Positions 1 to 64,000 of a stretch of 64,000 nucleotides of DNA are shown here, in pieces. Location of the stretch: contig NZ_JQSG02000001.1 of the NCBI RefSeq assembly GCF_000754095.2, forward strand, positions 295,140 through 359,139, written 5' to 3'. The notes beneath the pieces are model-generated. The model worked only from the letters and a program-made list of their open reading frames with translations, ran no database searches and was not told the DNA's origin. The stretch comes from Acidihalobacter prosperus (lineage in GTDB: Bacteria > Pseudomonadota > Gammaproteobacteria > DSM-5130 > Acidihalobacteraceae). Numbering within the stretch: position 1 is the first letter of the stretch; each line of letters opens with the position of its first letter. A program made the position numbers and the translations under genes.

Positions 1-288
1 GACTGGTTTCGGCCGCACTGGCGGCCGAAACGGCGGCCTGAGCGCGGGTGGTCCATGGTGGGTCATGATTCTGCCCGCGCTGCAGGCCATCGCCTTGCGA
101 GAGGCCGGTCCGGGCTGCCCGGACAGCCGCCACGCCGCGCGCGACGGCTTCACCTTCGCGGTCGTCCGGTCGCGCGGTTCCGATTGACCTACACTCAGCT
201 AGAGCACGATCGGCCAAGGCCGAACGGGATCCGTGTTCCGAGAATTTCAACGGGCTACGTCAGTTCGGGAAACGATCCATACGTCACG
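1..288. other. Left edge: possible end of an upstream gene, with a strong stem-loop
   Basis: Two plus-strand frames could be the C-terminus of a gene cut by the window edge. One ends at 41 (reading ...LAAETAA-stop). The other is open from 2 to 187 and ends ...RSRGSD-stop, with strongly G/C third positions. I cannot choose between them. Positions 6-16 and 21-31 form a perfect 11-bp inverted repeat around a 4-nt loop (ACTG), with no T-run after it. The frame of the following GGDEF-EAL gene is also open through this stretch, but it does not read as a conserved N-terminus there. Confidence 0.3.
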
Positions 289-2718
289 ATGCGAAATAGC
301 GGTGCCAACGTCGGTCCTCCTGCGGGCTTGGTGCCCGTCTGGGCAGGGGCGGTCCTACGCGATCTGGCCGAGGCGCTTCTTCTCGTCAGCGAGGAGGGCG
401 TCGTGGTCTGGGTCAACCCTGCCTATGTCCGTTTGAGCGGCGATCGCGAGTTGCGCGTGCTGGATGCGCCGCTGGTACGCCAAGCTCGCCCTCCTCGCGA
501 GGCCGCCGGAGCCGAAGCTGAAGTCGCACTGCAACTCGGTCTGTCATCCGGCGCGCCGTTCTGCCTGTCGCTTTGGCTGAATCGTCCCGATGCCGGTCGC
601 CAGCGTGCGCACTTCGCATTCAGTCAGCTGCGATTCGGCGATTCGCGCCACTGGCTGGTCCTGGTGCGCGGTGCAGAGCACGCTCGATGGCCGTTGGATG
701 TGACGGTTTTGGCCGATGAAGGGATGAGCTGGCTGGCCGGCAATATCGGTGCCGACACCGTACTGGCGCGTATGGTTGCGTTGTCGAGCTGGCTGGCGCC
801 TGCGCTCGATGCGCGACTGATAGCCGGGCAAGCGCCCGAAAAATCGTGCTCTGAACGCATACGCATACCGCTTGGCACCTCGAATCACCGTTTGTTGGGC
901 TGGATGACCTTCGTGCGCGACCGGGTCGTCTGCCGGCAGGCGCGGGGATTGCTGAAACGGATGGCGCGTATCGCCACGCTCGCGCTAGCAATCGCGCAAG
1001 AGCGTCAGAGCCGCCATCGTCTGAGCCAGATGATCGAGCGTCATCCCGATGGCGTGTTCGTGACCGGTCTGTCCGGTGTCATCGAGTACGTCAACGAAGC
1101 CTTTGCCCGGCAGCGCGGGTATTCGCCGGACGATCTGATGGGGCTCGATCCGGTCAGCTTGCAGCCCGGACGCGAGGAGCCTGAAATCAGCACCCAGCTG
1201 GCCGAATGCCGGGCGCGAGGTCAGGCATGGTCGGGGGAGCTGAGTCGGCACGGCGACGACGGGCGAGAAACGATCGAAGAGACGACGGTCATTCCGCTAC
1301 GTGATCTGGACGGTCATATTCGACACTGCCTGAACGTGGTGCGCGATGTGAGCAGTCATCAGCTGGCCGAGCGCGAATTGCATCGCCTGGCCTTTTTCGA
1401 TGCCCTCACCGGATTGCCCAATCGTTCGCTGATGCTTGATCGCCTCGGCGTGACGCTGGCCATGCTTCGACGAGAACGGCGGCTTGGTGCGCTATTGTTC
1501 GTCGACCTCGATCGGTTCAAGCGTATCAATGATATCCATGGCCATGGCCATGGCGATGCGTTGCTGCAGGAAGTGGCGCAACGGCTGGTCGAAACCTTGC
1601 GCGCGGAGGATACGGTGGCGCGTCTTGGCGGCGACGAATTCGTTGTGCTGCTGCCCGACCTCGGGACGAAACCGGGGCAGGCGGAGCAGGATGCCCGCGC
1701 GATCGCCGAGAAACTCAGGCGCTGCCTGGATCAGCCGCTGCGGATAGAAGGGCAGTCCCATCGGGTGGGCGCGAGCATTGGGATCACCTTGTTCCCCAAG
1801 GGTTTCGAATCCGTTGGGGATTTGATGCGCGAGGCTGATATTGCCATGTACCGGGCCAAGGATCTCGGGCGAAACGAAGCCTGCCTGTTCGAGCCTGCGA
1901 TGCAGGCCACGCTGACGCAGCGCTATGCCTTGGAACATGACATGCGCCAGACCCTGGAAGAAGGCGGCTTCGAGGTCTATCTGCAGCAACAGGTCGACGC
2001 TGCAGGGCGGGTGGTGGGTGCCGAGGCGTTGATGCGATGGCAGCACACCTTGCAAGGCCCCGTTCCCCCGTCGCATTTCATTCCCATTGCGGAGGAATCG
2101 GGCTTGATCGTGCCGTTGGGTCAATGGGTACTGCGGCAGGTCTGTCGCATGCTCGCCCGCCTTCGGGTCAGGGGGTGTCCATTGCGGATTGCCGTCAATA
2201 TCAGTCCGCGCCAATTCCATCAGGCCGATTTCGTCGTACAGGTGCGAGACATTCTTGCGTCGGCGCATGCCGATCCGCACGATCTGGTGATCGAGGTGAC
2301 GGAAAATCTCCTGATCGAAAATTTCTCGGAAATCGCGCGCAAGATGTCGGAGCTGGCGGATATGGGCGTGCGTTTTTCGATCGACGACTTCGGTACCGGG
2401 TATTCGAGTCTGGCCTATTTGCGTCGTTTGCCGATACACGAAATCAAGATCGATCGTCAGTTCGTGCAGGATGCGCCGCGACGTGCCAATGAAGGGACGC
2501 TGGTCGAGGCGATGCTTGCGATGGCGAGCCATCTGCGGCTCGGGGTGGTGGCCGAAGGCGTGGAAACGCGCGAGCAGGCGGATTTTCTGACCGGTCACCA
2601 TTGCGCGGTGATGCAGGGCTACCTGTTCGGCCGCCCGGAACCGGCCGAAAACTGGCTTGACCGTTGGTGTCTGGCCCATGGCATGCCGGTACTTCAGCCG
2701 TCCGCGGGCGGCAAATGA
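289..2718 (+). CDS. PAS-GGDEF-EAL cyclic-di-GMP signalling protein
   Basis: A predicted bifunctional diguanylate cyclase/phosphodiesterase of 809 aa that would make or degrade c-di-GMP. A weak PAS-like segment lies near residues 15-60 and a clear PAS at about 245-362. The GGDEF domain (about 365-530) has an intact GGDEF motif near residue 447 and an inhibitory RxxD site (RAED) five residues before it. The EAL domain (about 548-800) keeps AEALMRW, the metal-binding DDFGTGYSSL motif, the KIDRQFV lysine and EGVET, so both activities look possible. No membrane segment is seen, so it is probably cytoplasmic. I chose the ATG at 289 because the extra 78 in-frame codons upstream overlap another coding-like frame. 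It is the first gene of a five-gene signalling group on this strand. Confidence 0.85.
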   Translation: MRNSGANVGPPAGLVPVWAGAVLRDLAEALLLVSEEGVVVWVNPAYVRLSGDRELRVLDAPLVRQARPPREAAGAEAEVALQLGLSSGAPFCLSLWLNRPDAGRQRAHFAFSQLRFGDSRHWLVLVRGAEHARWPLDVTVLADEGMSWLAGNIGADTVLARMVALSSWLAPALDARLIAGQAPEKSCSERIRIPLGTSNHRLLGWMTFVRDRVVCRQARGLLKRMARIATLALAIAQERQSRHRLSQMIERHPDGVFVTGLSGVIEYVNEAFARQRGYSPDDLMGLDPVSLQPGREEPEISTQLAECRARGQAWSGELSRHGDDGRETIEETTVIPLRDLDGHIRHCLNVVRDVSSHQLAERELHRLAFFDALTGLPNRSLMLDRLGVTLAMLRRERRLGALLFVDLDRFKRINDIHGHGHGDALLQEVAQRLVETLRAEDTVARLGGDEFVVLLPDLGTKPGQAEQDARAIAEKLRRCLDQPLRIEGQSHRVGASIGITLFPKGFESVGDLMREADIAMYRAKDLGRNEACLFEPAMQATLTQRYALEHDMRQTLEEGGFEVYLQQQVDAAGRVVGAEALMRWQHTLQGPVPPSHFIPIAEESGLIVPLGQWVLRQVCRMLARLRVRGCPLRIAVNISPRQFHQADFVVQVRDILASAHADPHDLVIEVTENLLIENFSEIARKMSELADMGVRFSIDDFGTGYSSLAYLRRLPIHEIKIDRQFVQDAPRRANEGTLVEAMLAMASHLRLGVVAEGVETREQADFLTGHHCAVMQGYLFGRPEPAENWLDRWCLAHGMPVLQPSAGGK

Positions 2719-2778
2719 AGGCGCCGCAGCCAGCGCGCGGCCCTTTGCGACAATCACCATCATGACGGGAATCCGGTG

Positions 2779-4314
2779 ATGAAAAATACCTTCAATGATG
2801 CGCTCGAATCGTTGCAGCAGCGCTTCACCAATCACTTGCCGACGCGATTGCAGGCGATCAGAAACGAGTCGATTCAATTGAAGGCCACAGCGGAGAGCGG
2901 CCGCTGGCCGACCGGCGAAATGGAATCGCTTTCGCGTCTTCTGCACGATCTGGCAGGCGCTGCCGGCACCTTTGGATTCACGCAGTTGAGCGTCCTGGCC
3001 ATTGAATTCGGTCAGCGCCTTGAAGAATACCGCGCGCGCGGCGACACCCAGGCGCTGGCATCTTTTTCCGCTGCGTTCGATCGCTTTGACCAGGGATTGG
3101 ACGATGCGATGTCCGGTGAAAGCGAGCCGCTGAAGGTTGGCCGCCGGACCAATGGGGCGGGACCACCGCTGATCTACATCGTGGAAGACGACACGACGCA
3201 ATCCGTGCCGCTGGCAGCGGCGCTGGAGGCCGAAGGTTATCGTGTGCGCGCGTTCGCGGAACTCGACGCGTTCATGCGCGCCTGCGACCGCGACGAGTGG
3301 CCGAGTGCGGTGATCATGGACATGATCTTCCCACAGGGCGATGAGGCCGGCGCCAAGGCCATTTCCCTGCTGCGTTCCGATATCGCGCAGCCGCCGGCGG
3401 TGATATTCCTTTCCGTGCGCGACGATCTTGAGTCGCGTCTCGCCGCCTTCCGCGCCGGCGCCAGCCGATATATCGTCAAGCCGGCCGATACGGCGCGGCT
3501 GGCAAGGCTGCTGGATGACTTGACCGTGCGTGTGCCGGCCCAGCCCTATCGCGTGCTGCTGGTGGACGACGACGCCCAGCTTCTGCAGGTCATGGCGCTG
3601 CACCTGCAGCAGGCCGGCATGACCGTGCATCCGCTGAGCGATCCGCTGCAGCTGATGGCGGCCTTGCGCAGTTTCCAGCCGGATGTGGTGGTGCTCGACG
3701 TCTATATGCCGGAAGCGACCGGTCCCGAGCTGGCCGCCGTATTGCGCGAGCAGGAGGATTTCGTTCACCTGCCGATACTGTTCCTGTCCGCGGAAACGGA
3801 TATCAGCAAACAGCTGCTTGCGCTCAATTTGGGTGGCGACGATTTTCTGGTGAAACCGATCCGCCCTGCGCACCTGGTCGCCGCTGTCAGGGCCCGCGCG
3901 CGGCGAGCGCGGCTCAATGCCGAACTCGGGCGCCGGATCGAAACGCTCATGTACGAGCGCGAGCGGGTGCAGCAGGCGCTGGATACGCAATTCATGCTGG
4001 CACGCTTCGATGCGCACGGCCTGATTCGCTGCGTCAACGAGCGTTTGCTTGCCGCCACCGGATACGAAGATCGGTATTTGCTCGGTAAGCATTACCGCAT
4101 GCTGACATCGAGCCTGCAGGAGGACGCATTTTACCGGAGCATCGGGGAAGCGGTGGCGCGTGGCGATATCTGGCACGGTAGACTGGCGATCAAACGCGCG
4201 GACGGGACGCCCTTGTGGGTGGATGTCTCGCTGACACCGTTCATGAACGAAGACGGCAAAGCCTACGAATATCAGGCCGTCATGGTGCATGCCGCGTCCG
4301 GCGCGGCTCTGTGA
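2779..4314 (+). CDS. HPt-REC-REC-PAS phosphorelay protein
   Basis: This 511-aa protein has an N-terminal histidine phosphotransfer (HPt) domain (about residues 10-105, with His56 in LLHDLAGAAG). Two receiver domains follow at about 132-250 (IVEDD, phospho-Asp in IMDM, Lys in IVKPAD) and 257-374 (LVDDD, VVLDVYMPE, LVKPIRP), and the C-terminus (about 403-508) is a PAS-like sensor. It has no output or catalytic domain, so it most likely passes phosphoryl groups between the large hybrid kinase encoded next and other receivers. The GTG directly before this ATG (2776) is an alternative start. Its HPt-REC-REC order matches the diguanylate cyclase encoded at 10068, and the HPt histidine is residue 56 in both. 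Confidence 0.8.
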   Translation: MKNTFNDALESLQQRFTNHLPTRLQAIRNESIQLKATAESGRWPTGEMESLSRLLHDLAGAAGTFGFTQLSVLAIEFGQRLEEYRARGDTQALASFSAAFDRFDQGLDDAMSGESEPLKVGRRTNGAGPPLIYIVEDDTTQSVPLAAALEAEGYRVRAFAELDAFMRACDRDEWPSAVIMDMIFPQGDEAGAKAISLLRSDIAQPPAVIFLSVRDDLESRLAAFRAGASRYIVKPADTARLARLLDDLTVRVPAQPYRVLLVDDDAQLLQVMALHLQQAGMTVHPLSDPLQLMAALRSFQPDVVVLDVYMPEATGPELAAVLREQEDFVHLPILFLSAETDISKQLLALNLGGDDFLVKPIRPAHLVAAVRARARRARLNAELGRRIETLMYERERVQQALDTQFMLARFDAHGLIRCVNERLLAATGYEDRYLLGKHYRMLTSSLQEDAFYRSIGEAVARGDIWHGRLAIKRADGTPLWVDVSLTPFMNEDGKAYEYQAVMVHAASGAAL

Positions 4315-4333
4315 GCGATTTCGGAGTGAATGC

Positions 4334-7300
4334 ATGAGCGACGAACGGGAGCGGGAAGGGTATGCGCCTTCCGGCGCGATGCCAGCCCCCATGCCGACGA
4401 ACGAGGCCGATCGACTTGAGGCGCTGCGCCGCTACGCCGTGCTGGATACGCCGCCGGAAAGCGATCTCGACGAAATTGCAGCCCTCGCGTCCGAGGTGTG
4501 CGAGACACCTATCGCACTGATTTCGCTGGTCGACGAACATCGCCAGTGGTTCAAGAGTCGATTGGGCCTCGACGCGAGCGAGACGCCGAGGGATTTGGCT
4601 TTTTGCGCGCACGCCATTCTGGGCGATTCGATCTTCGAGGTGCCGAACGCCCTGGAGGATCCTCGTTTTCGCTTCAATCCCTTGGTTGTCGGTGCGCCCG
4701 ATATACGCTTCTACGCGGGCATGGTGCTGACCACCAGCGATGGATTCAATCTAGGCACTCTGTGCGTCATTGACCGGGAGCCGAAAAGGCTGACAGAGCG
4801 GCAACGCGGCATCCTGGAGCGTTTGGGACGCCAGGTCAGTAGGATGTTGGCGCTGCGCGTGACGCTCAGACATTACGCCGAGCAAGCAGCCTTCCAGGAG
4901 GCGCTGTTGTCGAGCGCCGGCGCGGCCATCATTGCCTGTACGCCGGATGGGCGGATCAGTCGCTTCAATGCGGCCGCCGAAGCGATGTTGGGCTACCGCG
5001 CTCGGGATGTCATCGGCCGGATCGCCACCGATCTTCTGTTGCCCGAGGATCGGCGCGCCGCAGCCAATCTGGCGGATTACGGCTGCTTTGGTGTGTGGCT
5101 GAATGCCGTGGACCAGGCGCATGACAATAGCGAGGTGCTGGTGGAGGCGCAGTACCGGCATGCCGACGGACATGAGGTGCCGGTTTTGCTTTCCATCACG
5201 CCCATCCTCGATACCGAGGGGCGAAGCGTCGGTCAGCTCGGCGTCGCGCAGGGTCTGTCGCAACTTAAACAGGTGCAGGACCGGTTGGGGCGGCAGCAGC
5301 GCGCGCTGCGCACGCTCAACGAAATAGCCGCCCATCCCTCCGATGACGTGCGCAGCCAACTGTCGCATGCGCTGGAGCTGGGTGCCGTTTACCTGGGCAT
5401 GAGCTACGGCATCATCAGTCGTATCGTCGACGACGACTTCGAGGTGTGGGCACAGGTGTCGCCCGGCGGCGAGTTGCATGAGGGACAGCATTTCCCGCTT
5501 GGCGACACCTACTGCAGTCTGGTCGTCGGCGGTAGCGATGTGCTGGCGATCGCACACATGTCGGCGTCTTCCTATGCGGATCACGCGTGCCATGCCACCT
5601 TTCGCATGGAATCCTATATTGGCATCCCGGTATGGGTGGAAGGACAGATTTTCGGCGCCCTGAGTTTTTCTTCGCACGAGACGAAGGCAGACGGTTTCGA
5701 CGAGGCCGATCGGGATTTCCTGCGTCTGTTTTCGCGCTGGCTGGGCTCGATACTCGCACTTCAGCGCGAGCAGGCCGTGCGCGACGATTTGCTGGGGCGT
5801 CTGCAAAAACTGTCGGAACATGTGCCCGGTGTGGTTTACCAATACCTGCAGCGAGCGGACGGCACCAGCTGTTTTCCTTATGCCAGCGAAGGCATCGCCG
5901 ACATTTACGGCGTCAGACCCGATGACGTGCGTGAAGATGCGTCGCCGGTGTTTGCCGTGTTGCACGAGGCTGACGTGCCGGAGATCATCGCCTCGATCGA
6001 AAGTTCGGCCAATGATCTGACGACTTGGCAGGCGGAATACCGGGTCGATCATCCGCAGCGTGGGACGCTCTGGGTGGAGGGGCGCGCAACCCCCCAAAAA
6101 CTGCCCGACGGTGGCGTACTCTGGCATGGCGTGATCACCGACGTCACCGCACGCAAGACCGCAAGAGATGCGCTCGAACGCGAGCGTCAGCGACTTTCAA
6201 GCATCATCGAAGGCACCGACGCCGGCACATGGGAATGGAATGTTGCGACCGGGCGGACGGTGTTCAACGAACGTTGGGCGCAAATGCTGGGTTACCGGCT
6301 CGAGGAATTGATGCCGACCAGTACGCAGACATGGAAAACCCTGATTCATCCGGATGACCGTGCGCAGGCGGAACAGTTGCTGGATGCGCATTTTCAGGGG
6401 CAGACGCCGTTTTACGATGCCGAATACCGCATGCGTCACAAAGATGGGCGCTGGCTCTGGATGCATACGCGCGGGCGTGTGGTCAGCTGGCTCAAGCCCG
6501 GCCGCCCGCAGATGATGTACGGCATCTACACCGACATCACGGCCAGTCGCGAGCAGGCCGCGGAAATTCGCAAGGCGCGCGCATTCCTGCAGGCGGTGAT
6601 CGATTCGTCCACCGGTGTTTCGGTGATCGCCACGGATACCGATGGCCAGATCACGCTGTTCAATTCTGGCGCCGAACGCCTGTTGGGTTATCGCGCCGAT
6701 GAAATGGTCGGCCTGCGTACGCCGGCCGCATTCCACCTCGAATCCGAAGTGCGCGCGCGCGGCGAAGCGCTCAGCCGCGAGCATGACCGCGAGATTCAGG
6801 GGTTCGAGGTGTTCGTGGCGGAGGCGAGGGAAGGCGCGGCCGAGACGCGCCAATGGACCTACGTGCACAAGAACGGTAACCATCGGCAGGTCAGGCTGAC
6901 CGTGACAGCCATCCGCGACGAACGTGGCCAACTTAACGGTTTTCTGGGTATCGCTACCGACATCACGGAATTCATGGAAGCGAGCAGAGCGCTGCAGGCG
7001 AGCGAACAGCGTTTTCGCGGCATGGTCGCCAACCTGCCGGGTGTGGTCTATCGAACGGAAGGCGACGATGCTCGACAGGTGCGCTATATCAGCGAAGAGA
7101 TCGAGCAATTGCTGGGTTTTCCGGCGGAGCGTTTCTTGCGGCCAGGCGGTTCGGGATGGCGGTATTTTATTCATCCGGACGATTGCGATGAGACGGCAAG
7201 GGCGCTGGAGAAACTGCGTCGGGGCGAATCGTATGAATTCAATTATCGGCTGCGACATGCCGACGGGCATTACCTTTGGGTATCGGAAAAAGCCCGTGGC

Positions 7301-9667
7301 GTGCTGAATGACTCTGGCCGCCTGCAATGGATCGACGGTTTCGTCTGGGATGTGACCGAGCGCCGCGCGATTGCCGAGGAACTCAAGCTCAGCCAGAAAC
7401 GTTTCAGCGGCGCGTTTGCCACCGCGCCGCTGGGCATGGCCTTGGTTTCGCTCCAGGGACAATGGCTGGAGGTTAACGACAAACTCTGCGAGATACTCGG
7501 CTACACACGCGAGGAGCTTTTGCTGACGGATTTTCAGCATATCACCCATCCGGAGGACCTCGATACCGATCTCGCCTACGTCGATCAGTTGCTACGCGGC
7601 GACATCGCCAGCTATCAGATGGACAAGCGCTATCTGCATCGGAATGGCCGTGTCATATGGGCTTCATTGAGCGTGTCGCTGGTACGGGACAGTACTGGAA
7701 AACCGGTGCATTTCGTGTCGCAAATCGAGGATTTCACTTCCCGCAAACTGGCTGAGGAAGCCATGCAGACCAGTGAGCGCAAATTGGCTGCCCTGTACCG
7801 TTTCTCGCCGGTGGGTATCGCGCTGCATCGTTTTGAGGACGGTCGTTTTGTCGAGGCCAACCCAGAGCTTTGCCGCATGCTGGGATACGAGGAAGAACAG
7901 CTGACTGTATTGGGAATCGGTGATGTCACGTATTTCGAAAACAATGATGGTCGAGACGATCAGATGGCGGCGCTGCGTGAGCGCGGCGTTTACGGTCCCG
8001 GTCAAGTGGAGTTTGTCCGCCAGGATGGCCGGCGTATTCCAGCGTTGCTCGGCAGCACCTTGATCGAAGGCGCTCACGGCGAAAAACGCGTCTGGTCCAT
8101 CGTGCAGGACATCAGCGCGCGGGTGCTGGCGGAGCAAAAATCGGTCGAGCGCGAACGTTTCGTACAAGCGATCATTGACAATGTCGTAGACGGGATATTG
8201 ACAATCAACGATACCGGTCGAATTCAGTCGTTCAACCACGCTGCAGAAAGCATATTCGGCTATGTCGTGAACGAAGTGCTCGACAGGGATGTGCCCGATC
8301 TGTTCTCCCCGGGCGACGGTGTGACTTTTGCCGACGAGCTGCAGGCTTATCGCATGACCGGCATGCCGATGGCGCTGCACCGCGAGATCGAAGGCATACG
8401 TCGCGACGATACGCGTTTTCCGATGGAGCTGTCGCTATCTGAAATTCACGAGAACGGCCGGGTCAGGTTTGTCGCTGTGGTGCGCGATATTACCGAGCGG
8501 CGCAATGCCGAGCGACTCAAGAACGAATTCGTTGCCACGGTCAGCCACGAGCTGCGCACGCCATTGACATCGATCAGCGGGGCTCTGGGCCTGTTGGCCA
8601 GCGACGCGTTGATACAGTCGCCTGATAAGGCGCGCTCGCTGATCGAGATTGCGCACAATAACAGTACCCGACTGACCTTGTTGATCAACGATCTGCTCGA
8701 TATGGAGAAAATCGCGGCGGGTAAGATGCATTTCGATATGCGTGTGCACAGGCTGTGGTCGCTCGTCAACGCCGCTGTCGAATCCAATCAGAACTATGCC
8801 CAGCAGCATGAGGTTGAACTGATCCTCTCAGGCCAAATCCAGGATGCCTGGGTTTGCGTCGATGCGCAGCGATTCCAGCAGATTTTGGCGAATTTTCTCT
8901 CCAATGCATCCAAGTTCTCACCGCCCGGCGGCGATGTCCATATTGTCGTTCGAAGGTTTGACGATACGCATTGGCGTGTCGAGGTGCGCGATCAGGGGCC
9001 AGGCGTGCCTTTGAAATTCCAGGAGCGCCTGTTCCAGAAATTCGCCCAGGCGGACGGTTCGAGTGCGCGACCGAAAGGCGGGACGGGGTTGGGTCTTGCG
9101 ATCACCAAGGAAATGGCCGAGCGCATGGGGGGGCGGGTCGGCTATGAGTCTGGCGGGGACAGGGGCGCCTGCTTTTACATCGATTTGCCGATCGTGCCGG
9201 AAGTGCGCGAGGTCGGTGAACGCCAAGGTGCACGATTTGTCCCCGAACATGATGGCGACGAGTCCGATCTGGACTGGGTTCTGGTGGTCGAGGACGATTC
9301 GGAAACCGCAGTGCGTGTGGGAATGGCGTTGCGCGATGCAGGTTATGCGGCCGACCTGTGTTTTCGCGGCGATGAGGCGATCGAGCGGCTGGCCGTGCGT
9401 CATTATGCCGCCATCATGTTGGATCTGATGCTGCCGGACATGAGCGGCAGCGAGACGCTTGACAAATTGAGCGCCGCCGCTCGCGACGAGGCCGGCGCAC
9501 GCATACCCATATATGTGATGTCGCAACTGGATGCCGAGCAAGTGGGATCGTGGGGCGATATCGTGCTGGCAGGCTGGTTCGAAAAACCAGTGGACACGGC
9601 ACAAATGATTGCAGCATTGCGACGACTTTCGTCGTCTCGCGATGCTTCCGACCAAAACCCGACTTGA
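4334..9667 (+). CDS. Giant multi-GAF/PAS hybrid sensor histidine kinase
   Basis: A hybrid histidine kinase of 1777 aa, very long for the family. I read GAF (about 25-172), PAS (185-310), GAF (326-476) and then roughly seven PAS/PAC units between about 490 and 1392. These are followed by HisKA (about 1394-1462; phospho-His in SHELRTPL), HATPase_c (about 1510-1622; N box NFLSNASKF, G boxes DQGPGVP and GGTGLGLA) and a C-terminal receiver (about 1648-1766; VVEDD, MLDLMLPD). No transmembrane helix is evident, so it should sense internal signals such as redox, ligand or light through its PAS/GAF modules. I start at the ATG at 4334 because a GGAG lies 7 nt upstream and the longer frame overlaps the previous gene. 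A lone receiver and two HPt proteins next to it make a multistep relay likely. Confidence 0.85.
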   Translation: MSDEREREGYAPSGAMPAPMPTNEADRLEALRRYAVLDTPPESDLDEIAALASEVCETPIALISLVDEHRQWFKSRLGLDASETPRDLAFCAHAILGDSIFEVPNALEDPRFRFNPLVVGAPDIRFYAGMVLTTSDGFNLGTLCVIDREPKRLTERQRGILERLGRQVSRMLALRVTLRHYAEQAAFQEALLSSAGAAIIACTPDGRISRFNAAAEAMLGYRARDVIGRIATDLLLPEDRRAAANLADYGCFGVWLNAVDQAHDNSEVLVEAQYRHADGHEVPVLLSITPILDTEGRSVGQLGVAQGLSQLKQVQDRLGRQQRALRTLNEIAAHPSDDVRSQLSHALELGAVYLGMSYGIISRIVDDDFEVWAQVSPGGELHEGQHFPLGDTYCSLVVGGSDVLAIAHMSASSYADHACHATFRMESYIGIPVWVEGQIFGALSFSSHETKADGFDEADRDFLRLFSRWLGSILALQREQAVRDDLLGRLQKLSEHVPGVVYQYLQRADGTSCFPYASEGIADIYGVRPDDVREDASPVFAVLHEADVPEIIASIESSANDLTTWQAEYRVDHPQRGTLWVEGRATPQKLPDGGVLWHGVITDVTARKTARDALERERQRLSSIIEGTDAGTWEWNVATGRTVFNERWAQMLGYRLEELMPTSTQTWKTLIHPDDRAQAEQLLDAHFQGQTPFYDAEYRMRHKDGRWLWMHTRGRVVSWLKPGRPQMMYGIYTDITASREQAAEIRKARAFLQAVIDSSTGVSVIATDTDGQITLFNSGAERLLGYRADEMVGLRTPAAFHLESEVRARGEALSREHDREIQGFEVFVAEAREGAAETRQWTYVHKNGNHRQVRLTVTAIRDERGQLNGFLGIATDITEFMEASRALQASEQRFRGMVANLPGVVYRTEGDDARQVRYISEEIEQLLGFPAERFLRPGGSGWRYFIHPDDCDETARALEKLRRGESYEFNYRLRHADGHYLWVSEKARGVLNDSGRLQWIDGFVWDVTERRAIAEELKLSQKRFSGAFATAPLGMALVSLQGQWLEVNDKLCEILGYTREELLLTDFQHITHPEDLDTDLAYVDQLLRGDIASYQMDKRYLHRNGRVIWASLSVSLVRDSTGKPVHFVSQIEDFTSRKLAEEAMQTSERKLAALYRFSPVGIALHRFEDGRFVEANPELCRMLGYEEEQLTVLGIGDVTYFENNDGRDDQMAALRERGVYGPGQVEFVRQDGRRIPALLGSTLIEGAHGEKRVWSIVQDISARVLAEQKSVERERFVQAIIDNVVDGILTINDTGRIQSFNHAAESIFGYVVNEVLDRDVPDLFSPGDGVTFADELQAYRMTGMPMALHREIEGIRRDDTRFPMELSLSEIHENGRVRFVAVVRDITERRNAERLKNEFVATVSHELRTPLTSISGALGLLASDALIQSPDKARSLIEIAHNNSTRLTLLINDLLDMEKIAAGKMHFDMRVHRLWSLVNAAVESNQNYAQQHEVELILSGQIQDAWVCVDAQRFQQILANFLSNASKFSPPGGDVHIVVRRFDDTHWRVEVRDQGPGVPLKFQERLFQKFAQADGSSARPKGGTGLGLAITKEMAERMGGRVGYESGGDRGACFYIDLPIVPEVREVGERQGARFVPEHDGDESDLDWVLVVEDDSETAVRVGMALRDAGYAADLCFRGDEAIERLAVRHYAAIMLDLMLPDMSGSETLDKLSAAARDEAGARIPIYVMSQLDAEQVGSWGDIVLAGWFEKPVDTAQMIAALRRLSSSRDASDQNPT

Positions 9668-9681
9668 AAAGGGATGGCAAG

Positions 9682-10067
9682 ATGAAAGCGTTGCAACGCG
9701 TGCTTTATGTGGAGGATGAGCCGGATATCCAGGCGGTTGCGCGAGTGGCTCTCGAAATGGTTGGCGGTTTCAGCGTCGAGATTTGCAGCTCGGGAGAGGA
9801 TGCCTTACGCATTGCGGAGGGTTTCTCGCCGGATATCGTTTTGCTGGATGTCATGATGCCCGGCATGGACGGTCCCACGACACTGGCCAGACTTCGTGAG
9901 CTGCCGGCCTTGTCTATGACTCCGGTGATTTTCATGACCGCCAGAATTCAGCAGCACGAAGTCAAGGAATACGAATCCATAGGAGCGGTTGGCGTGATAC
10001 CCAAGCCTTTCGATCCGATGACGCTCAGCGACCAAGTCCGCGCGCTCTGGGCGGAGCGCGGCGGCGG

Positions 10068-10071
<4 letters not shown>
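9682..10071 (+). CDS. Single-domain response regulator (CheY-like receiver)
   Basis: This 129-aa protein is one receiver domain: acidic pair in YVEDEPD, phospho-acceptor Asp in VLLDVMMPG, Thr in FMTAR and Lys in PKPFDP. It has no output domain, so it acts as a shuttle or stand-alone CheY-type module. It starts 14 nt after the hybrid kinase ends, with a purine-rich AAAAGGGA ahead of the ATG. Its stop overlaps the start of the next gene (ATGA at 10068-10071), so the genes are translationally coupled. The likely phosphodonors are the hybrid kinase and the neighbouring HPt domains; that is inference from context. Confidence 0.88.
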
Positions 10072-11741
<1,670 letters not shown>

Positions 11742-12093
11742 TGCCGCTGCGCGCCCGCGAGGGTCTTGGATGCAACCCTTCGCGCCCATCTTGCGTGTCA
11801 CCTCAAGAAGGATGCGAATCGAGTTCGGCGCGGAAGCGGCGTGGACGGATTCACCGACCGGACCATGCCGGCGCCCGTTCGTCGGCTGTATACATCGTAG
11901 TGTGAATCAGCGGGTGCAATTCCCGACACAGGCGTTATCATATGCACGTCTTGGTCGCAATCCGCTTCGCCGGGCGATCAGGCTGCCGATGGCATCTGCC
12001 AGACCTTCACACTTCAACTTCGGGAAAGCATCAAGGCTATGCCGGCGCCTTGACGGATCGGCCGGCTTTTAAGAACAACTGCGAGTGATCGCC
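11742..12093. other. Intergenic stretch, no convincing gene
   Basis: Some 350 bp separate the signalling operon from the DUF3579 gene. The open frames here have no recognisable protein character. Just before the next start, GCCGG near 12039 and CCGGC near 12061 could pair across about 17 nt ahead of a TTTT, but the stem is short and I do not call a terminator. I did not find a clear promoter. Confidence 0.4.
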
Positions 12094-12426
12094 ATGAAAC
12101 TGAGTTATAAGGGACCCTGCATCATCTCCGGGTATATCAAAGGGCGCAAGTTCAGACCGTCAAACTGGTCCGAGCGCGTCGCGGAGAGCGGTGGCGTGTT
12201 TCATCACGATACGAAGGTGCTCGAGTATGCTCCGCATCTGAGCCCGATGTATCACGAGGAATACGGTCATTGCATCCATGTCGATTTTGACATCCTTGCG
12301 ACCCGGCAACCCGGTGTTTACGAATACATCGTCTGGTTCGTGGAAAGCAACGGCCTCGAGGTCGTGCCGCTGACCGACGATCCGCACGAGAACACCGAAG
12401 GATTCGATCAGTCCGAGGCCGCCTGA
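12094..12426 (+). CDS. DUF3579 family protein
   Basis: This 110-aa protein has the hallmarks of the DUF3579 family of beta/gammaproteobacteria: an early IKGRKFRPSNWSERV segment, the YAPHLSPMY region and a C-terminal VESNGLEVVPL block. The biochemical function is unknown. It is small and soluble, with no signal peptide or membrane segment. I chose the ATG at 12094; the in-frame GTG at 12085 is possible. It stands alone between the signalling cluster and a minus-strand lipoprotein/porin pair, so context gives no job. Confidence 0.7.
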   Translation: MKLSYKGPCIISGYIKGRKFRPSNWSERVAESGGVFHHDTKVLEYAPHLSPMYHEEYGHCIHVDFDILATRQPGVYEYIVWFVESNGLEVVPLTDDPHENTEGFDQSEAA

Positions 12427-12706
12427 GGCCTGTTCTTCCGGCGGAATCCTCCGCCAAATCGAGCGTACCCTGCGCCCGAATCTCTCCCTTGCGCCCATTT
12501 CCTGGCCGACCGCCTCCGCGGCCCGGGCAAGTGTCTTTGCCGATGTCTTGATGATGCCGGACGATCTGGCGGCCTGGCTGCTCGACCGTGTGCGTCGAAG
12601 CGGCGCCTGGCTTGCGCGTAATCATGGATGAATCAGCGATGCGGATGCAGGCCGGCAGCCTTCGCTCGCGAAGAGGCATCTCCATGAGGGTTTGCGGCGA
12701 CCGGTC
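12427..12706. other. Intergenic stretch with one coding-like open frame
   Basis: No gene is called. The frame running from about 12425 to a stop at 12629-12631 has G/C-rich third positions and ends in a plausible protein tail (...DDLAAWLLDRVRR...). It lacks a clear ATG or ribosome-binding site and I recognise no family. It may be a 3' remnant of a gene. Confidence 0.25.
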
Positions 12707-13186
12707 TCAAGGTTGTTTCGGCGAGGCGTCGTGGGCGTTCTTCCAGGCTTCGTAACGCCGCCATTGCAGCCAGGCCTTGAAGTCACGGTAGGCCTTCGAA
12801 TCCTTCGGCAACCGCATGAAACGCTGATAGGCCTCGAAGGCCTTGAAGGTTTCCTGTTCGTTGTGGTCGGACGCTGGCAGGCCGGTATCGGGCGTCTTCG
12901 CCCGTGCGGCGCCGTTGGGTTGGCTGCTTTCGGGTGTGTTAGGTGCCTCGGATGTTGTGGGTGCCCGTTTGCTCCCGAATACGGAAGGCTGCCTTGGATT
13001 GTCGGAATAAAGCATCAAGCCATCCGATGTGGCATAGGGCGAGTGACGGTCCATCACGCCTGGGCCCGGTGCCATGCGATCGCTGCCGGGCATGTTGTCG
13101 ATGTGCGCCGGGCGGAGCGGGCCGCAGCCCGACAGAACGAGTGTCAGACCCATCGCTGCGGCGGTCCCCGACAGAATCGGTTTCAT
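12707..13186 (-). CDS. Predicted lipoprotein of unknown function
   Basis: A 159-aa protein with a short signal peptide and a lipobox (LVLSGC, Cys about residue 20), so it should be lipidated and anchored in the envelope. The middle is low-complexity and rich in Pro, Ser, Asn and Ala. The C-terminal 60 residues are charged and aromatic (FEAYQRFMRL..., WLQWRRYEAW). The ATG at 13186 has a GGGGGAAG ribosome-binding site and starts exactly at the signal peptide; the longer frame does not. It lies just downstream of the porin on the same strand, 63 bp away, and may be co-transcribed. I do not recognise a named family. Confidence 0.7.
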   Translation of the reverse strand: MKPILSGTAAAMGLTLVLSGCGPLRPAHIDNMPGSDRMAPGPGVMDRHSPYATSDGLMLYSDNPRQPSVFGSKRAPTTSEAPNTPESSQPNGAARAKTPDTGLPASDHNEQETFKAFEAYQRFMRLPKDSKAYRDFKAWLQWRRYEAWKNAHDASPKQP

Positions 13187-13249
13187 GGCTTCCCCCAGTG
13201 GGCGGTGCCGCCTGCCGGCGACACCGCATGAACGCATTGCCGCACAAGC

Positions 13250-14419
13250 TTACATGAACTTGATACGGGTACCGATGAACAGCTGATTGATGTCCTGGGC
13301 GTTGCCCACGCCCATGCCCGTCTTCACGTAACCGGGAAGATTGAGCTTGTAATTGTGGTAGGACGCATAGAGCTGGATCGCGTTGGTCCAGTTGTAAACA
13401 TAGGCGGCACCGATCTGCGAGCCCTTGATGCCCTTGTACATCATGTCCTTGGTTTGGCCATAGTTCACCGCGAAGTGATTCTGACCCACGATATACCCGA
13501 CCTGCCCGAAATAGTTGGTCGCGTCGTACCCCTTCTGTGCGTAGGTGCCCTGATTCGTGACCTTGTTGGTCTGCTGATGCGCGACGGATACCGTGAAGTT
13601 CAGCCCATTGGCCAGCAGCAGCGAGGCCGATCCGTTGTAGATCTTGAGGCGGGTGTAATCCGTCGAGCCGCTGGTCGCGACGCCGGTGCCGGGGTTGAGC
13701 GTGATGTTCTGGTTGCCGGTATTCACCCAGCTCGCGCCGGCGATGAATTTGGCGCCGCCGCCGAGGCTGGCCTTGTAGCGGGCGGCGAGTTCGGTGGCGG
13801 CCCCGTTGTCATAGCTGGCCGAGATCACCAGTCCGCCAAACGAGGGCGAATCGTAACGCACGCGGTTCTGACGACCGATGGCGTTGAAGGGGCTCATGAC
13901 CTTGCCGATGGTGGTGATGGTATTGCCGTTACTGTCGACGAAAGTAATGCCGGCACTGTACAGCTCGTACCACACGCCACCGCCGATGTAGTCGGTGCCG
14001 GAGAGGTCCATGGTGTTCGCATAGTAGGCGGCGCCGTTGCCCTTGCCGAAGCTCAGCTTGCCGAAATCGCCCTGCAGGTAGGCATCCACGATGCGGGTAT
14101 CGAGCTGGACGCTGCCGTTGGAATTCTGTCCGATGTCCCAGGATGAGGACGGCAGCTGGGTCAGACCGATCTCATAGTGGAAGCCGACCTTGATGTCGTT
14201 GCTCATTTCCTGCGATCCGGTAAAGCGGAAGCGGGAATTGGAGCCGTTGTTGTCGACACTGGCGACATCGGATTGCTTGCCGTTGTTGGCATAGGTCAGG
14301 GCGCGATCGATCTGCCCGGATGCCTTGAAGCTCATCGCGTGCGCCGCGGGCGTCATTGCCAGGCCTGCAGCGGCCAGCAAGGACAGGGGTAGTGCCTTTT
14401 TCGTTATGAACGTATTCAC
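13250..14419 (-). CDS. Gram-negative trimeric-type porin
   Basis: A 389-aa outer-membrane porin. The signal peptide (positively charged ITKK, hydrophobic core, cleavage after TPAAHA) is followed by alternating beta-strand sequence rich in Gly, Tyr and Asn, and the protein ends in an aromatic strand (GTRIKF) then Met. This fits the general porin superfamily for passive uptake of small solutes; I cannot infer specificity. The start is a GTG at 14419 preceded by GGAGG, which begins the signal peptide exactly. The lipoprotein gene lies downstream on the same strand. The upstream region contains a notably AT-rich block (about 14620-14690) that could hold the promoter. Confidence 0.85.
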   Translation of the reverse strand: MNTFITKKALPLSLLAAAGLAMTPAAHAMSFKASGQIDRALTYANNGKQSDVASVDNNGSNSRFRFTGSQEMSNDIKVGFHYEIGLTQLPSSSWDIGQNSNGSVQLDTRIVDAYLQGDFGKLSFGKGNGAAYYANTMDLSGTDYIGGGVWYELYSAGITFVDSNGNTITTIGKVMSPFNAIGRQNRVRYDSPSFGGLVISASYDNGAATELAARYKASLGGGAKFIAGASWVNTGNQNITLNPGTGVATSGSTDYTRLKIYNGSASLLLANGLNFTVSVAHQQTNKVTNQGTYAQKGYDATNYFGQVGYIVGQNHFAVNYGQTKDMMYKGIKGSQIGAAYVYNWTNAIQLYASYHNYKLNLPGYVKTGMGVGNAQDINQLFIGTRIKFM

Positions 14420-15206
14420 GCTCTTGTTTCCTCCAGGTGGTGGATGCCCGTCATGGTCACCGCAAGGCGCCAAGACAGTTGGTTGTATCTACAAACTTAT
14501 TCGTGTCGAGCCGCCCATTGGGTCCGGGCTTATGAACCGCGTGTCTTGGGGTGGTGCTTTGTGATCGTTTTTCTCGCCGAGCCGGCGATTGCGGATTTTT
14601 AGGCGAAGTGGGATGGCGATGTCAATTACGACAGAAAATAAGAATAAAAATATATTGTTTTATATTTAAAAAATAATTAAATCCACTTGCTGTCCAACCG
14701 CCTGGGCGCACTGGAAGAGGGGGCAAAGGCCACGTTAGTGTGTTCGGCGAGATGGTGCCGGCACATCGTTTCTGGAGTATGTCGGTAGGATCGAAGTTGC
14801 CTCGCGGGTCGGGAATTGCCGCTGTCCCCGTCTTTTGAGAAGACTGAGCCCTGAGAGCAAGGCGATGGGATATTCACCGTAAGTGCATACGCGGTTTGCC
14901 GGGTAGCGGGGGCATCGGTCGCGGCATTTATTCCGGCTGGCAGGGCGGACGGGTTCAATCATCGGCGGCGGTCGACGCCCTTCGGCAATATGTCGACGCT
15001 CGAAATCGAACAGGCGTATTCGTTACCGCCGGCCGGGTATGCCTGAGCCGCGTGACCAGGCCTCCGATAAATCCGCGGCGGTGCCGTATAAATGAAATCG
15101 TGCCTTGCTTGTGGGGAGCGGCGATGCCAATACCGTGCAGCGTAATTGCGCGTCCGCCTCGTGAATGCCCTCCGCAATCCCGCTCAAGGGTGCGGAGGAT
15201 GTCAAT
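14420..15206. other. Long intergenic region between the porin and the first nif operon
   Basis: About 790 bp with no convincing gene on either strand. The block around 14620-14690 is strikingly AT-rich (runs such as AATATATTG and TATATTTAAAAAATA) in GC-rich surroundings. It could be the porin promoter or a nucleoid-protein binding region. The rest looks like ordinary non-coding DNA up to the NifA site at 15207. Confidence 0.45.
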
Positions 15207-15222
15207 TGTCGCGTTTGCGACA
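15207..15222 (+). promoter_or_regulatory. NifA upstream activator site (rhodanese operon)
   Basis: The sequence is TGTCGCGTTTGCGACA, a perfect TGT-N10-ACA and largely palindromic. The identical 16-mer occurs upstream of nifE. It lies about 67 bp before the -24 box of the sigma54 promoter at 15287. Confidence 0.8.
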
Positions 15223-15286
15223 GGCATCGTTTTCGTTTGTTCGTCATTATTTCAAATAAAAACAAACGATAACGGTTGTTTTTAGG

Positions 15287-15304
15287 TTGGTACGCGCATT
15301 GCTT
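15287..15304 (+). promoter_or_regulatory. Sigma54 -24/-12 promoter for rhodanese-grx-bolA-nafY-nif11
   Basis: TTGGTACGCGCATTGCTT has the invariant GG-N10-GC and close matches to both boxes (TGGTACG and TTGCT). It lies about 40 bp before the rhodanese start and downstream of a perfect NifA site. This makes the operon a nitrogen-fixation transcription unit. Confidence 0.85.
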
Positions 15305-15343
15305 TGGCATTCTCGACGACACAATGACGACGAGGATGCGGTG

Positions 15344-15670
15344 ATGAGCTACCAGGATATCGATGCGGTCGAGGTGCATGCCCTGTTGGGTCGGGATGAT
15401 CTGGTGGTGATCGATGTGCGCGACGCGCACGCGCAGGCACGGGGGCGGCTGCCGCATGCGATGCCGCCCAGCGACGAGGTGATCGACGCGTTGATCAGCC
15501 GTCGTCACCAGCCGCTGTCGGTGCTGGTCTACTGCTATCACGGCCACAGCAGCCGCGACCTGTGCGCCTTTCTGACCCGAATCGGGTTGCGGCGGGTTTA
15601 CAACCTTGCCGGCGGCTGGGCCGCATGGGAGCGGCATCAGTCGTCGTGCGACATCGCCTTGCCGGCCTGA
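15344..15670 (+). CDS. Rhodanese-like sulfurtransferase (RhdN-type)
   Basis: A 108-aa single rhodanese domain. The catalytic Cys sits in the active-site loop VYCYHGHSSR, and the N-terminal IDVRDAHAQ and C-terminal NLAGGWAAW motifs are typical. It should move sulfane sulfur, probably for Fe-S cluster assembly. The ATG at 15344 follows GAGGATGCGGTG and begins the fold; the longer frame overlaps the promoter. It is first in an operon with a CGFS glutaredoxin, mirroring the rhdN-grxN pair of the A. vinelandii nif cluster, and is driven by the sigma54/NifA elements just upstream. Confidence 0.85.
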   Translation: MSYQDIDAVEVHALLGRDDLVVIDVRDAHAQARGRLPHAMPPSDEVIDALISRRHQPLSVLVYCYHGHSSRDLCAFLTRIGLRRVYNLAGGWAAWERHQSSCDIALPA

Positions 15671-15702
15671 ACGATTCATCCCCTTCGCCTGCGGAGTTTC
15701 AC

Positions 15703-16017
15703 ATGAAGACCAGCGACCAGATTCGTCAGCAGCTCAAGGACCATCCCGTGATCCTGTACATGAAGGGCACGCCCGAGGCGCCGCGTTGCGGTTTTTCCGC
15801 CAAGGCGGCCGCTGTGATGCGCGCCTCCGGCGTCGATTTCGCTTATGTCGACGTGTTGTCGTCGCCGCTGATCATGCAGGCGTTGCCCGAGGTTTCCGAT
15901 TTCCCGACCTTTCCCCAATTGTTCATCCAGGGCGAAATCATCGGCGGCAGCGACATCATGGAGGCGATGCTGGCCAGCGGCGAGCTCGTGCCCATGCTGC
16001 GCGCCGCCGCCTGCTGA
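15703..16017 (+). CDS. Monothiol CGFS glutaredoxin (Grx4/GrxN-like)
   Basis: This 104-aa protein has the monothiol active site CGFS (in PRCGFSAKAA), the glutathione-binding FPTFPQLFI segment and GGSDIMEAM, and matches the usual length of GrxD-type proteins. These proteins bind a [2Fe-2S] cluster with glutathione and hand clusters to target proteins, often together with BolA partners. Here the next gene encodes a BolA protein and the previous one a rhodanese, so the three form a compact Fe-S/sulfur handling set under nif control. Confidence 0.9.
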   Translation: MKTSDQIRQQLKDHPVILYMKGTPEAPRCGFSAKAAAVMRASGVDFAYVDVLSSPLIMQALPEVSDFPTFPQLFIQGEIIGGSDIMEAMLASGELVPMLRAAAC

Positions 16018-16031
16018 GTGGAGGAGACGTC

Positions 16032-16298
16032 ATGCAGGATGGCGAAATCGTCAGGCGCGTGCGGGCGCGTTATCCGGACGCCGCGATCGCGGTGGCGGGG
16101 GAGGATTGCAGCTTCGAGCTGACGGTGGTCAGCGAGACCTTTGCCGGCATGGGGCTGCTCGCGCGGCAGAGGGCGGTGCTGGCGCTGTTCGCCGAGGATA
16201 TCCGTCGCGGCACCCTGCATGCGCTGTCGGTGACGGCGCGCACGCCGGCCGAGCAGTCGGACGCATCCGCCGCAGGCCTGACCCGGCTCACTTTTTGA
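16032..16298 (+). CDS. BolA-family protein
   Basis: An 88-aa BolA/IbaG-type protein. It contains the ELTVVSETFAGMGLLARQR core and the AEDIRRGTLHALSVTARTP segment of the family, including the LHALSVTART helix near the C-terminus. BolA proteins pair with CGFS glutaredoxins to form [2Fe-2S]-bridged complexes, and the glutaredoxin gene lies 14 bp upstream with a GGAGGAG ribosome-binding site between them. A BolA gene under NifA control is unusual and suggests a dedicated role in clusters for nitrogenase; that role is inferred. Confidence 0.85.
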   Translation: MQDGEIVRRVRARYPDAAIAVAGEDCSFELTVVSETFAGMGLLARQRAVLALFAEDIRRGTLHALSVTARTPAEQSDASAAGLTRLTF

Positions 16299-16308
16299 GG
16301 CTTTGACG

Positions 16309-17058
16309 ATGAACGTTGCCAATATCGACCGCGACACCGCGCTGCGCATCGCACTGGCGGCGCGCAGTCTGCCGGACACCGATTTGTCCACCTTGATCGA
16401 GGTGCTCAACGATCGACTGGGCACGCCGCTCGATCTGGACAAGCTCGCACGCATCACCGTGACCGACCTCAAGGCCGGTATCGGCAGCCTGGACGGCGAG
16501 GAGGACAGCGAGAATACCGACGGCATGGATCGGGGCGGACTGGAGCCGATCAAGCTCGCGGTACGCATTTTGTGGGGCGAAACCAGCGAGGACGATAGCT
16601 TGCCCAGGCCGGCGGCCTATGCCGAGGATGATATGCCGGGATCGATCCGCGTGGCGATCGCCTCCAACAGCGGCGCTAATCTGGACGGACATTTCGGTTC
16701 CTGTCTGCGCTTTCTGGTTTATCAGGTTTCCGCCGGCGAGATACGCCTGATCGATATCCGTTCGGCTGCGGCGGCCGACCATGCCGACGACAAGAATCTT
16801 TTCCGGGTCGATCTGATTCGCGACTGTCAGGTGCTGTATGTCGTTTCCGTGGGCGGGCCGGCGGCCGCCAAGATCGTGCGTGCCGATATTCATCCAATGA
16901 AGAAGCTGGAGGGCGGGCCGGCGGAAGACGTGCTGGCCGATCTGCAGCAGGTGATCCGGCATTCGCCGCCGCCTTGGCTCGCCAAGATACTCGGCATTTC
17001 GCGCGAAAAACGGTTTCGCCGCTATACCGGCGCCGAGGAAGCGGAAGCTCGGGACTGA
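16309..17058 (+). CDS. nafY: NafY/NifY-type nitrogenase cofactor-binding protein
   Basis: This 249-aa protein has an N-terminal helical domain (about 1-110, starting RDTALRIALAARSLP) and a C-terminal NifX/NafY cofactor-binding domain (about 115-230). Key features are GHFGSCLRFLVYQV, DDKNLFRVDLIRDC and VGGPAAAKIVRADIHP. In A. vinelandii NafY binds FeMo-co and apo-dinitrogenase and stabilises it before cofactor insertion. A paralogue with the same architecture lies after nifT at 22285; this copy has an acidic insert (EEDSENTD). I call it nafY and the other nifY by position. The ATG at 16309 is preferred to the TTG two codons upstream. Confidence 0.82.
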   Translation: MNVANIDRDTALRIALAARSLPDTDLSTLIEVLNDRLGTPLDLDKLARITVTDLKAGIGSLDGEEDSENTDGMDRGGLEPIKLAVRILWGETSEDDSLPRPAAYAEDDMPGSIRVAIASNSGANLDGHFGSCLRFLVYQVSAGEIRLIDIRSAAAADHADDKNLFRVDLIRDCQVLYVVSVGGPAAAKIVRADIHPMKKLEGGPAEDVLADLQQVIRHSPPPWLAKILGISREKRFRRYTGAEEAEARD

Positions 17059-17227
17059 CGAGCGTCCGTTCATGCGATGTGGCGGGTCTATCAGCCGCCA
17101 ATCGAGGCGCGGGCGCGAAGTTTGACGATGCCAAACAAGCGACGAGCAACGCGGCGCTGCGGTTTTTTCGGTCGCAGCGGACGAACGGACAGCAGCACGA
17201 TTCACCCACACCCGCAAGAGGACCATC

Positions 17228-17446
17228 ATGTCGATTCAGGCTATTGCCGCCTTTTCCGCCAAGGCGCGCGCGGACGCCGCGCTGGGTGCCCAGCTCAAGG
17301 GCTGCCAGAAGCTCAAGGAAATGTTCGCGCTCGCCCGCGAGCACGGTTTTGAGTTCGACGAGGACACGCTGTATCCGCCGAACGAGCCGCAGTTCACCGC
17401 CGATCAGATCTCCGAGCGTCTCGCCAAGGCGCTGTTGCGCGCCTGA
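17228..17446 (+). CDS. Nif11 family small protein
   Basis: The 72-aa product matches the Nif11 domain family: MSIQAIAAFSAKARAD start, LKGC, and EMFALAREHGFEFDEDTL, the helix-hairpin typical of the family. Nif11 proteins were first seen in nif clusters with no known role. Related domains also serve as leader peptides of ribosomal peptide precursors, but here there is no Gly-Gly cleavage site or modification enzyme. It is last in the rhodanese operon, 170 bp after nafY, and is followed by a strong terminator. The 17059-17227 gap has no clear second promoter. Confidence 0.82.
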   Translation: MSIQAIAAFSAKARADAALGAQLKGCQKLKEMFALAREHGFEFDEDTLYPPNEPQFTADQISERLAKALLRA

Positions 17447-17467
17447 CCCGTCGTATCCCCGAGGCAG

Positions 17468-17499
17468 CCGGAGCGGCGATCTTCTCGCCGCTCCGGTTT
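17468..17499 (+). terminator. Rho-independent terminator after nif11
   Basis: A perfect 12-bp stem (17468-17479 with 17485-17496), a 5-nt loop and TTT after it. It separates the rhodanese operon from the nifH promoter region. Confidence 0.88.
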
Positions 17500-17648
17500 G
17501 CCGTCATCCCTGTTCCCCCCGGTTTTGCCCCGACATCACCCGCGCGCGTCATGGGCGTCCGTCCGCATCGAGTCGATATCCTTATCCTGCGGGCGCGATG
17601 CCGGTGGCATGCGCCCGCGCCTGTGGTGCCCCCGTAGCACGTGCGCTT

Positions 17649-17664
17649 TGTCGCTATCCAGACA
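17649..17664 (+). promoter_or_regulatory. NifA upstream activator site for nifH
   Basis: TGTCGCTATCCAGACA is a TGT-N10-ACA site about 100 bp before the nifH -24 box. Between them lies an A-rich stretch (about 17715-17745) that could bend or hold IHF, though no exact IHF consensus is visible. Confidence 0.75.
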
Positions 17665-17762
17665 ACCCGTGTGGGTTTGTGTCGCGTCGCCTACGCAGCT
17701 TCGTGTGCGGGCTTGATCAAAAAAACCTTATTAAAACAATTCATTGGGTGTTTTTGCGATCT

Positions 17763-17779
17763 TGGCACATCGCTTGCTC
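17763..17779 (+). promoter_or_regulatory. Sigma54 promoter of nifHDKTY
   Basis: TTGGCACATCGCTTGCT is a near-perfect -24/-12 sigma54 promoter (GG at 17764-17765, GC at 17776-17777). It lies about 53 bp before the nifH start. Confidence 0.95.
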
Positions 17780-17795
17780 CATGACGCTGGCGTAA

Positions 17796-18725
<930 letters not shown>

Positions 18726-18739
18726 GCGGCATGAACGAA

Positions 18740-18763
18740 CGCCGGCCCCGCCCGGGGCCGGCG
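18740..18763 (+). promoter_or_regulatory. Stem-loop in the nifH-nifD gap
   Basis: A perfect 10-bp GC stem (18740-18749 with 18754-18763) around a GCCC tetraloop, with no strong T-run. Hairpins here in other diazotrophs act as partial terminators or mRNA stabilisers that raise nifH over nifDK. Confidence 0.8.
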
Positions 18764-18822
18764 CATCTTGTTCGCGTCGGTCCGCGGATGGGCGGTCGGC
18801 GCGGTGCATGGAGATCGAAACG

Positions 18823-20304
18823 ATGACCCTGATCAATCGAGAAGAAACCGAGGCTCTGATCCAGGAGGTGCTCGAAGTCTATCCGGAGAAGGCGCGCAAG
18901 GACCGCGCCAAGCACTTGGCGACCAACGACCAGTCGCTGGAGAAGTCCAACAAGTGCATCACTTCCAACCGCAAGTCGCTGCCCGGCGTGATGACGATCC
19001 GCGGCTGCGCCTATGCCGGCTCCAAGGGCGTGGTGTGGGGGCCGATCAAGGACATGATCCACATTTCCCACGGCCCGGTGGGCTGCGGCCAGTATTCGCG
19101 TGCCGGCCGACGCAACTACTACGTCGGCACCACCGGCGTGAACACCTTCGGCACCATGAACTTCACCTCGGATTTCCAGGAGAAGGACATTGTGTTCGGC
19201 GGCGACAAGAAGCTGGCGAAGATGATCGAGGAAATCGATCAGTTGTTTCCGCTGAGCAAAGGCGTGTCGATCCAGTCCGAGTGCCCGATCGGTCTGATCG
19301 GCGACGACATCGAGGCGGTGGCCAAGAAGACCTCCAAGGAAATCGAAAAGCCGGTCGTGCCGGTGCGTTGCGAAGGTTTCCGCGGCGTGTCGCAGTCGCT
19401 GGGTCACCACATCGCGAACGACTCGATTCGCGACTGGGTGCTGCCCAACCGCGACAACGACAACAGCTTCGAGACGACGCCTTACGACGTGGCGATCATC
19501 GGCGACTACAACATCGGCGGCGACGCCTGGTCCTCGCGCATCCTGCTCGAGGAGATGGGTCTGCGCGTGGTGGCCCAGTGGTCCGGCGACGGCACCCTGG
19601 CCGAAATCGAGCTGACCCCCAAGGTCAAGCTGAACCTGCTGCACTGCTACCGCTCGATGAACTACATCTCGCGTCACATGGAAGAGAAGTACGGCATTCC
19701 ATGGGTTGAGTACAACTTCTTCGGCCCGACCAAGATCGCCGAGTCGCTGCGCAAGATCGCCAGCTACTTCGACGACAAGATCAAGGAAGGCGCCGAGCGC
19801 GTGATCGAGAAGTATCGCGCCGAGTACGACGCGGTCATCGCCAAGTACCGTCCGCGCCTGGAAGGCAAGCGCGTGATGCTCTACGTCGGCGGCCTGCGTC
19901 CGCGTCACGTCATCGGCGCGTACGAGGATCTGGGCATGGAAGTCGTGGGTACCGGCTACGAGTTCGGCCACAACGATGACTACGACCGCACGATCAAGGA
20001 AATGGGCAACGCCACGCTGATCTACGACGACGTCACCGGCTACGAGTTCGAGGAATTCGTGAAGAAGGTGAAGCCCGACCTGATCGGTTCCGGCATCAAG
20101 GAGAAGTACATCTTCCAGAAGATGGGCATTCCGTTCCGCCAGATGCATTCCTGGGATTACTCGGGTCCGTATCACGGCTACGACGGCTTCGCCATCTTCG
20201 CACGGGACATGGACATGACCCTGAACAACCCCTGCTGGGCCTTCGTGAAGACCCCGTGGGCGGCTTCGGAAGATGCCGAGACCGCGCTGGCGGCCAACGC
20301 GTAA
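18823..20304 (+). CDS. nifD: Nitrogenase MoFe protein alpha chain
   Basis: A 493-aa NifD. The FeMo-co ligands sit at Cys275 (LLHCYRSM) and His442 (QMHSWDYSG), the same numbers as in A. vinelandii. The P-cluster region includes [10 protein letters not shown] and [10 protein letters not shown]. With NifK it forms the alpha2beta2 protein that reduces N2. I chose the ATG at 18823 because GGAG lies 9 nt upstream; the ATG at 18808 overlaps that ribosome-binding site. It is flanked by stem-loops on both sides within the operon. Confidence 0.98.
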
Positions 20305-20315
20305 GACTGCGGGCC

Positions 20316-20341
20316 GTGCCCGGGACGCGAGTCCCGGGCAC
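20316..20341 (+). promoter_or_regulatory. Stem-loop in the nifD-nifK gap
   Basis: A perfect 11-bp stem (20316-20326 with 20331-20341) with a GCGA tetraloop. No T-run follows, so it is more likely an mRNA-stability or processing element than a full terminator. Confidence 0.8.
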
Positions 20342-20411
20342 GCAACCCGGAACACGATTTTCCCATTGAGCCGTCTGTCCACGGATGAGTGGCGCGGCGA
20401 GGAGAACCCCG

Positions 20412-21983
20412 ATGAGCCAAGATGTCGAGAATATACAGCCGTCGTACCCCTTGTTCCGTAATGAGGAATACAAGAAGGTCATCGGCGACAAGCGTGCGAA
20501 ATACGAAGAGATGCACCCCGCGGAGAAGATTCGCGAGGTCTTCGAATGGACCACCACGAAGGAATATCAGGAACTCAACTTCCAGCGCGAGGCGCTGACC
20601 GTCAACCCGGCCAAGGCCTGCCAGCCGCTCGGCGCCGTGCTCTGCGCGCTGGGCTACGAAAAGACCATGCCCTACGTGCACGGTTCGCAGGGTTGCGTGG
20701 CCTACTTCCGCACCTATTTCAACCGTCACTTCAAGGAGCCGATCGCCTGCGTGTCCGACTCCATGACGGAAGATGCGGCGGTGTTCGGCGGCCAGAAGAA
20801 CATGTTCGACGGCCTGGAAAACGCCAAGGCGCTGTATAAGCCCGACATGATCGCGGTCTCCACGACCTGCATGGCCGAGGTGATCGGCGACGACCTCAAC
20901 GCCTTCATCAACAACTCGAAGAAGGAAGGGCATATTCCACAGGAATATCCCGTCCCCTTCGCGCATACGCCGAGCTTCGTGGGTTCGCATACCACCGGCT
21001 GGGACAACATGCAGGAAGGCATTCTGCGTTACTTCACGCTCAACTACATGGAAGACAAGCAGGTCGGTGCCAACGGCAAGCTCAACGTCGTCCCCGGCTT
21101 CGAGACCTATCTCGGCAACTTCCGCGTGATCAAGCGCATGCTGGAAGAGATGGGTGTCGAGACGACCATGCTGTCCGACCCCACGGAAGTGCTCGATACG
21201 CCTGCCGACGGCAAGTTCCGCATGTATGCGGGCGGCACCACGATGGATGAGGTCAAGGATGCCCCCAACGCATTCGACACGCTCTTCCTGCAGCCCTGGC
21301 AGTCCGACAAGACGCGTAAATACGTGCAGAACACCTGGAAGCATGAGGCGCCCAAGCTCAATATCCCGATGGGGCTGGAATGGACCGACGAGTTCCTGAT
21401 GAAGGTCTCCGAGATCACCGGCAAGCCGATTCCGGAGTCCCTGACCAAGGAGCGCGGTCGCCTGGTCGACATGATCACCGACTCGCATGCCTGGCTGCAC
21501 GGCAAGCGCTATGCGCTGTACGGCGATCCCGACTTCGTGATGGGCATGACCAAGCTATTGCTCGAGCTGGGTGCCGAGCCGGTCCACATCCTGGCCAACA
21601 ACGCCAACAAGCGTTGGAAGAAGGCGATGGACAAGATCCTGGACGACTCGCCATACGGCACGGGCTGCGAGGTCCACATCGGCCGCGATCTGTGGCACCT
21701 GCGTTCGCTGGTGTTCACCGACAAGCCGGACTTCCTGATCGGCAACTCCTACGGCAAGTTCATCCAGCGAGATACGCTGCACAAGGGCGAGGCATTCGAG
21801 GTTCCGCTGATCCGCTTCGGCTTCCCGATCTTCGACCGTCATCACCTGCACCGCGACACCACGCTGGGTTACGAGGGTGCCATGCACGTCCTCAAGACCC
21901 TGGTGAACGAAGTGCTGGCGCGTCTGGACGACGACACCCGCGGAATGGGCACGACGGACTACAACTACGACCTGATCCGCTGA
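20412..21983 (+). CDS. nifK: Nitrogenase MoFe protein beta chain
   Basis: A 523-aa NifK. The N-terminal extension typical of gammaproteobacterial NifK (residues 1-60) precedes the conserved PAKACQPLGAV and HGSQGCVAYFR segments that carry P-cluster cysteines. VSTTCMAEVIGDD is a further family signature. It pairs with NifD and docks the Fe protein. The ATG at 20412 has a GGAGAACCCC leader; the longer frame begins in the stem-loop spacer. A perfect hairpin follows the stop and then nifT. Confidence 0.98.
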   Translation: MSQDVENIQPSYPLFRNEEYKKVIGDKRAKYEEMHPAEKIREVFEWTTTKEYQELNFQREALTVNPAKACQPLGAVLCALGYEKTMPYVHGSQGCVAYFRTYFNRHFKEPIACVSDSMTEDAAVFGGQKNMFDGLENAKALYKPDMIAVSTTCMAEVIGDDLNAFINNSKKEGHIPQEYPVPFAHTPSFVGSHTTGWDNMQEGILRYFTLNYMEDKQVGANGKLNVVPGFETYLGNFRVIKRMLEEMGVETTMLSDPTEVLDTPADGKFRMYAGGTTMDEVKDAPNAFDTLFLQPWQSDKTRKYVQNTWKHEAPKLNIPMGLEWTDEFLMKVSEITGKPIPESLTKERGRLVDMITDSHAWLHGKRYALYGDPDFVMGMTKLLLELGAEPVHILANNANKRWKKAMDKILDDSPYGTGCEVHIGRDLWHLRSLVFTDKPDFLIGNSYGKFIQRDTLHKGEAFEVPLIRFGFPIFDRHHLHRDTTLGYEGAMHVLKTLVNEVLARLDDDTRGMGTTDYNYDLIR

Positions 21984-21990
21984 GCCCCGC

Positions 21991-22022
21991 GAACCGCGCC
22001 GGGAAGATACCCGGCGCGGTTC
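21991..22022 (+). promoter_or_regulatory. Long stem-loop in the nifK-nifT gap
   Basis: A perfect 13-bp stem (21991-22003 with 22010-22022) and a 6-nt loop, followed by TCTTG. It is strong enough to end a good share of transcripts after nifK, so that nifT, nifY and later genes are made at lower levels. Confidence 0.82.
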
Positions 22023-22055
22023 TCTTGTCGGCGCCCGGCGCCAAGGAGTATTGCC

Positions 22056-22268
22056 ATGCCGAACGTGATGATCCGACGCGACCCCAGCGGGAAGCTGTCG
22101 TTCTACGTGGCCAAGAAGGATCTCGAGGAAACCATCGCCCGTCTGGAATTCGATGGCCCTGATGGTTGGGGCGGCGAGGTCGAGCTCATGGACGGTTCGC
22201 GCTATTACCTGGAGCCCCTGTCCACGATGCCGAATCTGCCGATCACCCTGCGCGCCAGGCGCCTGTGA
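22056..22268 (+). CDS. nifT: NifT/FixU protein
   Basis: The 70-aa product has the NifT pattern: MPNVMIRRDPSGKLSFYVAK start, then DLEETI, GGEVELMDG and PLSTMPNLPITLRARRL at the end. Its role is not settled; mutants in other species have little phenotype. It lies after nifK behind a strong hairpin and before nifY. Confidence 0.93.
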   Translation: MPNVMIRRDPSGKLSFYVAKKDLEETIARLEFDGPDGWGGEVELMDGSRYYLEPLSTMPNLPITLRARRL

Positions 22269-22284
22269 ACGGGAGGGATGCGCC

Positions 22285-22998
22285 ATGAACACACCCGCCA
22301 TGCTCAGCCGGGAGGCGGCCCTTCGCATCGGCCTGGCCGCGCGCGAGTTGCCCGCGCTGGGCGTACAGGGCCTGCTCGAAATCCTGCTCGAACGGCTCGG
22401 CGCGCCGCTGGCCGACGATGCGCTGGATGCGCTCAGAGTCAAGGATCTCAAGGGACATCCGCAGCTGTCCGCGCAGCCGGCCGAGGCCCTGAAGCTGGCC
22501 GCCGCGCGGCTGCGCGGCGAAGGAGTCGAAGACCCGGCCCATCCGCCACTGCAGGACTATGCCGAGGGCGACATGCCGGGCTCGGTGCGCGTGGCCTGTG
22601 CCTCGGACGGTGCCGATCGCGTGGATGGGCATTTCGGTGCCTGCAGCCGCTTCCTGGTATATCAGGTATCGACCTCCGAGCGCCGCCTGATCGACGTGCG
22701 GCGTGCCGCCTTGCCGGACGAGCGCGACGCCGACGACAAGAACGCCTTCCGTGCCGGGCTGATCCGAGATTGCCATGTGCTCTATCTCGCCTCCATCGGC
22801 GGGCCGGCGGCGGCCAAGGTGATCAAGACCGGCATCTATCCCATCAAGCTGAGCGAGGCCGCAGCCGCCGACGCCGTGCTCGACGAGTTGCAACGCGTCA
22901 TGGTGGAGACGCCGCCGCCGTGGCTGGCCAAGCTGATGGGGCTGCCGCCCGAGCAGCGGGTGCGTTTCGAGGCGTCCGCCGGTCGGGAGGAGGTCTGA
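22285..22998 (+). CDS. nifY: NifY, FeMo-co-binding chaperone of apo-dinitrogenase
   Basis: A 237-aa paralogue of the protein at 16309, with the same two parts: a helical N-terminal domain (SREAALRIGLAARELP) and a NifX-like cofactor-binding domain (GHFGACSRFLVYQV, DDKNAFRAGLIRDC, IGGPAAAKVIKTGIYP). Its place directly after nifT is the classic nifHDKTY order, which is why I use nifY here. The ATG at 22285 follows GGGAGGGATGCGCC. Confidence 0.88.
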   Translation: MNTPAMLSREAALRIGLAARELPALGVQGLLEILLERLGAPLADDALDALRVKDLKGHPQLSAQPAEALKLAAARLRGEGVEDPAHPPLQDYAEGDMPGSVRVACASDGADRVDGHFGACSRFLVYQVSTSERRLIDVRRAALPDERDADDKNAFRAGLIRDCHVLYLASIGGPAAAKVIKTGIYPIKLSEAAAADAVLDELQRVMVETPPPWLAKLMGLPPEQRVRFEASAGREEV

Positions 22999-23002
22999 CA
23001 CG

Positions 23003-23275
23003 ATGGACCCGATCCTGCCGACCGCCATCGCCGACCGCCTCGGCGGACGCGAGCTGGATGCCGACACGCTGAGCCAGCTGCGCCAGCATTATCCGCAGGT
23101 GCACTTCACGACTTGCGCCGCCGACGATGTGGTCGATCCAGTCCGCCCCTACGTCGAGCGGCCGGGACTGCGCATCTATCTGGTCGATGCCCGCGACCAT
23201 TGCCTGAGCCTGACGGACGACCCCGAGCCCGCCAGCGGTCTGCTGCTGGCGGCCGTGAGCAACGAAGACGACTGA
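23003..23275 (+). CDS. Small nif-associated protein (ORF1 position after nifY)
   Basis: This 90-aa acidic protein lies 4 bp after nifY, in the place where A. vinelandii and relatives carry a small conserved gene of unknown function before the LRV gene. Visible features are PTAIADRLGGRELDADTLS at the N-terminus and a central YPQVHFTTCAADDVV. It has no signal peptide and no metal-binding motif beyond two scattered Cys. The function is unknown; placement and operon membership are the main evidence. Confidence 0.75.
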   Translation: MDPILPTAIADRLGGRELDADTLSQLRQHYPQVHFTTCAADDVVDPVRPYVERPGLRIYLVDARDHCLSLTDDPEPASGLLLAAVSNEDD

Positions 23276-23329
23276 CCGCGCAGCCGGCCCGCGAGCAAGC
23301 GCGTCGGCTGCGCCGAGGGTAAAACGCGA

Positions 23330-23809
23330 ATGATCGAAAACATCACCGAATACGCCGGCTGGAAGCGCGATTATGCACTGGGTATCCAGGAAATCGACGA
23401 GCAGCACAAGATCGTGTTCGAACAGATCGAGGAGCTGCGGCAAGCCATTGTCCACGGGGACTCGCACCAGCATATCGGCAACATCATCGAGCGCATGGCC
23501 GAGTACGCGCGCATCCATCTTGTCATGGAGGAATGCGTGCTGCGCATGTTCGCCTACACCGGCTACGAAGCCCACAAGGGCGCCCATGAGCAGGGCGTGC
23601 GCCAGATCGCGGCATTTTCACGGCGTCATGCCGCCGGCGACCGCGAAGTGGCGCTCGAATTTTTCGAATTCATAGGCGGTTGGTGGTGCCGGCATATCCT
23701 CATCGACGACGCACGATATGTGCCCACGCTGATGAAAAAGGGCGCGGCGCGCGCCTGGCTGCCAGGCGTGACCGGCCTGCTGAGGTGGCGTCGTGGCGGC
23801 GCGTACTGA
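23330..23809 (+). CDS. Bacteriohemerythrin (first of two)
   Basis: A 159-aa hemerythrin-like O2-binding protein. The di-iron ligands are all visible: DEQHK, the H-x3-E unit in HLVMEE, the HKGAH pair, and the C-terminal HILIDDARY (H-x4-D-x2-Y). Soluble hemerythrins bind O2 and could buffer or deliver it near nitrogenase. The gene is inside the nifH operon, 54 bp after the small gene, and is followed 30 bp later by a second hemerythrin. The C-terminal tail beyond the bundle is basic (RWRRGG). Confidence 0.88.
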   Translation: MIENITEYAGWKRDYALGIQEIDEQHKIVFEQIEELRQAIVHGDSHQHIGNIIERMAEYARIHLVMEECVLRMFAYTGYEAHKGAHEQGVRQIAAFSRRHAAGDREVALEFFEFIGGWWCRHILIDDARYVPTLMKKGAARAWLPGVTGLLRWRRGGAY

Positions 23810-23839
23810 ATCGACGCCACGGCGCGCGATGGGGGCGAC

Positions 23840-24328
23840 ATGAAGACAGCCGCCGCCTGGACGCAGGATTACGCACTCGGCATCGCGGAAATCGACGAGC
23901 AGCACCGTCTGGTGTTCGAGCAGATCGACGCCCTGAGCGCGGCGGTGGCGCGCCTCGATGAGCGGCGGGCGATCGACGAGTGCCTGACGCGCCTGATCGA
24001 TTACATCCGCGTGCATCTGGTGATGGAAGAATATGCGATGCGTCTGTTGGTATACCCGGAATATACGGCGCATAAACGGCTGCACGACGCCGCGCTGATC
24101 GAGCTGGAAATCTTCCTGCAACGCCACCATGCCGGCGAGCAACGCCTGAACGAGACGTTCGTCGCCTATCTGACGCAAGGGTGGCGGCAGCATATTCTCG
24201 AAGGCGATGCGCAGTATGTGCGCGCTCTCAAGAGCCAGGGCGTGGCCGGCCGCTGGTCGGTCGGGCTGGGCGGCCTGCTGGGACAGTGGCGGCGTGCGGT
24301 CGGCCACGGCACCGCAACCGGGCGCTGA
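23840..24328 (+). CDS. Bacteriohemerythrin (second of two)
   Basis: A 162-aa hemerythrin, clearly related to the gene just upstream (both have YALGI-EIDEQH and HLVMEE) but well diverged. Ligand motifs: DEQHR, HLVMEEY, HKRLH and HILEGDAQY. Both copies keep every expected ligand, so neither looks inactive. Its stop codon directly abuts the start of the LRV gene. Tandem divergent copies suggest a division of labour or a heterodimer; neither can be told from sequence. Confidence 0.87.
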   Translation: MKTAAAWTQDYALGIAEIDEQHRLVFEQIDALSAAVARLDERRAIDECLTRLIDYIRVHLVMEEYAMRLLVYPEYTAHKRLHDAALIELEIFLQRHHAGEQRLNETFVAYLTQGWRQHILEGDAQYVRALKSQGVAGRWSVGLGGLLGQWRRAVGHGTATGR

Positions 24329-25108
24329 ATGGGCGGCGGCGCACACGAAGGCGTCGACGGGCATGACCGTTGCGGTCCGTCCGCGACCGGCCTCACCGAC
24401 TGCCGTGCTTGCGTACATGCCATCCGCGCCGCGGCCGGTCGCTGCCGTCCCGACGATGCCTGCGTGATGGCCTGCAGCGGCCGGCGCATCGACCGCTTTT
24501 TCCGTAGCAACCCCGAGCTGGCCCCGGCCTACATCGAAGACCCTTTCTGGGAAACCCGCGCCATCATCGTGCGCTATCTGCCCGACGAGAGGGTGCTGGA
24601 GCTGATCGACGACGACGACGAAGCCGTGCGCCGCGCGGTGGCCGTCCGACTGCCGCCTGAGCGACTCAGCGAACTGATGCGCGACCCGGATCGCGAGGTG
24701 CGCATCACCGTGGCCGCGCGTCTGCCCGAGGCCGATCTGCCCGCCTTGCTCGACGACCCCGACTATTCGGTGCGCACCTGGCTCGCGCGGCGCCTTCCTC
24801 CCGCGCAGCTCCTGCCCCTGGTGCGCGACCGCGACCGTCAGGTGCGCCAGGCCGTTGCCGAGCGCCTGCCGGAATCGCTGCTTCCCCAACTCGCCGACGA
24901 CCCGGCCGCCGAGGTGCGCGCCGCCGTGGCCGCCCGCCTGCCGGCCGAGGCGGCGGTTCGCATGCTGACGGACCCAGACTGGGCCGTCCGCCTCGCTGCC
25001 GTCCCCCGCGTCCGCCGCCAGGCCCTGCGCCGCCTGCTCGACGACCCGGTGGAAGATGTCCGTGCCGCTGCCGAGGAACGCCTGGGGCGACTCGCCAGCG
25101 TGAGCTAG
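24329..25108 (+). CDS. LRV (leucine-rich repeat variant) iron-sulfur protein
   Basis: A 259-aa protein of the nif-associated LRV type described from A. vinelandii. The N-terminal cysteine-rich part (Cys near residues 14, 24, 27, 38, 43 and 47; DCRACVHAI, RCRPDDACVMAC) would hold a [4Fe-4S] cluster. The following RRIDRFFRSNPELA linker leads into about eight 24-residue helical repeats (DPDREVRITVAARLP type). The function is unknown; the repeat solenoid suggests protein binding. It directly abuts the second hemerythrin gene and is probably in the nifH operon. Confidence 0.9.
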   Translation: MGGGAHEGVDGHDRCGPSATGLTDCRACVHAIRAAAGRCRPDDACVMACSGRRIDRFFRSNPELAPAYIEDPFWETRAIIVRYLPDERVLELIDDDDEAVRRAVAVRLPPERLSELMRDPDREVRITVAARLPEADLPALLDDPDYSVRTWLARRLPPAQLLPLVRDRDRQVRQAVAERLPESLLPQLADDPAAEVRAAVAARLPAEAAVRMLTDPDWAVRLAAVPRVRRQALRRLLDDPVEDVRAAAEERLGRLASVS

Positions 25109-25201
25109 CCGCGAAACTCGAAGCGCATTTCCGCGCGATTCGTGGGTCGTTGGGTCGCGATGGCGTTCTGTCGCGTCCGGGGCGCGTGCGGAGAGCATTC
25201 T

Positions 25202-25224
25202 GGCGATAAGAACAAACTATCGCC
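25202..25224. repeat. Inverted repeat upstream of the GAF gene
   Basis: GGCGATA (25202-25208) and TATCGCC (25218-25224) form a perfect 7-bp inverted repeat with a 9-nt spacer, about 95 bp before the GAF gene start. It could be an operator or a small hairpin; no assigned regulator. Confidence 0.5.
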
Positions 25225-25319
25225 TGGCATGCCACGGGTGGCCTATGCTGATAGACGGGAGCCGTGCAGGGGCACACCGCCTGCACGGCGAATCCGGCGA
25301 CACGATAACGGCGAGCGAC

Positions 25320-26080
25320 ATGTCCTACGATGCGGATTTCATATCTCGTCTGATCGACGCCTCCGCGTTGATCGAAAGGCATAAAAGTCTGGACGACGCC
25401 ATGGGCGAACTGGCGAAGATGACGGCCCAACTGCTGTCGGCCGAACGCTCCTCCATCATGCTGCTGGGCGAGGATGAGGCGCGGGACGACATTCCCGCCG
25501 AGGCGACCCTGCGTGTCTACGCCCATTATGGAACCATGCCCAAGGTTGCCTACGAGGTCGCCACCCGCATCAACGAGGGCGTTTCGGGCCATGTCGCCGC
25601 GACCGGCGAGCCCCTGCTGATCCCGGATATCGCGCAATCGAGCTTTGCCGGCAAGTCGCGACGGCGTAGCGGCCGGGGCGGTAGCCTGATCTCCGTGCCG
25701 ATTCGCCTCGGCGGCAAGATCATCGGCGTGATCAACGTTTCCAACCGTACGGGCGGCGGCTCGTTCACCACGCGCGACCTGGATTTGCTCAACGTATTCT
25801 CGATGTTCATGGGACAGTCGATCCACGTAGCCCAACTGCAGAACGTGCTGCGCTCGCGTTTCCTGCAGCTGGCCCTGGCCCTGGAACACAAGAGCGGCGG
25901 CTCGCGAGACACGCCGCTGAGCCCCGACCCGGTGCATCTCGCCAAGATCGTCGCCAAGACGATCTACCGGAACTCACGGAGGGCGGGTTCGGTGCCAGCC
26001 AGATCGTGGGGGTGGCCACCGAGGTGATCGGTTTGCTGAATGAACGGCTGGAGCGCGGGGAACTGCGGCCCAGTCGCTAG
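25320..26080 (+). pseudogene. GAF-domain protein, frameshifted near its 3' end
   Basis: A GAF-domain protein (GAF about residues 15-180: LSAERSSIMLLGED, INEGVSGHVAATGEPLLIPD, SVPIRLGGKIIGVINVSNR). In frame from the ATG at 25320 it ends at 26027 with an unlike tail. A single missing base near 25968-25970 would let it read on as YRELTEGGFGASQIVGVA... to a natural stop at 26078-26080. That second segment is clearly coding-like, so either the gene is newly broken or there is a sequencing error in a G run. GAF proteins occur beside nif genes in related bacteria. It is the last nif-side gene before the insertion island. Confidence 0.75.
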
Positions 26081-26291
26081 ATCCATCGATGGGCTGCGCG
26101 TCTCACCCAGGCTGACCTTTCACGCTATATATTCGCCGTTAGATGACAATCAACGATATTCATCATGGTGAAAGACGTTCGACTTTGCCGGAAGACCTCG
26201 TGTTTCTCGGCACGCTACTGTTCGCGCTTGTTTTACTGCGCAACAGCGGGAGCCGTAAAAGGATTCTGTAGGGCTGAAATCGGCCGAGGCC
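26081..26291. other. Junction between the nif block and the mobile island
   Basis: No gene seen. Base composition falls abruptly after about 26100. CTTTCAC (26117-26123) and GTGAAAG (26168-26174) are inverted copies 44 bp apart. GTTAGAT (26138-26144) also occurs at 31106, and as its complement at 32474. Confidence 0.4.
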
Positions 26292-27887
26292 GTGTCAAAA
26301 CCGCCGATCTGGGTCTTAAGCTAATCAGCTGGCCCCTTCAGTAGAAACCTGTGGTGCTGAATAAAGAAGGGATTGGCGCGCCGGGTTTCACCCAGCCTGG
26401 ATGGCCTGGATCAGGTTTTGCGTTCCCATCAGGTTCATCATGCGCTTGAGGTTGTAGGCCAATACATGCAGGCTCATCTCGGTACTCACATGTTCCAGGG
26501 TTCGGGTCAGGAAGTGCGTGTGGCCCATCCATGATTTAATCGTTCCGAATGGATGCTCGACCGTTTGTCTTCGGATGCGCATGCTCTGCGGCGCCTGATC
26601 CAGACGTCTTTGCATGGCTTCGAGGACATCCTGATGCTCCCAACGACTGACCCGTCGATAATCACCGGGCGTGCATTGGGATTTAATGTCGCACCGTGGG
26701 CAATGTGAGCTCCAGTAACGATGGATCTTCAGGCCACCTTCTGTGCTGACATAACGCCAGATCAAACGTTGTCCGGCAGGACAGCGATATTCATTGTTGG
26801 TCGCATCATAGATAAAGTCCGCCTTGTCGAAGCGGCCATCAGCTCGGGCGCCCGACGTCGTGGTCTTCGGCACGATGGCGGTAATGCCCGCCTCATGACA
26901 GGCCAGGATCTGTTCGCTTTTGTAATACCCCCGATCCGCAATGACTGTCAGATCCGTTTCACCCGTGGCCGTTCGAGCGTGTTCTGCCATCGTTGTGAGC
27001 TGGTCACGATCACTGCCGTGCGAGGTCACCGCATGGGCGACAATCAGGTGATGTTGCGCATCAACCGCAGTCTGGACGTTATAACCAACGATCCCTGCGC
27101 CACGGCTCTTCATGGAACGTGCATCCGGATCGGTCTGTGAGAGTTGGCCATCTGGACTCGCATTGAGTTCGGTCTCGATGGCCTGCAGCTGCTTCATCTG
27201 TGACTTGAGCGCTAAGATCTTGTCCTGAAGACGCCCTGACTGGGCCCGGGCCACCTCATCTTCCTGACGATCGGCCGTGTCCAGATCCACCAGATAACGC
27301 TGGATGCTCTTGTCGATCTCTTCCATTCGACGCTTGAGCTTAGCCTTCGTGAAGTTCCGGTCCCGGTTGTTCACCGCCTTAAACTTGCTCCCGTCGATGG
27401 CCACCAGGGCTTCGGAGAACAAACCCAGCTGACGGCACAGATACACAAACTGGCGACAGACATTACCGATGGCCTGTCCATGTTCCTGGCGAAAGCGGGC
27501 AATGGTCTTGTGATCCGGCATCAGGCGACCGGTCAGCCACATCAGCTCGACGTTGCGCTGGGCCTCACGCTCAAGACGACGCGAGGATTGCACCCGGTTG
27601 AGATACCCATAGATGTAAAGCTTGAGAAGAACGGCCGGATGGTAACCGGGACGTCCCGTAGACGCCGGCTCAACCCCGGCAAATCCCAGCGCACCCAGAT
27701 CCAGTTCATCGACAAAGACATCAACCACACGAACCGGGTTGGCATCGCTGACATAATCATCAAGGACTTCTGGAAACAAGACGCTTTGCGTACGGCTCTG
27801 ACCTTCAATAAAACGCTTCATCCCGCCCCCAGAAATCTGCCTTCAAACTTAGATCAAATGGGACTCTCTTGGTTCACGTTTTGACAC
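26292..27887 (-). mobile_element. IS1182-family insertion sequence
   Basis: A complete-looking element of about 1.6 kb. Its ends carry the 10-bp inverted repeat GTGTCAAAAC (26292-26301) and GTTTTGACAC (27878-27887), which enclose one full-length transposase gene on the minus strand. I could not identify a convincing target-site duplication. It lies at the left side of the island that separates the nifH and nifE operons. Confidence 0.82.
26388..27821 (-). CDS. IS1182-family transposase
   Basis: A full-length DDE transposase of 477 aa. The N-terminal domain (LYIYGYLNRVQSSRRLEREA, PDHKTIARFRQ) is typical of the family. Catalytic acidic residues are visible in AIDGSKF, VIADRGYY and VEHPFGTIKSWMG. 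A Cys-containing insert (CPAGQRL, CPRCDIKSQC) lies in the second half. No frameshift or internal stop is seen, so it may still be active. Confidence 0.93.
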   Translation of the reverse strand: MKRFIEGQSRTQSVLFPEVLDDYVSDANPVRVVDVFVDELDLGALGFAGVEPASTGRPGYHPAVLLKLYIYGYLNRVQSSRRLEREAQRNVELMWLTGRLMPDHKTIARFRQEHGQAIGNVCRQFVYLCRQLGLFSEALVAIDGSKFKAVNNRDRNFTKAKLKRRMEEIDKSIQRYLVDLDTADRQEDEVARAQSGRLQDKILALKSQMKQLQAIETELNASPDGQLSQTDPDARSMKSRGAGIVGYNVQTAVDAQHHLIVAHAVTSHGSDRDQLTTMAEHARTATGETDLTVIADRGYYKSEQILACHEAGITAIVPKTTTSGARADGRFDKADFIYDATNNEYRCPAGQRLIWRYVSTEGGLKIHRYWSSHCPRCDIKSQCTPGDYRRVSRWEHQDVLEAMQRRLDQAPQSMRIRRQTVEHPFGTIKSWMGHTHFLTRTLEHVSTEMSLHVLAYNLKRMMNLMGTQNLIQAIQAG

Positions 27888-28042
27888 ACCCTGGGCCAGA
27901 AGCCGACGGTCGTTGGATCTAAATGCAGACATAGCATTGACCGCTTTGGTTGGAAGCTAAGACACTCCAAGCATTCCCGTGATACTGGCCATATGAGTAC
28001 CGCTACTGTGGCCATTGCAGAGCCAGGTTTGAGGAGAGCGTC

Positions 28043-28588
28043 ATGGACAATTTTGAGCGTGAGGACAGGATTGAAGCATTAGCAGAGCGCTCCACACATG
28101 TAGAAAATGTCCTGCGCCATGCTTTTCTAGCCGAACTGGCAAGCCATGTGTGGATGGAAGATCCAAGAGAGAGGCTCACGATCTTGACGGCTGAAGTCGA
28201 CGACTCAGGTTGCGATCTGATCATCGAAAGAGACGTTATGGTTCGTCGGATACAACTCAAACAGGCACACGACGAAAAGAAGCCGCGTAAATTTTCTGTC
28301 AGAGTTGAATTTGCAATGTATCCGGGTGCCTGTATTGTCGTGGTTCATCACTCGCTTCGCGACATCAAACCAACCTCATACAGCTTCTACGGGCAAGGTC
28401 TCGATCAAGAAATGCCATATATAGAAGCACATAGGACCACTGTGTCAGCCGGGAGAAGAACTGCATCAGGCGAACGCATCCCTAGACTTAGGTATCGTGA
28501 TGCGCTCTTTTCTAAATTTAAACAGAATCTGTCGATGGCGCAGTTGATGATAGAGCTGTTTCCGAACGATCAACCCAGGCCATTATGA
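28043..28588 (+). CDS. Uncharacterised protein, possible PD-(D/E)XK nuclease-like fold
   Basis: A 181-aa protein I do not recognise. It starts with a charged helix, then LTILTAEVDDSGCDLIIE...VRRIQLKQAH. This D...(E/Q)-x-K arrangement (GCDLII and IQLKQ) resembles the core of PD-(D/E)XK nuclease-like proteins, such as DUF4365-type proteins. That resemblance is weak and only by eye. Base composition is lower in GC than the nif genes and a GGAG ribosome-binding site precedes the ATG. It lies between two insertion sequences in the island, which fits a transferred defence or nuclease gene. Confidence 0.55.
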   Translation: MDNFEREDRIEALAERSTHVENVLRHAFLAELASHVWMEDPRERLTILTAEVDDSGCDLIIERDVMVRRIQLKQAHDEKKPRKFSVRVEFAMYPGACIVVVHHSLRDIKPTSYSFYGQGLDQEMPYIEAHRTTVSAGRRTASGERIPRLRYRDALFSKFKQNLSMAQLMIELFPNDQPRPL

Positions 28589-28770
28589 AAGCGCAATGAA
28601 AAATGGCGTTATTCGGCCAAAATCGGGCGCTCAACCTTCATTCGTTCACGTCATTAGATTGTCTGCTTCTGGTACGGAACAGCCATAATCTGGCGGAAAC
28701 CAATTACGCCTCCACAATTTCCAGATAACTGACGGCGATTTACGATCAACTCTCTTCGGATTGACATGCC

Positions 28771-29517
28771 GTGAATGATTATGCGGAAGAAGAAGACCAA
28801 GAATTAGCCGAGCAACAAGAAAAAGAGTTCTGGCAGAGCGTTCTCGCATGTCCTCACTCAGCTCGCCTTGTGGAAATTGGAAACGAACTCAATAAAGTTC
28901 GGAAATATGCTAACGAGCACAAGATCGAAGATATGTTATCTCAGGCTATTGTCAATATAACGCTTAGTGCCTACTACGCAGGTGTGAGTCCGCTAATCAG
29001 AATAGAGCAAACCCTCAGTCTTGCGAAAGGTATGAACAATGAGTATGCCTTTGCACTGGCTGCCCGCGCTTATATAGAAGTGAGTGGTCGTGTACACAAA
29101 GGTGCACGGCTATGGCGGGTATTCGATAAAGACCGGTCTCAGATCGATCAGTTCCATAAAGGGTCAATACGTCTTCTAGGATCTTACGTGCCTGAGGGGA
29201 AAGAAAACTACAACATATTTAAAGAAAAGGGTTTCAATGTGATGTCTTTTGTTCAATCGCTAAGCGATGACATTGCTGAAATCGAAAAGATCTATGACAG
29301 CCTGTCGGCATATGTTCATGGCGGCTTCCTAGAACAGAGATATTTCCGGCTTCAGTCTTGGCTAGCTCATGCAAAAGGGGAAGCCGATCCAACCATGGAT
29401 GGATATTCTCAGAAACTAGATCAATTACGTGAGGTTACATTTTCTGATTTTGAATTGTTACTGGCCCTAACCAGGTCCCTTCGCGAACGCCATGACGAAA
29501 AACATGAGCAGGAGTAG
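28771..29517 (+). CDS. Uncharacterised helical protein in the island
   Basis: This 248-aa, mostly helical acidic protein starts with a GTG. I do not know its family. The segment IYDSLSAYVHGGFLEQRY resembles the conserved (S/A)-x-x-VHG segment in several HEPN/DUF5677-like proteins, some of which occur in defence or toxin modules. The likeness is short. Codon use and AT content match the other island genes. It ends 40 bp before the left end of the IS3-family element. Confidence 0.55.
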   Translation: MNDYAEEEDQELAEQQEKEFWQSVLACPHSARLVEIGNELNKVRKYANEHKIEDMLSQAIVNITLSAYYAGVSPLIRIEQTLSLAKGMNNEYAFALAARAYIEVSGRVHKGARLWRVFDKDRSQIDQFHKGSIRLLGSYVPEGKENYNIFKEKGFNVMSFVQSLSDDIAEIEKIYDSLSAYVHGGFLEQRYFRLQSWLAHAKGEADPTMDGYSQKLDQLREVTFSDFELLLALTRSLRERHDEKHEQE

Positions 29518-29606
29518 CTGTAGAAGAGAGAATCGCCACCAGTTCTTTAGGCACTTTGAACCGCCCCGGGTTTTGAGGAGGCTCCGACACTTGAGAGAAT
29601 GGAGCC

Positions 29607-29930
29607 ATGAACAAAGCCAAGAAGTATTCCCCTGAGGTACGTGAGCGTGCGGTGCGTCTGGTGCAGGAGCGCCGTGGCGAGTATCCCTCGATGTGGTCGG
29701 CGGTGGAGTCGATTGCGCCGAAGATCGGCTGTTCGGCCAACACCCTGCATGAATGGGTCAAGCGGGCCGAGGTCGATGGCGGGACGCGCCCGGGTACGAC
29801 CACAGCCGAAATCCAGCGCATCAAGGAGCTGGAGCGCGAGAACAAGGAGTTGCGCCGGGCCAACGAGATCCTGCGCACGGCCAGTGCTTTTTTCGCCCAG
29901 GCGGAGCTCGACCGCAAGCTCAAGTCGTAA
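29607..29930 (+). CDS. IS3-family OrfA (transposase DNA-binding subunit)
   Basis: A 107-aa OrfA with a helix-turn-helix ([30 protein letters not shown]) and a C-terminal leucine-zipper-like coiled coil ([16 protein letters not shown]). A T6C run at 29888-29894 near its 3' end can support the -1 frameshift that makes the OrfAB fusion transposase. Confidence 0.92.
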
Positions 29931-30838
29931 GCCGCTACGCGTACATCGATCAACATCGCGACGTCTTTGGGGTCGAGCCGATCTGCCGCGTGTTGCAGAT
30001 CGCCCCGTCGGCGTATCGACGTCATGCCGCAAGGCGGCGCAGCCCTGCGTTGCGCAGCGCCCGGGATCGACGTGATGAGACACTGCTGCCCGAGATCGAG
30101 CGTGTGTGGCAGGCCAACCAGCAGGTCTACGGTGCCTTGAAGGTCTGGAAGCAGCTCCGGCGCGAAGGCATTGCTGTGGCCCGCTGCACGGTCGAGCGGC
30201 TGATGCGCCGCCTGGGTCTGCGCGGCGTCATTCGCGGCAAGGCGGTGCGCACCACGATCAGCAACCCCGCGGCACCGTGTCCTCTGGATCGGGTCAAACG
30301 CCGGTTCACGGCCGAGCGGCCCAACCCGCTGTGGGTCTCGGACTTCACCTACGTCTCAACCTGGCAGGGCTGGGTGTATGTCGCCTTCGTCTTCGACGTG
30401 TTCGCCCGCTACATCGTCGGCTGGCGGGTCAGTCGCACGATGACCACGGACTTCGTGCTCGATGCCCTGGAGCAGGCCCTCTACGCCCGTCAGCCCGAAC
30501 GCGACGCCTTGATCCATCACAGCGACAAAGGGTCTCAATATGTCAGCATCCGTTACACCGAACGACTCCAGGAGGCCGGTATCGAACCCTCCGTCGGCAG
30601 CACGGGCGACAGTTACGACAATGCTCTGGCCGAAACGATCAACGGCCTGTACAAGGCCGAAGTCATCCATCGGCGTGGCCCCTGGAAATCCGCCGATGCC
30701 GTCGAGTGGGCCACCTTGGAATGGGTGTCCTGGTTCAACAACCAACGCCTGATGGAACCCTTGGGCCATATCCCGCCCGCAGAAGCTGAGGCACACTACT
30801 ACCGGCAACTCAGGCAGCCAGCCTCCGTTGTCGCTTAA
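29888..30838 (+). CDS. IS3-family OrfB (transposase catalytic subunit)
   Basis: The -1 frame relative to orfA, read from the T-run slip site, giving about 316 aa. It contains an HTH_21-like region ([14 protein letters not shown]) and an rve integrase core with catalytic residues in [17 protein letters not shown] and [14 protein letters not shown]. There is no ATG near its start, which supports expression by programmed frameshifting. No internal stop is seen. Confidence 0.9.
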
Positions 30839-30891
30839 CTTCAACCAAACAGCCTCCGCGCTTCCCGGGGCGGTTCACTTCCCAGCCACGA

Positions 30892-31110
30892 TTGACTGCT
30901 TCACTATGGTTACCAGCCATTGACACTCAGTCTGAGTCGTTGTGGATTCGGGATGGCAAGGATCGGCCAATAGCAGGCATGGGGTCATTAGGAGTCCTGG
31001 ACGCTGTGATGTCCGATTCTAATTACGAGGTACTCATATCCACGGAAACCAAGTACACCAAGATGATGTCTAGAGAACTGGTGGTAGTTCACCCTTTAGC
31101 TAAGCGTTAG
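30892..31110 (+). CDS. Doubtful short open frame beside the IS
   Basis: A 72-codon frame with a TTG start, reading ...LGVLDAVMSDSNYEVLIS...VVHPLAKR. It has reasonable protein character in its second half but no strong ribosome-binding site. It could be the 3' part of a gene cut by the adjacent IS insertion. Rejoining the left flank across the IS keeps this frame open for a few codons but does not produce a recognisable protein. Confidence 0.25.
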   Translation: MTASLWLPAIDTQSESLWIRDGKDRPIAGMGSLGVLDAVMSDSNYEVLISTETKYTKMMSRELVVVHPLAKR

Positions 31111-31125
31111 ATTCAAGGGGGAAGT

Positions 31126-32010
31126 ATGAGACGTGGGCGGTACTACTTAGGCCGAGTCATAAAGACGGGTGAGCTTGATCAAGAGAAGCTGCTCGCAGCA
31201 ATTGTCAATGCCCCCACGGTTCCAGTTTCCGGTGCGTCGTGGACTATTACCGATGTCATTGATCAGACGAGTCGGGATAAACCCTTTCTTTTCGGGCGCC
31301 TCTCCAAATATGCCCAGCAAGGTCAGTTGACCGTTGTTGATCCTGTAGCCCATTCTCAGGTTGAGGCAACAGCAGAAAACCTACTCATTGCCGCATCTCC
31401 GTTTGTCTATCTTCCGGATTTCTCCGGAATCGCATATCTGCATGTCTGGAATGGGGTCCAGGAAGATGTATTTCGGCGCAGGTTCTCTCGACTGGTTGAA
31501 GAGGCCTACGACAGGTTTTTCGTTAGATGCGAAATTGATCCGATCGCTGATTACCAGGCCTTTGCGACAAAGTTACGCGCCCTAGAGAAGATATCTGAGA
31601 TTCGTGCGAAGGTTCATCCGCCTAACCCTTTATTCGGAGATTTATGGAGAGACCTAAACGAATACATCAAACAAAGAAATGCGTCAGAGATCGTGCTTGC
31701 TGAAAAGAGTGATCAAGAGTCCGGTCTTACGAGCCAAATTGTCGAATTGATCAACATCATCCTTGAGAAAACCATTCGTCAGATTGAGAGACCGGCAGCG
31801 ATAACGGATGCTGCTTTGCTAATGGCTGCCGATGGCTATGGTTCCGGAAAAGTTGTCGGACAGAAGGACGATGAGCAGATAGTGATAAGGACATCCGATA
31901 CGCAGAAGAGCTTCCTTCATGAGAAGGAGCCGGATGTCGAAAAACTTGCGACCATCGTTCGCCACAAATTTGAAGTAATTTCGGAAGAGCGAGATATGGA
32001 GCATGGCTAG
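31126..32010 (+). CDS. Uncharacterised protein, first gene of a two-gene unit
   Basis: A 294-aa soluble protein I do not recognise. It begins RRGRYYLGRVIKTGELDQ, has a compact middle (FVYLPDFSGIAYLHVWNGVQ, RRRFSRLVEEAYDRFF) and a charged C-terminus (DDEQIVIRTSDTQKSF, EKLATIVRHKFEVI). No transmembrane segment or enzyme motif stands out. A GGGGGAAGT ribosome-binding site precedes the ATG. Its last 8 bases overlap the start of a membrane-protein gene, so the two are translationally coupled. A cytoplasmic sensor with a small membrane partner is a frequent layout for abortive-infection systems; this is inference only. Confidence 0.65.
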   Translation: MRRGRYYLGRVIKTGELDQEKLLAAIVNAPTVPVSGASWTITDVIDQTSRDKPFLFGRLSKYAQQGQLTVVDPVAHSQVEATAENLLIAASPFVYLPDFSGIAYLHVWNGVQEDVFRRRFSRLVEEAYDRFFVRCEIDPIADYQAFATKLRALEKISEIRAKVHPPNPLFGDLWRDLNEYIKQRNASEIVLAEKSDQESGLTSQIVELINIILEKTIRQIERPAAITDAALLMAADGYGSGKVVGQKDDEQIVIRTSDTQKSFLHEKEPDVEKLATIVRHKFEVISEERDMEHG

Positions 32011-32473
32011 TATTAAGAGCACCTTGCGCTGGGTGTTCGTATCGCCCGAAATGCTCATCATCGCGGTGGCCGCCTACCTTATCATCAATACGCCTGATTC
32101 AATCAGGCGAATATCAAGCGCGTTTGCTGCAGGGCCTGATGCAGTGAAATATCTAGCCCTTCTCCCCGCTGCAATCTTTGGTTGGAGTATTACGGAGGCC
32201 AAATCCATACTTCTCCCTGCCGAAGACACAAAGGCATTGTTGCAGAACTGGCCGCGTTATCCAGATCTCAAGGGCCGAGTGGCTATTGGTCTTTGTTTTC
32301 AGCTTCTGTTCGCCTTGGCAGCCTTTTCTGTCTGGGTTTACTCGCCGAAGTTCGATGATCCAAAGAGCTTTGTTGTAGCTGTATTGAGCGTAGCTGGTTC
32401 CCTTATTAGTGGCTCCACGTTTTTAATGGCATCTATTGCTGTCAGGGGTACGACCAAACGTGGGAGCACTTAA
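32003..32473 (+). CDS. Small membrane protein, second gene of the two-gene unit
   Basis: A 156-aa protein with about four hydrophobic helices: residues about 12-28 (VSPEMLIIAVAAYLII), 48-62 (YLALLPAAIFGWSI), 92-112 (VAIGLCFQLLFALAAFSVWV) and 124-146 (VVAVLSVAGSLISGSTFLMA). It has a short charged tail (TTKRGST). I do not recognise the family. It overlaps the upstream gene by 8 bp. It could be the membrane effector or anchor of that protein. An attC-like sequence starts directly at its stop codon. Confidence 0.6.
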   Translation: MASIKSTLRWVFVSPEMLIIAVAAYLIINTPDSIRRISSAFAAGPDAVKYLALLPAAIFGWSITEAKSILLPAEDTKALLQNWPRYPDLKGRVAIGLCFQLLFALAAFSVWVYSPKFDDPKSFVVAVLSVAGSLISGSTFLMASIAVRGTTKRGST

Positions 32474-32551
32474 ATCTAACAAGTGCATTAAGCTCGTTCC
32501 GACCCTTCTGGCCTTCACTGAGCAGCCTAAAGGCCGTCGCTTATGTTGGAA
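32474..32551 (+). repeat. attC-like imperfect palindrome after the two-gene unit
   Basis: It starts ATCTAAC (fits the integron R'' box RYYYAAC) directly after the stop codon and ends GTTGGAA (one mismatch to GTTRRRY). TCTAACA pairs with TGTTGGA with one mismatch, and TAAGC with GCTTA. Upstream of the two genes, GTTAGAT (31106-31112) fits the R' box of a preceding site. The spacer lengths are irregular and no integrase gene is in view, so an integron cassette is only a suggestion. Confidence 0.3.
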
Positions 32552-32678
32552 TTGAATGACCACTTTTGGACCTGGAGCCGTCAGTGTGTTAGCGATACAC
32601 GTATGGCCGGAGTGGGTCGTTTTCTGCCTGAGTAGCACGGCATTTCAGGTTCTGTTTTCAGAAACGTTCTAGCTTAAT

Positions 32679-34208
32679 TCAGGCCAGCGAATTATCCGCC
32701 ACGTGATAATGCGGGTCCTCACTGATGTTGACCTCGACGAGATTTCCTGCCTTTTCCAGCAGAACCCGGCATTCCTGGCTCAGGTGCCGCAGGCGCAGCG
32801 ATTTTCCGGCGTCTGCGTAGCGGGTGGCCAGCGTGTCGATGGCCTCGATGGCGGAGTGGTCGGCCACTCTGGAGTGCGCGAAATCGACCACGACGTCCTT
32901 GGGATCGTTTTCGGGTTTGAACAGTTCTCCGAAGCGGTGCGTGGACGCGAAAAACAAGGGGCCGTGCACTTCGTAGATGCGGGTGCCGTCGGATTCGTCG
33001 CGGGCTTGCACGTAGATGTGTTTCGCCTGTTTCCAGGCGAACGTCAGCGCGCTGGCGATGACGCCGACGACGACGGCAATCGCAAGGTCCGTGAAAATGG
33101 TGATGACCGTGACCAGCATGCCGACGAAAATATCCTCGCGCGGGATTTTGTTCAGCAAGTTGAAGCTGCCCCACTCGAAGGTCTGGATCACCACCATGAA
33201 CATCAGGCCGACCAGCGCGGCCACCGGCACCAGATTGATCAGGCCGGAGGCGAACATGATGAACGCCAGCAGCGACAGCGCCGCGACGATGCCGGACAGG
33301 TTGCGCTGACCGCCGGAGGTGACGTTGATCATGGTCTGGCCGATCATCGCGCAGCCGCCCATGCCGCCGAAGAAGCCGTTCACCATGTTGGCGGCGCCCT
33401 GGCCGATGGACACGCGATTCCCCTGGCCGCGCGTGTTCGTCACCTCGTCCACGACCGTCATCGTGAGCAGCGACTCGATCAGACCGACGCCGGCCAGGAT
33501 GACCGCGTAGGGCAGGATGACCTTGAGCGAATCCAGCGTGATCGGCACGCTCGGGATGTGGAAGCTCGGGAAGCCGCCGCGGATGTCGGCAATAGAGCTG
33601 ACCAGCGGCGTGTGCAGCCCGGCCAGATGCACCAGCAGGGTCAGTGCGATGATCGCGGCGAGACCGGCGGGAAAGGCGCGGGTGATCTTGGGCAAGACGT
33701 ACATGATCGCCATGGTGAGTGCGGTCAGGCCGAGCATGAGGGCCATCGGCATGCCCGACAGCCAGTGGGCGGAGCCGTCGGCGCCCTGCACCTTGAAGTG
33801 GTTGAGCTGAGCGAGAAAGATCACAATCGCGAGGCCGTTGACGAAACCCAGCATCACGGGCAGCGGCACAATGCGGATGTATTTGCCGAATTTCAGCGCG
33901 CCGAAAACCATTTGCAGCAGCCCGGCCACGATGATCGTGGCGAACAGATATTGTTCGCCGTGTTTCGCGACCAGGGCGACCATCACCACGGCCATCGATC
34001 CGGTGGCGCCCGAAATCATCCCGGGGCGGCCACCGATGAGCGAAGTCACCAGCCCCATCATGAAGGCGCCGTAGAGCCCGACCAGAGGATTGACGCCGGC
34101 CACGAACGCGAAGGCGACGGCTTCCGGCACCAGGGCGAAGGCGACGGTCAGGCCCGAAAGAATGTCGTCCCGCGCCTTGGCGGCATGAGCGTAATACAAC
34201 TGGAACAC
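32679..34208 (-). CDS. SulP-family anion transporter with STAS domain
   Basis: A 509-aa membrane transporter. It has roughly 10-12 hydrophobic segments with SulP hallmarks (LSGLTVAFALVPEAVAFA near the N-terminus; GLYGAFMMGLVTSLIGG; GQGAANMVNGFFGGMGGCAM). A C-terminal STAS domain (about 415-500) includes VVVDFAHSRVADHSAIEAID. SulP proteins move sulfate, bicarbonate, chloride or similar anions; the substrate here cannot be told. I chose the GTG at 34208 with GGAG six bases before it; the in-frame ATG at 34301 is less likely. It is transcribed away from the nifE operon. An in-frame role in nif metabolism is not shown. Confidence 0.9.
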   Translation of the reverse strand: MFQLYYAHAAKARDDILSGLTVAFALVPEAVAFAFVAGVNPLVGLYGAFMMGLVTSLIGGRPGMISGATGSMAVVMVALVAKHGEQYLFATIIVAGLLQMVFGALKFGKYIRIVPLPVMLGFVNGLAIVIFLAQLNHFKVQGADGSAHWLSGMPMALMLGLTALTMAIMYVLPKITRAFPAGLAAIIALTLLVHLAGLHTPLVSSIADIRGGFPSFHIPSVPITLDSLKVILPYAVILAGVGLIESLLTMTVVDEVTNTRGQGNRVSIGQGAANMVNGFFGGMGGCAMIGQTMINVTSGGQRNLSGIVAALSLLAFIMFASGLINLVPVAALVGLMFMVVIQTFEWGSFNLLNKIPREDIFVGMLVTVITIFTDLAIAVVVGVIASALTFAWKQAKHIYVQARDESDGTRIYEVHGPLFFASTHRFGELFKPENDPKDVVVDFAHSRVADHSAIEAIDTLATRYADAGKSLRLRHLSQECRVLLEKAGNLVEVNISEDPHYHVADNSLA

Positions 34209-34549
34209 GTGTAACTCCGGCGTGCAAAAGGGTGGGGATTCTACGCGATTCGGCCGGCACGACAAGCGAGTGCCGCGGGCGTTGAAATGGCCGAATTTCA
34301 CGGCGATGGATTTGTTCAGGCGATGAAACTAAGGGTTTCGTCGGCGTCTGTCCACTCTAGCTGGGGCTTGTCACATGCGGATTACGCTGCGCACCGACCC
34401 GATCCGAGAATCGATACGGCGGGCTCGGATCGAGGCTAAAATGACAGCCCTGCGTGCGCCGAGAACGCGGGCGCCGAGGGGGCGGCTGCATCTGTCGGCC
34501 GTTTGAAATGCCGCACGCTATATCCGCCATGACCGCATCGGAAAGGGCC
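34209..34549. other. Divergent intergenic region between sulP and a small exported protein
   Basis: About 340 bp with no gene I can support. It should hold the promoters for the divergently transcribed SulP gene and the gene at 34550. I could not identify a clear sigma70 or sigma54 element. Confidence 0.35.
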
Positions 34550-34927
34550 ATGAACGAACCGATCAAGATTCTCCTGCTCTCGCTGGCAATGGTCTCGACC
34601 GCCTTCGCGGGCTGCAATCCGGCCGAGCTCGGCAAGCGGGTGGGCGAGGGGGCATTCGTCGGCGAGCCCGCAATCAAGAGCGGCCAGCCGCTGGGTTATC
34701 TGTGCACGCGGACCGTGGCCGTCGCGGGCGAGCGCTACCGCTTCGATGTCGTCGCCGGATCGTTCTACGAGAGCGAGATCAATTACTGCACGACGCATCC
34801 GGTGGGCAGCGTCGCACTCTACGAGCCGGAGCCCGGCCGCTTCGTCGTGTATCTGCGGTACAAGAAGTTGCGTCTGCGTTCCTGCTACCCGGCGACCCGG
34901 GTCGCGCCGTCGCCCGCCGCCCGGTAG
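34550..34927 (+). CDS. Small secreted protein of unknown function
   Basis: A 125-aa protein with a typical signal peptide (MNEPIKILLLSLAMVSTAFA, cleavage near AFA-GC). The next Cys is not in a good lipobox, since Phe occupies the -3 position, so periplasmic export is more likely than lipidation. The mature part has several Cys (YLCTRT, INYCTTH, LRSCYPA) that may form disulfides, and beta-strand-like VGSVALYEPEPGRFVVYLRY. The ATG at 34550 has GGAAAGG upstream. It ends about 100 bp before the NifA site of nifE and does not appear to be part of that operon. Confidence 0.6.
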   Translation: MNEPIKILLLSLAMVSTAFAGCNPAELGKRVGEGAFVGEPAIKSGQPLGYLCTRTVAVAGERYRFDVVAGSFYESEINYCTTHPVGSVALYEPEPGRFVVYLRYKKLRLRSCYPATRVAPSPAAR

Positions 34928-35024
34928 CTGTTCGCGCCGAAAATGTAGCGGGCGCGGGCATCGATCCGGCATCCGATGGCGGCCTTCGGCGACTTTGTCG
35001 CAGCCCCTCCGGACCTGTCCCCTG

Positions 35025-35040
35025 TGTCGCGTTTGCGACA
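35025..35040 (+). promoter_or_regulatory. NifA upstream activator site for nifE
   Basis: TGTCGCGTTTGCGACA, identical to the site at 15207. It lies about 150 bp before the nifE -24 box, a longer gap than at the other nif promoters here, so DNA bending or looping is expected. Confidence 0.8.
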
Positions 35041-35186
35041 AAGCCATCGTCCCTCCCTGCGTTCCGCCACGCCTGCGTGAGCCATCCCGGTATGGCAGTC
35101 GTATCGATCTGAATTGAAAGGATAAATGTGGTTCCTGCCGCGTCCTCGTCGAGGGGCGTGGACTAGGCTTCACGCGGCTCCGAGCC

Positions 35187-35203
35187 GTGGCATGACGGTT
35201 GCA
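35187..35203 (+). promoter_or_regulatory. Sigma54 promoter of the nifENX operon
   Basis: GTGGCATGACGGTTGCA has GG-N10-GC (GG 35189-35190, GC 35201-35202) with good TGGCAT and TTGCA boxes. It lies about 50 bp upstream of nifE. Confidence 0.9.
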
Positions 35204-35252
35204 ACATGGCCCGTGTGTCGCTCTCTGCGGCGTCTTTCAGGGGACCGCCAAG

Positions 35253-36662
35253 ATGATGAAGCCGGAAGAACTCAAGGCCATGCTCGACGAGCCGGCCTGC
35301 AGCCACAACAAGAAGTCGAAGTCGGGGTGCTCCAAGCCCAAGCCGGGCGCCACTGCCGGCGGCTGTGCCTTCGACGGCGCGCAGATCGCGCTGCTGCCGA
35401 TCGCCGACGTGGCGCATATCGTCCACGGTCCCATCGCCTGCGCCGGCAATTCCTGGGACAACCGCGGCACGCGTTCCTCCGGGCCGACGCTCTACCGCCT
35501 GGGCATGACCACCGACCTGACCGAACAGGACGTGATCATGGGGCGCGGCGAGAAGCGGCTGTTCCATTCGATCAAGCAGGCGGTGGAGTCGTACGATCCT
35601 GCTGCCGTGTTCGTGTACAACACCTGCGTCCCGGCGGTCGCCGGCGACGATGTCGGCGCGATCTGCAAGGATGCCGCCGCGCGCTGGGGCGTGCCGGTGG
35701 TGCCGGTCGACGCCGCCGGGTTCTACGGCACCAAGAACTTGGGCAATCGCCTGGCCGGCGATGCGATCTGCAAGCACGTCATCGGCACGCGCGAGCCCGA
35801 TCCGGTGCCCGAGTCGCTACAGCGACCGGGTATCCGCGTGCACGACATCAATCTGGTTGGCGAATACAACATCGCCGGCGAGTTCTGGCACGTGGCGCCG
35901 CTGCTCGACGAGCTGGGTCTGCGCATCCTCGGTTCCCTGTCCGGCGACTCGCGCTTCCGCGACATCCAGACCATGCATCGCGCCGAGGTGACCATGGTGG
36001 TGTGCTCGAAGGCGCTGCTCAACGTCGCGCGCTATCTCGAGGAGCAGCATTCGGTGCCGTGGTTCGAGGGCAGTTGGTACGGCGTGGACGATACCTCGAA
36101 GGCACTGCGCGATTTCGCGCGGGTGATCGGCGACGAGGACCTGATCGCGCGCACCGAGGCCGTGATCGCACGCGAGGAGGTGAAGACCGTCGCGGCGCTC
36201 GACCCCTGGCGCGAACACCTCGACGGCAAGCGTGTGCTGCTCTACACCGGCGGCGTGAAGTCCTGGTCCGTGGTCTCTGCGCTCAAGGATCTGGGCATGG
36301 ACGTGGTCGCCACCGGCACCAACAAGTCCACCGAAGAGGACAAGGAACGCATCCGCGAGATCATGGGCGAGAAGACCAAGATGATCGAGGACGGAAGCCC
36401 GGCCAACCTGATCGGCATCGTGCGCGAATACGGCGCCGACATCCTCATCGCCGGCGGACGCAATATGTACACGGCGCTCAAGGCCCGCGTGCCGTTCCTC
36501 GACATCAATCAGGAGCGCGAGTTCGCCTACGCGGGATACGACGGCATGGTGGAACTGGCCCGTCAGCTCGCGCTGACCATCGAATCCCCGGTGTGGGAGT
36601 CCGTGCGCCGCGCCGCGCCGTGGCATCCGACCGAGCCGCTCGCGGAGGCGGCCAATGGCTGA
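35253..36662 (+). CDS. nifE: FeMo-co scaffold protein NifE
   Basis: A 469-aa NifE, homologous to NifD. With NifN it forms the scaffold on which the NifB product (NifB-co) is matured to FeMo-co. Family segments are visible: [48 protein letters not shown] and [10 protein letters not shown]. Cys residues in the N-terminal third match the P-cluster-equivalent positions. The ATG at 35253 is followed by a second ATG; CAGGGGA lies 9 nt upstream. Its end overlaps nifN by 8 bp. Confidence 0.96.
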
Positions 36663-38079
36663 GATCATCAAGCGCAAGAAGGCGATGTCGGTCAGCCCGC
36701 TGAAATCCAGCCAGCCGATCGGCGCCAGCCTCGCGTTTCTCGGGATCAATCAGGCGATGCCGCTGATGCACGGCTCGCAGGGCTGCACGGCCTTCGCCAA
36801 GGTGTTTTTCGTGCGCCACTTCCGCGAGCCGATTCCGCTGCAGACCACGGCGATGGATCAGGTCAGCACCGTGCTCGGTGCCGACGAGAGCATCGTCGAG
36901 GCGCTCGACACGATCTGCAAGAAAAGCGCCCCCGCGATGATCGGGCTGTGCACCACCGGCCTTTCGGAAACCCAGGGTGCCGACATCCGGCGCATGGTCA
37001 AGGTGTTCCGCGAACGCCACCCGGAGCACGCCGGCACGGCGGTGGTCGCGGTGCCCACGCCGGATTTCACCGGCTGCATGGAGTCCGGATATGCGGCCGC
37101 CGTGCACGCGATGATCGAGCAGCTGGTGCCGGACGTGCACGAGGTGGGGCCGGTGCGCGGCGAAGGGGCGACCCAGGTCAACGTGCTGCCCGGCTCGCTG
37201 CTCACGCCGGGCGACGTCGAGACTCTCAAGCTGCTGATCGAATCCTTCGGCCTGCAGCCGGTGATGATTCCGGATCTGTCCGGTTCGCTCGACGGCCACC
37301 TGGGCGACTCCCCGTTCAGCGCGGTCACCACCGGCGGGCTCGACGTGTCCGCCTTCCGCGGGTTGAGCCGCGCGGCGGCGACGATCGTCGTGGGCGGCTC
37401 CATGAACAAGGCCGCCGACCTGCTGCGCGAGCGCACCGGGGTGCAGGATTTCCGCTTCGAGACCCTGATGGGGTTGGAGCCGGTCGATCGTCTGGTGGCC
37501 AAGCTGGCGCAGGTCTCCGGACGCCCCGTGCCGGACATTCTGGAGCGTCAGCGCCGCCAGCTGCAGGACGCGATGCTCGATACCCACTTCATGCTGGGTC
37601 TGCGTCGCGTCGCGATTGCCGCCGATCCCGACCATCTGCTGGCGCTGACTGCGCTGCTCAACGGCATGGGCGCCGAGGTCGTGGCGGCCGTCGCACCGAT
37701 GCGCACGCAGCGGCTGACGGAGGCCCAGTCGCCGGCAGTGGTACAGATCGGCGACCTGGAGGATCTGGAGCGCATGGCGAGCGAAGCGGGCGCCGAGGTG
37801 CTGGTCGGCAACTCGCATCTGGCCGAGTCCGCTCTTCGTCTGAACCTGCCGCTGCTGCGCGCCGGGTTCCCTCAATACGACCATCTGGGCGGCTACCAGC
37901 GCACCTGGATCGGCTATCAGGGCACCCGGCAGATTCTGTTCGATCTGGCGAACCTGCTGCTGGCCGAGCACGGCCACCACGAGATTCGCCCTTACCGGTC
38001 CATCTACGCCCAGCCGGGCGACGCGGAGATCGCGCATGGTGCTGCAACGCCGACTCAGACTTGTACACCCGTCCACTGA
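36655..38079 (+). CDS. nifN: FeMo-co scaffold protein NifN
   Basis: A 474-aa NifN, homologous to NifK and partner of NifE. Characteristic segments: [52 protein letters not shown] and a C-terminal half with GNSHLAES. The start overlaps nifE by 8 bp, so translation is coupled and equal subunit amounts are likely. nifX follows after 13 bp. Confidence 0.96.
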
Positions 38080-38092
38080 AAGGAAGACAGGC

Positions 38093-38527
38093 ATGAACGG
38101 CAAGCGTTACCGCATCGCCTTCGCCACCTCCGACATGGCTACGGTCAACCAGCACTTCGGCTCGGCCGGTGCGTTCGCGATCTACGAGATCGAGGACGGC
38201 CAGGCCAGTCTCGCCGAGGCCCTGGAGTTCGGCAGCCTGGCGCAGGACGGCAACGAGGACAAGCTGGACGACAAGCTGTGCGCGCTGACCGGCTGCGACG
38301 CGGTCTATTGCCTGGCGGTCGGCGGCTCGGCGCTCAAGCGCCTGATTGCCGTGGGCGTGGGCGCGGTCAAGGTCGACAAGGGTACCTCCATCGCCCAGCA
38401 GCTGGTGCGTATCCGCGAGTCGCTGCGCGACGGCGAGACGCCCTGGCCGACGGTGCCCGCGGTCAAGCAGCGCGACAACGATCCCACCCGTTTCGAACAG
38501 ATGGACGCGGAAGGTTGGGATGAATGA
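38093..38527 (+). CDS. nifX: NifX, FeMo-co precursor carrier
   Basis: A 144-aa NifX of the FeMo-co-binding family: MATVNQHFGSAGAFAIYEI, DDKLCALTGCDAVYCLAVGG and LIAVGVGAVKVDKG. It binds NifB-co or the VK cluster and passes them to NifEN. The ATG at 38093 has AAGGAAGACAGGC before it. It is one of five NifX-fold domains in this window (nafY, nifY, nifX, the nifB C-terminus, and the gene at 60211). Confidence 0.95.
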   Translation: MNGKRYRIAFATSDMATVNQHFGSAGAFAIYEIEDGQASLAEALEFGSLAQDGNEDKLDDKLCALTGCDAVYCLAVGGSALKRLIAVGVGAVKVDKGTSIAQQLVRIRESLRDGETPWPTVPAVKQRDNDPTRFEQMDAEGWDE

Positions 38528-38593
38528 AACACCCTCACGGCACGCGCGCTGCGGCGACGCGTGCATTCAAGAGCCAGCAGTGGAGTCGAAGTC

Positions 38594-39064
38594 ATGAGTG
38601 AAACAGCCGCATTGCAAGCAGATACCGAGGTCCTGGAGACCGATTTCATCAAGGAAATGGTGCGCCAGATCCGGGCCCTGGACAGCTATGGCACCTGCGA
38701 CGACTGGCCGGCCGAGCGCCTGCTGGCACCGCTGGTTCTGACCCCCGAGCGCAAGCGCGAGATTCCGGTGGTGGGCGATCCGGACGAGGTCACGGTGTCG
38801 CGCGTGGTGGCCTTCTACAACGCCATCGCGGTGTCGATCGAGAAGGAATGCGGGTTGATGGCCGTGCCGATGGTGCATCTGTCGCACGAGGGCTTCGGCC
38901 GCGCGCTGATCACCGTGGGCAAGCTCGTGGTGCTCGACCGCCCGCTGCGCGACGTGCACCGCTTCGGTTTTGCCAGCCTGAGCAAGCTCAAGGACGAGGG
39001 CGACAAGTACGTGGCTTCGGCGTTGGCGGCGGTCGGTGAATACCCGGCGGTGGCTGGACTCTGA
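38594..39064 (+). CDS. NifX-associated protein (DUF269)
   Basis: A 156-aa DUF269 protein, nearly always found after nifX. Family features: ETDFIKEMVRQIRALDSYGT, DEVTVSRVVAFYNAIAVSIE, and GRALITVGKLVVLDRPLRDVH. Its biochemical role is unknown; placement suggests FeMo-co assembly or storage. The ATG at 38594 follows GGAGTCGAAGTC. A short inverted repeat (GCACGCG/CGCGTGC) lies in the nifX-DUF269 gap. Confidence 0.93.
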   Translation: MSETAALQADTEVLETDFIKEMVRQIRALDSYGTCDDWPAERLLAPLVLTPERKREIPVVGDPDEVTVSRVVAFYNAIAVSIEKECGLMAVPMVHLSHEGFGRALITVGKLVVLDRPLRDVHRFGFASLSKLKDEGDKYVASALAAVGEYPAVAGL

Positions 39065-39079
39065 ACAGGAGGGTGCGCG

Positions 39080-39304
39080 ATGGATGCCGATGAACTCAAA
39101 CGCCTGGAAAAGGATGTGAAGAAGTGCAAGCGCATCGCCACTGAGTGGGCCTCGCAGCTGCACGACCTGGTGGAGGACCGCCTGCCGGCCGGCTATGAGG
39201 CGCTGCCCGGCATCGCCGATTCCACCTATGCGGCCTGCATCGCGTGGCGCGATGCGGTGGCCCGGCTGGAAGCGGCGCAGGCGACCGAGGAGGAAACCCC
39301 ATGA
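39080..39304 (+). CDS. DUF683 (Rop-like coiled-coil) nif protein
   Basis: A 74-aa helical hairpin protein of the DUF683 family: LKRLEKDVKKCKRIATEWAS and LHDLVEDRLP, then PGIADSTYAACIAWRDAVARL. It is known from nif operons between DUF269 and fdxB and the function is unknown. Its stop overlaps the start of fdxB (ATGA at 39301-39304). Confidence 0.9.
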   Translation: MDADELKRLEKDVKKCKRIATEWASQLHDLVEDRLPAGYEALPGIADSTYAACIAWRDAVARLEAAQATEEETP

Positions 39305-39615
39305 GCCTGGTACACGGCACCACGCGCGGCGGCGAAGCCTGGACGCCGCAGTTCATCCAGACGCTGGACCAGAAGAAATGCATCGGTTGCGGCCGCTGCT
39401 TCAAGGTCTGCCCGCGCAACGTGTTCACCCTGGTCGAGCGCGGCGGCGATGAAGACGACGATTACGACGACGACGATCGCGCCATGGTGATGGCGATCGA
39501 GGATCGTCTCGACTGCATCGGCTGCGGCGCCTGCGCGCGGGTCTGCCCCAAGGGCTGCCACAGCCATGCGGCGGTGGACGATGGCGAGATCGGCGCCGTG
39601 CTGGCGCAGGCATGA
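39301..39615 (+). CDS. fdxB: Ferredoxin III, 2[4Fe-4S] (FdxB)
   Basis: A 104-aa FdxB-type ferredoxin. Two cluster motifs are visible: CIGCGRCFKVCP and CIGCGACARVCPKGC. Between them is a long acidic stretch (GGDEDDDYDDDD) typical of the FdxB insertion. It may supply low-potential electrons during FeMo-co synthesis or to nitrogenase. It is translationally coupled to the DUF683 gene and to the next gene (ATGA at both ends). Confidence 0.93.
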   Translation: MSLVHGTTRGGEAWTPQFIQTLDQKKCIGCGRCFKVCPRNVFTLVERGGDEDDDYDDDDRAMVMAIEDRLDCIGCGACARVCPKGCHSHAAVDDGEIGAVLAQA

Positions 39616-40094
39616 ATGCATCCGCGACGGTGAATAACGGCGCGGCAGAGCCGCTGACGGCCACGGAGCGCCCCATGGGCGATTCGACGCGGCTGCTGGT
39701 CTGCCACAAGCAGGCCACCAGCGCGCGCCTGCGCTTTTTGCGTCTGCCCTGGGGGGCGACCCTTTTTTCGCCGTTGCCGGAGGGCGCCCATCCGGGCGAT
39801 GCGCCGGATGCGCCATCGCGTGTGCATCCGGCGGCCTGTGTGCGGGCGGCCGCACGCTGGCTGGATCTGCCGACGGCATCGTTGTGCGCGGTACCCGGGT
39901 TTCATCGGCGGATCCGTCTGCCGGACGGTCACGCGGCGGAGGTCGTGCTGCTGCGTGTCACGGAGGTCGATCCGCCGTTTGCCGCCGCCGCGCGTCGCGA
40001 GGCGCGATTCGTCGATCTGCTGGAGGTGCGCGACCTGCCGCCGACGGAGCTCGGTTTGCTGCGCGAGGCCTATGTGCACCTGCTGGGTGGCTGA
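39612..40094 (+). CDS. Uncharacterised protein at the end of the nifENX operon
   Basis: A 160-aa protein I do not recognise. It starts by an ATGA overlap with fdxB, so it belongs to the operon. It has two halves: an early segment (RLLVCHKQATSARLRFLRLP) and a later one (RRIRLPDGHAAEVVLLRVTEVDPP, then DLLEVRDLPPTELGLLREAY). It has no signal peptide, no TM helix and no metal-binding motif. Given its position it may take part in cofactor assembly or regulation, but nothing in the sequence shows that. Confidence 0.7.
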   Translation: MNASATVNNGAAEPLTATERPMGDSTRLLVCHKQATSARLRFLRLPWGATLFSPLPEGAHPGDAPDAPSRVHPAACVRAAARWLDLPTASLCAVPGFHRRIRLPDGHAAEVVLLRVTEVDPPFAAAARREARFVDLLEVRDLPPTELGLLREAYVHLLGG

Positions 40095-40109
40095 AGCGCA
40101 CGAAGGACT

Positions 40110-40125
40110 TGTCGCAAATGCGACA
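40110..40125 (+). promoter_or_regulatory. NifA upstream activator site for the ferredoxin gene
   Basis: TGTCGCAAATGCGACA is a TGT-N10-ACA and largely palindromic. It is 84 bp before the -24 box and 15 bp after the preceding stop codon. Confidence 0.8.
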
Positions 40126-40208
40126 ACGGCGCACGCAATATCGCGTATCTACATGAAGAATGGTTTTTAACTAATTGAAATATATATTGATAAAATTTAA
40201 ATCTTGGG

Positions 40209-40224
40209 CGGCACCCGATTTGCA
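40209..40224 (+). promoter_or_regulatory. Sigma54 promoter of the ferredoxin gene
   Basis: CGGCACCCGATTTGCA gives GG-N10-GC (GG 40210-40211; GC 40222-40223) with a good TTTGCA box. The AT-rich stretch just upstream (about 40160-40205) is unusual for this region and may help bending. Confidence 0.85.
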
Positions 40225-40266
40225 GAACAGTATTGCAGCTAACGCCCAACCCACGGAGAAACTGTC

Positions 40267-40461
40267 ATGGCCTACAAGATCATCGAGTCGCAGTGCACGG
40301 TTTGCGGTATGTGCGAACCGATTTGCCCCAACGAAGCCATCTACGAAAAACGCGGCATGTTCTACATCAACGCCGATCTGTGCACGGAATGCGAGGGCTT
40401 TTTCGACAGCGCGCAATGCGCGGATGTCTGCCCCGTATCGAACACCTGCGTGCCTGCCTGA
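40267..40461 (+). CDS. 2[4Fe-4S] ferredoxin, FdxN-like
   Basis: A 64-aa small ferredoxin: [16 protein letters not shown] for the first cluster and [18 protein letters not shown] for the second, with the longer spacing typical of FdxN-type (Nif) ferredoxins. It could be the direct electron donor to NifH, fed by FixABCX. It has a separate sigma54 promoter and NifA site, so it can be expressed strongly and independently of nifENX. Confidence 0.93.
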
Positions 40462-40472
40462 ACTGCGCCGCG

Positions 40473-40508
40473 GCCGCGCATGGCTCTGTTGACCTGGCCA
40501 TGCGCGGC
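40473..40508. terminator. Stem-loop between the ferredoxin and nifM (convergent)
   Basis: A perfect 11-bp GC-rich stem (40473-40483 with 40498-40508) and a 14-nt loop, without a T-run. It lies between converging transcripts and could serve either as terminator. Confidence 0.6.
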
Positions 40509-40635
40509 ATCGTGGATGGCCTCGAACGATCCTTCCGAGCCGTTTGGAGCGGGGGCGGACGTCGAATGACGGGCGAGCTGCCCGGAGATCGATTCGAGGA
40601 AAGGATGGGACGGCGGCGGGATGCCGCCCGTGTCG

Positions 40636-41520
40636 TCAGTCCACGTCGTCTGTCTGCAGGGAATCGATCCAGGCCTGTTCGTGGGCATCCTGCAGGCGCT
40701 GGGCGAGCAGGGCGCGGATGCGCGGCAGCGCCTGTAGCTCGCCGATGGTGCGCGGCGGGTGTACCTGATCGCAGCGCAGCAGATGCCAGCCGAGCGGCGA
40801 TCGCTCGACCCCGCTCAATTCACCTTCTCCGAGCGTGAACAGGCAGCGGTCGAGCGCGGGATAGAGCATGCCGCGGCGCAGCCGGCCCAGGCGTCCGCCT
40901 TCGAGACCGGTGGGACATTCGGAGTGCCGCTGCGCCAGCGCCTCGAAACGGTCCGGGGCTCGTTCGATCTGCGCGCGCAGCGCGCCGAGGCGTCGCTTGG
41001 CGGCTTGCTCGGTATTTTCAGGGAAATCCGGGTTGACCGTGATCAGGATGTGGCGGGCGCTGCGCGTTTCCGGCAGATCGAAGTCGTTGCGATGAGCCTG
41101 GTAATACAGGCGGGCGTCGATGTCATTCACCGCCGGCGCCTGTCGTCGCACCTGCGCGCGCAGCGCCTCGACACGCAGATTGTGATGCAAGGCCGCGCGC
41201 AGTCCTTCAATATCCAGCCGGTTGCGCCTCAGATCCGCGAGCAGTTCCTCGTTGGAATCGTAGCGTCCGTGAATCCGCTGCTCGGCGTCCGCCAGCGTGG
41301 ATGCCGGTACCTGCGCGGACGAGCCGAGGGCGGATGCCAGCATGCGGCGCTCCAGCCTGAAACGCCGGTCGGCGGCATCGAGCAGTGCCGAGGCGATCTC
41401 GTCGTCCAGCTCGGACAAGGGCTTGCGATGCTTTTCCAGGGCCATGTCGAGCGCCAGATAGGCGATTTCGGGTGCGAGTCGCGCCGCTGCCGGGCGTCGC
41501 GAGGCGGCCTTACTCGTCAT
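40636..41520 (-). CDS. nifM: NifM, peptidyl-prolyl isomerase for NifH maturation
   Basis: A 294-aa NifM. The N-terminal half is helical (LAPEIAYLALDMALEKHRKPL). The C-terminal parvulin-type PPIase domain starts at about residue 150 (RSARHILITVNPDFPEN, LAQRHSECPTGLEGGRLGRL, GVERSPLGWHLLRC). It helps fold and activate the Fe protein in bacteria of the Azotobacter/Klebsiella type. Its ATG at 41520 lies inside the 3' end of nifZ (11-bp overlap), with GGAGGACGG before it. Confidence 0.93.
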   Translation of the reverse strand: MTSKAASRRPAAARLAPEIAYLALDMALEKHRKPLSELDDEIASALLDAADRRFRLERRMLASALGSSAQVPASTLADAEQRIHGRYDSNEELLADLRRNRLDIEGLRAALHHNLRVEALRAQVRRQAPAVNDIDARLYYQAHRNDFDLPETRSARHILITVNPDFPENTEQAAKRRLGALRAQIERAPDRFEALAQRHSECPTGLEGGRLGRLRRGMLYPALDRCLFTLGEGELSGVERSPLGWHLLRCDQVHPPRTIGELQALPRIRALLAQRLQDAHEQAWIDSLQTDDVD

Positions 41521-41977
41521 TTCCGTCCTCCAGTTCCGCGTCGTCTCCCGGCAAGAGTCCAAGCTCGGGGACGAGCAGGGTGAGTCCGGGGAAGCGCACT
41601 TCGTAGAGCGGGGTGCCGTCGTCGCCCTCCATCACGGTCTGGATCTCGCCGCTCTGACCTGCCTGCACCCGCACCTCTCCGGACAAGGCCAACGGCTGCC
41701 GTGCACGCACCTTGTCGCGGAACTCGAAGCGGCTGGGCGTCCATTCGGCGTCGGCGGGGATCAGCTCGGCCTCGCGGCAGCCGACGCGCATGCCCAGATC
41801 GAAGAAATCCACCGAATAGATGAGCTGATCCTGCAGAAAGGTGCCGACATCGCGGACGTAGCCGACCGCGCCGCGCTGCACGAGCATCGTGCCGGGGTCG
41901 AGTCCCGGGTAGGTGCCGTCGTTGCGCACGTTGCGGATCAGGCGGACTTCCGAGCCGTATTCGAAGCGCGGTTTCAT
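41510..41977 (-). CDS. nifZ: NifZ, P-cluster maturation protein
   Basis: A 155-aa NifZ. The duplicated small beta-barrel units are visible: YGSEVRLIRNVRNDGTYPG with RGAVGYVRDVGTFLQ, and FRDKVRARQPLALSG with TPLYEVRF. It helps form the second P-cluster of the MoFe protein. The ATG at 41977 immediately follows the nifW stop codon. The tail is acidic. Confidence 0.95.
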   Translation of the reverse strand: MKPRFEYGSEVRLIRNVRNDGTYPGLDPGTMLVQRGAVGYVRDVGTFLQDQLIYSVDFFDLGMRVGCREAELIPADAEWTPSRFEFRDKVRARQPLALSGEVRVQAGQSGEIQTVMEGDDGTPLYEVRFPGLTLLVPELGLLPGDDAELEDGNDE

Positions 41978-41978
41978 G

Positions 41979-42305
41979 TCACTTGGCGAGCTGGCTGAGC
42001 GGCACGAAGCCACCGCCGTTCTGTTGCTTGAAGACCTTGAACACCTTCTCGGTCAGCGCGTCGGACTTCACGAAGTCGAGGTAGGCGCGTTCGAGCAGGG
42101 TCTTGTACGCCATGCGCCGCGGTTCCTCGGCCTCGGGCAGTTGATCGGCGGCGCGCGCCAGGTAGTCGTGGAAGCGCTGCAGGATGTGCAGGCGGTTCAC
42201 GTGGACCACCGAAGGGGTGTATTCGACCTCGAAATAGTCGAGGAAGTCCTCGGCGCTGCTCAGGGATTCCAGGTCGTCTTCAAAGGAAAAATCGTCGTCG
42301 TGCAT
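41979..42305 (-). CDS. nifW: NifW, nitrogenase stabilising/protective protein
   Basis: A 108-aa NifW. Typical segments: DLESLSSAEDFLDYFEVEYT and VVHVNRLHILQRFHDYLAR, then RRMAYKTLLERAYLDFVKSD. It interacts with the MoFe protein and is thought to protect it from O2 or take part in maturation. It lies in the order TPR protein-nifW-nifZ-nifM. Confidence 0.96.
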   Translation of the reverse strand: MHDDDFSFEDDLESLSSAEDFLDYFEVEYTPSVVHVNRLHILQRFHDYLARAADQLPEAEEPRRMAYKTLLERAYLDFVKSDALTEKVFKVFKQQNGGGFVPLSQLAK

Positions 42306-42323
42306 GGGGGTGTCCTCAGTGGG

Positions 42324-42839
42324 TCAAGTCGTGTGGGGCAGCCGGTCCACGCCCTGTGCCATGAGCAGCAGGAAGCGCGCGCCGAGACGGTCGCCGGGGT
42401 CGAAGGCGGTCACCATGCCCAGGCGTTCGGCGGCCTCGGCGCGGCGGTCCATGCGCAGGCACAGGAAACCCGAGCCCTTGAGCGCCAGCAGGTAGAACCG
42501 CAGCATGTTCATCGAGCGCGCGCCGGCGGCGGCGATCGCGGAGACGGTCAGGCTGCGCCAGTCGCCATGCAGGTGCAGCGCGGCGCCGGCGGTTTCGAGG
42601 GCGTGCTCGGCGACCCGCAGGGCCTCGTCGTAGCGATGCTGGTAGTAGTAGAAGCGATACAGCGCGACCAGCACGCTGAGATGCCGCGGCGCGATCAGAT
42701 GCGCGCGCAGCAGGCAGCGCTCGGCCTCTGCCGCGGCCTCCCCGTAGTATGACGACGCGGCTTCGATCAGGGCCTGGGCTTCCGGGTCTAGCGGATGTTC
42801 GAAATAGAGTTCCGAATCGTCGAAGTCGTGCAGGTCCAT
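42324..42839 (-). CDS. TPR-like protein in the nifV-W-Z-M operon
   Basis: A 171-aa acidic helical protein with two or three TPR-like helix pairs (AEAERCLLRAHLIAPRHLSV, YRFYYYQHRYDEALRVAEHA, LCLRMDRRAEAAERLGMV). Similar small TPR proteins lie between cysE and nifW in other gammaproteobacterial nif clusters. The role is unknown; TPRs usually bind other proteins, so it may be an assembly adaptor. It starts directly after the cysE stop codon. Confidence 0.8.
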   Translation of the reverse strand: MDLHDFDDSELYFEHPLDPEAQALIEAASSYYGEAAAEAERCLLRAHLIAPRHLSVLVALYRFYYYQHRYDEALRVAEHALETAGAALHLHGDWRSLTVSAIAAAGARSMNMLRFYLLALKGSGFLCLRMDRRAEAAERLGMVTAFDPGDRLGARFLLLMAQGVDRLPHTT

Positions 42840-42840
42840 G

Positions 42841-43617
42841 TCAGCTCGCCTTGCGGGTGGGCGTACGCGCCGTGGCGTGGTCTTCGCACAGGGTCTCGGC
42901 TTCGCATTCGGTGCAGTCCGTCTCGGGGGCGGCCTCGTGCACGGCGAGGCGGTTTTCCAGGGTGTCGATGCGCGCCATCAGGCAGGCGATCGCCTTGCCG
43001 ACCGGATCGGGCACGAGATGATGGTTGAGATCGATGCCGTGTGCCTCCGCGGGCCGCGGGCCGGTCTGCACGATGCGCCCGGGGATCCCGATCACCGTGC
43101 GCTGGCTGGGCACGTCCTCGATGACCACGGAGTTGGCGCCGACGCGTACCCCGTCGCCCAGCGTGATCGGGCCGAGTATCTTGGCGCCGGCACCGACCAG
43201 CACGCCGTTGCCCAGGGTCGGGTGGCGCTTGCCGGCGTTCCAGGTGGTGCCGCCCAGGGTGACCCCGTGGTAGAGGGTCACGTCGTCGCCGAGTTCGGCG
43301 GTTTCGCCGATCACCACGCAGGCGCCATGGTCGATGAACAGGCGGCGGCCGATGCGTGCGCCGGGATGAATGTCGACATTGCTCCACAGCCGTGAGGCGA
43401 AGGCGAGCAGACGGGCCGGATACCGCCAGCCGGAGGTCCACAGGCGGTGCGCCAGGCGGTGCACGACCAGCGCATGCACGCCGGGATACGTGGTGAGGAC
43501 CTCCAGGCGGCTGCGTGCCGCCGGGTCGCGCTCGAACACGCAGGCGATGTCCTCGCGCCATTGCGCGAACAGCGTCGGACGGACAGGGTTCATGCGCGGC
43601 TGCAGATGCAGGGTCAT
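42841..43617 (-). CDS. cysE: Serine O-acetyltransferase (nif-linked CysE)
   Basis: A 258-aa CysE, making O-acetylserine from serine and acetyl-CoA for cysteine synthesis. The left-handed beta-helix is visible as hexapeptide repeats ([59 protein letters not shown]), with the catalytic His in IDHG. A Cys-containing tail ([10 protein letters not shown]) is added at the C-terminus. Placed after nifV, it can raise cysteine supply for NifS when many Fe-S clusters are made. Confidence 0.93.
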
Positions 43618-43626
43618 GCGGTCCTC

Positions 43627-44775
43627 CTAGTGCGTGCCGGGTGTGGGCAGAGGCGCCAGTGCGCCGTAGAAGCCGAGCAGTTCCTCGGGCAGCGGGGCCC
43701 GCTTGGCGCGGGTGGCAAAGCCGCGCAGCTGCTCCAGCAGTGCCTCGGCCTGGTCGCGGGTGAGGGTGATGCCGAGTGCCGCGTAGGCGTGGGTCAGGGC
43801 ATGCACGCCGGAGTGCTTGCCGAGCACGAAGCGGTGGCTGCGGCCCAGCTCGCCGGGATCGATACCCTGGTAGTTGTGCGGGTCCTTGAGCAGGCCGTCG
43901 ACATGGATGCCGGCCTCGTGGTCGAACACGCCTTCGCCGACCAGGCTCTTGTGCCAGGAGACCGGGCGGCCGGAGGCCTGCGCCACGAGCTGCGAGACCC
44001 CGGTAAAGCGCTGCAGGTCGATGCCCGTCTCCATCGCGTAGAGATGGCGCAGACCGGCCACCACCTCTTCCAGCGCGGCATTGCCGGCGCGTTCGCCAAG
44101 GCCATTGACCGTGGTGTTGAGGTGGGTGGCCCCGGCGCGCGCGGCGGCCAGCGTATTGGCCGTGGCGAGTCCGAGGTCGTCGTGGGCGTGCATCTCGATG
44201 TCGAGGTCGCAGCGGGCACGCAGGCGGGAGATGCGCTCGTAGACGCCGAAGGGGTCGAGTATGCCGACCGTGTCGGCGAAGCGCATGCGCCGCGCGCCGG
44301 CGAGCTGGGCGGCCTCGGCGACGCGATCGAGGAAATCGGGGTCGGCGCGTGAGGCGTCCTCGGCGCCGACGCAGACATCAAGCCCGAGATCCAGCGCCGC
44401 GGCGACGTGGCGCCCGATGCAGGCGAGCACCCAGTTGCGGTCGCGGCCCAGCTTGTGCCGGATCTGCTGGTCGGAAACCGGTATCGACAGATCGACCATG
44501 TGCGCGCCGAGATCCGCACACAGGGCGAGATCGTCGGTGCGCATGCGGCTCCACAGTACCAGCCGCGCCGGGAGTGCGAGCTGTGCGATGGCGCGGACCG
44601 ATTCGCGTTCGGCGGCACCCATCGCCGGAATGCCGACTTCAAGCTCGGGGACGCCGAGCTCGACCAGCGCGCGTGCAATCTCGATCTTCTCGTCGAGCGA
44701 GAAGGCCACGCCTGCCGACTGTTCGCCGTCGCGCAGGGTCGTGTCGTCGATCACCGGGCTTCGTTGGGCTTGCAT
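43627..44775 (-). CDS. nifV: Homocitrate synthase NifV
   Basis: A 382-aa NifV, which joins 2-oxoglutarate and acetyl-CoA to homocitrate, the organic part of FeMo-co. The TIM-barrel signature [16 protein letters not shown] and the metal-binding [13 protein letters not shown] are intact, as are [14 protein letters not shown] and GKHSGVHAL. It is first in a minus-strand operon nifV-cysE-TPR-nifW-nifZ-nifM behind its own sigma54 promoter and NifA site. Confidence 0.96.
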
Positions 44776-44807
44776 GGCGTTCTCTCCAAGGCCTGTACAG
44801 GCAGGAA

Positions 44808-44823
44808 AGCAAACCGCGTGCCC
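44808..44823 (-). promoter_or_regulatory. Sigma54 promoter of the nifV operon
   Basis: Read on the minus strand it is GGGCACGCGGTTTGCT (GG-N10-GC, with GC complement at 44809-44810 and GG complement at 44821-44822), a near-ideal match. It lies about 33 bp before the nifV start. Confidence 0.9.
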
Positions 44824-44895
44824 AATTAAAAATATTTAATTTACAAATGCTTAATGTTTTTCTTATGGAGTGGAAAACGTCGATGCCCCGAACTT

Positions 44896-44911
44896 TGTCG
44901 GAACTGCGACA
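44896..44911. promoter_or_regulatory. NifA upstream activator site for nifV
   Basis: TGTCGGAACTGCGACA is a TGT-N10-ACA site about 74 bp upstream of the nifV -24 box and 17 bp from the end of modC. Confidence 0.8.
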
Positions 44912-44928
44912 AACGCATCGCGCGCCGC

Positions 44929-46002
44929 TCAGTCGAGCAGGGCGACCGCCTTGACCTGGGCATGGACGCGCTGGCCCTCGTGCAGGCCCAGGTGTTCGCG
45001 CGAGTGTCGGGTGATGCCGGCGAGCAGCGCGGTACTGCCGAGGTCGAGGCGGACGCTCAGGGTAGGTCCATCCCCGGCGATCTCGGCGATGCGGGCGGGG
45101 AACACGTTGAGGATGCTGGTCTCGCCGCTGTGGTCGTGCAGGGCGATGCTGACGTCGCTGGCGTGGATGCGCAGCCGGATCGGTGCGCCGGGCCTGGTGT
45201 TGTCGAGTGCGATCCGGAATGTACCGTCTGCAAACCGGATCGTGGCGAGATGGGTGCGTTCGTCGAAGGCTTCGAGCGTGCCGTCGATGATGACGCCGGC
45301 GTCGCCTGGCTGACCGCCCAGCGGCAGCCGGCCGGCGGCGAGCAGCTCGGTGAGCGGGCCGCGCTCGACGATGCGACCGTCGCGCATCAGCGCGACGCGG
45401 TCGGCGAGCCGTACGACCTCGTCGGGCGCGTGGCTGACGTAGATCACCGGGATGTCGAGCTCGCGGTGGAGGCGTTCCAGGTAGGGCAGGATGGCGGCCT
45501 TGGAGGTCACGTCCAGGGCCGACAGCGGCTCGTCCATCAGCAGCAGCCGCGGACTGGTGAGCAGGGTGCGGGCGATGGCCACGCGCTGGCGCTCGCCACC
45601 GGACAGGTGGGCCACACCGCGCTTGAGCAGGGCGTCGATGCCAAGCAGGGCGATGGCCTGCTCCCAGACCACGCGCCGGCGTGCCGCCGGGGTACGGCGC
45701 AGGCCGAATTCGAGGTTGCGTCGCACCGTCATGTGGGCGAACAGCTCGGGCTGCTGGAACACGAATCCCAGCGGCCGGCGGTGGGTGGGCAGGAACACGC
45801 TGCGCGCGTCGTCCTGCCAGGTCTCGCCATCGAGCTGCACGCGTCCCTGCGCGCGCGCGAGCCCGGCGAGGCAGCGCAGGGTGGTGCTCTTGCCGCAGCC
45901 CGAGCGGCCGAACAGGGCCGTGACGCCGGGTGCGGCGTCGAGTTCGAGGTCGAGACCGAAGCCGTCCCGCTGCAGGCGCAGCGCGCAGGAAAGCCCCTTC
46001 AC
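44929..46002 (-). CDS. modC: Molybdate ABC transporter ATP-binding protein
   Basis: A 357-aa ModC. Walker A is [10 protein letters not shown], the ABC signature LSGGERQR and Walker B LLLMDEP. The C-terminal molybdate-binding (TOBE/Mop) domain covers about residues 285-355. It powers molybdate uptake with ModB and ModA. I start at the GTG at 46002, which overlaps the modB stop (GTGA); a longer open frame continues upstream through modB, but it is not coding there. Confidence 0.93.
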
Positions 46003-46667
46003 GGACGCAGCCCCGCCTGCCGCGGCGCGATCAAGCGCAGCAGCAGGAGTACCAGCAGCGAGAACACCAGCATGCCTCCGGACAGTAGATTGGCCTCGTG
46101 GTACTGCAGGTTTTCGACGTAATCGTAGATCGCGAGCGAAAGCACCTTGGTCTGGCCGGGGATGTTGCCGCCGATCATCAGCACCACGCCGAACTCGCCG
46201 ACCGTGTGCGCGAAGCCCAGCGTGGCGCCGGTGAGGATACCGGGCCGAGCCAGCGGCAGGGCGACGGTGAAAAAGCGATCCAGCGGTGCCGCACGCAGGG
46301 TCGCTGCGGCCTCCAGCGGCTGTCGCCCGATCGCCTCGAAGGCCGCCTGTACCGGTTGCACCACGAAGGGCAGCGAGTAGATCACCGACCCGACCACCAG
46401 GCCCGGAAAGGTGAAGGCGAGCGTGCCGAAGCCGGCGGCGTCGGTGAGCAGGCCGAGCGGGCCGTGCGGTCCCAGCGCGACCAGCAGATAGAAGCCCAGC
46501 ACGGTCGGCGGCAACACCAGGGGCAGCGCCACCACCGAGCCGACCAGCGCGCCCACCCAGCCGCTGCGGTGCGCCAGCCACCAGGCGAGGGGGATGCCGA
46601 CGAGCATCAGGATCGCGGTGGTGACGCCCGCGAGTTCGAGCGTCAGCCAGACCGGTTCGAGGTCCAT
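45999..46667 (-). CDS. modB: Molybdate ABC transporter permease
   Basis: A 222-aa ModB with about five transmembrane helices and the permease EAA-loop ([20 protein letters not shown]). It forms the inner-membrane channel for molybdate. It overlaps modC by 4 bp (GTGA) and follows modA by 25 bp. Confidence 0.93.
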
Positions 46668-46692
46668 GGCGTGTCTCCGGTGTCCAACGAAC

Positions 46693-47469
46693 TCAGCGGG
46701 CGATCTCGTAGCCGTAGCGGCGAATGATCTTTTCCACCTTGGGGCTCTTCAGATAGGCGTAGAAGGCCTTGGCCGTAGGGTCGTTCGCCGCGCGTTTGAG
46801 CAGCACCACCTGCTGTTCGATGGGCTTGTAGAAGGATTGCGGCACCAGCCACTGCGAGCCCTTGCGCGCGGGGGGCAGCAGGGCGATCTGCGAGAGTGCG
46901 ACGAAACCGAGCTGGGCGTTGCCGCTGGCCACGTACTGATAGGCCTGGGTCAGACTCTGGCCGCGTACGATGCGCGGCTGCAGGCTATGCCACAGGCCCA
47001 TGTGTTCGAGCACCTGCTGTGCCGCGGCGCCGTAGGGGGCCGCCTTCGGCTCGGCGATGGAAAGTCGCGCGAACTGGCCGGCGCGCAGCACCTTACCGCC
47101 GTCGCCGAAACGCCCGGCGTGAGGGCTCCACAGCACCAGGCGACCGATCGCGTAGGTGCGCCGGCTCGACGGCACCGCGAGTCCCTGCTCGGCGAGCAGT
47201 CGCGGGCGGCGGCTGTCGGCGGACAGGAACAGCGCGAAGGGCGCGCCGTTGCGGATCTGCGCATAGAGCATGCCGGTGGCGCCGAAGCTCGGCAGTACGG
47301 TCTTGCCGGTCTGCTGCTTGAAGTCGGCCGCTATCAACTTGATCGGCGCAGTGAAATTGGCCGCGACCGCAATATGCAGCGGCGCGTCGGCGAGGGCGGC
47401 CGGTGTGGCGAGGCCGAGCAGGGTGCCCAGCAGGCAGGCTTGCGAGATAAAGCGTCGGGTGCGGTTCAT
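46693..47469 (-). CDS. modA: Molybdate-binding periplasmic protein
   Basis: A 258-aa ModA: a signal peptide (cleaved near PAALA-DAP) then [28 protein letters not shown] and [12 protein letters not shown], the oxyanion-binding framework. It captures molybdate in the periplasm and delivers it to ModBC. It follows modE by 24 bp. Confidence 0.94.
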
Positions 47470-47493
47470 GGCGATTCCTTGGGTGAGTGGGGG

Positions 47494-48297
47494 TCAGCGG
47501 GCGACGGCCAGCAGCACGCTGGCCGCGTCGAAGGTGGCGCAGGCGGTGGCGCCGGGGGCGAGGTCGAGGCGCGCGAATGCCTCGGCGTCGATCACGGAGA
47601 CCACGGTCTTGCCCCCGGTCAGGGCGATGGCGATCTCGGCCTCGTCGGTGCCGGCGTGCAGCCGCGTGACGGTGCCGCACAGCCTGTTGTGTGAATCTGC
47701 GGCAAGCGTCGCGTGGGCATTTTCGATCCCCACCGCCGGCGCCTTCACCAGTGCGAAGGCCTCGCTGCCGAGGTCGAGACCGAGCGCCTCCAGGCTGGGA
47801 TGGGTGATGCTCGCGGCGATGCGGTCCGTGCCGCCGATGTCGAGGACGACCTCGACGTTGACCGGGCCGGCGGCGAGGTCGACGACGCGACCGAGAAACT
47901 GGTTGCGGGCGCTGGTGAGCAGATTCAGGCGGCGGATCCACGGCAGGTGCTCGCCGAAGGCCTCGCCGGCCGCTTCCACGCGCGCGAGCATGCGCAGGTA
48001 TTCGTCCTCCAGCACCTCGAACACGGCGATCTGACGCTGCCCGTAGTCGGTCAGTCGGCTGCCGCCGCCATGCCGGCCGCCGGTGCCGCTGACCACCAGC
48101 GGGCGCTCGGCGAGGTTGTTCATCGCGTCCACCGCGTCCCAGGCGGCCTTGTAACTCATGCCGATGGCCCGCGCGGCGGCACTGATCGATCCGGTCTCGG
48201 CGATGGCGCGCAGCAGGGCGATGCGTCGAGCGCCGAGAAAATCGTGCCCGTCGCGCTCGACCGACAGCCGGCCGCCCAGGCGTCCGTCGGGGCTCAT
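47494..48297 (-). CDS. modE: Molybdate-responsive regulator ModE
   Basis: A 267-aa ModE. The N-terminal winged helix (ARRIALLRAIAETGSISAAA, MSYKAAWDAVDAMNN) is followed by two Mop/TOBE domains (about residues 125-190 and 200-265) for molybdate. It normally represses mod genes when Mo is plentiful. An inverted repeat that fits a ModE operator lies just upstream, so autoregulation of modEABC is likely. The operon sits between nifS and nifV. Confidence 0.94.
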   Translation of the reverse strand: MSPDGRLGGRLSVERDGHDFLGARRIALLRAIAETGSISAAARAIGMSYKAAWDAVDAMNNLAERPLVVSGTGGRHGGGSRLTDYGQRQIAVFEVLEDEYLRMLARVEAAGEAFGEHLPWIRRLNLLTSARNQFLGRVVDLAAGPVNVEVVLDIGGTDRIAASITHPSLEALGLDLGSEAFALVKAPAVGIENAHATLAADSHNRLCGTVTRLHAGTDEAEIAIALTGGKTVVSVIDAEAFARLDLAPGATACATFDAASVLLAVAR

Positions 48298-48310
48298 GGC
48301 CGTCTCCGCT

Positions 48311-48336
48311 TCGATGTATAGGCATGCATATAACGC
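48311..48336. promoter_or_regulatory. Probable ModE operator
   Basis: An imperfect inverted repeat, TCGATGTATA (48311-48320) facing ATATAACGCT (48327-48336), resembles the CGnTATAT-spacer-ATATAnCG ModE box. It is 14 bp upstream of modE, placed to repress modEABC. Confidence 0.7.
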
Positions 48337-48341
48337 TCCGC

Positions 48342-48373
48342 AAAAAAGAGGCGGACCGGATCGGGTCCGCCTC
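48342..48373 (-). terminator. Rho-independent terminator of the iscA-nifU-nifS operon
   Basis: A perfect 10-bp stem (48348-48357 with 48364-48373). On the minus strand it is followed by a run of six T (A6 at 48342-48347). It lies just after nifS and isolates modE. Confidence 0.92.
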
Positions 48374-48380
48374 GGTCGGG

Positions 48381-49589
48381 TCAGGCGTAGGTCGGGGCGA
48401 AGGCCTCTTCGGGGTTGGTCACCGGACCGTCCTCGCCCCAGTAGGGCGACAGCTTGCGCAGCTGGGCGACGATCGGCGGCACGGCCTCGATCACGCGCTC
48501 GATCTCCTCGGGCGTGTTGTAGCGCGACAGCGAGAAACGCACGGTGCCGTGGGCGGCGGTGTAGGGGATGCCCATGGCGCGCATCACGTGCGAGGGTTCC
48601 AGCGAGCCGGAGGTGCAGGCCGAGCCGCTGGAAGCGGCGATGCCGGACTTGTTCAGCAGCAGCAGGATCGCCTCGCCCTCGATGTACTCGAAGGAGATGC
48701 TGGCGGTGTTCGGCAGCCGGTTGTCGAGGTCGCCGTTGACGAAGGCATGCGGCAACTGCGCCTGAATGCCTTCCTCCAGGCGGTCGCGCATCGCCCTCAC
48801 GCGCGTGTTCTCGTCCGCGATGTGCGCCTGAGCCAGCTCGGCGGCCTTGCCGAGGCCGACGATGGAGGCCGTGTTCTCGGTGCCGGCCCGACGCCCACGC
48901 TCCTGATGACCTCCGCGCAGCAGCGGGCGGAAGCGGGTGCCGCGGCGCAGGTAGAGCACGCCGATGCCCTTGGGCGCATGCAGCTTGTGCCCGGAGAGCG
49001 ACAGCATGTCGATACGGGTCTCGCTCAGCTTGACCGGCAGCTTGCCCACCGCCTGCACCGCGTCGGTATGGAACATGACGCCGGCTTCAAAGGCCATCTC
49101 GGCCATCTCCACCACCGGGAACACGGTGCCGCTCTCGTTGTTGGCCCACATCACCGAAACCACGGCGACCTGGTCGGAGAGCAGCCTGCGGTACTCATCG
49201 AGATCGAGTCGGCCGCGGTTGTCGACGGCGAGACGGTGGACCGTATAGCCCTCCTTCTCGAGCTGGTCGCAGAGCGTCAGCACCGCCGGATGCTCGACCA
49301 CGGTGGTGATGATCTCGCGCCGTTCGGGCTGGGCACGCAGGGCCGACAGGATTGCGGTGCTGTCGGACTCGGTGCCGCAGGAGGTGAAGATGATCTCCGA
49401 ATCGTGCTCGGCGCCGAGCAGGGATTGCACCTGCGCCCGCGCCTGCTTGACCGCGCGACCGACGCGGTCGCCGAAGCTGTGCATCGAGGAGGGGTTGCCG
49501 AACTGCTCGGTGAAGAAGGGCAGCATCGCCTCGACGACTTCCGGATCCACGCGCGTGGTGGCGTTGTTGTCGAGATAGATCGGCTCCAT
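48381..49589 (-). CDS. nifS: Cysteine desulfurase NifS
   Basis: A 402-aa NifS that takes sulfur from cysteine for Fe-S assembly on NifU. The PLP lysine lies in LSGHKLHAPKG, the catalytic Cys in SSGSACTSGS, and the N-terminus is the usual MEPIYLDNNATTRVDP. It starts 2 bp after the nifU stop codon. A strong terminator follows. Confidence 0.97.
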   Translation of the reverse strand: MEPIYLDNNATTRVDPEVVEAMLPFFTEQFGNPSSMHSFGDRVGRAVKQARAQVQSLLGAEHDSEIIFTSCGTESDSTAILSALRAQPERREIITTVVEHPAVLTLCDQLEKEGYTVHRLAVDNRGRLDLDEYRRLLSDQVAVVSVMWANNESGTVFPVVEMAEMAFEAGVMFHTDAVQAVGKLPVKLSETRIDMLSLSGHKLHAPKGIGVLYLRRGTRFRPLLRGGHQERGRRAGTENTASIVGLGKAAELAQAHIADENTRVRAMRDRLEEGIQAQLPHAFVNGDLDNRLPNTASISFEYIEGEAILLLLNKSGIAASSGSACTSGSLEPSHVMRAMGIPYTAAHGTVRFSLSRYNTPEEIERVIEAVPPIVAQLRKLSPYWGEDGPVTNPEEAFAPTYA

Positions 49590-49591
49590 GA

Positions 49592-50479
49592 TCAGGCCCC
49601 CGCCGCGCTGTGCGCGGCCTGTGCGGGCACCACGCGAACGAATTCGCCCAGGGCCTCGATCAGGCGCTGCTGCACGCCGCCGAGCGTGGCGCCGGCGAGC
49701 TGGCAGCCGGTGCAGGCGCCGGTCAGGCGCACGGTGATCGTCTTGCCCTCGACGTCCATCAGCTCGATGTCGCCATGGTCGGCCTGCAGCTGCGGGCGCA
49801 GTTCGGCGATGGTCTTCTCGATCAGACGGATACGCTCCAGGTTGCTCAGGCCGTTGCGCTTCGCGGGCGCCGCGGGCGCCGCCTTGCCGGCGGCCTGGAA
49901 CACCTCGCCGCGCTCGGCCATCACCGTGGACAGGATGTCCTCGATCTTCTCGTGGCAGGAGGCGCAGCTGCCGCCAGCCTTGGTGTAGTTGGTGACCTCG
50001 GCGACGCTGGAGAGTCTGTTCTCGCGCACCACGTTCTCGATCATCACCGCGTCGACGGCGAAACACTTGCACACCAGGTCGCCTTCCTCATGGTCGTCGA
50101 CCCAGGCCTCGCCGCGGTAGTTGGCGACGGCGGCGGCCAGCGCCTCACGGCCCATCACCGAGCAGTGCATCTTCTCGGGCGGCAGGCCTTCGAGGAAGTC
50201 GGCGATGTCCTGGTTGGTGACCTTGAGCGCCTCGTCCAGGGTCATCCCGCGGATGATCTCGGTGAGCGCCGAGCTCGAGGCGATCGCCGAGCCGCAGCCG
50301 AAGGTCTGGAAACCGGCTTCGAGAATGCGCTCGTCGGCCGGGTCGACCTTGAGACTCAGGCGCAGGGCGTCGCCGCAGGAGATCGAGCCGACCTCGCCGA
50401 CCGCGTTGGCTTCGGCCACGGCGCCGGCGTTGCGCGGGTTGTAGAAGTGATCCTTGACCTTTTCGGTGTAGTCCCACAT
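49592..50479 (-). CDS. nifU: Fe-S scaffold protein NifU
   Basis: A 295-aa three-domain NifU: an IscU-like N-terminal domain with Cys in [20 protein letters not shown] and MHCSVMG; a central [2Fe-2S] domain with CKCFAV and GGSCASC; and a C-terminal Nfu domain with ACTGCQLAG. It assembles clusters for NifH and others with NifS. The ATG at 50479 begins [15 protein letters not shown]. Confidence 0.97.
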
Positions 50480-50498
50480 GGCGGTATCTCCGGGCGAT

Positions 50499-50822
50499 TC
50501 AGGCTGAAAAGGACGAGCCGCAGGCGCAGCTGGCGGTCGCATTGGGGTTCTCGAACTTGAAGCCGGAGCCCTCGATGCTGTCGACGAAATCGACGGTGAC
50601 GCCGGAGAGCAGCGGCGCGCTGGTCGGGTCGACGAAGACGGATACGCCGCCGCAGTCGAGGACGACATCGTCCTGGCCGGCGGCGGATTCGAGCTTCATG
50701 CCGTATTGGTAGCCGGAGCAGCCTCCGCCGTTGATGGTGACGCGCAGCCCGGCGACGGGTTCGCCGCTGGACGCGATGAAGCGCTCTAGCGCGCGGATGG
50801 CGGGTTCGGTCAGGGTCAGCAT
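50499..50822 (-). CDS. IscA/HesB-type Fe-S carrier (Nif-specific IscA)
   Basis: A 107-aa A-type carrier. The three conserved Cys are in GGGCSGYQY and the C-terminal CxC (SCACGSSF). It begins [14 protein letters not shown]-type carriers deliver Fe-S clusters; nif-specific copies lie upstream of nifU in A. vinelandii and others. It is first in the iscA-nifU-nifS operon, behind a near-perfect sigma54 promoter. Confidence 0.95.
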
Positions 50823-50871
50823 GGCGTTTACCTCGGCGGAATTGGGGGAATGAGCCTCTCGCCAGGGGTTT

Positions 50872-50889
50872 CAGCAATTGATGTGCCAA
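50872..50889 (-). promoter_or_regulatory. Sigma54 promoter of iscA-nifU-nifS
   Basis: On the minus strand it reads TTGGCACATCAATTGCTGA, a near-perfect TGGCAC-N5-TTGCT (GC complement at 50874-50875, GG complement at 50886-50887). It lies about 52 bp before the iscA start. Confidence 0.93.
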
Positions 50890-50972
50890 GACCCGGATGG
50901 CGCCGTTTGGGGCGCCGGGCGGTATTCCGCATGTGGCAAATCCGACCACGAGGCTGCGCCGGTCGGAATTTT

Positions 50973-50988
50973 TGTCGGGTTTGCTACA
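50973..50988. promoter_or_regulatory. Shared NifA site between iscA-nifUS and fixABCX
   Basis: TGTCGGGTTTGCTACA is a TGT-N10-ACA site. It lies 67 bp before the fixA -24 box and 86 bp from the iscA -24 box, so one site can serve both divergent promoters. A weaker near-match, TGTGGCAAATCCGACC, occurs near 50934. Confidence 0.8.
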
Positions 50989-51053
50989 AAGGCGAGGGCG
51001 TCGGTTGCGCCGCGATGCGCGTCCGCCGTGGCCCTGCGGCGAAACGGCACTGG

Positions 51054-51070
51054 TGGTATGGGTTTTGCTC
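51054..51070 (+). promoter_or_regulatory. Sigma54 promoter of fixABCX(-nifLA)
   Basis: TGGTATGGGTTTTGCTC has GG-N10-GC (GG 51055-51056; GC 51067-51068). It lies about 60 bp before fixA. Confidence 0.85.
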
Positions 51071-51130
51071 GGAATACCCGCGAAGGTTCGGCGGCGGCAC
51101 CGCGGCCGAACCGAGACACAGGAGTTCCCC

Positions 51131-51973
51131 ATGCATATCGTCGTTTGTATCAAGCAGGTCCCGGACAGCGCGCAGATCCGTATCCATCCGGTGACCAACA
51201 CCATCATGCGCCAGGGCGTGCCCGCGATCGTCAATCCCTACGACCTGTTCGCCTTGGAAGAGGCGCTGCGCGTGCGCGACCGCCTCGGCGGCCGGGTCAC
51301 GGTGCTCACCATGGGCCCGCCCACGGCGGAGGCCGCGCTGCGCAAGGCGCTGTCCATTGGCGCCGATGACGCGGTGCTGCTGACCGACCGCATGTTCGCC
51401 GGTTCGGACACGCTGGCCACCTCGTTCGCGCTGTCCACCGCGATCCGCAAGCTCAACGACGAGCTGCCGGTGGATATCGTGATCACCGGCAAGCAGACCA
51501 TCGACGGCGATACCGCCCAGGTCGGCCCGGGCATCGCCATCCGCCTCGGCTTCAACCTGCTGACCTACGTGTCGCAGATCGAGGACATTGATCTAGAGGC
51601 CCGCCGCATCCGGGTGCACCGGCGCGCGGAGGGCGGGGTGCAGGTGATCGACACGCCGATGCCCTGCCTGATCACCCTGCTCGAAGGCGTCAACACCCTG
51701 CGCCACGGCAGCCTGCCGGACATGTTCCGCGCGGCGCGCGCCGAGGTGCGGCGCTGGAGCCGCGAGGACGCCGGTATCGAAGACCCGTCGCGCATCGGTC
51801 TCAAGGGCTCGCCCACCGTGGTGACGCGGGTGTTCGCACCCAAGCCCAGCGCCGACCCGGCCGAGCAGCTGGCGGTCGAGGGGCGCGGTGCGGGCGAGAT
51901 CGCCGTCGACATGGTCGAGCGGCTGTTCGCGGAACACGCCGAGGTCGAGCGCCTGATCCATGGGCACGCCTAA
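51131..51973 (+). CDS. fixA: Electron transfer flavoprotein beta subunit FixA
   Basis: A 280-aa ETF beta-type protein. It begins MHIVVCIKQVPDSAQIRIHP and carries the AMP-binding region segments (DRLGGRVTVLTMGPP, GADDAVLLTDRMFAGSDT, TIDGDTAQVGPGIA). With FixB, C and X it forms an electron-bifurcating complex that sends NADH electrons to quinone and to a low-potential ferredoxin for nitrogenase. The ATG at 51131 has AGGAG upstream. Confidence 0.95.
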   Translation: MHIVVCIKQVPDSAQIRIHPVTNTIMRQGVPAIVNPYDLFALEEALRVRDRLGGRVTVLTMGPPTAEAALRKALSIGADDAVLLTDRMFAGSDTLATSFALSTAIRKLNDELPVDIVITGKQTIDGDTAQVGPGIAIRLGFNLLTYVSQIEDIDLEARRIRVHRRAEGGVQVIDTPMPCLITLLEGVNTLRHGSLPDMFRAARAEVRRWSREDAGIEDPSRIGLKGSPTVVTRVFAPKPSADPAEQLAVEGRGAGEIAVDMVERLFAEHAEVERLIHGHA

Positions 51974-52006
51974 CCGAATGAACGCGTACGCAGACGAGGC
52001 CACGCG

Positions 52007-53095
52007 ATGAACGACAAGACGGAAGATTCGAAACCCAAGGGGCGGCGCTTCAAGCTGGACCCGAGCCTGGAGGTCTACAAGGGCATCTGGGTGTTCGTGG
52101 AACAGGAGCGGGGTCAGGCGCACCCGGTGTCCTGGGAACTGCTCGGCGAGGGCCGCAAGCTGGCCGACCGCCTGGAGGTGCCTCTGGGCGCGGTGGTCGT
52201 CGGCGCCGACGAGGCGCTGCTCGAACCGATCTGCAGCGATGCCATCGGCTACGGCGCGGACCTCGTCTACCTGAGCACCGGCGAGGTGCTGACCGACTAC
52301 CGCAACGAGATCTATACCCAGGCGCTCACCGCGCTGGTCAACGAGCACAAGCCGGAGATCCTGCTGCTCGGCGCGACCACCCTGGGGCGCGACCTTGCCG
52401 GCAGCGTGGCCACCACCCTCGGCACCGGCCTGACCGCGGACTGCACCGAACTCGACATCGACCCGGACAACCGCAGCCTGATGGCGACGCGGCCGACTTT
52501 CGGCGGCAGTCTGCTGTGCACCATCCAGACCCTCAACTACCGGCCGCAGATGGCGACCGTGCGCCCGCGCGTGATGGCCATGCCCGAGGCGCAGCCCGAA
52601 CGCAGCGGCGAGATCGTGCGCAGCCGCTTCGCCCTGGACGAGGCCTCGGTGCTGTCCAAGGTGCTCGACTTCATCCCCGACGAGGCGCGCGAGGGCGCGC
52701 AGCTGCCCTATGCCGAGATCATCGTCGCCGGCGGCCTGGGGATGGGCAAGCCTGAGAACTTCCAGCTGCTGTTCGATCTTGCCGCGGTACTCGGCGCCGA
52801 GGTCGGCGCGACGCGGCCGGTGGTACAGGCCGGCTGGGTCGAGGCGGACCGGCAGGTCGGGCAGACCGGCAAGACCGTGCGTCCGCGCCTGTATATCGCC
52901 GCCGGCATCTCGGGGGCGATCCAGCACCGTGTCGGCATGGAGGGTACGGACGTGATCATCGCGATCAACACCGATCCCAAGGCCCCGATCTTCGATTTTG
53001 CGACCTACGGCATCGTCGCGGATGCGGTGCAGCTGATCCCCGCCCTGACCGAGGCGTTTCGCCAGCGGCTGGCGGTGGCGCGCGCCGCGAGTTGA
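52007..53095 (+). CDS. fixB: Electron transfer flavoprotein alpha subunit FixB
   Basis: A 362-aa ETF alpha-type protein. The N-terminal extension (1-25) is basic and acidic, followed by [19 protein letters not shown]. The FAD-binding C-terminal part includes [20 protein letters not shown] and [13 protein letters not shown]. It pairs with FixA. Its stop overlaps the region just before fixC (an alternative TTG start of fixC lies there). Confidence 0.95.
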
Positions 53096-53121
53096 GTGAA
53101 TCAAACACCGAGGGTTATCTC

Positions 53122-54423
53122 ATGAGCGAACATTTCGATGCCATCGTGGTGGGTGCCGGGCCGGCGGGCAACGCCGCCGCCTACACCCTCGCCAAGGGCG
53201 GTCTCAACGTGCTGCAGATCGAGCGGGGCGAGACCCCCGGTTCGAAGAACGTGCAGGGTGCGATCCTGTACTCGGACGCGCTCGAGCGCATCATCCCCGA
53301 CTTCCGCGAGGACGCGCCGCTGGAACGGCCGGTGCTCGAACAGCGCCTGTGGGTGCTGGACGAGGCGTCCTATATCGGCAGCACGTTCCGCTCCGAGGAA
53401 TTCAAGAGCGGCCCGCCCAACCGCTACACCATCATCCGCGCCGAGTTCGACCGCTGGTTTTCCGAGAAGGTGCGCGAGGCCGGCGCGCTGGTGATCTGCG
53501 AGACCACGGTCACCGGCCTGCTGCGCGACGATGCCGGCAAGGTGATCGGCGTGCAGACCGATCGCATGGGCGGTGACGTCCATGCCGACGTGGTGGTGCT
53601 GGCCGACGGGGTGAATTCCCTGGTCGCCAAGCGCGCCGGCTTCCACGGCGAGCTGCAGCCCAAGGACGTGGCGCTCGCGGTCAAGGAAGTGCTGTTCCTG
53701 GCGCCCGACGTCATCGAGCAGCGCTTCAACATCGGCGAGGACGAGGGCGTGGTGATCGAGATGATGGGCAAGATCACCCAGGGCATGATCGGCACCGGCT
53801 TTCTCTACACCAACCGCGAATCGCTGACCATCGGCGTGGGCTGCATGCTGTCGAGCTTCCGCGAGGGCGGCATCCCGCCCTATCGGCTGCTCGAGGACAT
53901 GAAGAACCACCCGGCGATCCGCCCGCTGCTGCGCGGCGCCGAGGGCAAGGAATACGCCGCCCACCTGATCCCCGAGGGCGGCTACAAGGCCGTGCCGCAG
54001 CTTTACGGCGAGGGTTGGGTGATGGTCGGCGATGCCGGCGGGCTGGTGAACGCGGTGCACCGCGAGGGCTCGAACCTGGCGATGACCAGCGGTCGCCTGG
54101 CGGCGGAGACGATCATCGAACTCAAGGCGCATCGGCGGGTGATGGATGCGCGCAACCTGGGCGAGTACAAGCGCCGCCTCGACGCCAGCTTCGTGATGTC
54201 CGACCTGAAGAAGTACAAGCACGTCCCCGACGTGCTGCACGCCAGTCCGCAGCTGTTCACCACCTATCCGGAACTGATGAGCCGCGCGGCCAAGCACATG
54301 CTGCATGTCGACGGAGACGACAAGAAATCCAAGCAGCGCCGTATCTCGCAGGAATTCCGCGAGGGGCGAGGCATGCTGGGCATGTTGAGCGACGCCTACA
54401 AAATGTGGAGAGCGCTACGATGA
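53122..54423 (+). CDS. fixC: FixC, ETF-quinone oxidoreductase-like flavoprotein
   Basis: A 433-aa FAD-binding FixC. The dinucleotide motif [19 protein letters not shown] is at residues 8-26, with further FAD contacts ([29 protein letters not shown]). It passes electrons from FixAB to FixX and quinone. I chose the ATG at 53122 with GAGGG upstream rather than the TTG at 53092. The last bases overlap fixX (ATGA). Confidence 0.95.
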
Positions 54424-54728
54424 GCACGAATACCGCAACCCCGGTCAAGATCGAGGAAAAACTGTTCCAGAACCGTTACCGCGTCGACGAGGGGCATCCG
54501 CACATTTCCCTGCGCGACGCCAGCGTGTGCCGCGACGCCTGCAAGGACAAGGTTTGCACCTTCTGTTGTCCGGCCGGCTGCTACGCCCCGGACGCCAGCG
54601 GCGGGGTCACCCTGAGCGTGGACGGCTGCCTGGAATGCGGCACCTGCCGGATCATTTGCGCGGAACACCAGAACGTGGAATGGTGGTATCCGCGCGGAGG
54701 GTATGGGATTTTGTTCAAGTTCGGCTGA
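54420..54728 (+). CDS. fixX: Ferredoxin-like protein FixX
   Basis: A 102-aa FixX, the small [4Fe-4S] partner of FixC. Cys clusters: [19 protein letters not shown] and [16 protein letters not shown]. It ends with the conserved [17 protein letters not shown]. It is coupled to fixC by an ATGA overlap. nifL follows after 31 bp, so nifLA may be read from the fix promoter. Confidence 0.95.
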
Positions 54729-54759
54729 GCGCGTCCCGTCCGAGCCGAGAGGAGATGGC

Positions 54760-56376
54760 ATGATCAAGGATAGCGGTGGACGACAGGCGTCACGGATAGA
54801 CGAAGCACGCGCGGGCGGCGACGCGCCGGCGCTGGACACGGCCACGTCGCCCGATCGGGCGGTGACCTCCCTGTTGCCGAGTCTGTTCATGGCGGCGGTC
54901 GAGCAGGCGCCGGTCGCCATCTCGATCACGGACAGCCGCGCAAATATTCTTTACGCCAACGCGGCGTTTACCCGGGTCACAGGCTACCCGCGCGCCGAGA
55001 TCATCGGCCGCAACGAGTCGGTGCTCTCGCACAAGGTCACGCCGCGCGCGTTGTACGAAGACCTCTGGCGACATCTCACCGAGCGGCGTCCCTGGACCGG
55101 GACGTTGCTCAACCGCGGACGCGACGGCGAGCCCTATCTTGCCGAGGTCACCATCGCGCCGGTGGCCGACGCCGAGGGGCAGGCGACGCACTTCATCGGC
55201 ATGCACCGCGACATCACCGAGGTCCATCGCCTGGAACGCGAGCTGCGCGACCATATGGCGCTGGTCGAGTCGGTATTCACCCTGGCGCCGGTGGCGATCG
55301 TGTTGATCGGGCCGGACGGGGCGCGCATTCGCGAAAATGCCGCCTACCTGCGCCTGCGCGGCGAGCTGGGCTGCGATCCGGCGGAACACGCATTCGGTGC
55401 GTTGGGGTTGAGTCTCGCTGCCTGGGAGCAGGCGGGCGGACTGGCGCAATTCAAGGACCGCGAGGTCGGCGTCGGCGGCGCCGGCGAGCGTCCGGCCCGT
55501 TGGCTGAGCTGTTCGACCACGCGTGTCGACGGTGTCGAAAGCCGTCCGGATGCCTTCTTCGAGCCCGAAGCCAAGGGTTACCTGCTGCTCGCGCTCAGCG
55601 ACGTCAGCGTGCAGCGACGGCGTCGCGAGGAGTTGCGCATCAGCGCTCTGCGCGCCCAACTCACGGAACACGAGTTGACCGAAGGCGTGCGCGAAACCGT
55701 GGACGGCGCCGTGTTTCAGCTCGACAGCCTGGTCGGGCGGATCGGCGCCGTGCAGGCGTTGATCGAATGCCGTGAGCAGCCGGGCGACGCGGGCATCCTG
55801 GAGGCCCTGTCGCTGGCGCGTGAGGCCGGCGAGGCCGCCAAGCTGCGGCTTTCAGGCGCGCTGCCGCCCGCGCGCCGCCCGCGGCGTTCGATGGTCAATC
55901 TCAACGAAATGCTGCGTGACGTGCTGGCCATCGCCACGCCGCGCATGCTGGCGGCAGGCGTGATGGTGGACTGGCGTCCGGAGCGCACGCTGCCGCCTTA
56001 CTGGGGCGATCCCGTGGCCTTGCAGGATCTGTTTCGGCAGCTGATCGAGAACGCGCTGGATGCGCTCGACGAGGTGCCTGCCAGCGCACGCATGCTGACG
56101 GTGCGCAGCCAGCTGGGCAACGGCGAGATCGAAATCGCGATCGAGGACAGCGGGCAGGGCATCGCCCGCGAGTATCAGCTCAAGATCTTCGAACCTTTCT
56201 ATACCACCCGTGCCGAACAGGGCCGCGCGGGGATGGGACTCGCGATCGTGCAGAACGTCATCAACGCGCACGATGCCCTGATCTGGCTCGACGCCGAACA
56301 TAGCCCTGGCGCGAGCTTCCATGTCGTGTTTCCGTTGTCGACACGGACCCAGCGACGGGCCGCGGGAGAGGCATGA
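54760..56376 (+). CDS. nifL: NifL, redox- and nitrogen-sensing anti-activator
   Basis: A 538-aa NifL. The first PAS (about 40-157: [33 protein letters not shown]) is the FAD redox sensor in the family. A second PAS follows (about 164-280), then a linker and a degenerate histidine-kinase-like GHKL domain (about 413-523: [36 protein letters not shown]). It binds and inhibits NifA when oxygen or fixed nitrogen is present. The ATG at 54760 follows GAGAGGAG. The stop overlaps nifA (ATGA). Confidence 0.95.
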
Positions 56377-57914
56377 GCTCGGTTGCCGCCATGACGGATG
56401 CGACCGAGCTGCTGCTGCAGAGCCAGCTGCGCACGCTTTATCAGGTGGGGCTCGTGCTCAGCCGGGCCGAGTCCCTGCAGCCGACGCTCAAATCCCTGCT
56501 CGGCATTCTCCACGAACAGGCCGATCTGCGGCATGGCATGGTGGCGCTGCGCGAGCCGGACGGCACGGCGCTGTCCGTGTATGCCCTGCACGCGGAATGC
56601 GCCGACCGCGAAGCGGTGCGCTACCGCAGCGGCGAGGGCGTGATCGGCTGGGTGCTGGCGCACCGCGAGCCCGTCGAGGTCGCGCGTCTCGGCGACGAGC
56701 CGCGGTTTCTCGACCGCATGGGCGTGTACGATCGCGAACGACCGTTCCTGGCGGTGCCGATCGACATCGGCGGCAACGTGTCGGGCGTGCTCGCGGCACA
56801 GCCATCGTCCGCGCGGGCGCTGTCGTCGCAGCGTCAGTTTCTGGCCATGATCGCCGATCTCGTCGGTAGCAGCGTGGCGCGTTCGCTGGAGGTCGAACGC
56901 GGCCGTCGCGCCCTGCAGGAGGAGCGCGATTCGCTGCGCCGCCAGCTGCGCGGCGAATACGGTTTCGACACCCTGGTCGGCCATGCGCCGGCGATGCGCC
57001 GCGTATTCGAGCAGGTGCGCCAGGTTTCCAAGTGGAACACCACCGTGCTGGTGCGCGGCGAGTCCGGCACCGGCAAGGAGCTTGTCGCCAACGCCGTGCA
57101 CTACAACTCGCCGCGCGCGAGCGCGCCGTTCATCAAGCTCAACTGCGCGGCCCTGCCAGACAATCTGCTCGAATCCGAGCTGTTCGGTCACGAGAAGGGC
57201 GCCTTCACCGGGGCGGTGGCCAGCCGGCGCGGGCGCTTCGAGCAGGCCGCCGGCGGCACCATCTTCCTGGACGAGATCGGCGAAATCACCCCGGCCTTCC
57301 AGGCCAAGCTGCTGCGCGTGCTGCAGGAGGGCGAATTCGAGCGCCTGGGCGGCACGCGCACGCTGCGCGTGGACGTGCGCGTGATCGCGGCCACCAACCG
57401 CAACCTCGAGGACGCCGTGGTCAGGGGCGAATTCCGCGAGGATCTCTACTATCGGCTAAACGTCATGCCCATTTATCTGCCGCCGCTGCGCGAGCGCGTC
57501 GGCGACCTGCCGGAGCTGGCGCAGTTCCTGCTCGACAAGATCGCAGACCGGCAGGGGCGGGCGCTGTCGCTGACGGCCGGCGCGATGCGTGCCCTCGCCA
57601 GTCACGACTGGCCGGGCAACGTGCGCGAGCTGGAAAACTGCCTCGAACGCGCCGCCGTGATGAGCGAGGACGGCAACATCGACAGCGATGTCGTCACGCC
57701 TTCAGGCCTGCCGCCGCGCGCCGCGGCGGACGAGCCGCAGGTGACGCAGCCCGCCAGTCTCAACGATCCCGATCTCAGCGAGCGTGAGCGCGTGGTCGCC
57801 GCGCTGGAGCAGGCCGGCTGGGTGCAGGCCAAGGCCGCTCGGCTGCTCGGCATGACACCGCGGCAGATCGCCTACCGCATCCAGACCCTCAAGATCCGCG
57901 TCCGCCAGATCTGA
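56373..57914 (+). CDS. nifA: NifA, sigma54-dependent nif activator
   Basis: A 513-aa NifA. The GAF domain occupies about 20-175, the AAA+ domain about 195-430 (Walker A GESGTGKE, sigma54-contact KGAFTGA, Walker B-like [11 protein letters not shown]), and the C-terminal HTH reads [18 protein letters not shown]. There is no Cys-rich interdomain linker as in rhizobial NifA, which fits control by NifL rather than direct O2 sensing. It should bind the TGT-N10-ACA sites described here. It is translationally coupled to nifL. Confidence 0.96.
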
Positions 57915-57933
57915 ATGCCCCATCGTCCCTTTT

Positions 57934-57963
57934 CCGGGTGGACGCCGCGCGGCGTCCACCCGG
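57934..57963. terminator. Perfect 30-bp palindrome after nifA
   Basis: Two 14-bp arms (57934-57947 and 57950-57963) flank a CG. It lies 19 bp after the nifA stop, with no T-run downstream but a TTTT just before it. A terminator of nifLA is most likely. Confidence 0.75.
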
Positions 57964-58017
57964 CGGTCGCACGTGCATCCCGATGCCGGCGTCGCATATC
58001 GCACATGCCACAGTCGA

Positions 58018-58033
58018 TGTCCGGTTATCGACA
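58018..58033 (+). promoter_or_regulatory. NifA upstream activator site for nifB
   Basis: TGTCCGGTTATCGACA is a TGT-N10-ACA site, 77 bp before the nifB -24 box. The AT-rich stretch in between (about 58060-58100, with AATAAAAAATCAATAAAAAC) could bend or bind IHF. Confidence 0.78.
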
Positions 58034-58109
58034 TCTCGGATTTTGTTCGGGTGCCGTGGGTCTCAATAAAAAATCAATAAAAACAAACTGTTGTAATTTT
58101 TATCCCGAT

Positions 58110-58126
58110 GGGCACGGAGATTGCCA
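58110..58126 (+). promoter_or_regulatory. Sigma54 promoter of nifB
   Basis: GGGCACGGAGATTGCCA has GG-N10-GC (GG 58111-58112; GC 58123-58124) and both conserved boxes. It lies about 43 bp before the chosen nifB start. Confidence 0.88.
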
Positions 58127-58166
58127 CGTGAAGATTACGAACCCACCCAATCGCGAGGTCATACGG

Positions 58167-59651
58167 ATGGAACTGACAGTGCTTGATTCGGCCGGTGCAC
58201 AGCCCCAGCAGTCGGGCTGCTCCTCCAGCGGGTGCGGCAGCACCGACGACCAGCTCGCGCACCTGCCCGACGAAATCCGCGACAAGGTCTACAACCACCC
58301 CTGTTATTCCGAGCAGGCGCATCACTACTTCGCGCGCATGCACGTGGCCGTGGCGCCGGCGTGCAACATCCAGTGCCACTACTGCAACCGCAAGTACGAC
58401 TGCAGCAACGAGTCGCGCCCGGGCGTGGTGTCCGAACTGCTGACCCCGGACCAGGCGGTCAAGAAGACCCTGGCGGTGGCCGCCAACATTCCGCAGATGA
58501 CGGTGCTCGGCATCGCCGGCCCCGGCGATCCGCTGGCCAACCCCGAGCGCACCTTCGCGACCTTCCGCATGCTCAGCGAACAGGCCCCGGACATCAAGCT
58601 GTGCGTTTCCACCAACGGCCTGGCGTTGCCCGAGAGCGTGGATGAGCTGGCCAAGCACAACATCGACCACGTGACCATCACGATCAATGCCGTGGACCCA
58701 GACGTGGGCGCCAAGATTTATCCCTGGATCTTCTGGGAAAACAAGCGCATCAAGGGCCGCGAGGCTGCGGCGATCCTGATCGAGCAGCAGCAGAAGGGTC
58801 TGCAGATGCTCACCGAGCGCGGCATCCTGGTGAAGGTCAACTCGGTGATGATCCCGGGCGTGAACGACGAGCACCTCAAGGAGGTCAGCCGCATCGTCAA
58901 GTCCAAGGGCGCCTTCCTGCATAACGTCATGCCGCTGATCAGCGAGGCCGAGCACGGCACCTTCTTCGGTCTGATGGGGCAGCGCGGTCCGGAGCCCGAG
59001 GAACTGCAGAACCTGCAGGACGCCTGTGCCGGCGACATGAACATGATGCGCCACTGCCGTCAGTGCCGCGCCGACGCGGTCGGCCTGCTCGGCGAGGATC
59101 GCGGCGAGGAGTTCACCCTGGACAAGATCGAAGCCATGGAGATCGACTACGAAGCCGCCATGGTACGACGTGCCGAGGTGCATCGTTCGATCGAGGCCGA
59201 GCTCAACCAGCATGCCCAGGCCAAGCCGGCGGCGCCGGCGGACATCGACCCCGATGCGCGTCCGGTGCTGATGGCGATCGCCAGCCAGGGCGGCGGCGTG
59301 ATCAATCAGCACTTCGGCCACGCGCACGAGTTCCTGATCTACGAGGCCTCGCCGGCCGGCGTGCGCTTCATCAGCCATCGCAAGACCGACAACTACTGCG
59401 AGGGTGGCGACACCTGCGGCGACGGCGAGAGTGTGCTGTCGCGGACCATCGCCACGCTGTCGGGCTGCGAGGCCGTGCTCTGCTCGAAGATCGGTTACGA
59501 GCCCTGGGACATGCTCGAAGCAGCCGGGATCAAGCCCAACGGCGAGCATGCGATGGAGCGGATCGAGGACGCCGTCGCCGCGGTTTACCGCGAGATGTGG
59601 GAGGCCGGTGCGCTGATGACTGCCGCCGACGAATGCCTGGTCGTGGCCTGA
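58167..59651 (+). CDS. nifB: NifB, radical SAM NifB-co synthase fused to a NifX-like domain
   Basis: A 494-aa NifB. The radical SAM cluster motif CX3CX2C is in APACNIQCHYCNRKYDC, with further family segments (GIAGPGDPLANPE, NAVDPDVGAKIYPW). The C-terminal part from about residue 365 (MAIASQGGGVINQHFGHAHE) is the NifX-like carrier domain. It makes the 8Fe-9S-C NifB-co core of FeMo-co. I chose the ATG at 58167 (GAGG upstream); the in-frame GTG at 58128 would begin next to the -12 box. Confidence 0.96.
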   Translation: MELTVLDSAGAQPQQSGCSSSGCGSTDDQLAHLPDEIRDKVYNHPCYSEQAHHYFARMHVAVAPACNIQCHYCNRKYDCSNESRPGVVSELLTPDQAVKKTLAVAANIPQMTVLGIAGPGDPLANPERTFATFRMLSEQAPDIKLCVSTNGLALPESVDELAKHNIDHVTITINAVDPDVGAKIYPWIFWENKRIKGREAAAILIEQQQKGLQMLTERGILVKVNSVMIPGVNDEHLKEVSRIVKSKGAFLHNVMPLISEAEHGTFFGLMGQRGPEPEELQNLQDACAGDMNMMRHCRQCRADAVGLLGEDRGEEFTLDKIEAMEIDYEAAMVRRAEVHRSIEAELNQHAQAKPAAPADIDPDARPVLMAIASQGGGVINQHFGHAHEFLIYEASPAGVRFISHRKTDNYCEGGDTCGDGESVLSRTIATLSGCEAVLCSKIGYEPWDMLEAAGIKPNGEHAMERIEDAVAAVYREMWEAGALMTAADECLVVA

Positions 59652-59667
59652 AGAGGAGGAACGGACG

Positions 59668-59946
59668 ATGTCATTGAGGATCGTTTCATCCTGCGTCAAC
59701 TGCTGGGCCTGCCAACCGGTATGCCCCAGCGACGCGATCCTGCAGGCACCCAAGCATTTCGTGATCAACGATCGCAAGTGCACCGAGTGCGAGGGCAGCT
59801 ACGACGTCCCGCAGTGCGCGAGCATCTGTCCCATCGAAGGGGCGATCACGAATGCCGCCGGCGAGGCGATGAACCCGCCCGGTTCGCTCACCGGCATCCC
59901 GCCGGCGATGGTGGCTGCTGCCCAGGCCGAAATCAGGGCGCGCTGA
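59668..59946 (+). CDS. 4Fe-4S ferredoxin after nifB (FdxN-type)
   Basis: A 92-aa ferredoxin: CVNCWACQPVCPSDAI and CTECEGSYDVPQCASICPIEGA, giving two clusters of FdxN-like spacing, with a 30-residue tail. In A. vinelandii the ferredoxin downstream of nifB (fdxN) supports NifB-co synthesis by donating electrons to NifB; this is the equivalent position, 16 bp after nifB. Confidence 0.92.
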   Translation: MSLRIVSSCVNCWACQPVCPSDAILQAPKHFVINDRKCTECEGSYDVPQCASICPIEGAITNAAGEAMNPPGSLTGIPPAMVAAAQAEIRAR

Positions 59947-59966
59947 GGCGCGCCGGGAGAAAGCGC

Positions 59967-60191
59967 ATGGACTTCGAATCGAGATTGCAGTTGGAAGCGG
60001 CGCCCGCCCCGGGAAACCGGGTCTGGCGCGAGTGGTGGCGGAGCGCCGCCCGTGGCTGGCTGGCGCATCGCGCCTCCAGCCGCCGGGTGGCTACGGCCCG
60101 GGTCCGGCTTGGCTTCGAGCGGATCCCGCCGCGGGTCTGGGCGCGTCACGGCGCGTTGCTCACGGCGGGAAAACGTCAACAACGTTGCTGA
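59967..60191 (+). CDS. Small Arg-rich protein of unknown function in the nifB operon
   Basis: A 74-aa basic protein (many Arg and Trp: WREWWRSAARGWLAHRASSR, RVRLGFERIPPRVW). It has GGGAGAAAGCGC before the ATG and follows the ferredoxin by 20 bp, so it looks real. I recognise no family. The density of Arg is not typical of its neighbours and could be nucleic-acid or partner binding. It is the only uncharacterised gene between fdxN and the NifX-like gene. Confidence 0.55.
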   Translation: MDFESRLQLEAAPAPGNRVWREWWRSAARGWLAHRASSRRVATARVRLGFERIPPRVWARHGALLTAGKRQQRC

Positions 60192-60210
60192 AGCGCGAAA
60201 GGGGGTAGTC

Positions 60211-60591
60211 ATGCATGCGAATTCGGGAGAACCCGCTTGGCGTTTATGCGATGCGGCGCCGAGCGATCGTATCGACGGCTGCGCGGTCGTTGCGGTGGAT
60301 GAAGGCGCGAGCTTCGCGCTCTACGACTGTGGCCGGCACGAACCGGAGCTGATCGGGCGCATCATCATCCCATTGGACGGCTGCCCGCCCGCTGCGCTGG
60401 CCGTCCGCCTGGTCGACTGCGATCTCGTGCTGGTGCGCGAGCCGCATGCGGCTCTTGGCGTGCAGCTTGCGCATTGTGGCGTGGACACACGCCGTCTGGG
60501 TGATGCAAGGAAGACCGCGGCCGCAGCCACTGCCTGGCGGGCCTGGCGTCATCGTGCACAAGACGCGGCATCGACCGCGCAGCCGGCATGA
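60211..60591 (+). CDS. Diverged NifX/NafY-fold protein
   Basis: A 126-aa protein with the layout of a NifX-type cofactor-binding domain in degenerate form: ASFALYDCGRHEPELIGRII (beta strand-loop), then LVDCDLVLVREPHAALGVQL and GVDTRRLGDARKTAAAATAW. The usual N-Q-H-F-G motif is missing; DRIDGCAVVAV takes its place. I give only a fold-level call. The ATG at 60211 follows GGGGGTAGTC. Its stop overlaps the start of nifQ (ATGA), so they are coupled. A carrier for a Mo or cofactor intermediate would fit the position but is unproven. Confidence 0.6.
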   Translation: MHANSGEPAWRLCDAAPSDRIDGCAVVAVDEGASFALYDCGRHEPELIGRIIIPLDGCPPAALAVRLVDCDLVLVREPHAALGVQLAHCGVDTRRLGDARKTAAAATAWRAWRHRAQDAASTAQPA

Positions 60592-61196
60592 GGGCGACCG
60601 GCGGCGAGGCGGGTCGAGAGACGCGCCGTCCGGGGCCGACGCGCGAATCCCGTTACGCCTATTGGATGTCGCATGCCAGCGGGCAGGCCAATGACGCACT
60701 GCTGGCGAAAATACTCAGCTCCCGAGAGTCTGGCGGTAGCGCATTGCCGCCGAATCTTGGGCTGGAACCAAGTGAATGGCAAGCGATGCTGAGCACACAT
60801 TTCCCGTCGGCCGTGCCGCTGACGACGCCTGTGCCCCTTGGTGCGGACGAGTTGGCGGATGAGGCCCGCGTCGTCGAACGCGACGACTTGGTGGCCCTGT
60901 TGCTAGCCGGCCGCGCGGGACGCTGCGCCAGCGAAGGCTGGCTGGCGATCATCGTGGCCGCCGCCTGCATGGGCGGCGACCACCTGTGGCAGGATCTTGG
61001 GCTTTGGTCGCGCGAGGACTTAAGCCGATTGATGAACGGAAATTTCCCCGCGCTCGCGCAGCGGAACGACCGCGACATGAAGTGGAAGCGTTTTCTCTAC
61101 AGGCAGCTCTGCCAGGCCGAGGGCGTATACGTCTGCCGCTCGCCGTCTTGCGAGGTCTGCGTGGATTACGCGCGCTGCTTCGGCGCCGAGGATTGA
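60588..61196 (+). CDS. nifQ: NifQ, molybdenum donor for FeMo-co
   Basis: A 202-aa NifQ. The C-terminal cluster-binding motif C-X4-C-X2-C-X5-C is present (CRSPSCEVCVDYARC). The middle has GDHLWQDLGLWSREDLSRLM and the KWKRFLYRQLCQ segment typical of the family. It supplies Mo, as a Mo-Fe-S cluster, to NifEN. The ATG at 60588 is coupled to the previous gene; a start at 60666 (176 aa) is nearer to the usual NifQ length. Confidence 0.93.
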   Translation: MRATGGEAGRETRRPGPTRESRYAYWMSHASGQANDALLAKILSSRESGGSALPPNLGLEPSEWQAMLSTHFPSAVPLTTPVPLGADELADEARVVERDDLVALLLAGRAGRCASEGWLAIIVAAACMGGDHLWQDLGLWSREDLSRLMNGNFPALAQRNDRDMKWKRFLYRQLCQAEGVYVCRSPSCEVCVDYARCFGAED

Positions 61197-61248
61197 ACCT
61201 CTGCCGCGCAGCTCGTGCGGTGAGGCGCCTGCATCAGCCATAAGTTCG

Positions 61249-61282
61249 GCTGCCCCGGTCTCCGCTTGAGGGCCGGGGCAGC
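61249..61282. terminator. Stem-loop between nifQ and the SIR2-like gene (convergent)
   Basis: A perfect 10-bp stem (61249-61258 with 61273-61282) with a 14-nt loop, no T-run. It lies between the converging nifQ and SIR2-like transcripts and could stop both. Confidence 0.65.
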
Positions 61283-61298
61283 AGCATCGTGGCCTGCT

Positions 61299-62159
61299 TC
61301 AGGCTTCGCTTGCGGTGTGGGCCGCAAGTGCGGCGAGCAGGTCGTCGGCATCGGCTTCGATGATCTCGATATCCTGGCGTGTGCAGAATCGCACTTCCTT
61401 GGTCGTCGGCTCCGGAATCAGTGCCCACCCGGCCGTGCCTTCGTCATGTCCATGCATCAGATCGCTGAGCACCATGCGCTCGGTGTCGCGCGTCAGCCGC
61501 ATGCCGACAAGCAGATAGCGCAGGCCGCGTCGGCGGGCTTTCAGAAAGCCCGGTATCGCAAACCCACCCATCAACTCGGTGATGTAGTCGACATAGTCGG
61601 CATCGGAGGCGATGTAGCTGGGTTCAGGCAGTGGAGATCCCATCGGTTTGAACAATACGGGCAGCGTCGGGTCGGCGGTTTCCGCCGCAATTTCGCTGTA
61701 GGCATGACCGCCGTAGTGATACAGCTTGTAGCGGTAATCGGTACCGCCGATTCGCGCCGTGCCCAGGATCAGCAGGTGGGCACGGTCCGCGTAGCGGTCC
61801 TGCAGCTGCGTGTCGCGGTTGATATCGATCACGTAAGGCGCCTGCAGATCGGCCAACATTCGGTGCAGCGGCGAACGCGTCCACTGCCGCTCGCCGTAGG
61901 TCTCGGTGAGGAAACGATTGACCGCACTGCGCCCGCGCTTGAGTTCGACGTGCATGGCCGCACGCGGAAACTCGTACATTAGTCGCGGCGCCATGGGCTG
62001 GCCGCGATTGAGGGCCATGATCAACTCGTCGCTGGTTGCCGGTACCGGCTCGCCGCTGATCTGATCAGTCACGCCGCGCAGCACGCCTGGGCCGAGATAG
62101 GGGACGATCTCGCCGTTGCGGATACCTTCGGAAAATTCGTTGAATAGGGTGTCTGACAT
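61299..62159 (-). CDS. SIR2-like protein under apparent NifA control
   Basis: A 286-aa protein resembling the SIR2-like (SIR2_2) domain. The N-terminal VPYLGPGVLRGV fits the NAD-binding GxG loop, YVIDINRDTQLQDRY fits the N-x-D motif (usually T-N-x-D), and VLFKPMGSP followed by SYIASDADYVDYI matches the later K-x-H-G and D-Y segment. In that last motif a Met stands where His is expected, so activity is uncertain. SIR2-like domains hydrolyse NAD in several defence systems. Here the gene has a sigma54 promoter and a NifA site (62198 and 62320), and an AGGAAG ribosome-binding site. It ends next to nifQ, facing it. Confidence 0.75.
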   Translation of the reverse strand: MSDTLFNEFSEGIRNGEIVPYLGPGVLRGVTDQISGEPVPATSDELIMALNRGQPMAPRLMYEFPRAAMHVELKRGRSAVNRFLTETYGERQWTRSPLHRMLADLQAPYVIDINRDTQLQDRYADRAHLLILGTARIGGTDYRYKLYHYGGHAYSEIAAETADPTLPVLFKPMGSPLPEPSYIASDADYVDYITELMGGFAIPGFLKARRRGLRYLLVGMRLTRDTERMVLSDLMHGHDEGTAGWALIPEPTTKEVRFCTRQDIEIIEADADDLLAALAAHTASEA

Positions 62160-62197
62160 CGGCTCGCTTCCTGGTCGTGGATTCCATTTGGATGAAA

Positions 62198-62214
62198 AGC
62201 AGGAATCGAGCCAT
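62198..62214 (-). promoter_or_regulatory. Sigma54 promoter of the SIR2-like gene
   Basis: Minus strand: ATGGCTCGATTCCTGCT gives GG-N10-GC (GC complement at 62199-62200, GG complement at 62211-62212). TGGCTCG has one mismatch to TGGCACG and CTGCT one mismatch to TTGCT. It lies about 40 bp before the start codon. Confidence 0.75.
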
Positions 62215-62319
62215 AGTGTGGATGCACACGCGCAGGCTCGCCGCCATGGCTTAATGCGTACACGCTGGCGATTGGGCCGGGTGTCAAAACTGTCGCGATA
62301 GTCCCATCGGGTCGGATCT

Positions 62320-62335
62320 TGTGTGTTTTGCTACA
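62320..62335. promoter_or_regulatory. NifA-type site for the SIR2-like gene
   Basis: TGTGTGTTTTGCTACA is a TGT-N10-ACA and shares GTTTTGCTACA or similar with the fixABCX/iscA site. It lies about 108 bp upstream of the minus-strand -24 box. Confidence 0.65.
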
Positions 62336-62518
62336 AGTGACCGTGGTTGTCGTCTAAACGCGGTACGACCCGCCATCTGGATGTGTGATCCCGGAATGAC
62401 ATCCCATGCAGGCTGATAGTCTCGATGCCATCTGTCGCCCTGATTTCGAACGTACTGAATCGCCACGGGTTTGCTAGACGCCTTTCAGCCATCGACAATG
62501 GCTATCAGAGAGATGCTC

Positions 62519-63258
62519 ATGAGCAGCAAGCGTTATCCCGAAGAGTTCAAACTTGAAGCGGTCCGTCAGGTCACGGATCGCAGCCACAGCGTGGCCGAGG
62601 TGGTCGGCGGTTCTGCGTGACGACCCACAGCCTGTATGCCTGGCTGAGGAAGTACGGCCCGCAAGCTCCAGAGCATCAGGCCAAGGCCGACGATCAAGCC
62701 GAGATCCGTCGCCTGGAGAAAGAGCTCAAGCGGGTCACCAAGGAGCGCGACATCCTAAAAAAGCCGCGGCGTACTTCGCCAAGCAGTCCGGGTGAGGTAC
62801 GCCTTCATTGCCGAGCATTCCCAGCGATGGCCGGACAGCTTTGTGCTTGCCTTGAAGTCCACCCCAGCGGGTTCTACGCCTGGCAGCGTGCACCGCGGTC
62901 CGCACGCAGTCGCGAAGACGAACGCCTGTGCGGACCGATCAAGCAGTTCTGGCTGGAATCGGGAGCTGCCTACGGGTATCGCAATATCCACAGCGATCTG
63001 CGCGAGACGGGCGAGTCGTGCGGTCCCAACCGCGTGCATCGCCTGATGCGGGGTGCTGGGATACGGGTGCAGGTGGGGTACCGCAGGCCACGACACAAGG
63101 CCGGCAGCGTGCACAACATTACGCCCAACCACAGTCACGACAAGACCGTCACCGAGAGTTTCTTCCAGTGACTCAAACGCGAACGGATCAAGCGGAACAT
63201 CTATTACATCCGCAACGATGCCCGAGCCAACATCTTCGATTACATCGAGATGTCCTAA
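62519..63258 (+). pseudogene. Decayed IS3-family transposase genes
   Basis: Remnant of an IS3-type element. OrfA (SSKRYPEEFKLEAVRQVTDR) is broken by a one-base loss near 62608, continues in another frame as TTHSLYAWLRKYG...LKRVTKERDILKK, and shifts again at the A6 run near 62757. The OrfB part reads EVHPSGFYAWQRAPRS...YGYRNIHSDLRETG and then jumps from the N-terminal region to TVTESFFQ, so the catalytic D-D core of some 90 codons is deleted. An in-frame TGA at 63169-63171 precedes LKRERIKRNIYYIRND...EMS. It cannot be active. It lies between the SIR2-like promoter and tRNA-Leu. Confidence 0.9.
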
Positions 63259-63424
63259 TAAGACCCGACGTCGTCACGGTTCTAATGAATAGCTGTCACC
63301 AGTAGAGTACGAACAGTGTTACCGGCAACGGCTGGACCGTATCTAGAGGACTGGTGATCACCGCCAGTAGGGTGCCGAAGTCCGCCAGAACAGCGGGTTG
63401 CGTAAGTCATTGACTTTTAGTCTG

Positions 63425-63511
63425 TGGTGCCGGGAGCGAGAATCGAACTCGCACTCCCTTGCGGGAACCAGATTTTGAGTCTGGCGCGTCTACCAGTTCC
63501 GCCATCCCGGC
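63425..63511 (-). tRNA. tRNA-Leu (CAA anticodon)
   Basis: An 87-nt minus-strand tRNA with encoded CCA (complement TGG at 63425-63427). The acceptor arms GCCGGGA and TCCCGGC pair and the anticodon arm CCAGA-CTCAAAA-TCTGG gives CAA. A long variable arm (CCCGCAAGGG) is typical of a class II leucine tRNA. T-arm sequence GTTCGATTC is present. Confidence 0.97.
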
Positions 63512-63584
63512 ACGAGCCGGGCAGTGTACCCGAATTGCATGGACAGGCAAATCGGCGTGACGAGGCGTGATACCATCGCGCGCC

Positions 63585-64000
63585 ATGCAGACCCGTGACT
63601 TCCACTATGACTTGCCGGAACGCCTGATCGCGCAGGCGCCGCTTGAGCCGCGTAGCGCCAGCCGCATGCTGGTGCTCGACGCCGTGCATGCGGACGGGCC
63701 GATGGATCGCCGAATCGTCGATCTGCCCGATCTGCTGTCGCCAGGCGACCTGCTGGTTTTCAACGACACGCGGGTGATTCCGGCACGTCTTTATGGGCGC
63801 AAGGCCACGGGAGGGCGGGTCGAGGTGCTGATCGAGCGCCTCACCGGCGATCACCGCGCGCTGGCGCACATCCGCGCCAGCAAGAGCCCGCCGGCCGGTA
63901 GTCTCCTGGAACTGGAGGGCGGTGTCTCGGTCGAGGTATTGGGCCGCGAAGGTGAACTCTTCGTGCTCGAATTCACGGGCGACGAGGGTGTGCTCGCCCA
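63585..64000 (+). CDS. queA: tRNA queuosine synthesis protein QueA (5' part)
   Basis: S-adenosylmethionine:tRNA ribosyltransferase-isomerase, cut by the window edge after about 138 codons. The start MQTRDFHYDLPERLIAQAP is the family signature, followed by LLSPGDLLVFNDTRVIPARL and GGRVEVLIERL. It adds the epoxycyclopentane part of queuosine to tRNA. It is a housekeeping gene, so it marks the chromosomal side beyond the nif region. It is divergent from tRNA-Leu. Confidence 0.95.
   Translation, partial: MQTRDFHYDLPERLIAQAPLEPRSASRMLVLDAVHADGPMDRRIVDLPDLLSPGDLLVFNDTRVIPARLYGRKATGGRVEVLIERLTGDHRALAHIRASKSPPAGSLLELEGGVSVEVLGREGELFVLEFTGDEGVLA

Follow-up and report, generated by a model that had tools for sequence, protein, structure and literature searches.

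A PnfA-family nif gene with its own NifA-sigma54 promoter in Acidihalobacter prosperus and its possible role as a pseudo-sirtuin

Why should a gene for a SIR2-type protein stand at the edge of a nitrogen fixation cluster, behind what resembles a nif promoter of its own? The question is raised by a minus-strand gene in a stretch of 64,000 nt from Acidihalobacter prosperus (contig NZ_JQSG02000001.1, positions 295,140-359,139), here called the window, in which all coordinates below are counted (Table 1). A first-pass annotation of this DNA had recognised the SIR2-type domain, regarded its linkage to nif as unexpected and considered, among other roles, phage defence or self-guarding. We find that the gene is almost certainly a nif gene of the PnfA family. 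Its kind is already known under the name pnfA, an accessory member of the NifA-sigma54 nif regulon that is found in hundreds of nitrogen-fixing proteobacteria. As to function, we propose, with a probability of about 0.5, that the PnfA-like protein is a pseudo-sirtuin that binds a nucleotide and supports nitrogenase post-transcriptionally while the cell respires.

Table 1. The pnfA-like gene, its promoter elements and two nif genes of the cluster, in window positions.
Feature	Position	Strand	Remarks
pnfA-like gene, form 1	61299..62159	-	intact ORF with ATG start; 286 aa; SIR2-fold protein
sigma54 -24/-12 promoter ATGGCTCGATTCCTGCT	62198..62214	-	GG-N10-GC at 62199-62212
NifA upstream activator sequence (UAS) TGTAGCAAAACACACA	62320..62335	-	TGT-N10-ACA
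nifA, presumed activator of the pnfA-like promoter	56373..57914	+	TIGR01817 above its cut-off
nifQ	60588..61196	+	convergent neighbour of the pnfA-like gene at the nif cluster end; PF04891 191 bits

The relatives of the window protein fall into two forms: form 1 comprises its closest relatives, and the divergent form 2, which takes the place of form 1 in other diazotrophs, is only 24-27% identical to the window protein but homologous to it along the entire length (hhalign E 1.2e-34). The SIR2_2 profile (PF13289) gives the window protein 21.6 bits against a curated cut-off of 24.5, and the gene was not picked up when the host genome was searched with Pfam; automatic annotation could therefore miss it. 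Despite this sub-cut-off score, the predicted SIR2 relationship is secure, as the first-pass annotation had it. The same profile gives 31.7 bits on an orthologue (L062) and 89.6 bits on form 2, and the AlphaFold model, built with 31 orthologues, is of high confidence (mean pLDDT 92.7, pTM 0.91). When this model was compared with the PDB by Foldseek, all matches listed were SIR2-domain proteins (DSR2, KomC, ThsA and AVAST5; best E 5.9e-9); a sequence search of the PDB with form 1 gave no match. Conservation within form 1 is very high, with a mean column identity of 67% in the alignment, and the dN/dS of 0.146/0.884 between the window gene and the copy in a sister species (G002) indicates purifying selection.

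Whether this SIR2 fold keeps its chemistry can be judged from the active site, the positions of which were placed via form 2 and its match to ThsA, in which TAWYD is aligned with TTNYD and YKPLG with YKMHG. N114, at the position of the catalytic Asn, is invariant together with R115 and D116 among the 103 form-1 sequences. The position of the catalytic His falls on M173 (codon 516-519 of the gene) within K-P-M-G, so the earlier observation that the His of K-x-H-G reads Met was correct; this residue is Met in 88 form-1 sequences, Leu in 11, His in 3 and Thr in 1. Among the 17 form-2 sequences, which include L157 on account of its W114 and its earlier classing as form 2, the Asn position is always Trp and the His position is Leu, His, Trp, Thr or Tyr. 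Since the His position is variable and form 2 lacks the Asn, deacylation or NAD hydrolysis by the usual mechanism is unlikely to be the conserved function of the PnfA family, which supports the earlier suggestion of a non-catalytic protein. The Rossmann glycine loop is kept, so nucleotide binding by the PnfA-like protein may be possible, and NAD(H) sensing would agree with the conservation of the Asn and of the Rossmann glycines. In the papers on the PnfA family that we consulted, we found no report of a degenerate active site common to both subfamilies.

The upstream DNA argues for control by NifA. The sigma54 site, noted earlier as a GG-N10-GC element in the right orientation, precedes the start codon by about 40 bp. 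With a simple hand-set sigma54 weight it reaches 13.3 out of 15.6, a value equalled at only 17 of 127,968 positions, and the sister species G002 has an almost letter-for-letter identical site (CTGGCTCAATTCCTGCT). The UAS starts 121 bp farther up; in G002 a one-mismatch UAS (CGTAGCAAAGCATACA) is found 131 bp upstream of the sigma54 site. TGT-N10-ACA by itself occurs in the window at chance level (9 found, 6.8 expected), so the significance of the element at this gene, present where the first-pass annotation had placed it, rests on its pairing with the sigma54 site rather than on the UAS alone. The window contains 9 such pairs, whereas Markov-simulated sequence leads one to expect about 0.2; among the 9 are those ahead of nifH, nifE and nifB. 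An own UAS and sigma54 pair within 500 bp upstream was found at 41 of 82 form-1 loci, where chance predicts 0.33, a comparison across related loci that are not independent. Taken together with the published NifA dependence of relatives in Pseudomonas stutzeri and Rhodobacter capsulatus, these motif pairs support a place for the pnfA-like gene in the NifA-sigma54 regulon. Between the pnfA promoter and a tRNA gene farther out lies a degenerate IS3-family transposase remnant with broken frames (62553-63305), which leaves both the UAS and the sigma54 site uncut.

The linkage to nif turned out to be the rule in many proteobacterial diazotrophs rather than a surprise. A scan of one genome per species over 84,980 species yielded 493 relatives, and the top 80 of these were retained. 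Profile searching of a class-wide sample of 369 genomes found the family in 27 of 32 nif-carrying genomes, five being without it, and in 1 of 337 others (Fisher p ~8e-35 for co-occurrence with nifD, with genomes treated as independent of kinship). Put the other way, nifD is present in 27 of the 28 family-positive genomes, the exception being a genome that is 81% complete. All 16 strong matches in a phylum sample of 299 genomes likewise came from genomes with nif genes, and within the window's own genus a genome without nifD (G001) is also without the pnfA-like gene. Form-2 relatives are found on plasmids of Rhizobium, Sinorhizobium and Mesorhizobium as well.

A gene of this description was named pnfA in 2010, namely PST1325 of Pseudomonas stutzeri A1501, which is divergent from nifHDK, has a UAS and a -24/-12 promoter and depends on NifA and sigma54 (PMC2820453); PST_1325 has since been annotated as SIR2 family, beside nifH (PMC11332353). 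The window protein shares with PST1325, a member of subfamily 1, a mass of about 31.7 kDa, a NifA UAS with a -24/-12 promoter, linkage to nif and the SIR2 annotation (PMC11332353), and we infer that the two are orthologues from position, size, promoter and published annotation rather than from alignment. The window gene differs from PST1325 in location, being the neighbour of nifQ at the remote end of the cluster. A non-polar pnfA mutant of A1501 kept 23% of nitrogenase activity at 0.5% oxygen, with nifH mRNA unchanged, and was complemented; no defect was seen under argon, and a severe one when nitrate served as electron acceptor, a respiration dependence that comes from one study in which wild-type activity under argon was itself low (PMC2820453). 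Two PnfA subfamilies were described, the second about 20% identical (PMC2820453), which fits our forms 1 and 2. Other published relatives are Rcc03262 of R. capsulatus, not found in a nifA mutant (PMC6925177), and Msi351 of Mesorhizobium loti, which belongs to a NifA-regulated operon and is a presumed form-2 protein whose mutant (msi351) is fully effective in symbiosis (PMC3538637). Either the role is not universal or it is masked in nodules. Msi351 and, probably, Rcc03262 are placed in form 2 by gene position and not by alignment; form 2 resembles the window protein in belonging to the SIR2_2 family and in its nif operons, but differs by the Trp in place of the catalytic Asn and in being co-transcribed with nifB-nifZ-nifT, whereas the window gene has its own promoter.

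Based on these findings, we suggest a plausible mechanism for the PnfA-like protein. It would be a pseudo-sirtuin, in which the SIR2 Rossmann fold and the glycine loop are kept and the chemistry of deacylation and NAD hydrolysis is not conserved. It may bind a nucleotide, for example NAD(H) or ADP-ribose, and could, in a nucleotide-responsive manner, contact a nitrogenase component, or else a system for electron supply or protection. As a result, nitrogenase would remain active during respiration of oxygen or nitrate, the effect being post-transcriptional. We favor this scheme because it best accounts for the combination of membership of the nif regulon, the effect on activity after transcription, the dependence on respiration and a SIR2 fold without conserved chemistry. 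Of additional note, two neighbours recur downstream of form 1 (e.g., L046:10864-11100 and L009:11095-11514): a Cys-containing protein of 78 aa that matches no family, encoded at 19 loci, and a bacteriohemerythrin, encoded at 25 loci. The latter would agree with a role related to oxygen.

Another possibility, which we think rather unlikely though it is the strongest of the alternatives, is that the PnfA-like protein is a nitrogenase assembly factor that matures metal clusters or apo-proteins, with the SIR2 fold merely a scaffold. The gene neighbourhood of form 2 agrees with such a role, as it shares operons with nifB, fdx (fdxN), nifZ and nifT, and so do the position of the window gene beside nifQ and the high column identity of form 1, which suits a protein partner. 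The usual neighbours of form 1, however, are nifH and draT and not assembly genes: most form-1 genes are divergent from nifHDK, often with draT in between and draG nearby. Moreover, a defect in maturation should show itself under every condition, and the P. stutzeri mutant was normal under argon and impaired when respiring (PMC2820453).

The frequent presence of draT in this gap, with the form-1 gene following draT at 25 of 84 form-1 loci, is also the context for a second alternative, namely a His-independent, NAD-dependent ADP-ribosyltransferase that modifies a nitrogenase component. Sirtuins of the SirTM type keep the Asn, carry Gln in place of the catalytic His and ADP-ribosylate proteins (PMC4518038), and form 1 likewise has an invariant N114 and a replaced His. 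In SirTM, however, the replacing Gln is absolutely conserved, while residue 173 of form 1 varies among Met, Leu, His and Thr, and form 2 is without the Asn. Modification of NifH, proposed earlier for this gene, would thus be possible only by chemistry that dispenses with the canonical His; and nitrogenase activity is lost rather than gained in the pnfA mutant, which does not suggest an inactivating enzyme. We therefore consider a SirTM-like transferase distinctly unlikely. There is correspondingly a slim chance that form 1, being SirTM-like, provides an NAD-linked branch of nitrogenase control additional to DraT/DraG, one that persists in genomes without them. An obligate partnership with DraT/DraG, attractive from the gene order, is ruled out by the genome tally. 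draT is present in 16 of 41 sampled nif genomes with the pnfA-like gene and is commoner in those without it (26/30), a difference confounded by taxonomy. The host genome (G000) has neither draT nor draG, and both are present in its sister G002, where draG and the pnfA-like gene are convergent, so DraT is not required.

It is very improbable that the protein deacetylates nif proteins, as was guessed for ZMO1821 of Zymomonas mobilis, a SIR2 family protein induced under N2 fixation (PMC8600466), since the His required for deacylation is missing from 100 of the 103 form-1 sequences. It is scarcely credible that the protein is an NADase for phage defence or self-guarding that the nif cluster has recruited: the nearest folds are indeed those of defence proteins (DSR2, ThsA, KomC, AVAST5), and form 2 has a PADLOC match to LmuA and ThsA, but the window protein has no PADLOC match up to E = 1, lacks the catalytic His and any sensor, partner or effector domain, and belongs to a family that is near-exclusive to nif genomes and has nif promoters, so the earlier suggestion of such a role is not supported.

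A NifA-controlled protein of SIR2 fold accompanies nitrogenase in alpha-, beta- and gammaproteobacteria, and loss of the P. stutzeri counterpart costs about three quarters of microaerobic nitrogenase activity. The degenerate-sirtuin identity would give concrete, testable expectations, namely nucleotide binding without deacylation, and it argues against the published deacetylase guess. The pnfA-like gene may be relevant to the transfer of nif clusters into new hosts as well.

The nif cluster of the window comprises nifHDK, nifENX, a homocitrate-synthase-like gene (nifV), nifL, nifA, nifB and nifQ, and the pnfA-like gene is about 42 kb from nifD, unlike most relatives in not being divergent from nifHDK. 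Transposase genes lie between nifHDK and nifEN, at 26388-27821 (-) and 29753-30838 (+). The listed start of the nifB ORF (57915-59651, +) is probably too far upstream, because a UAS (58018) and a sigma54 site (58109) fall within its first 70 codons and because the NifB model begins at ORF residue 119. Beyond the pnfA-like gene, the nif region is bounded by a tRNA gene at 63428-63511 (-), which from its context we take to be a CAA-type tRNA-Leu, and by a queA-like ORF from 63567 onwards. This edge is not conserved, as the matching tRNA stretch of G002 is far from the pnfA-like gene; in the window, it may represent an island border.
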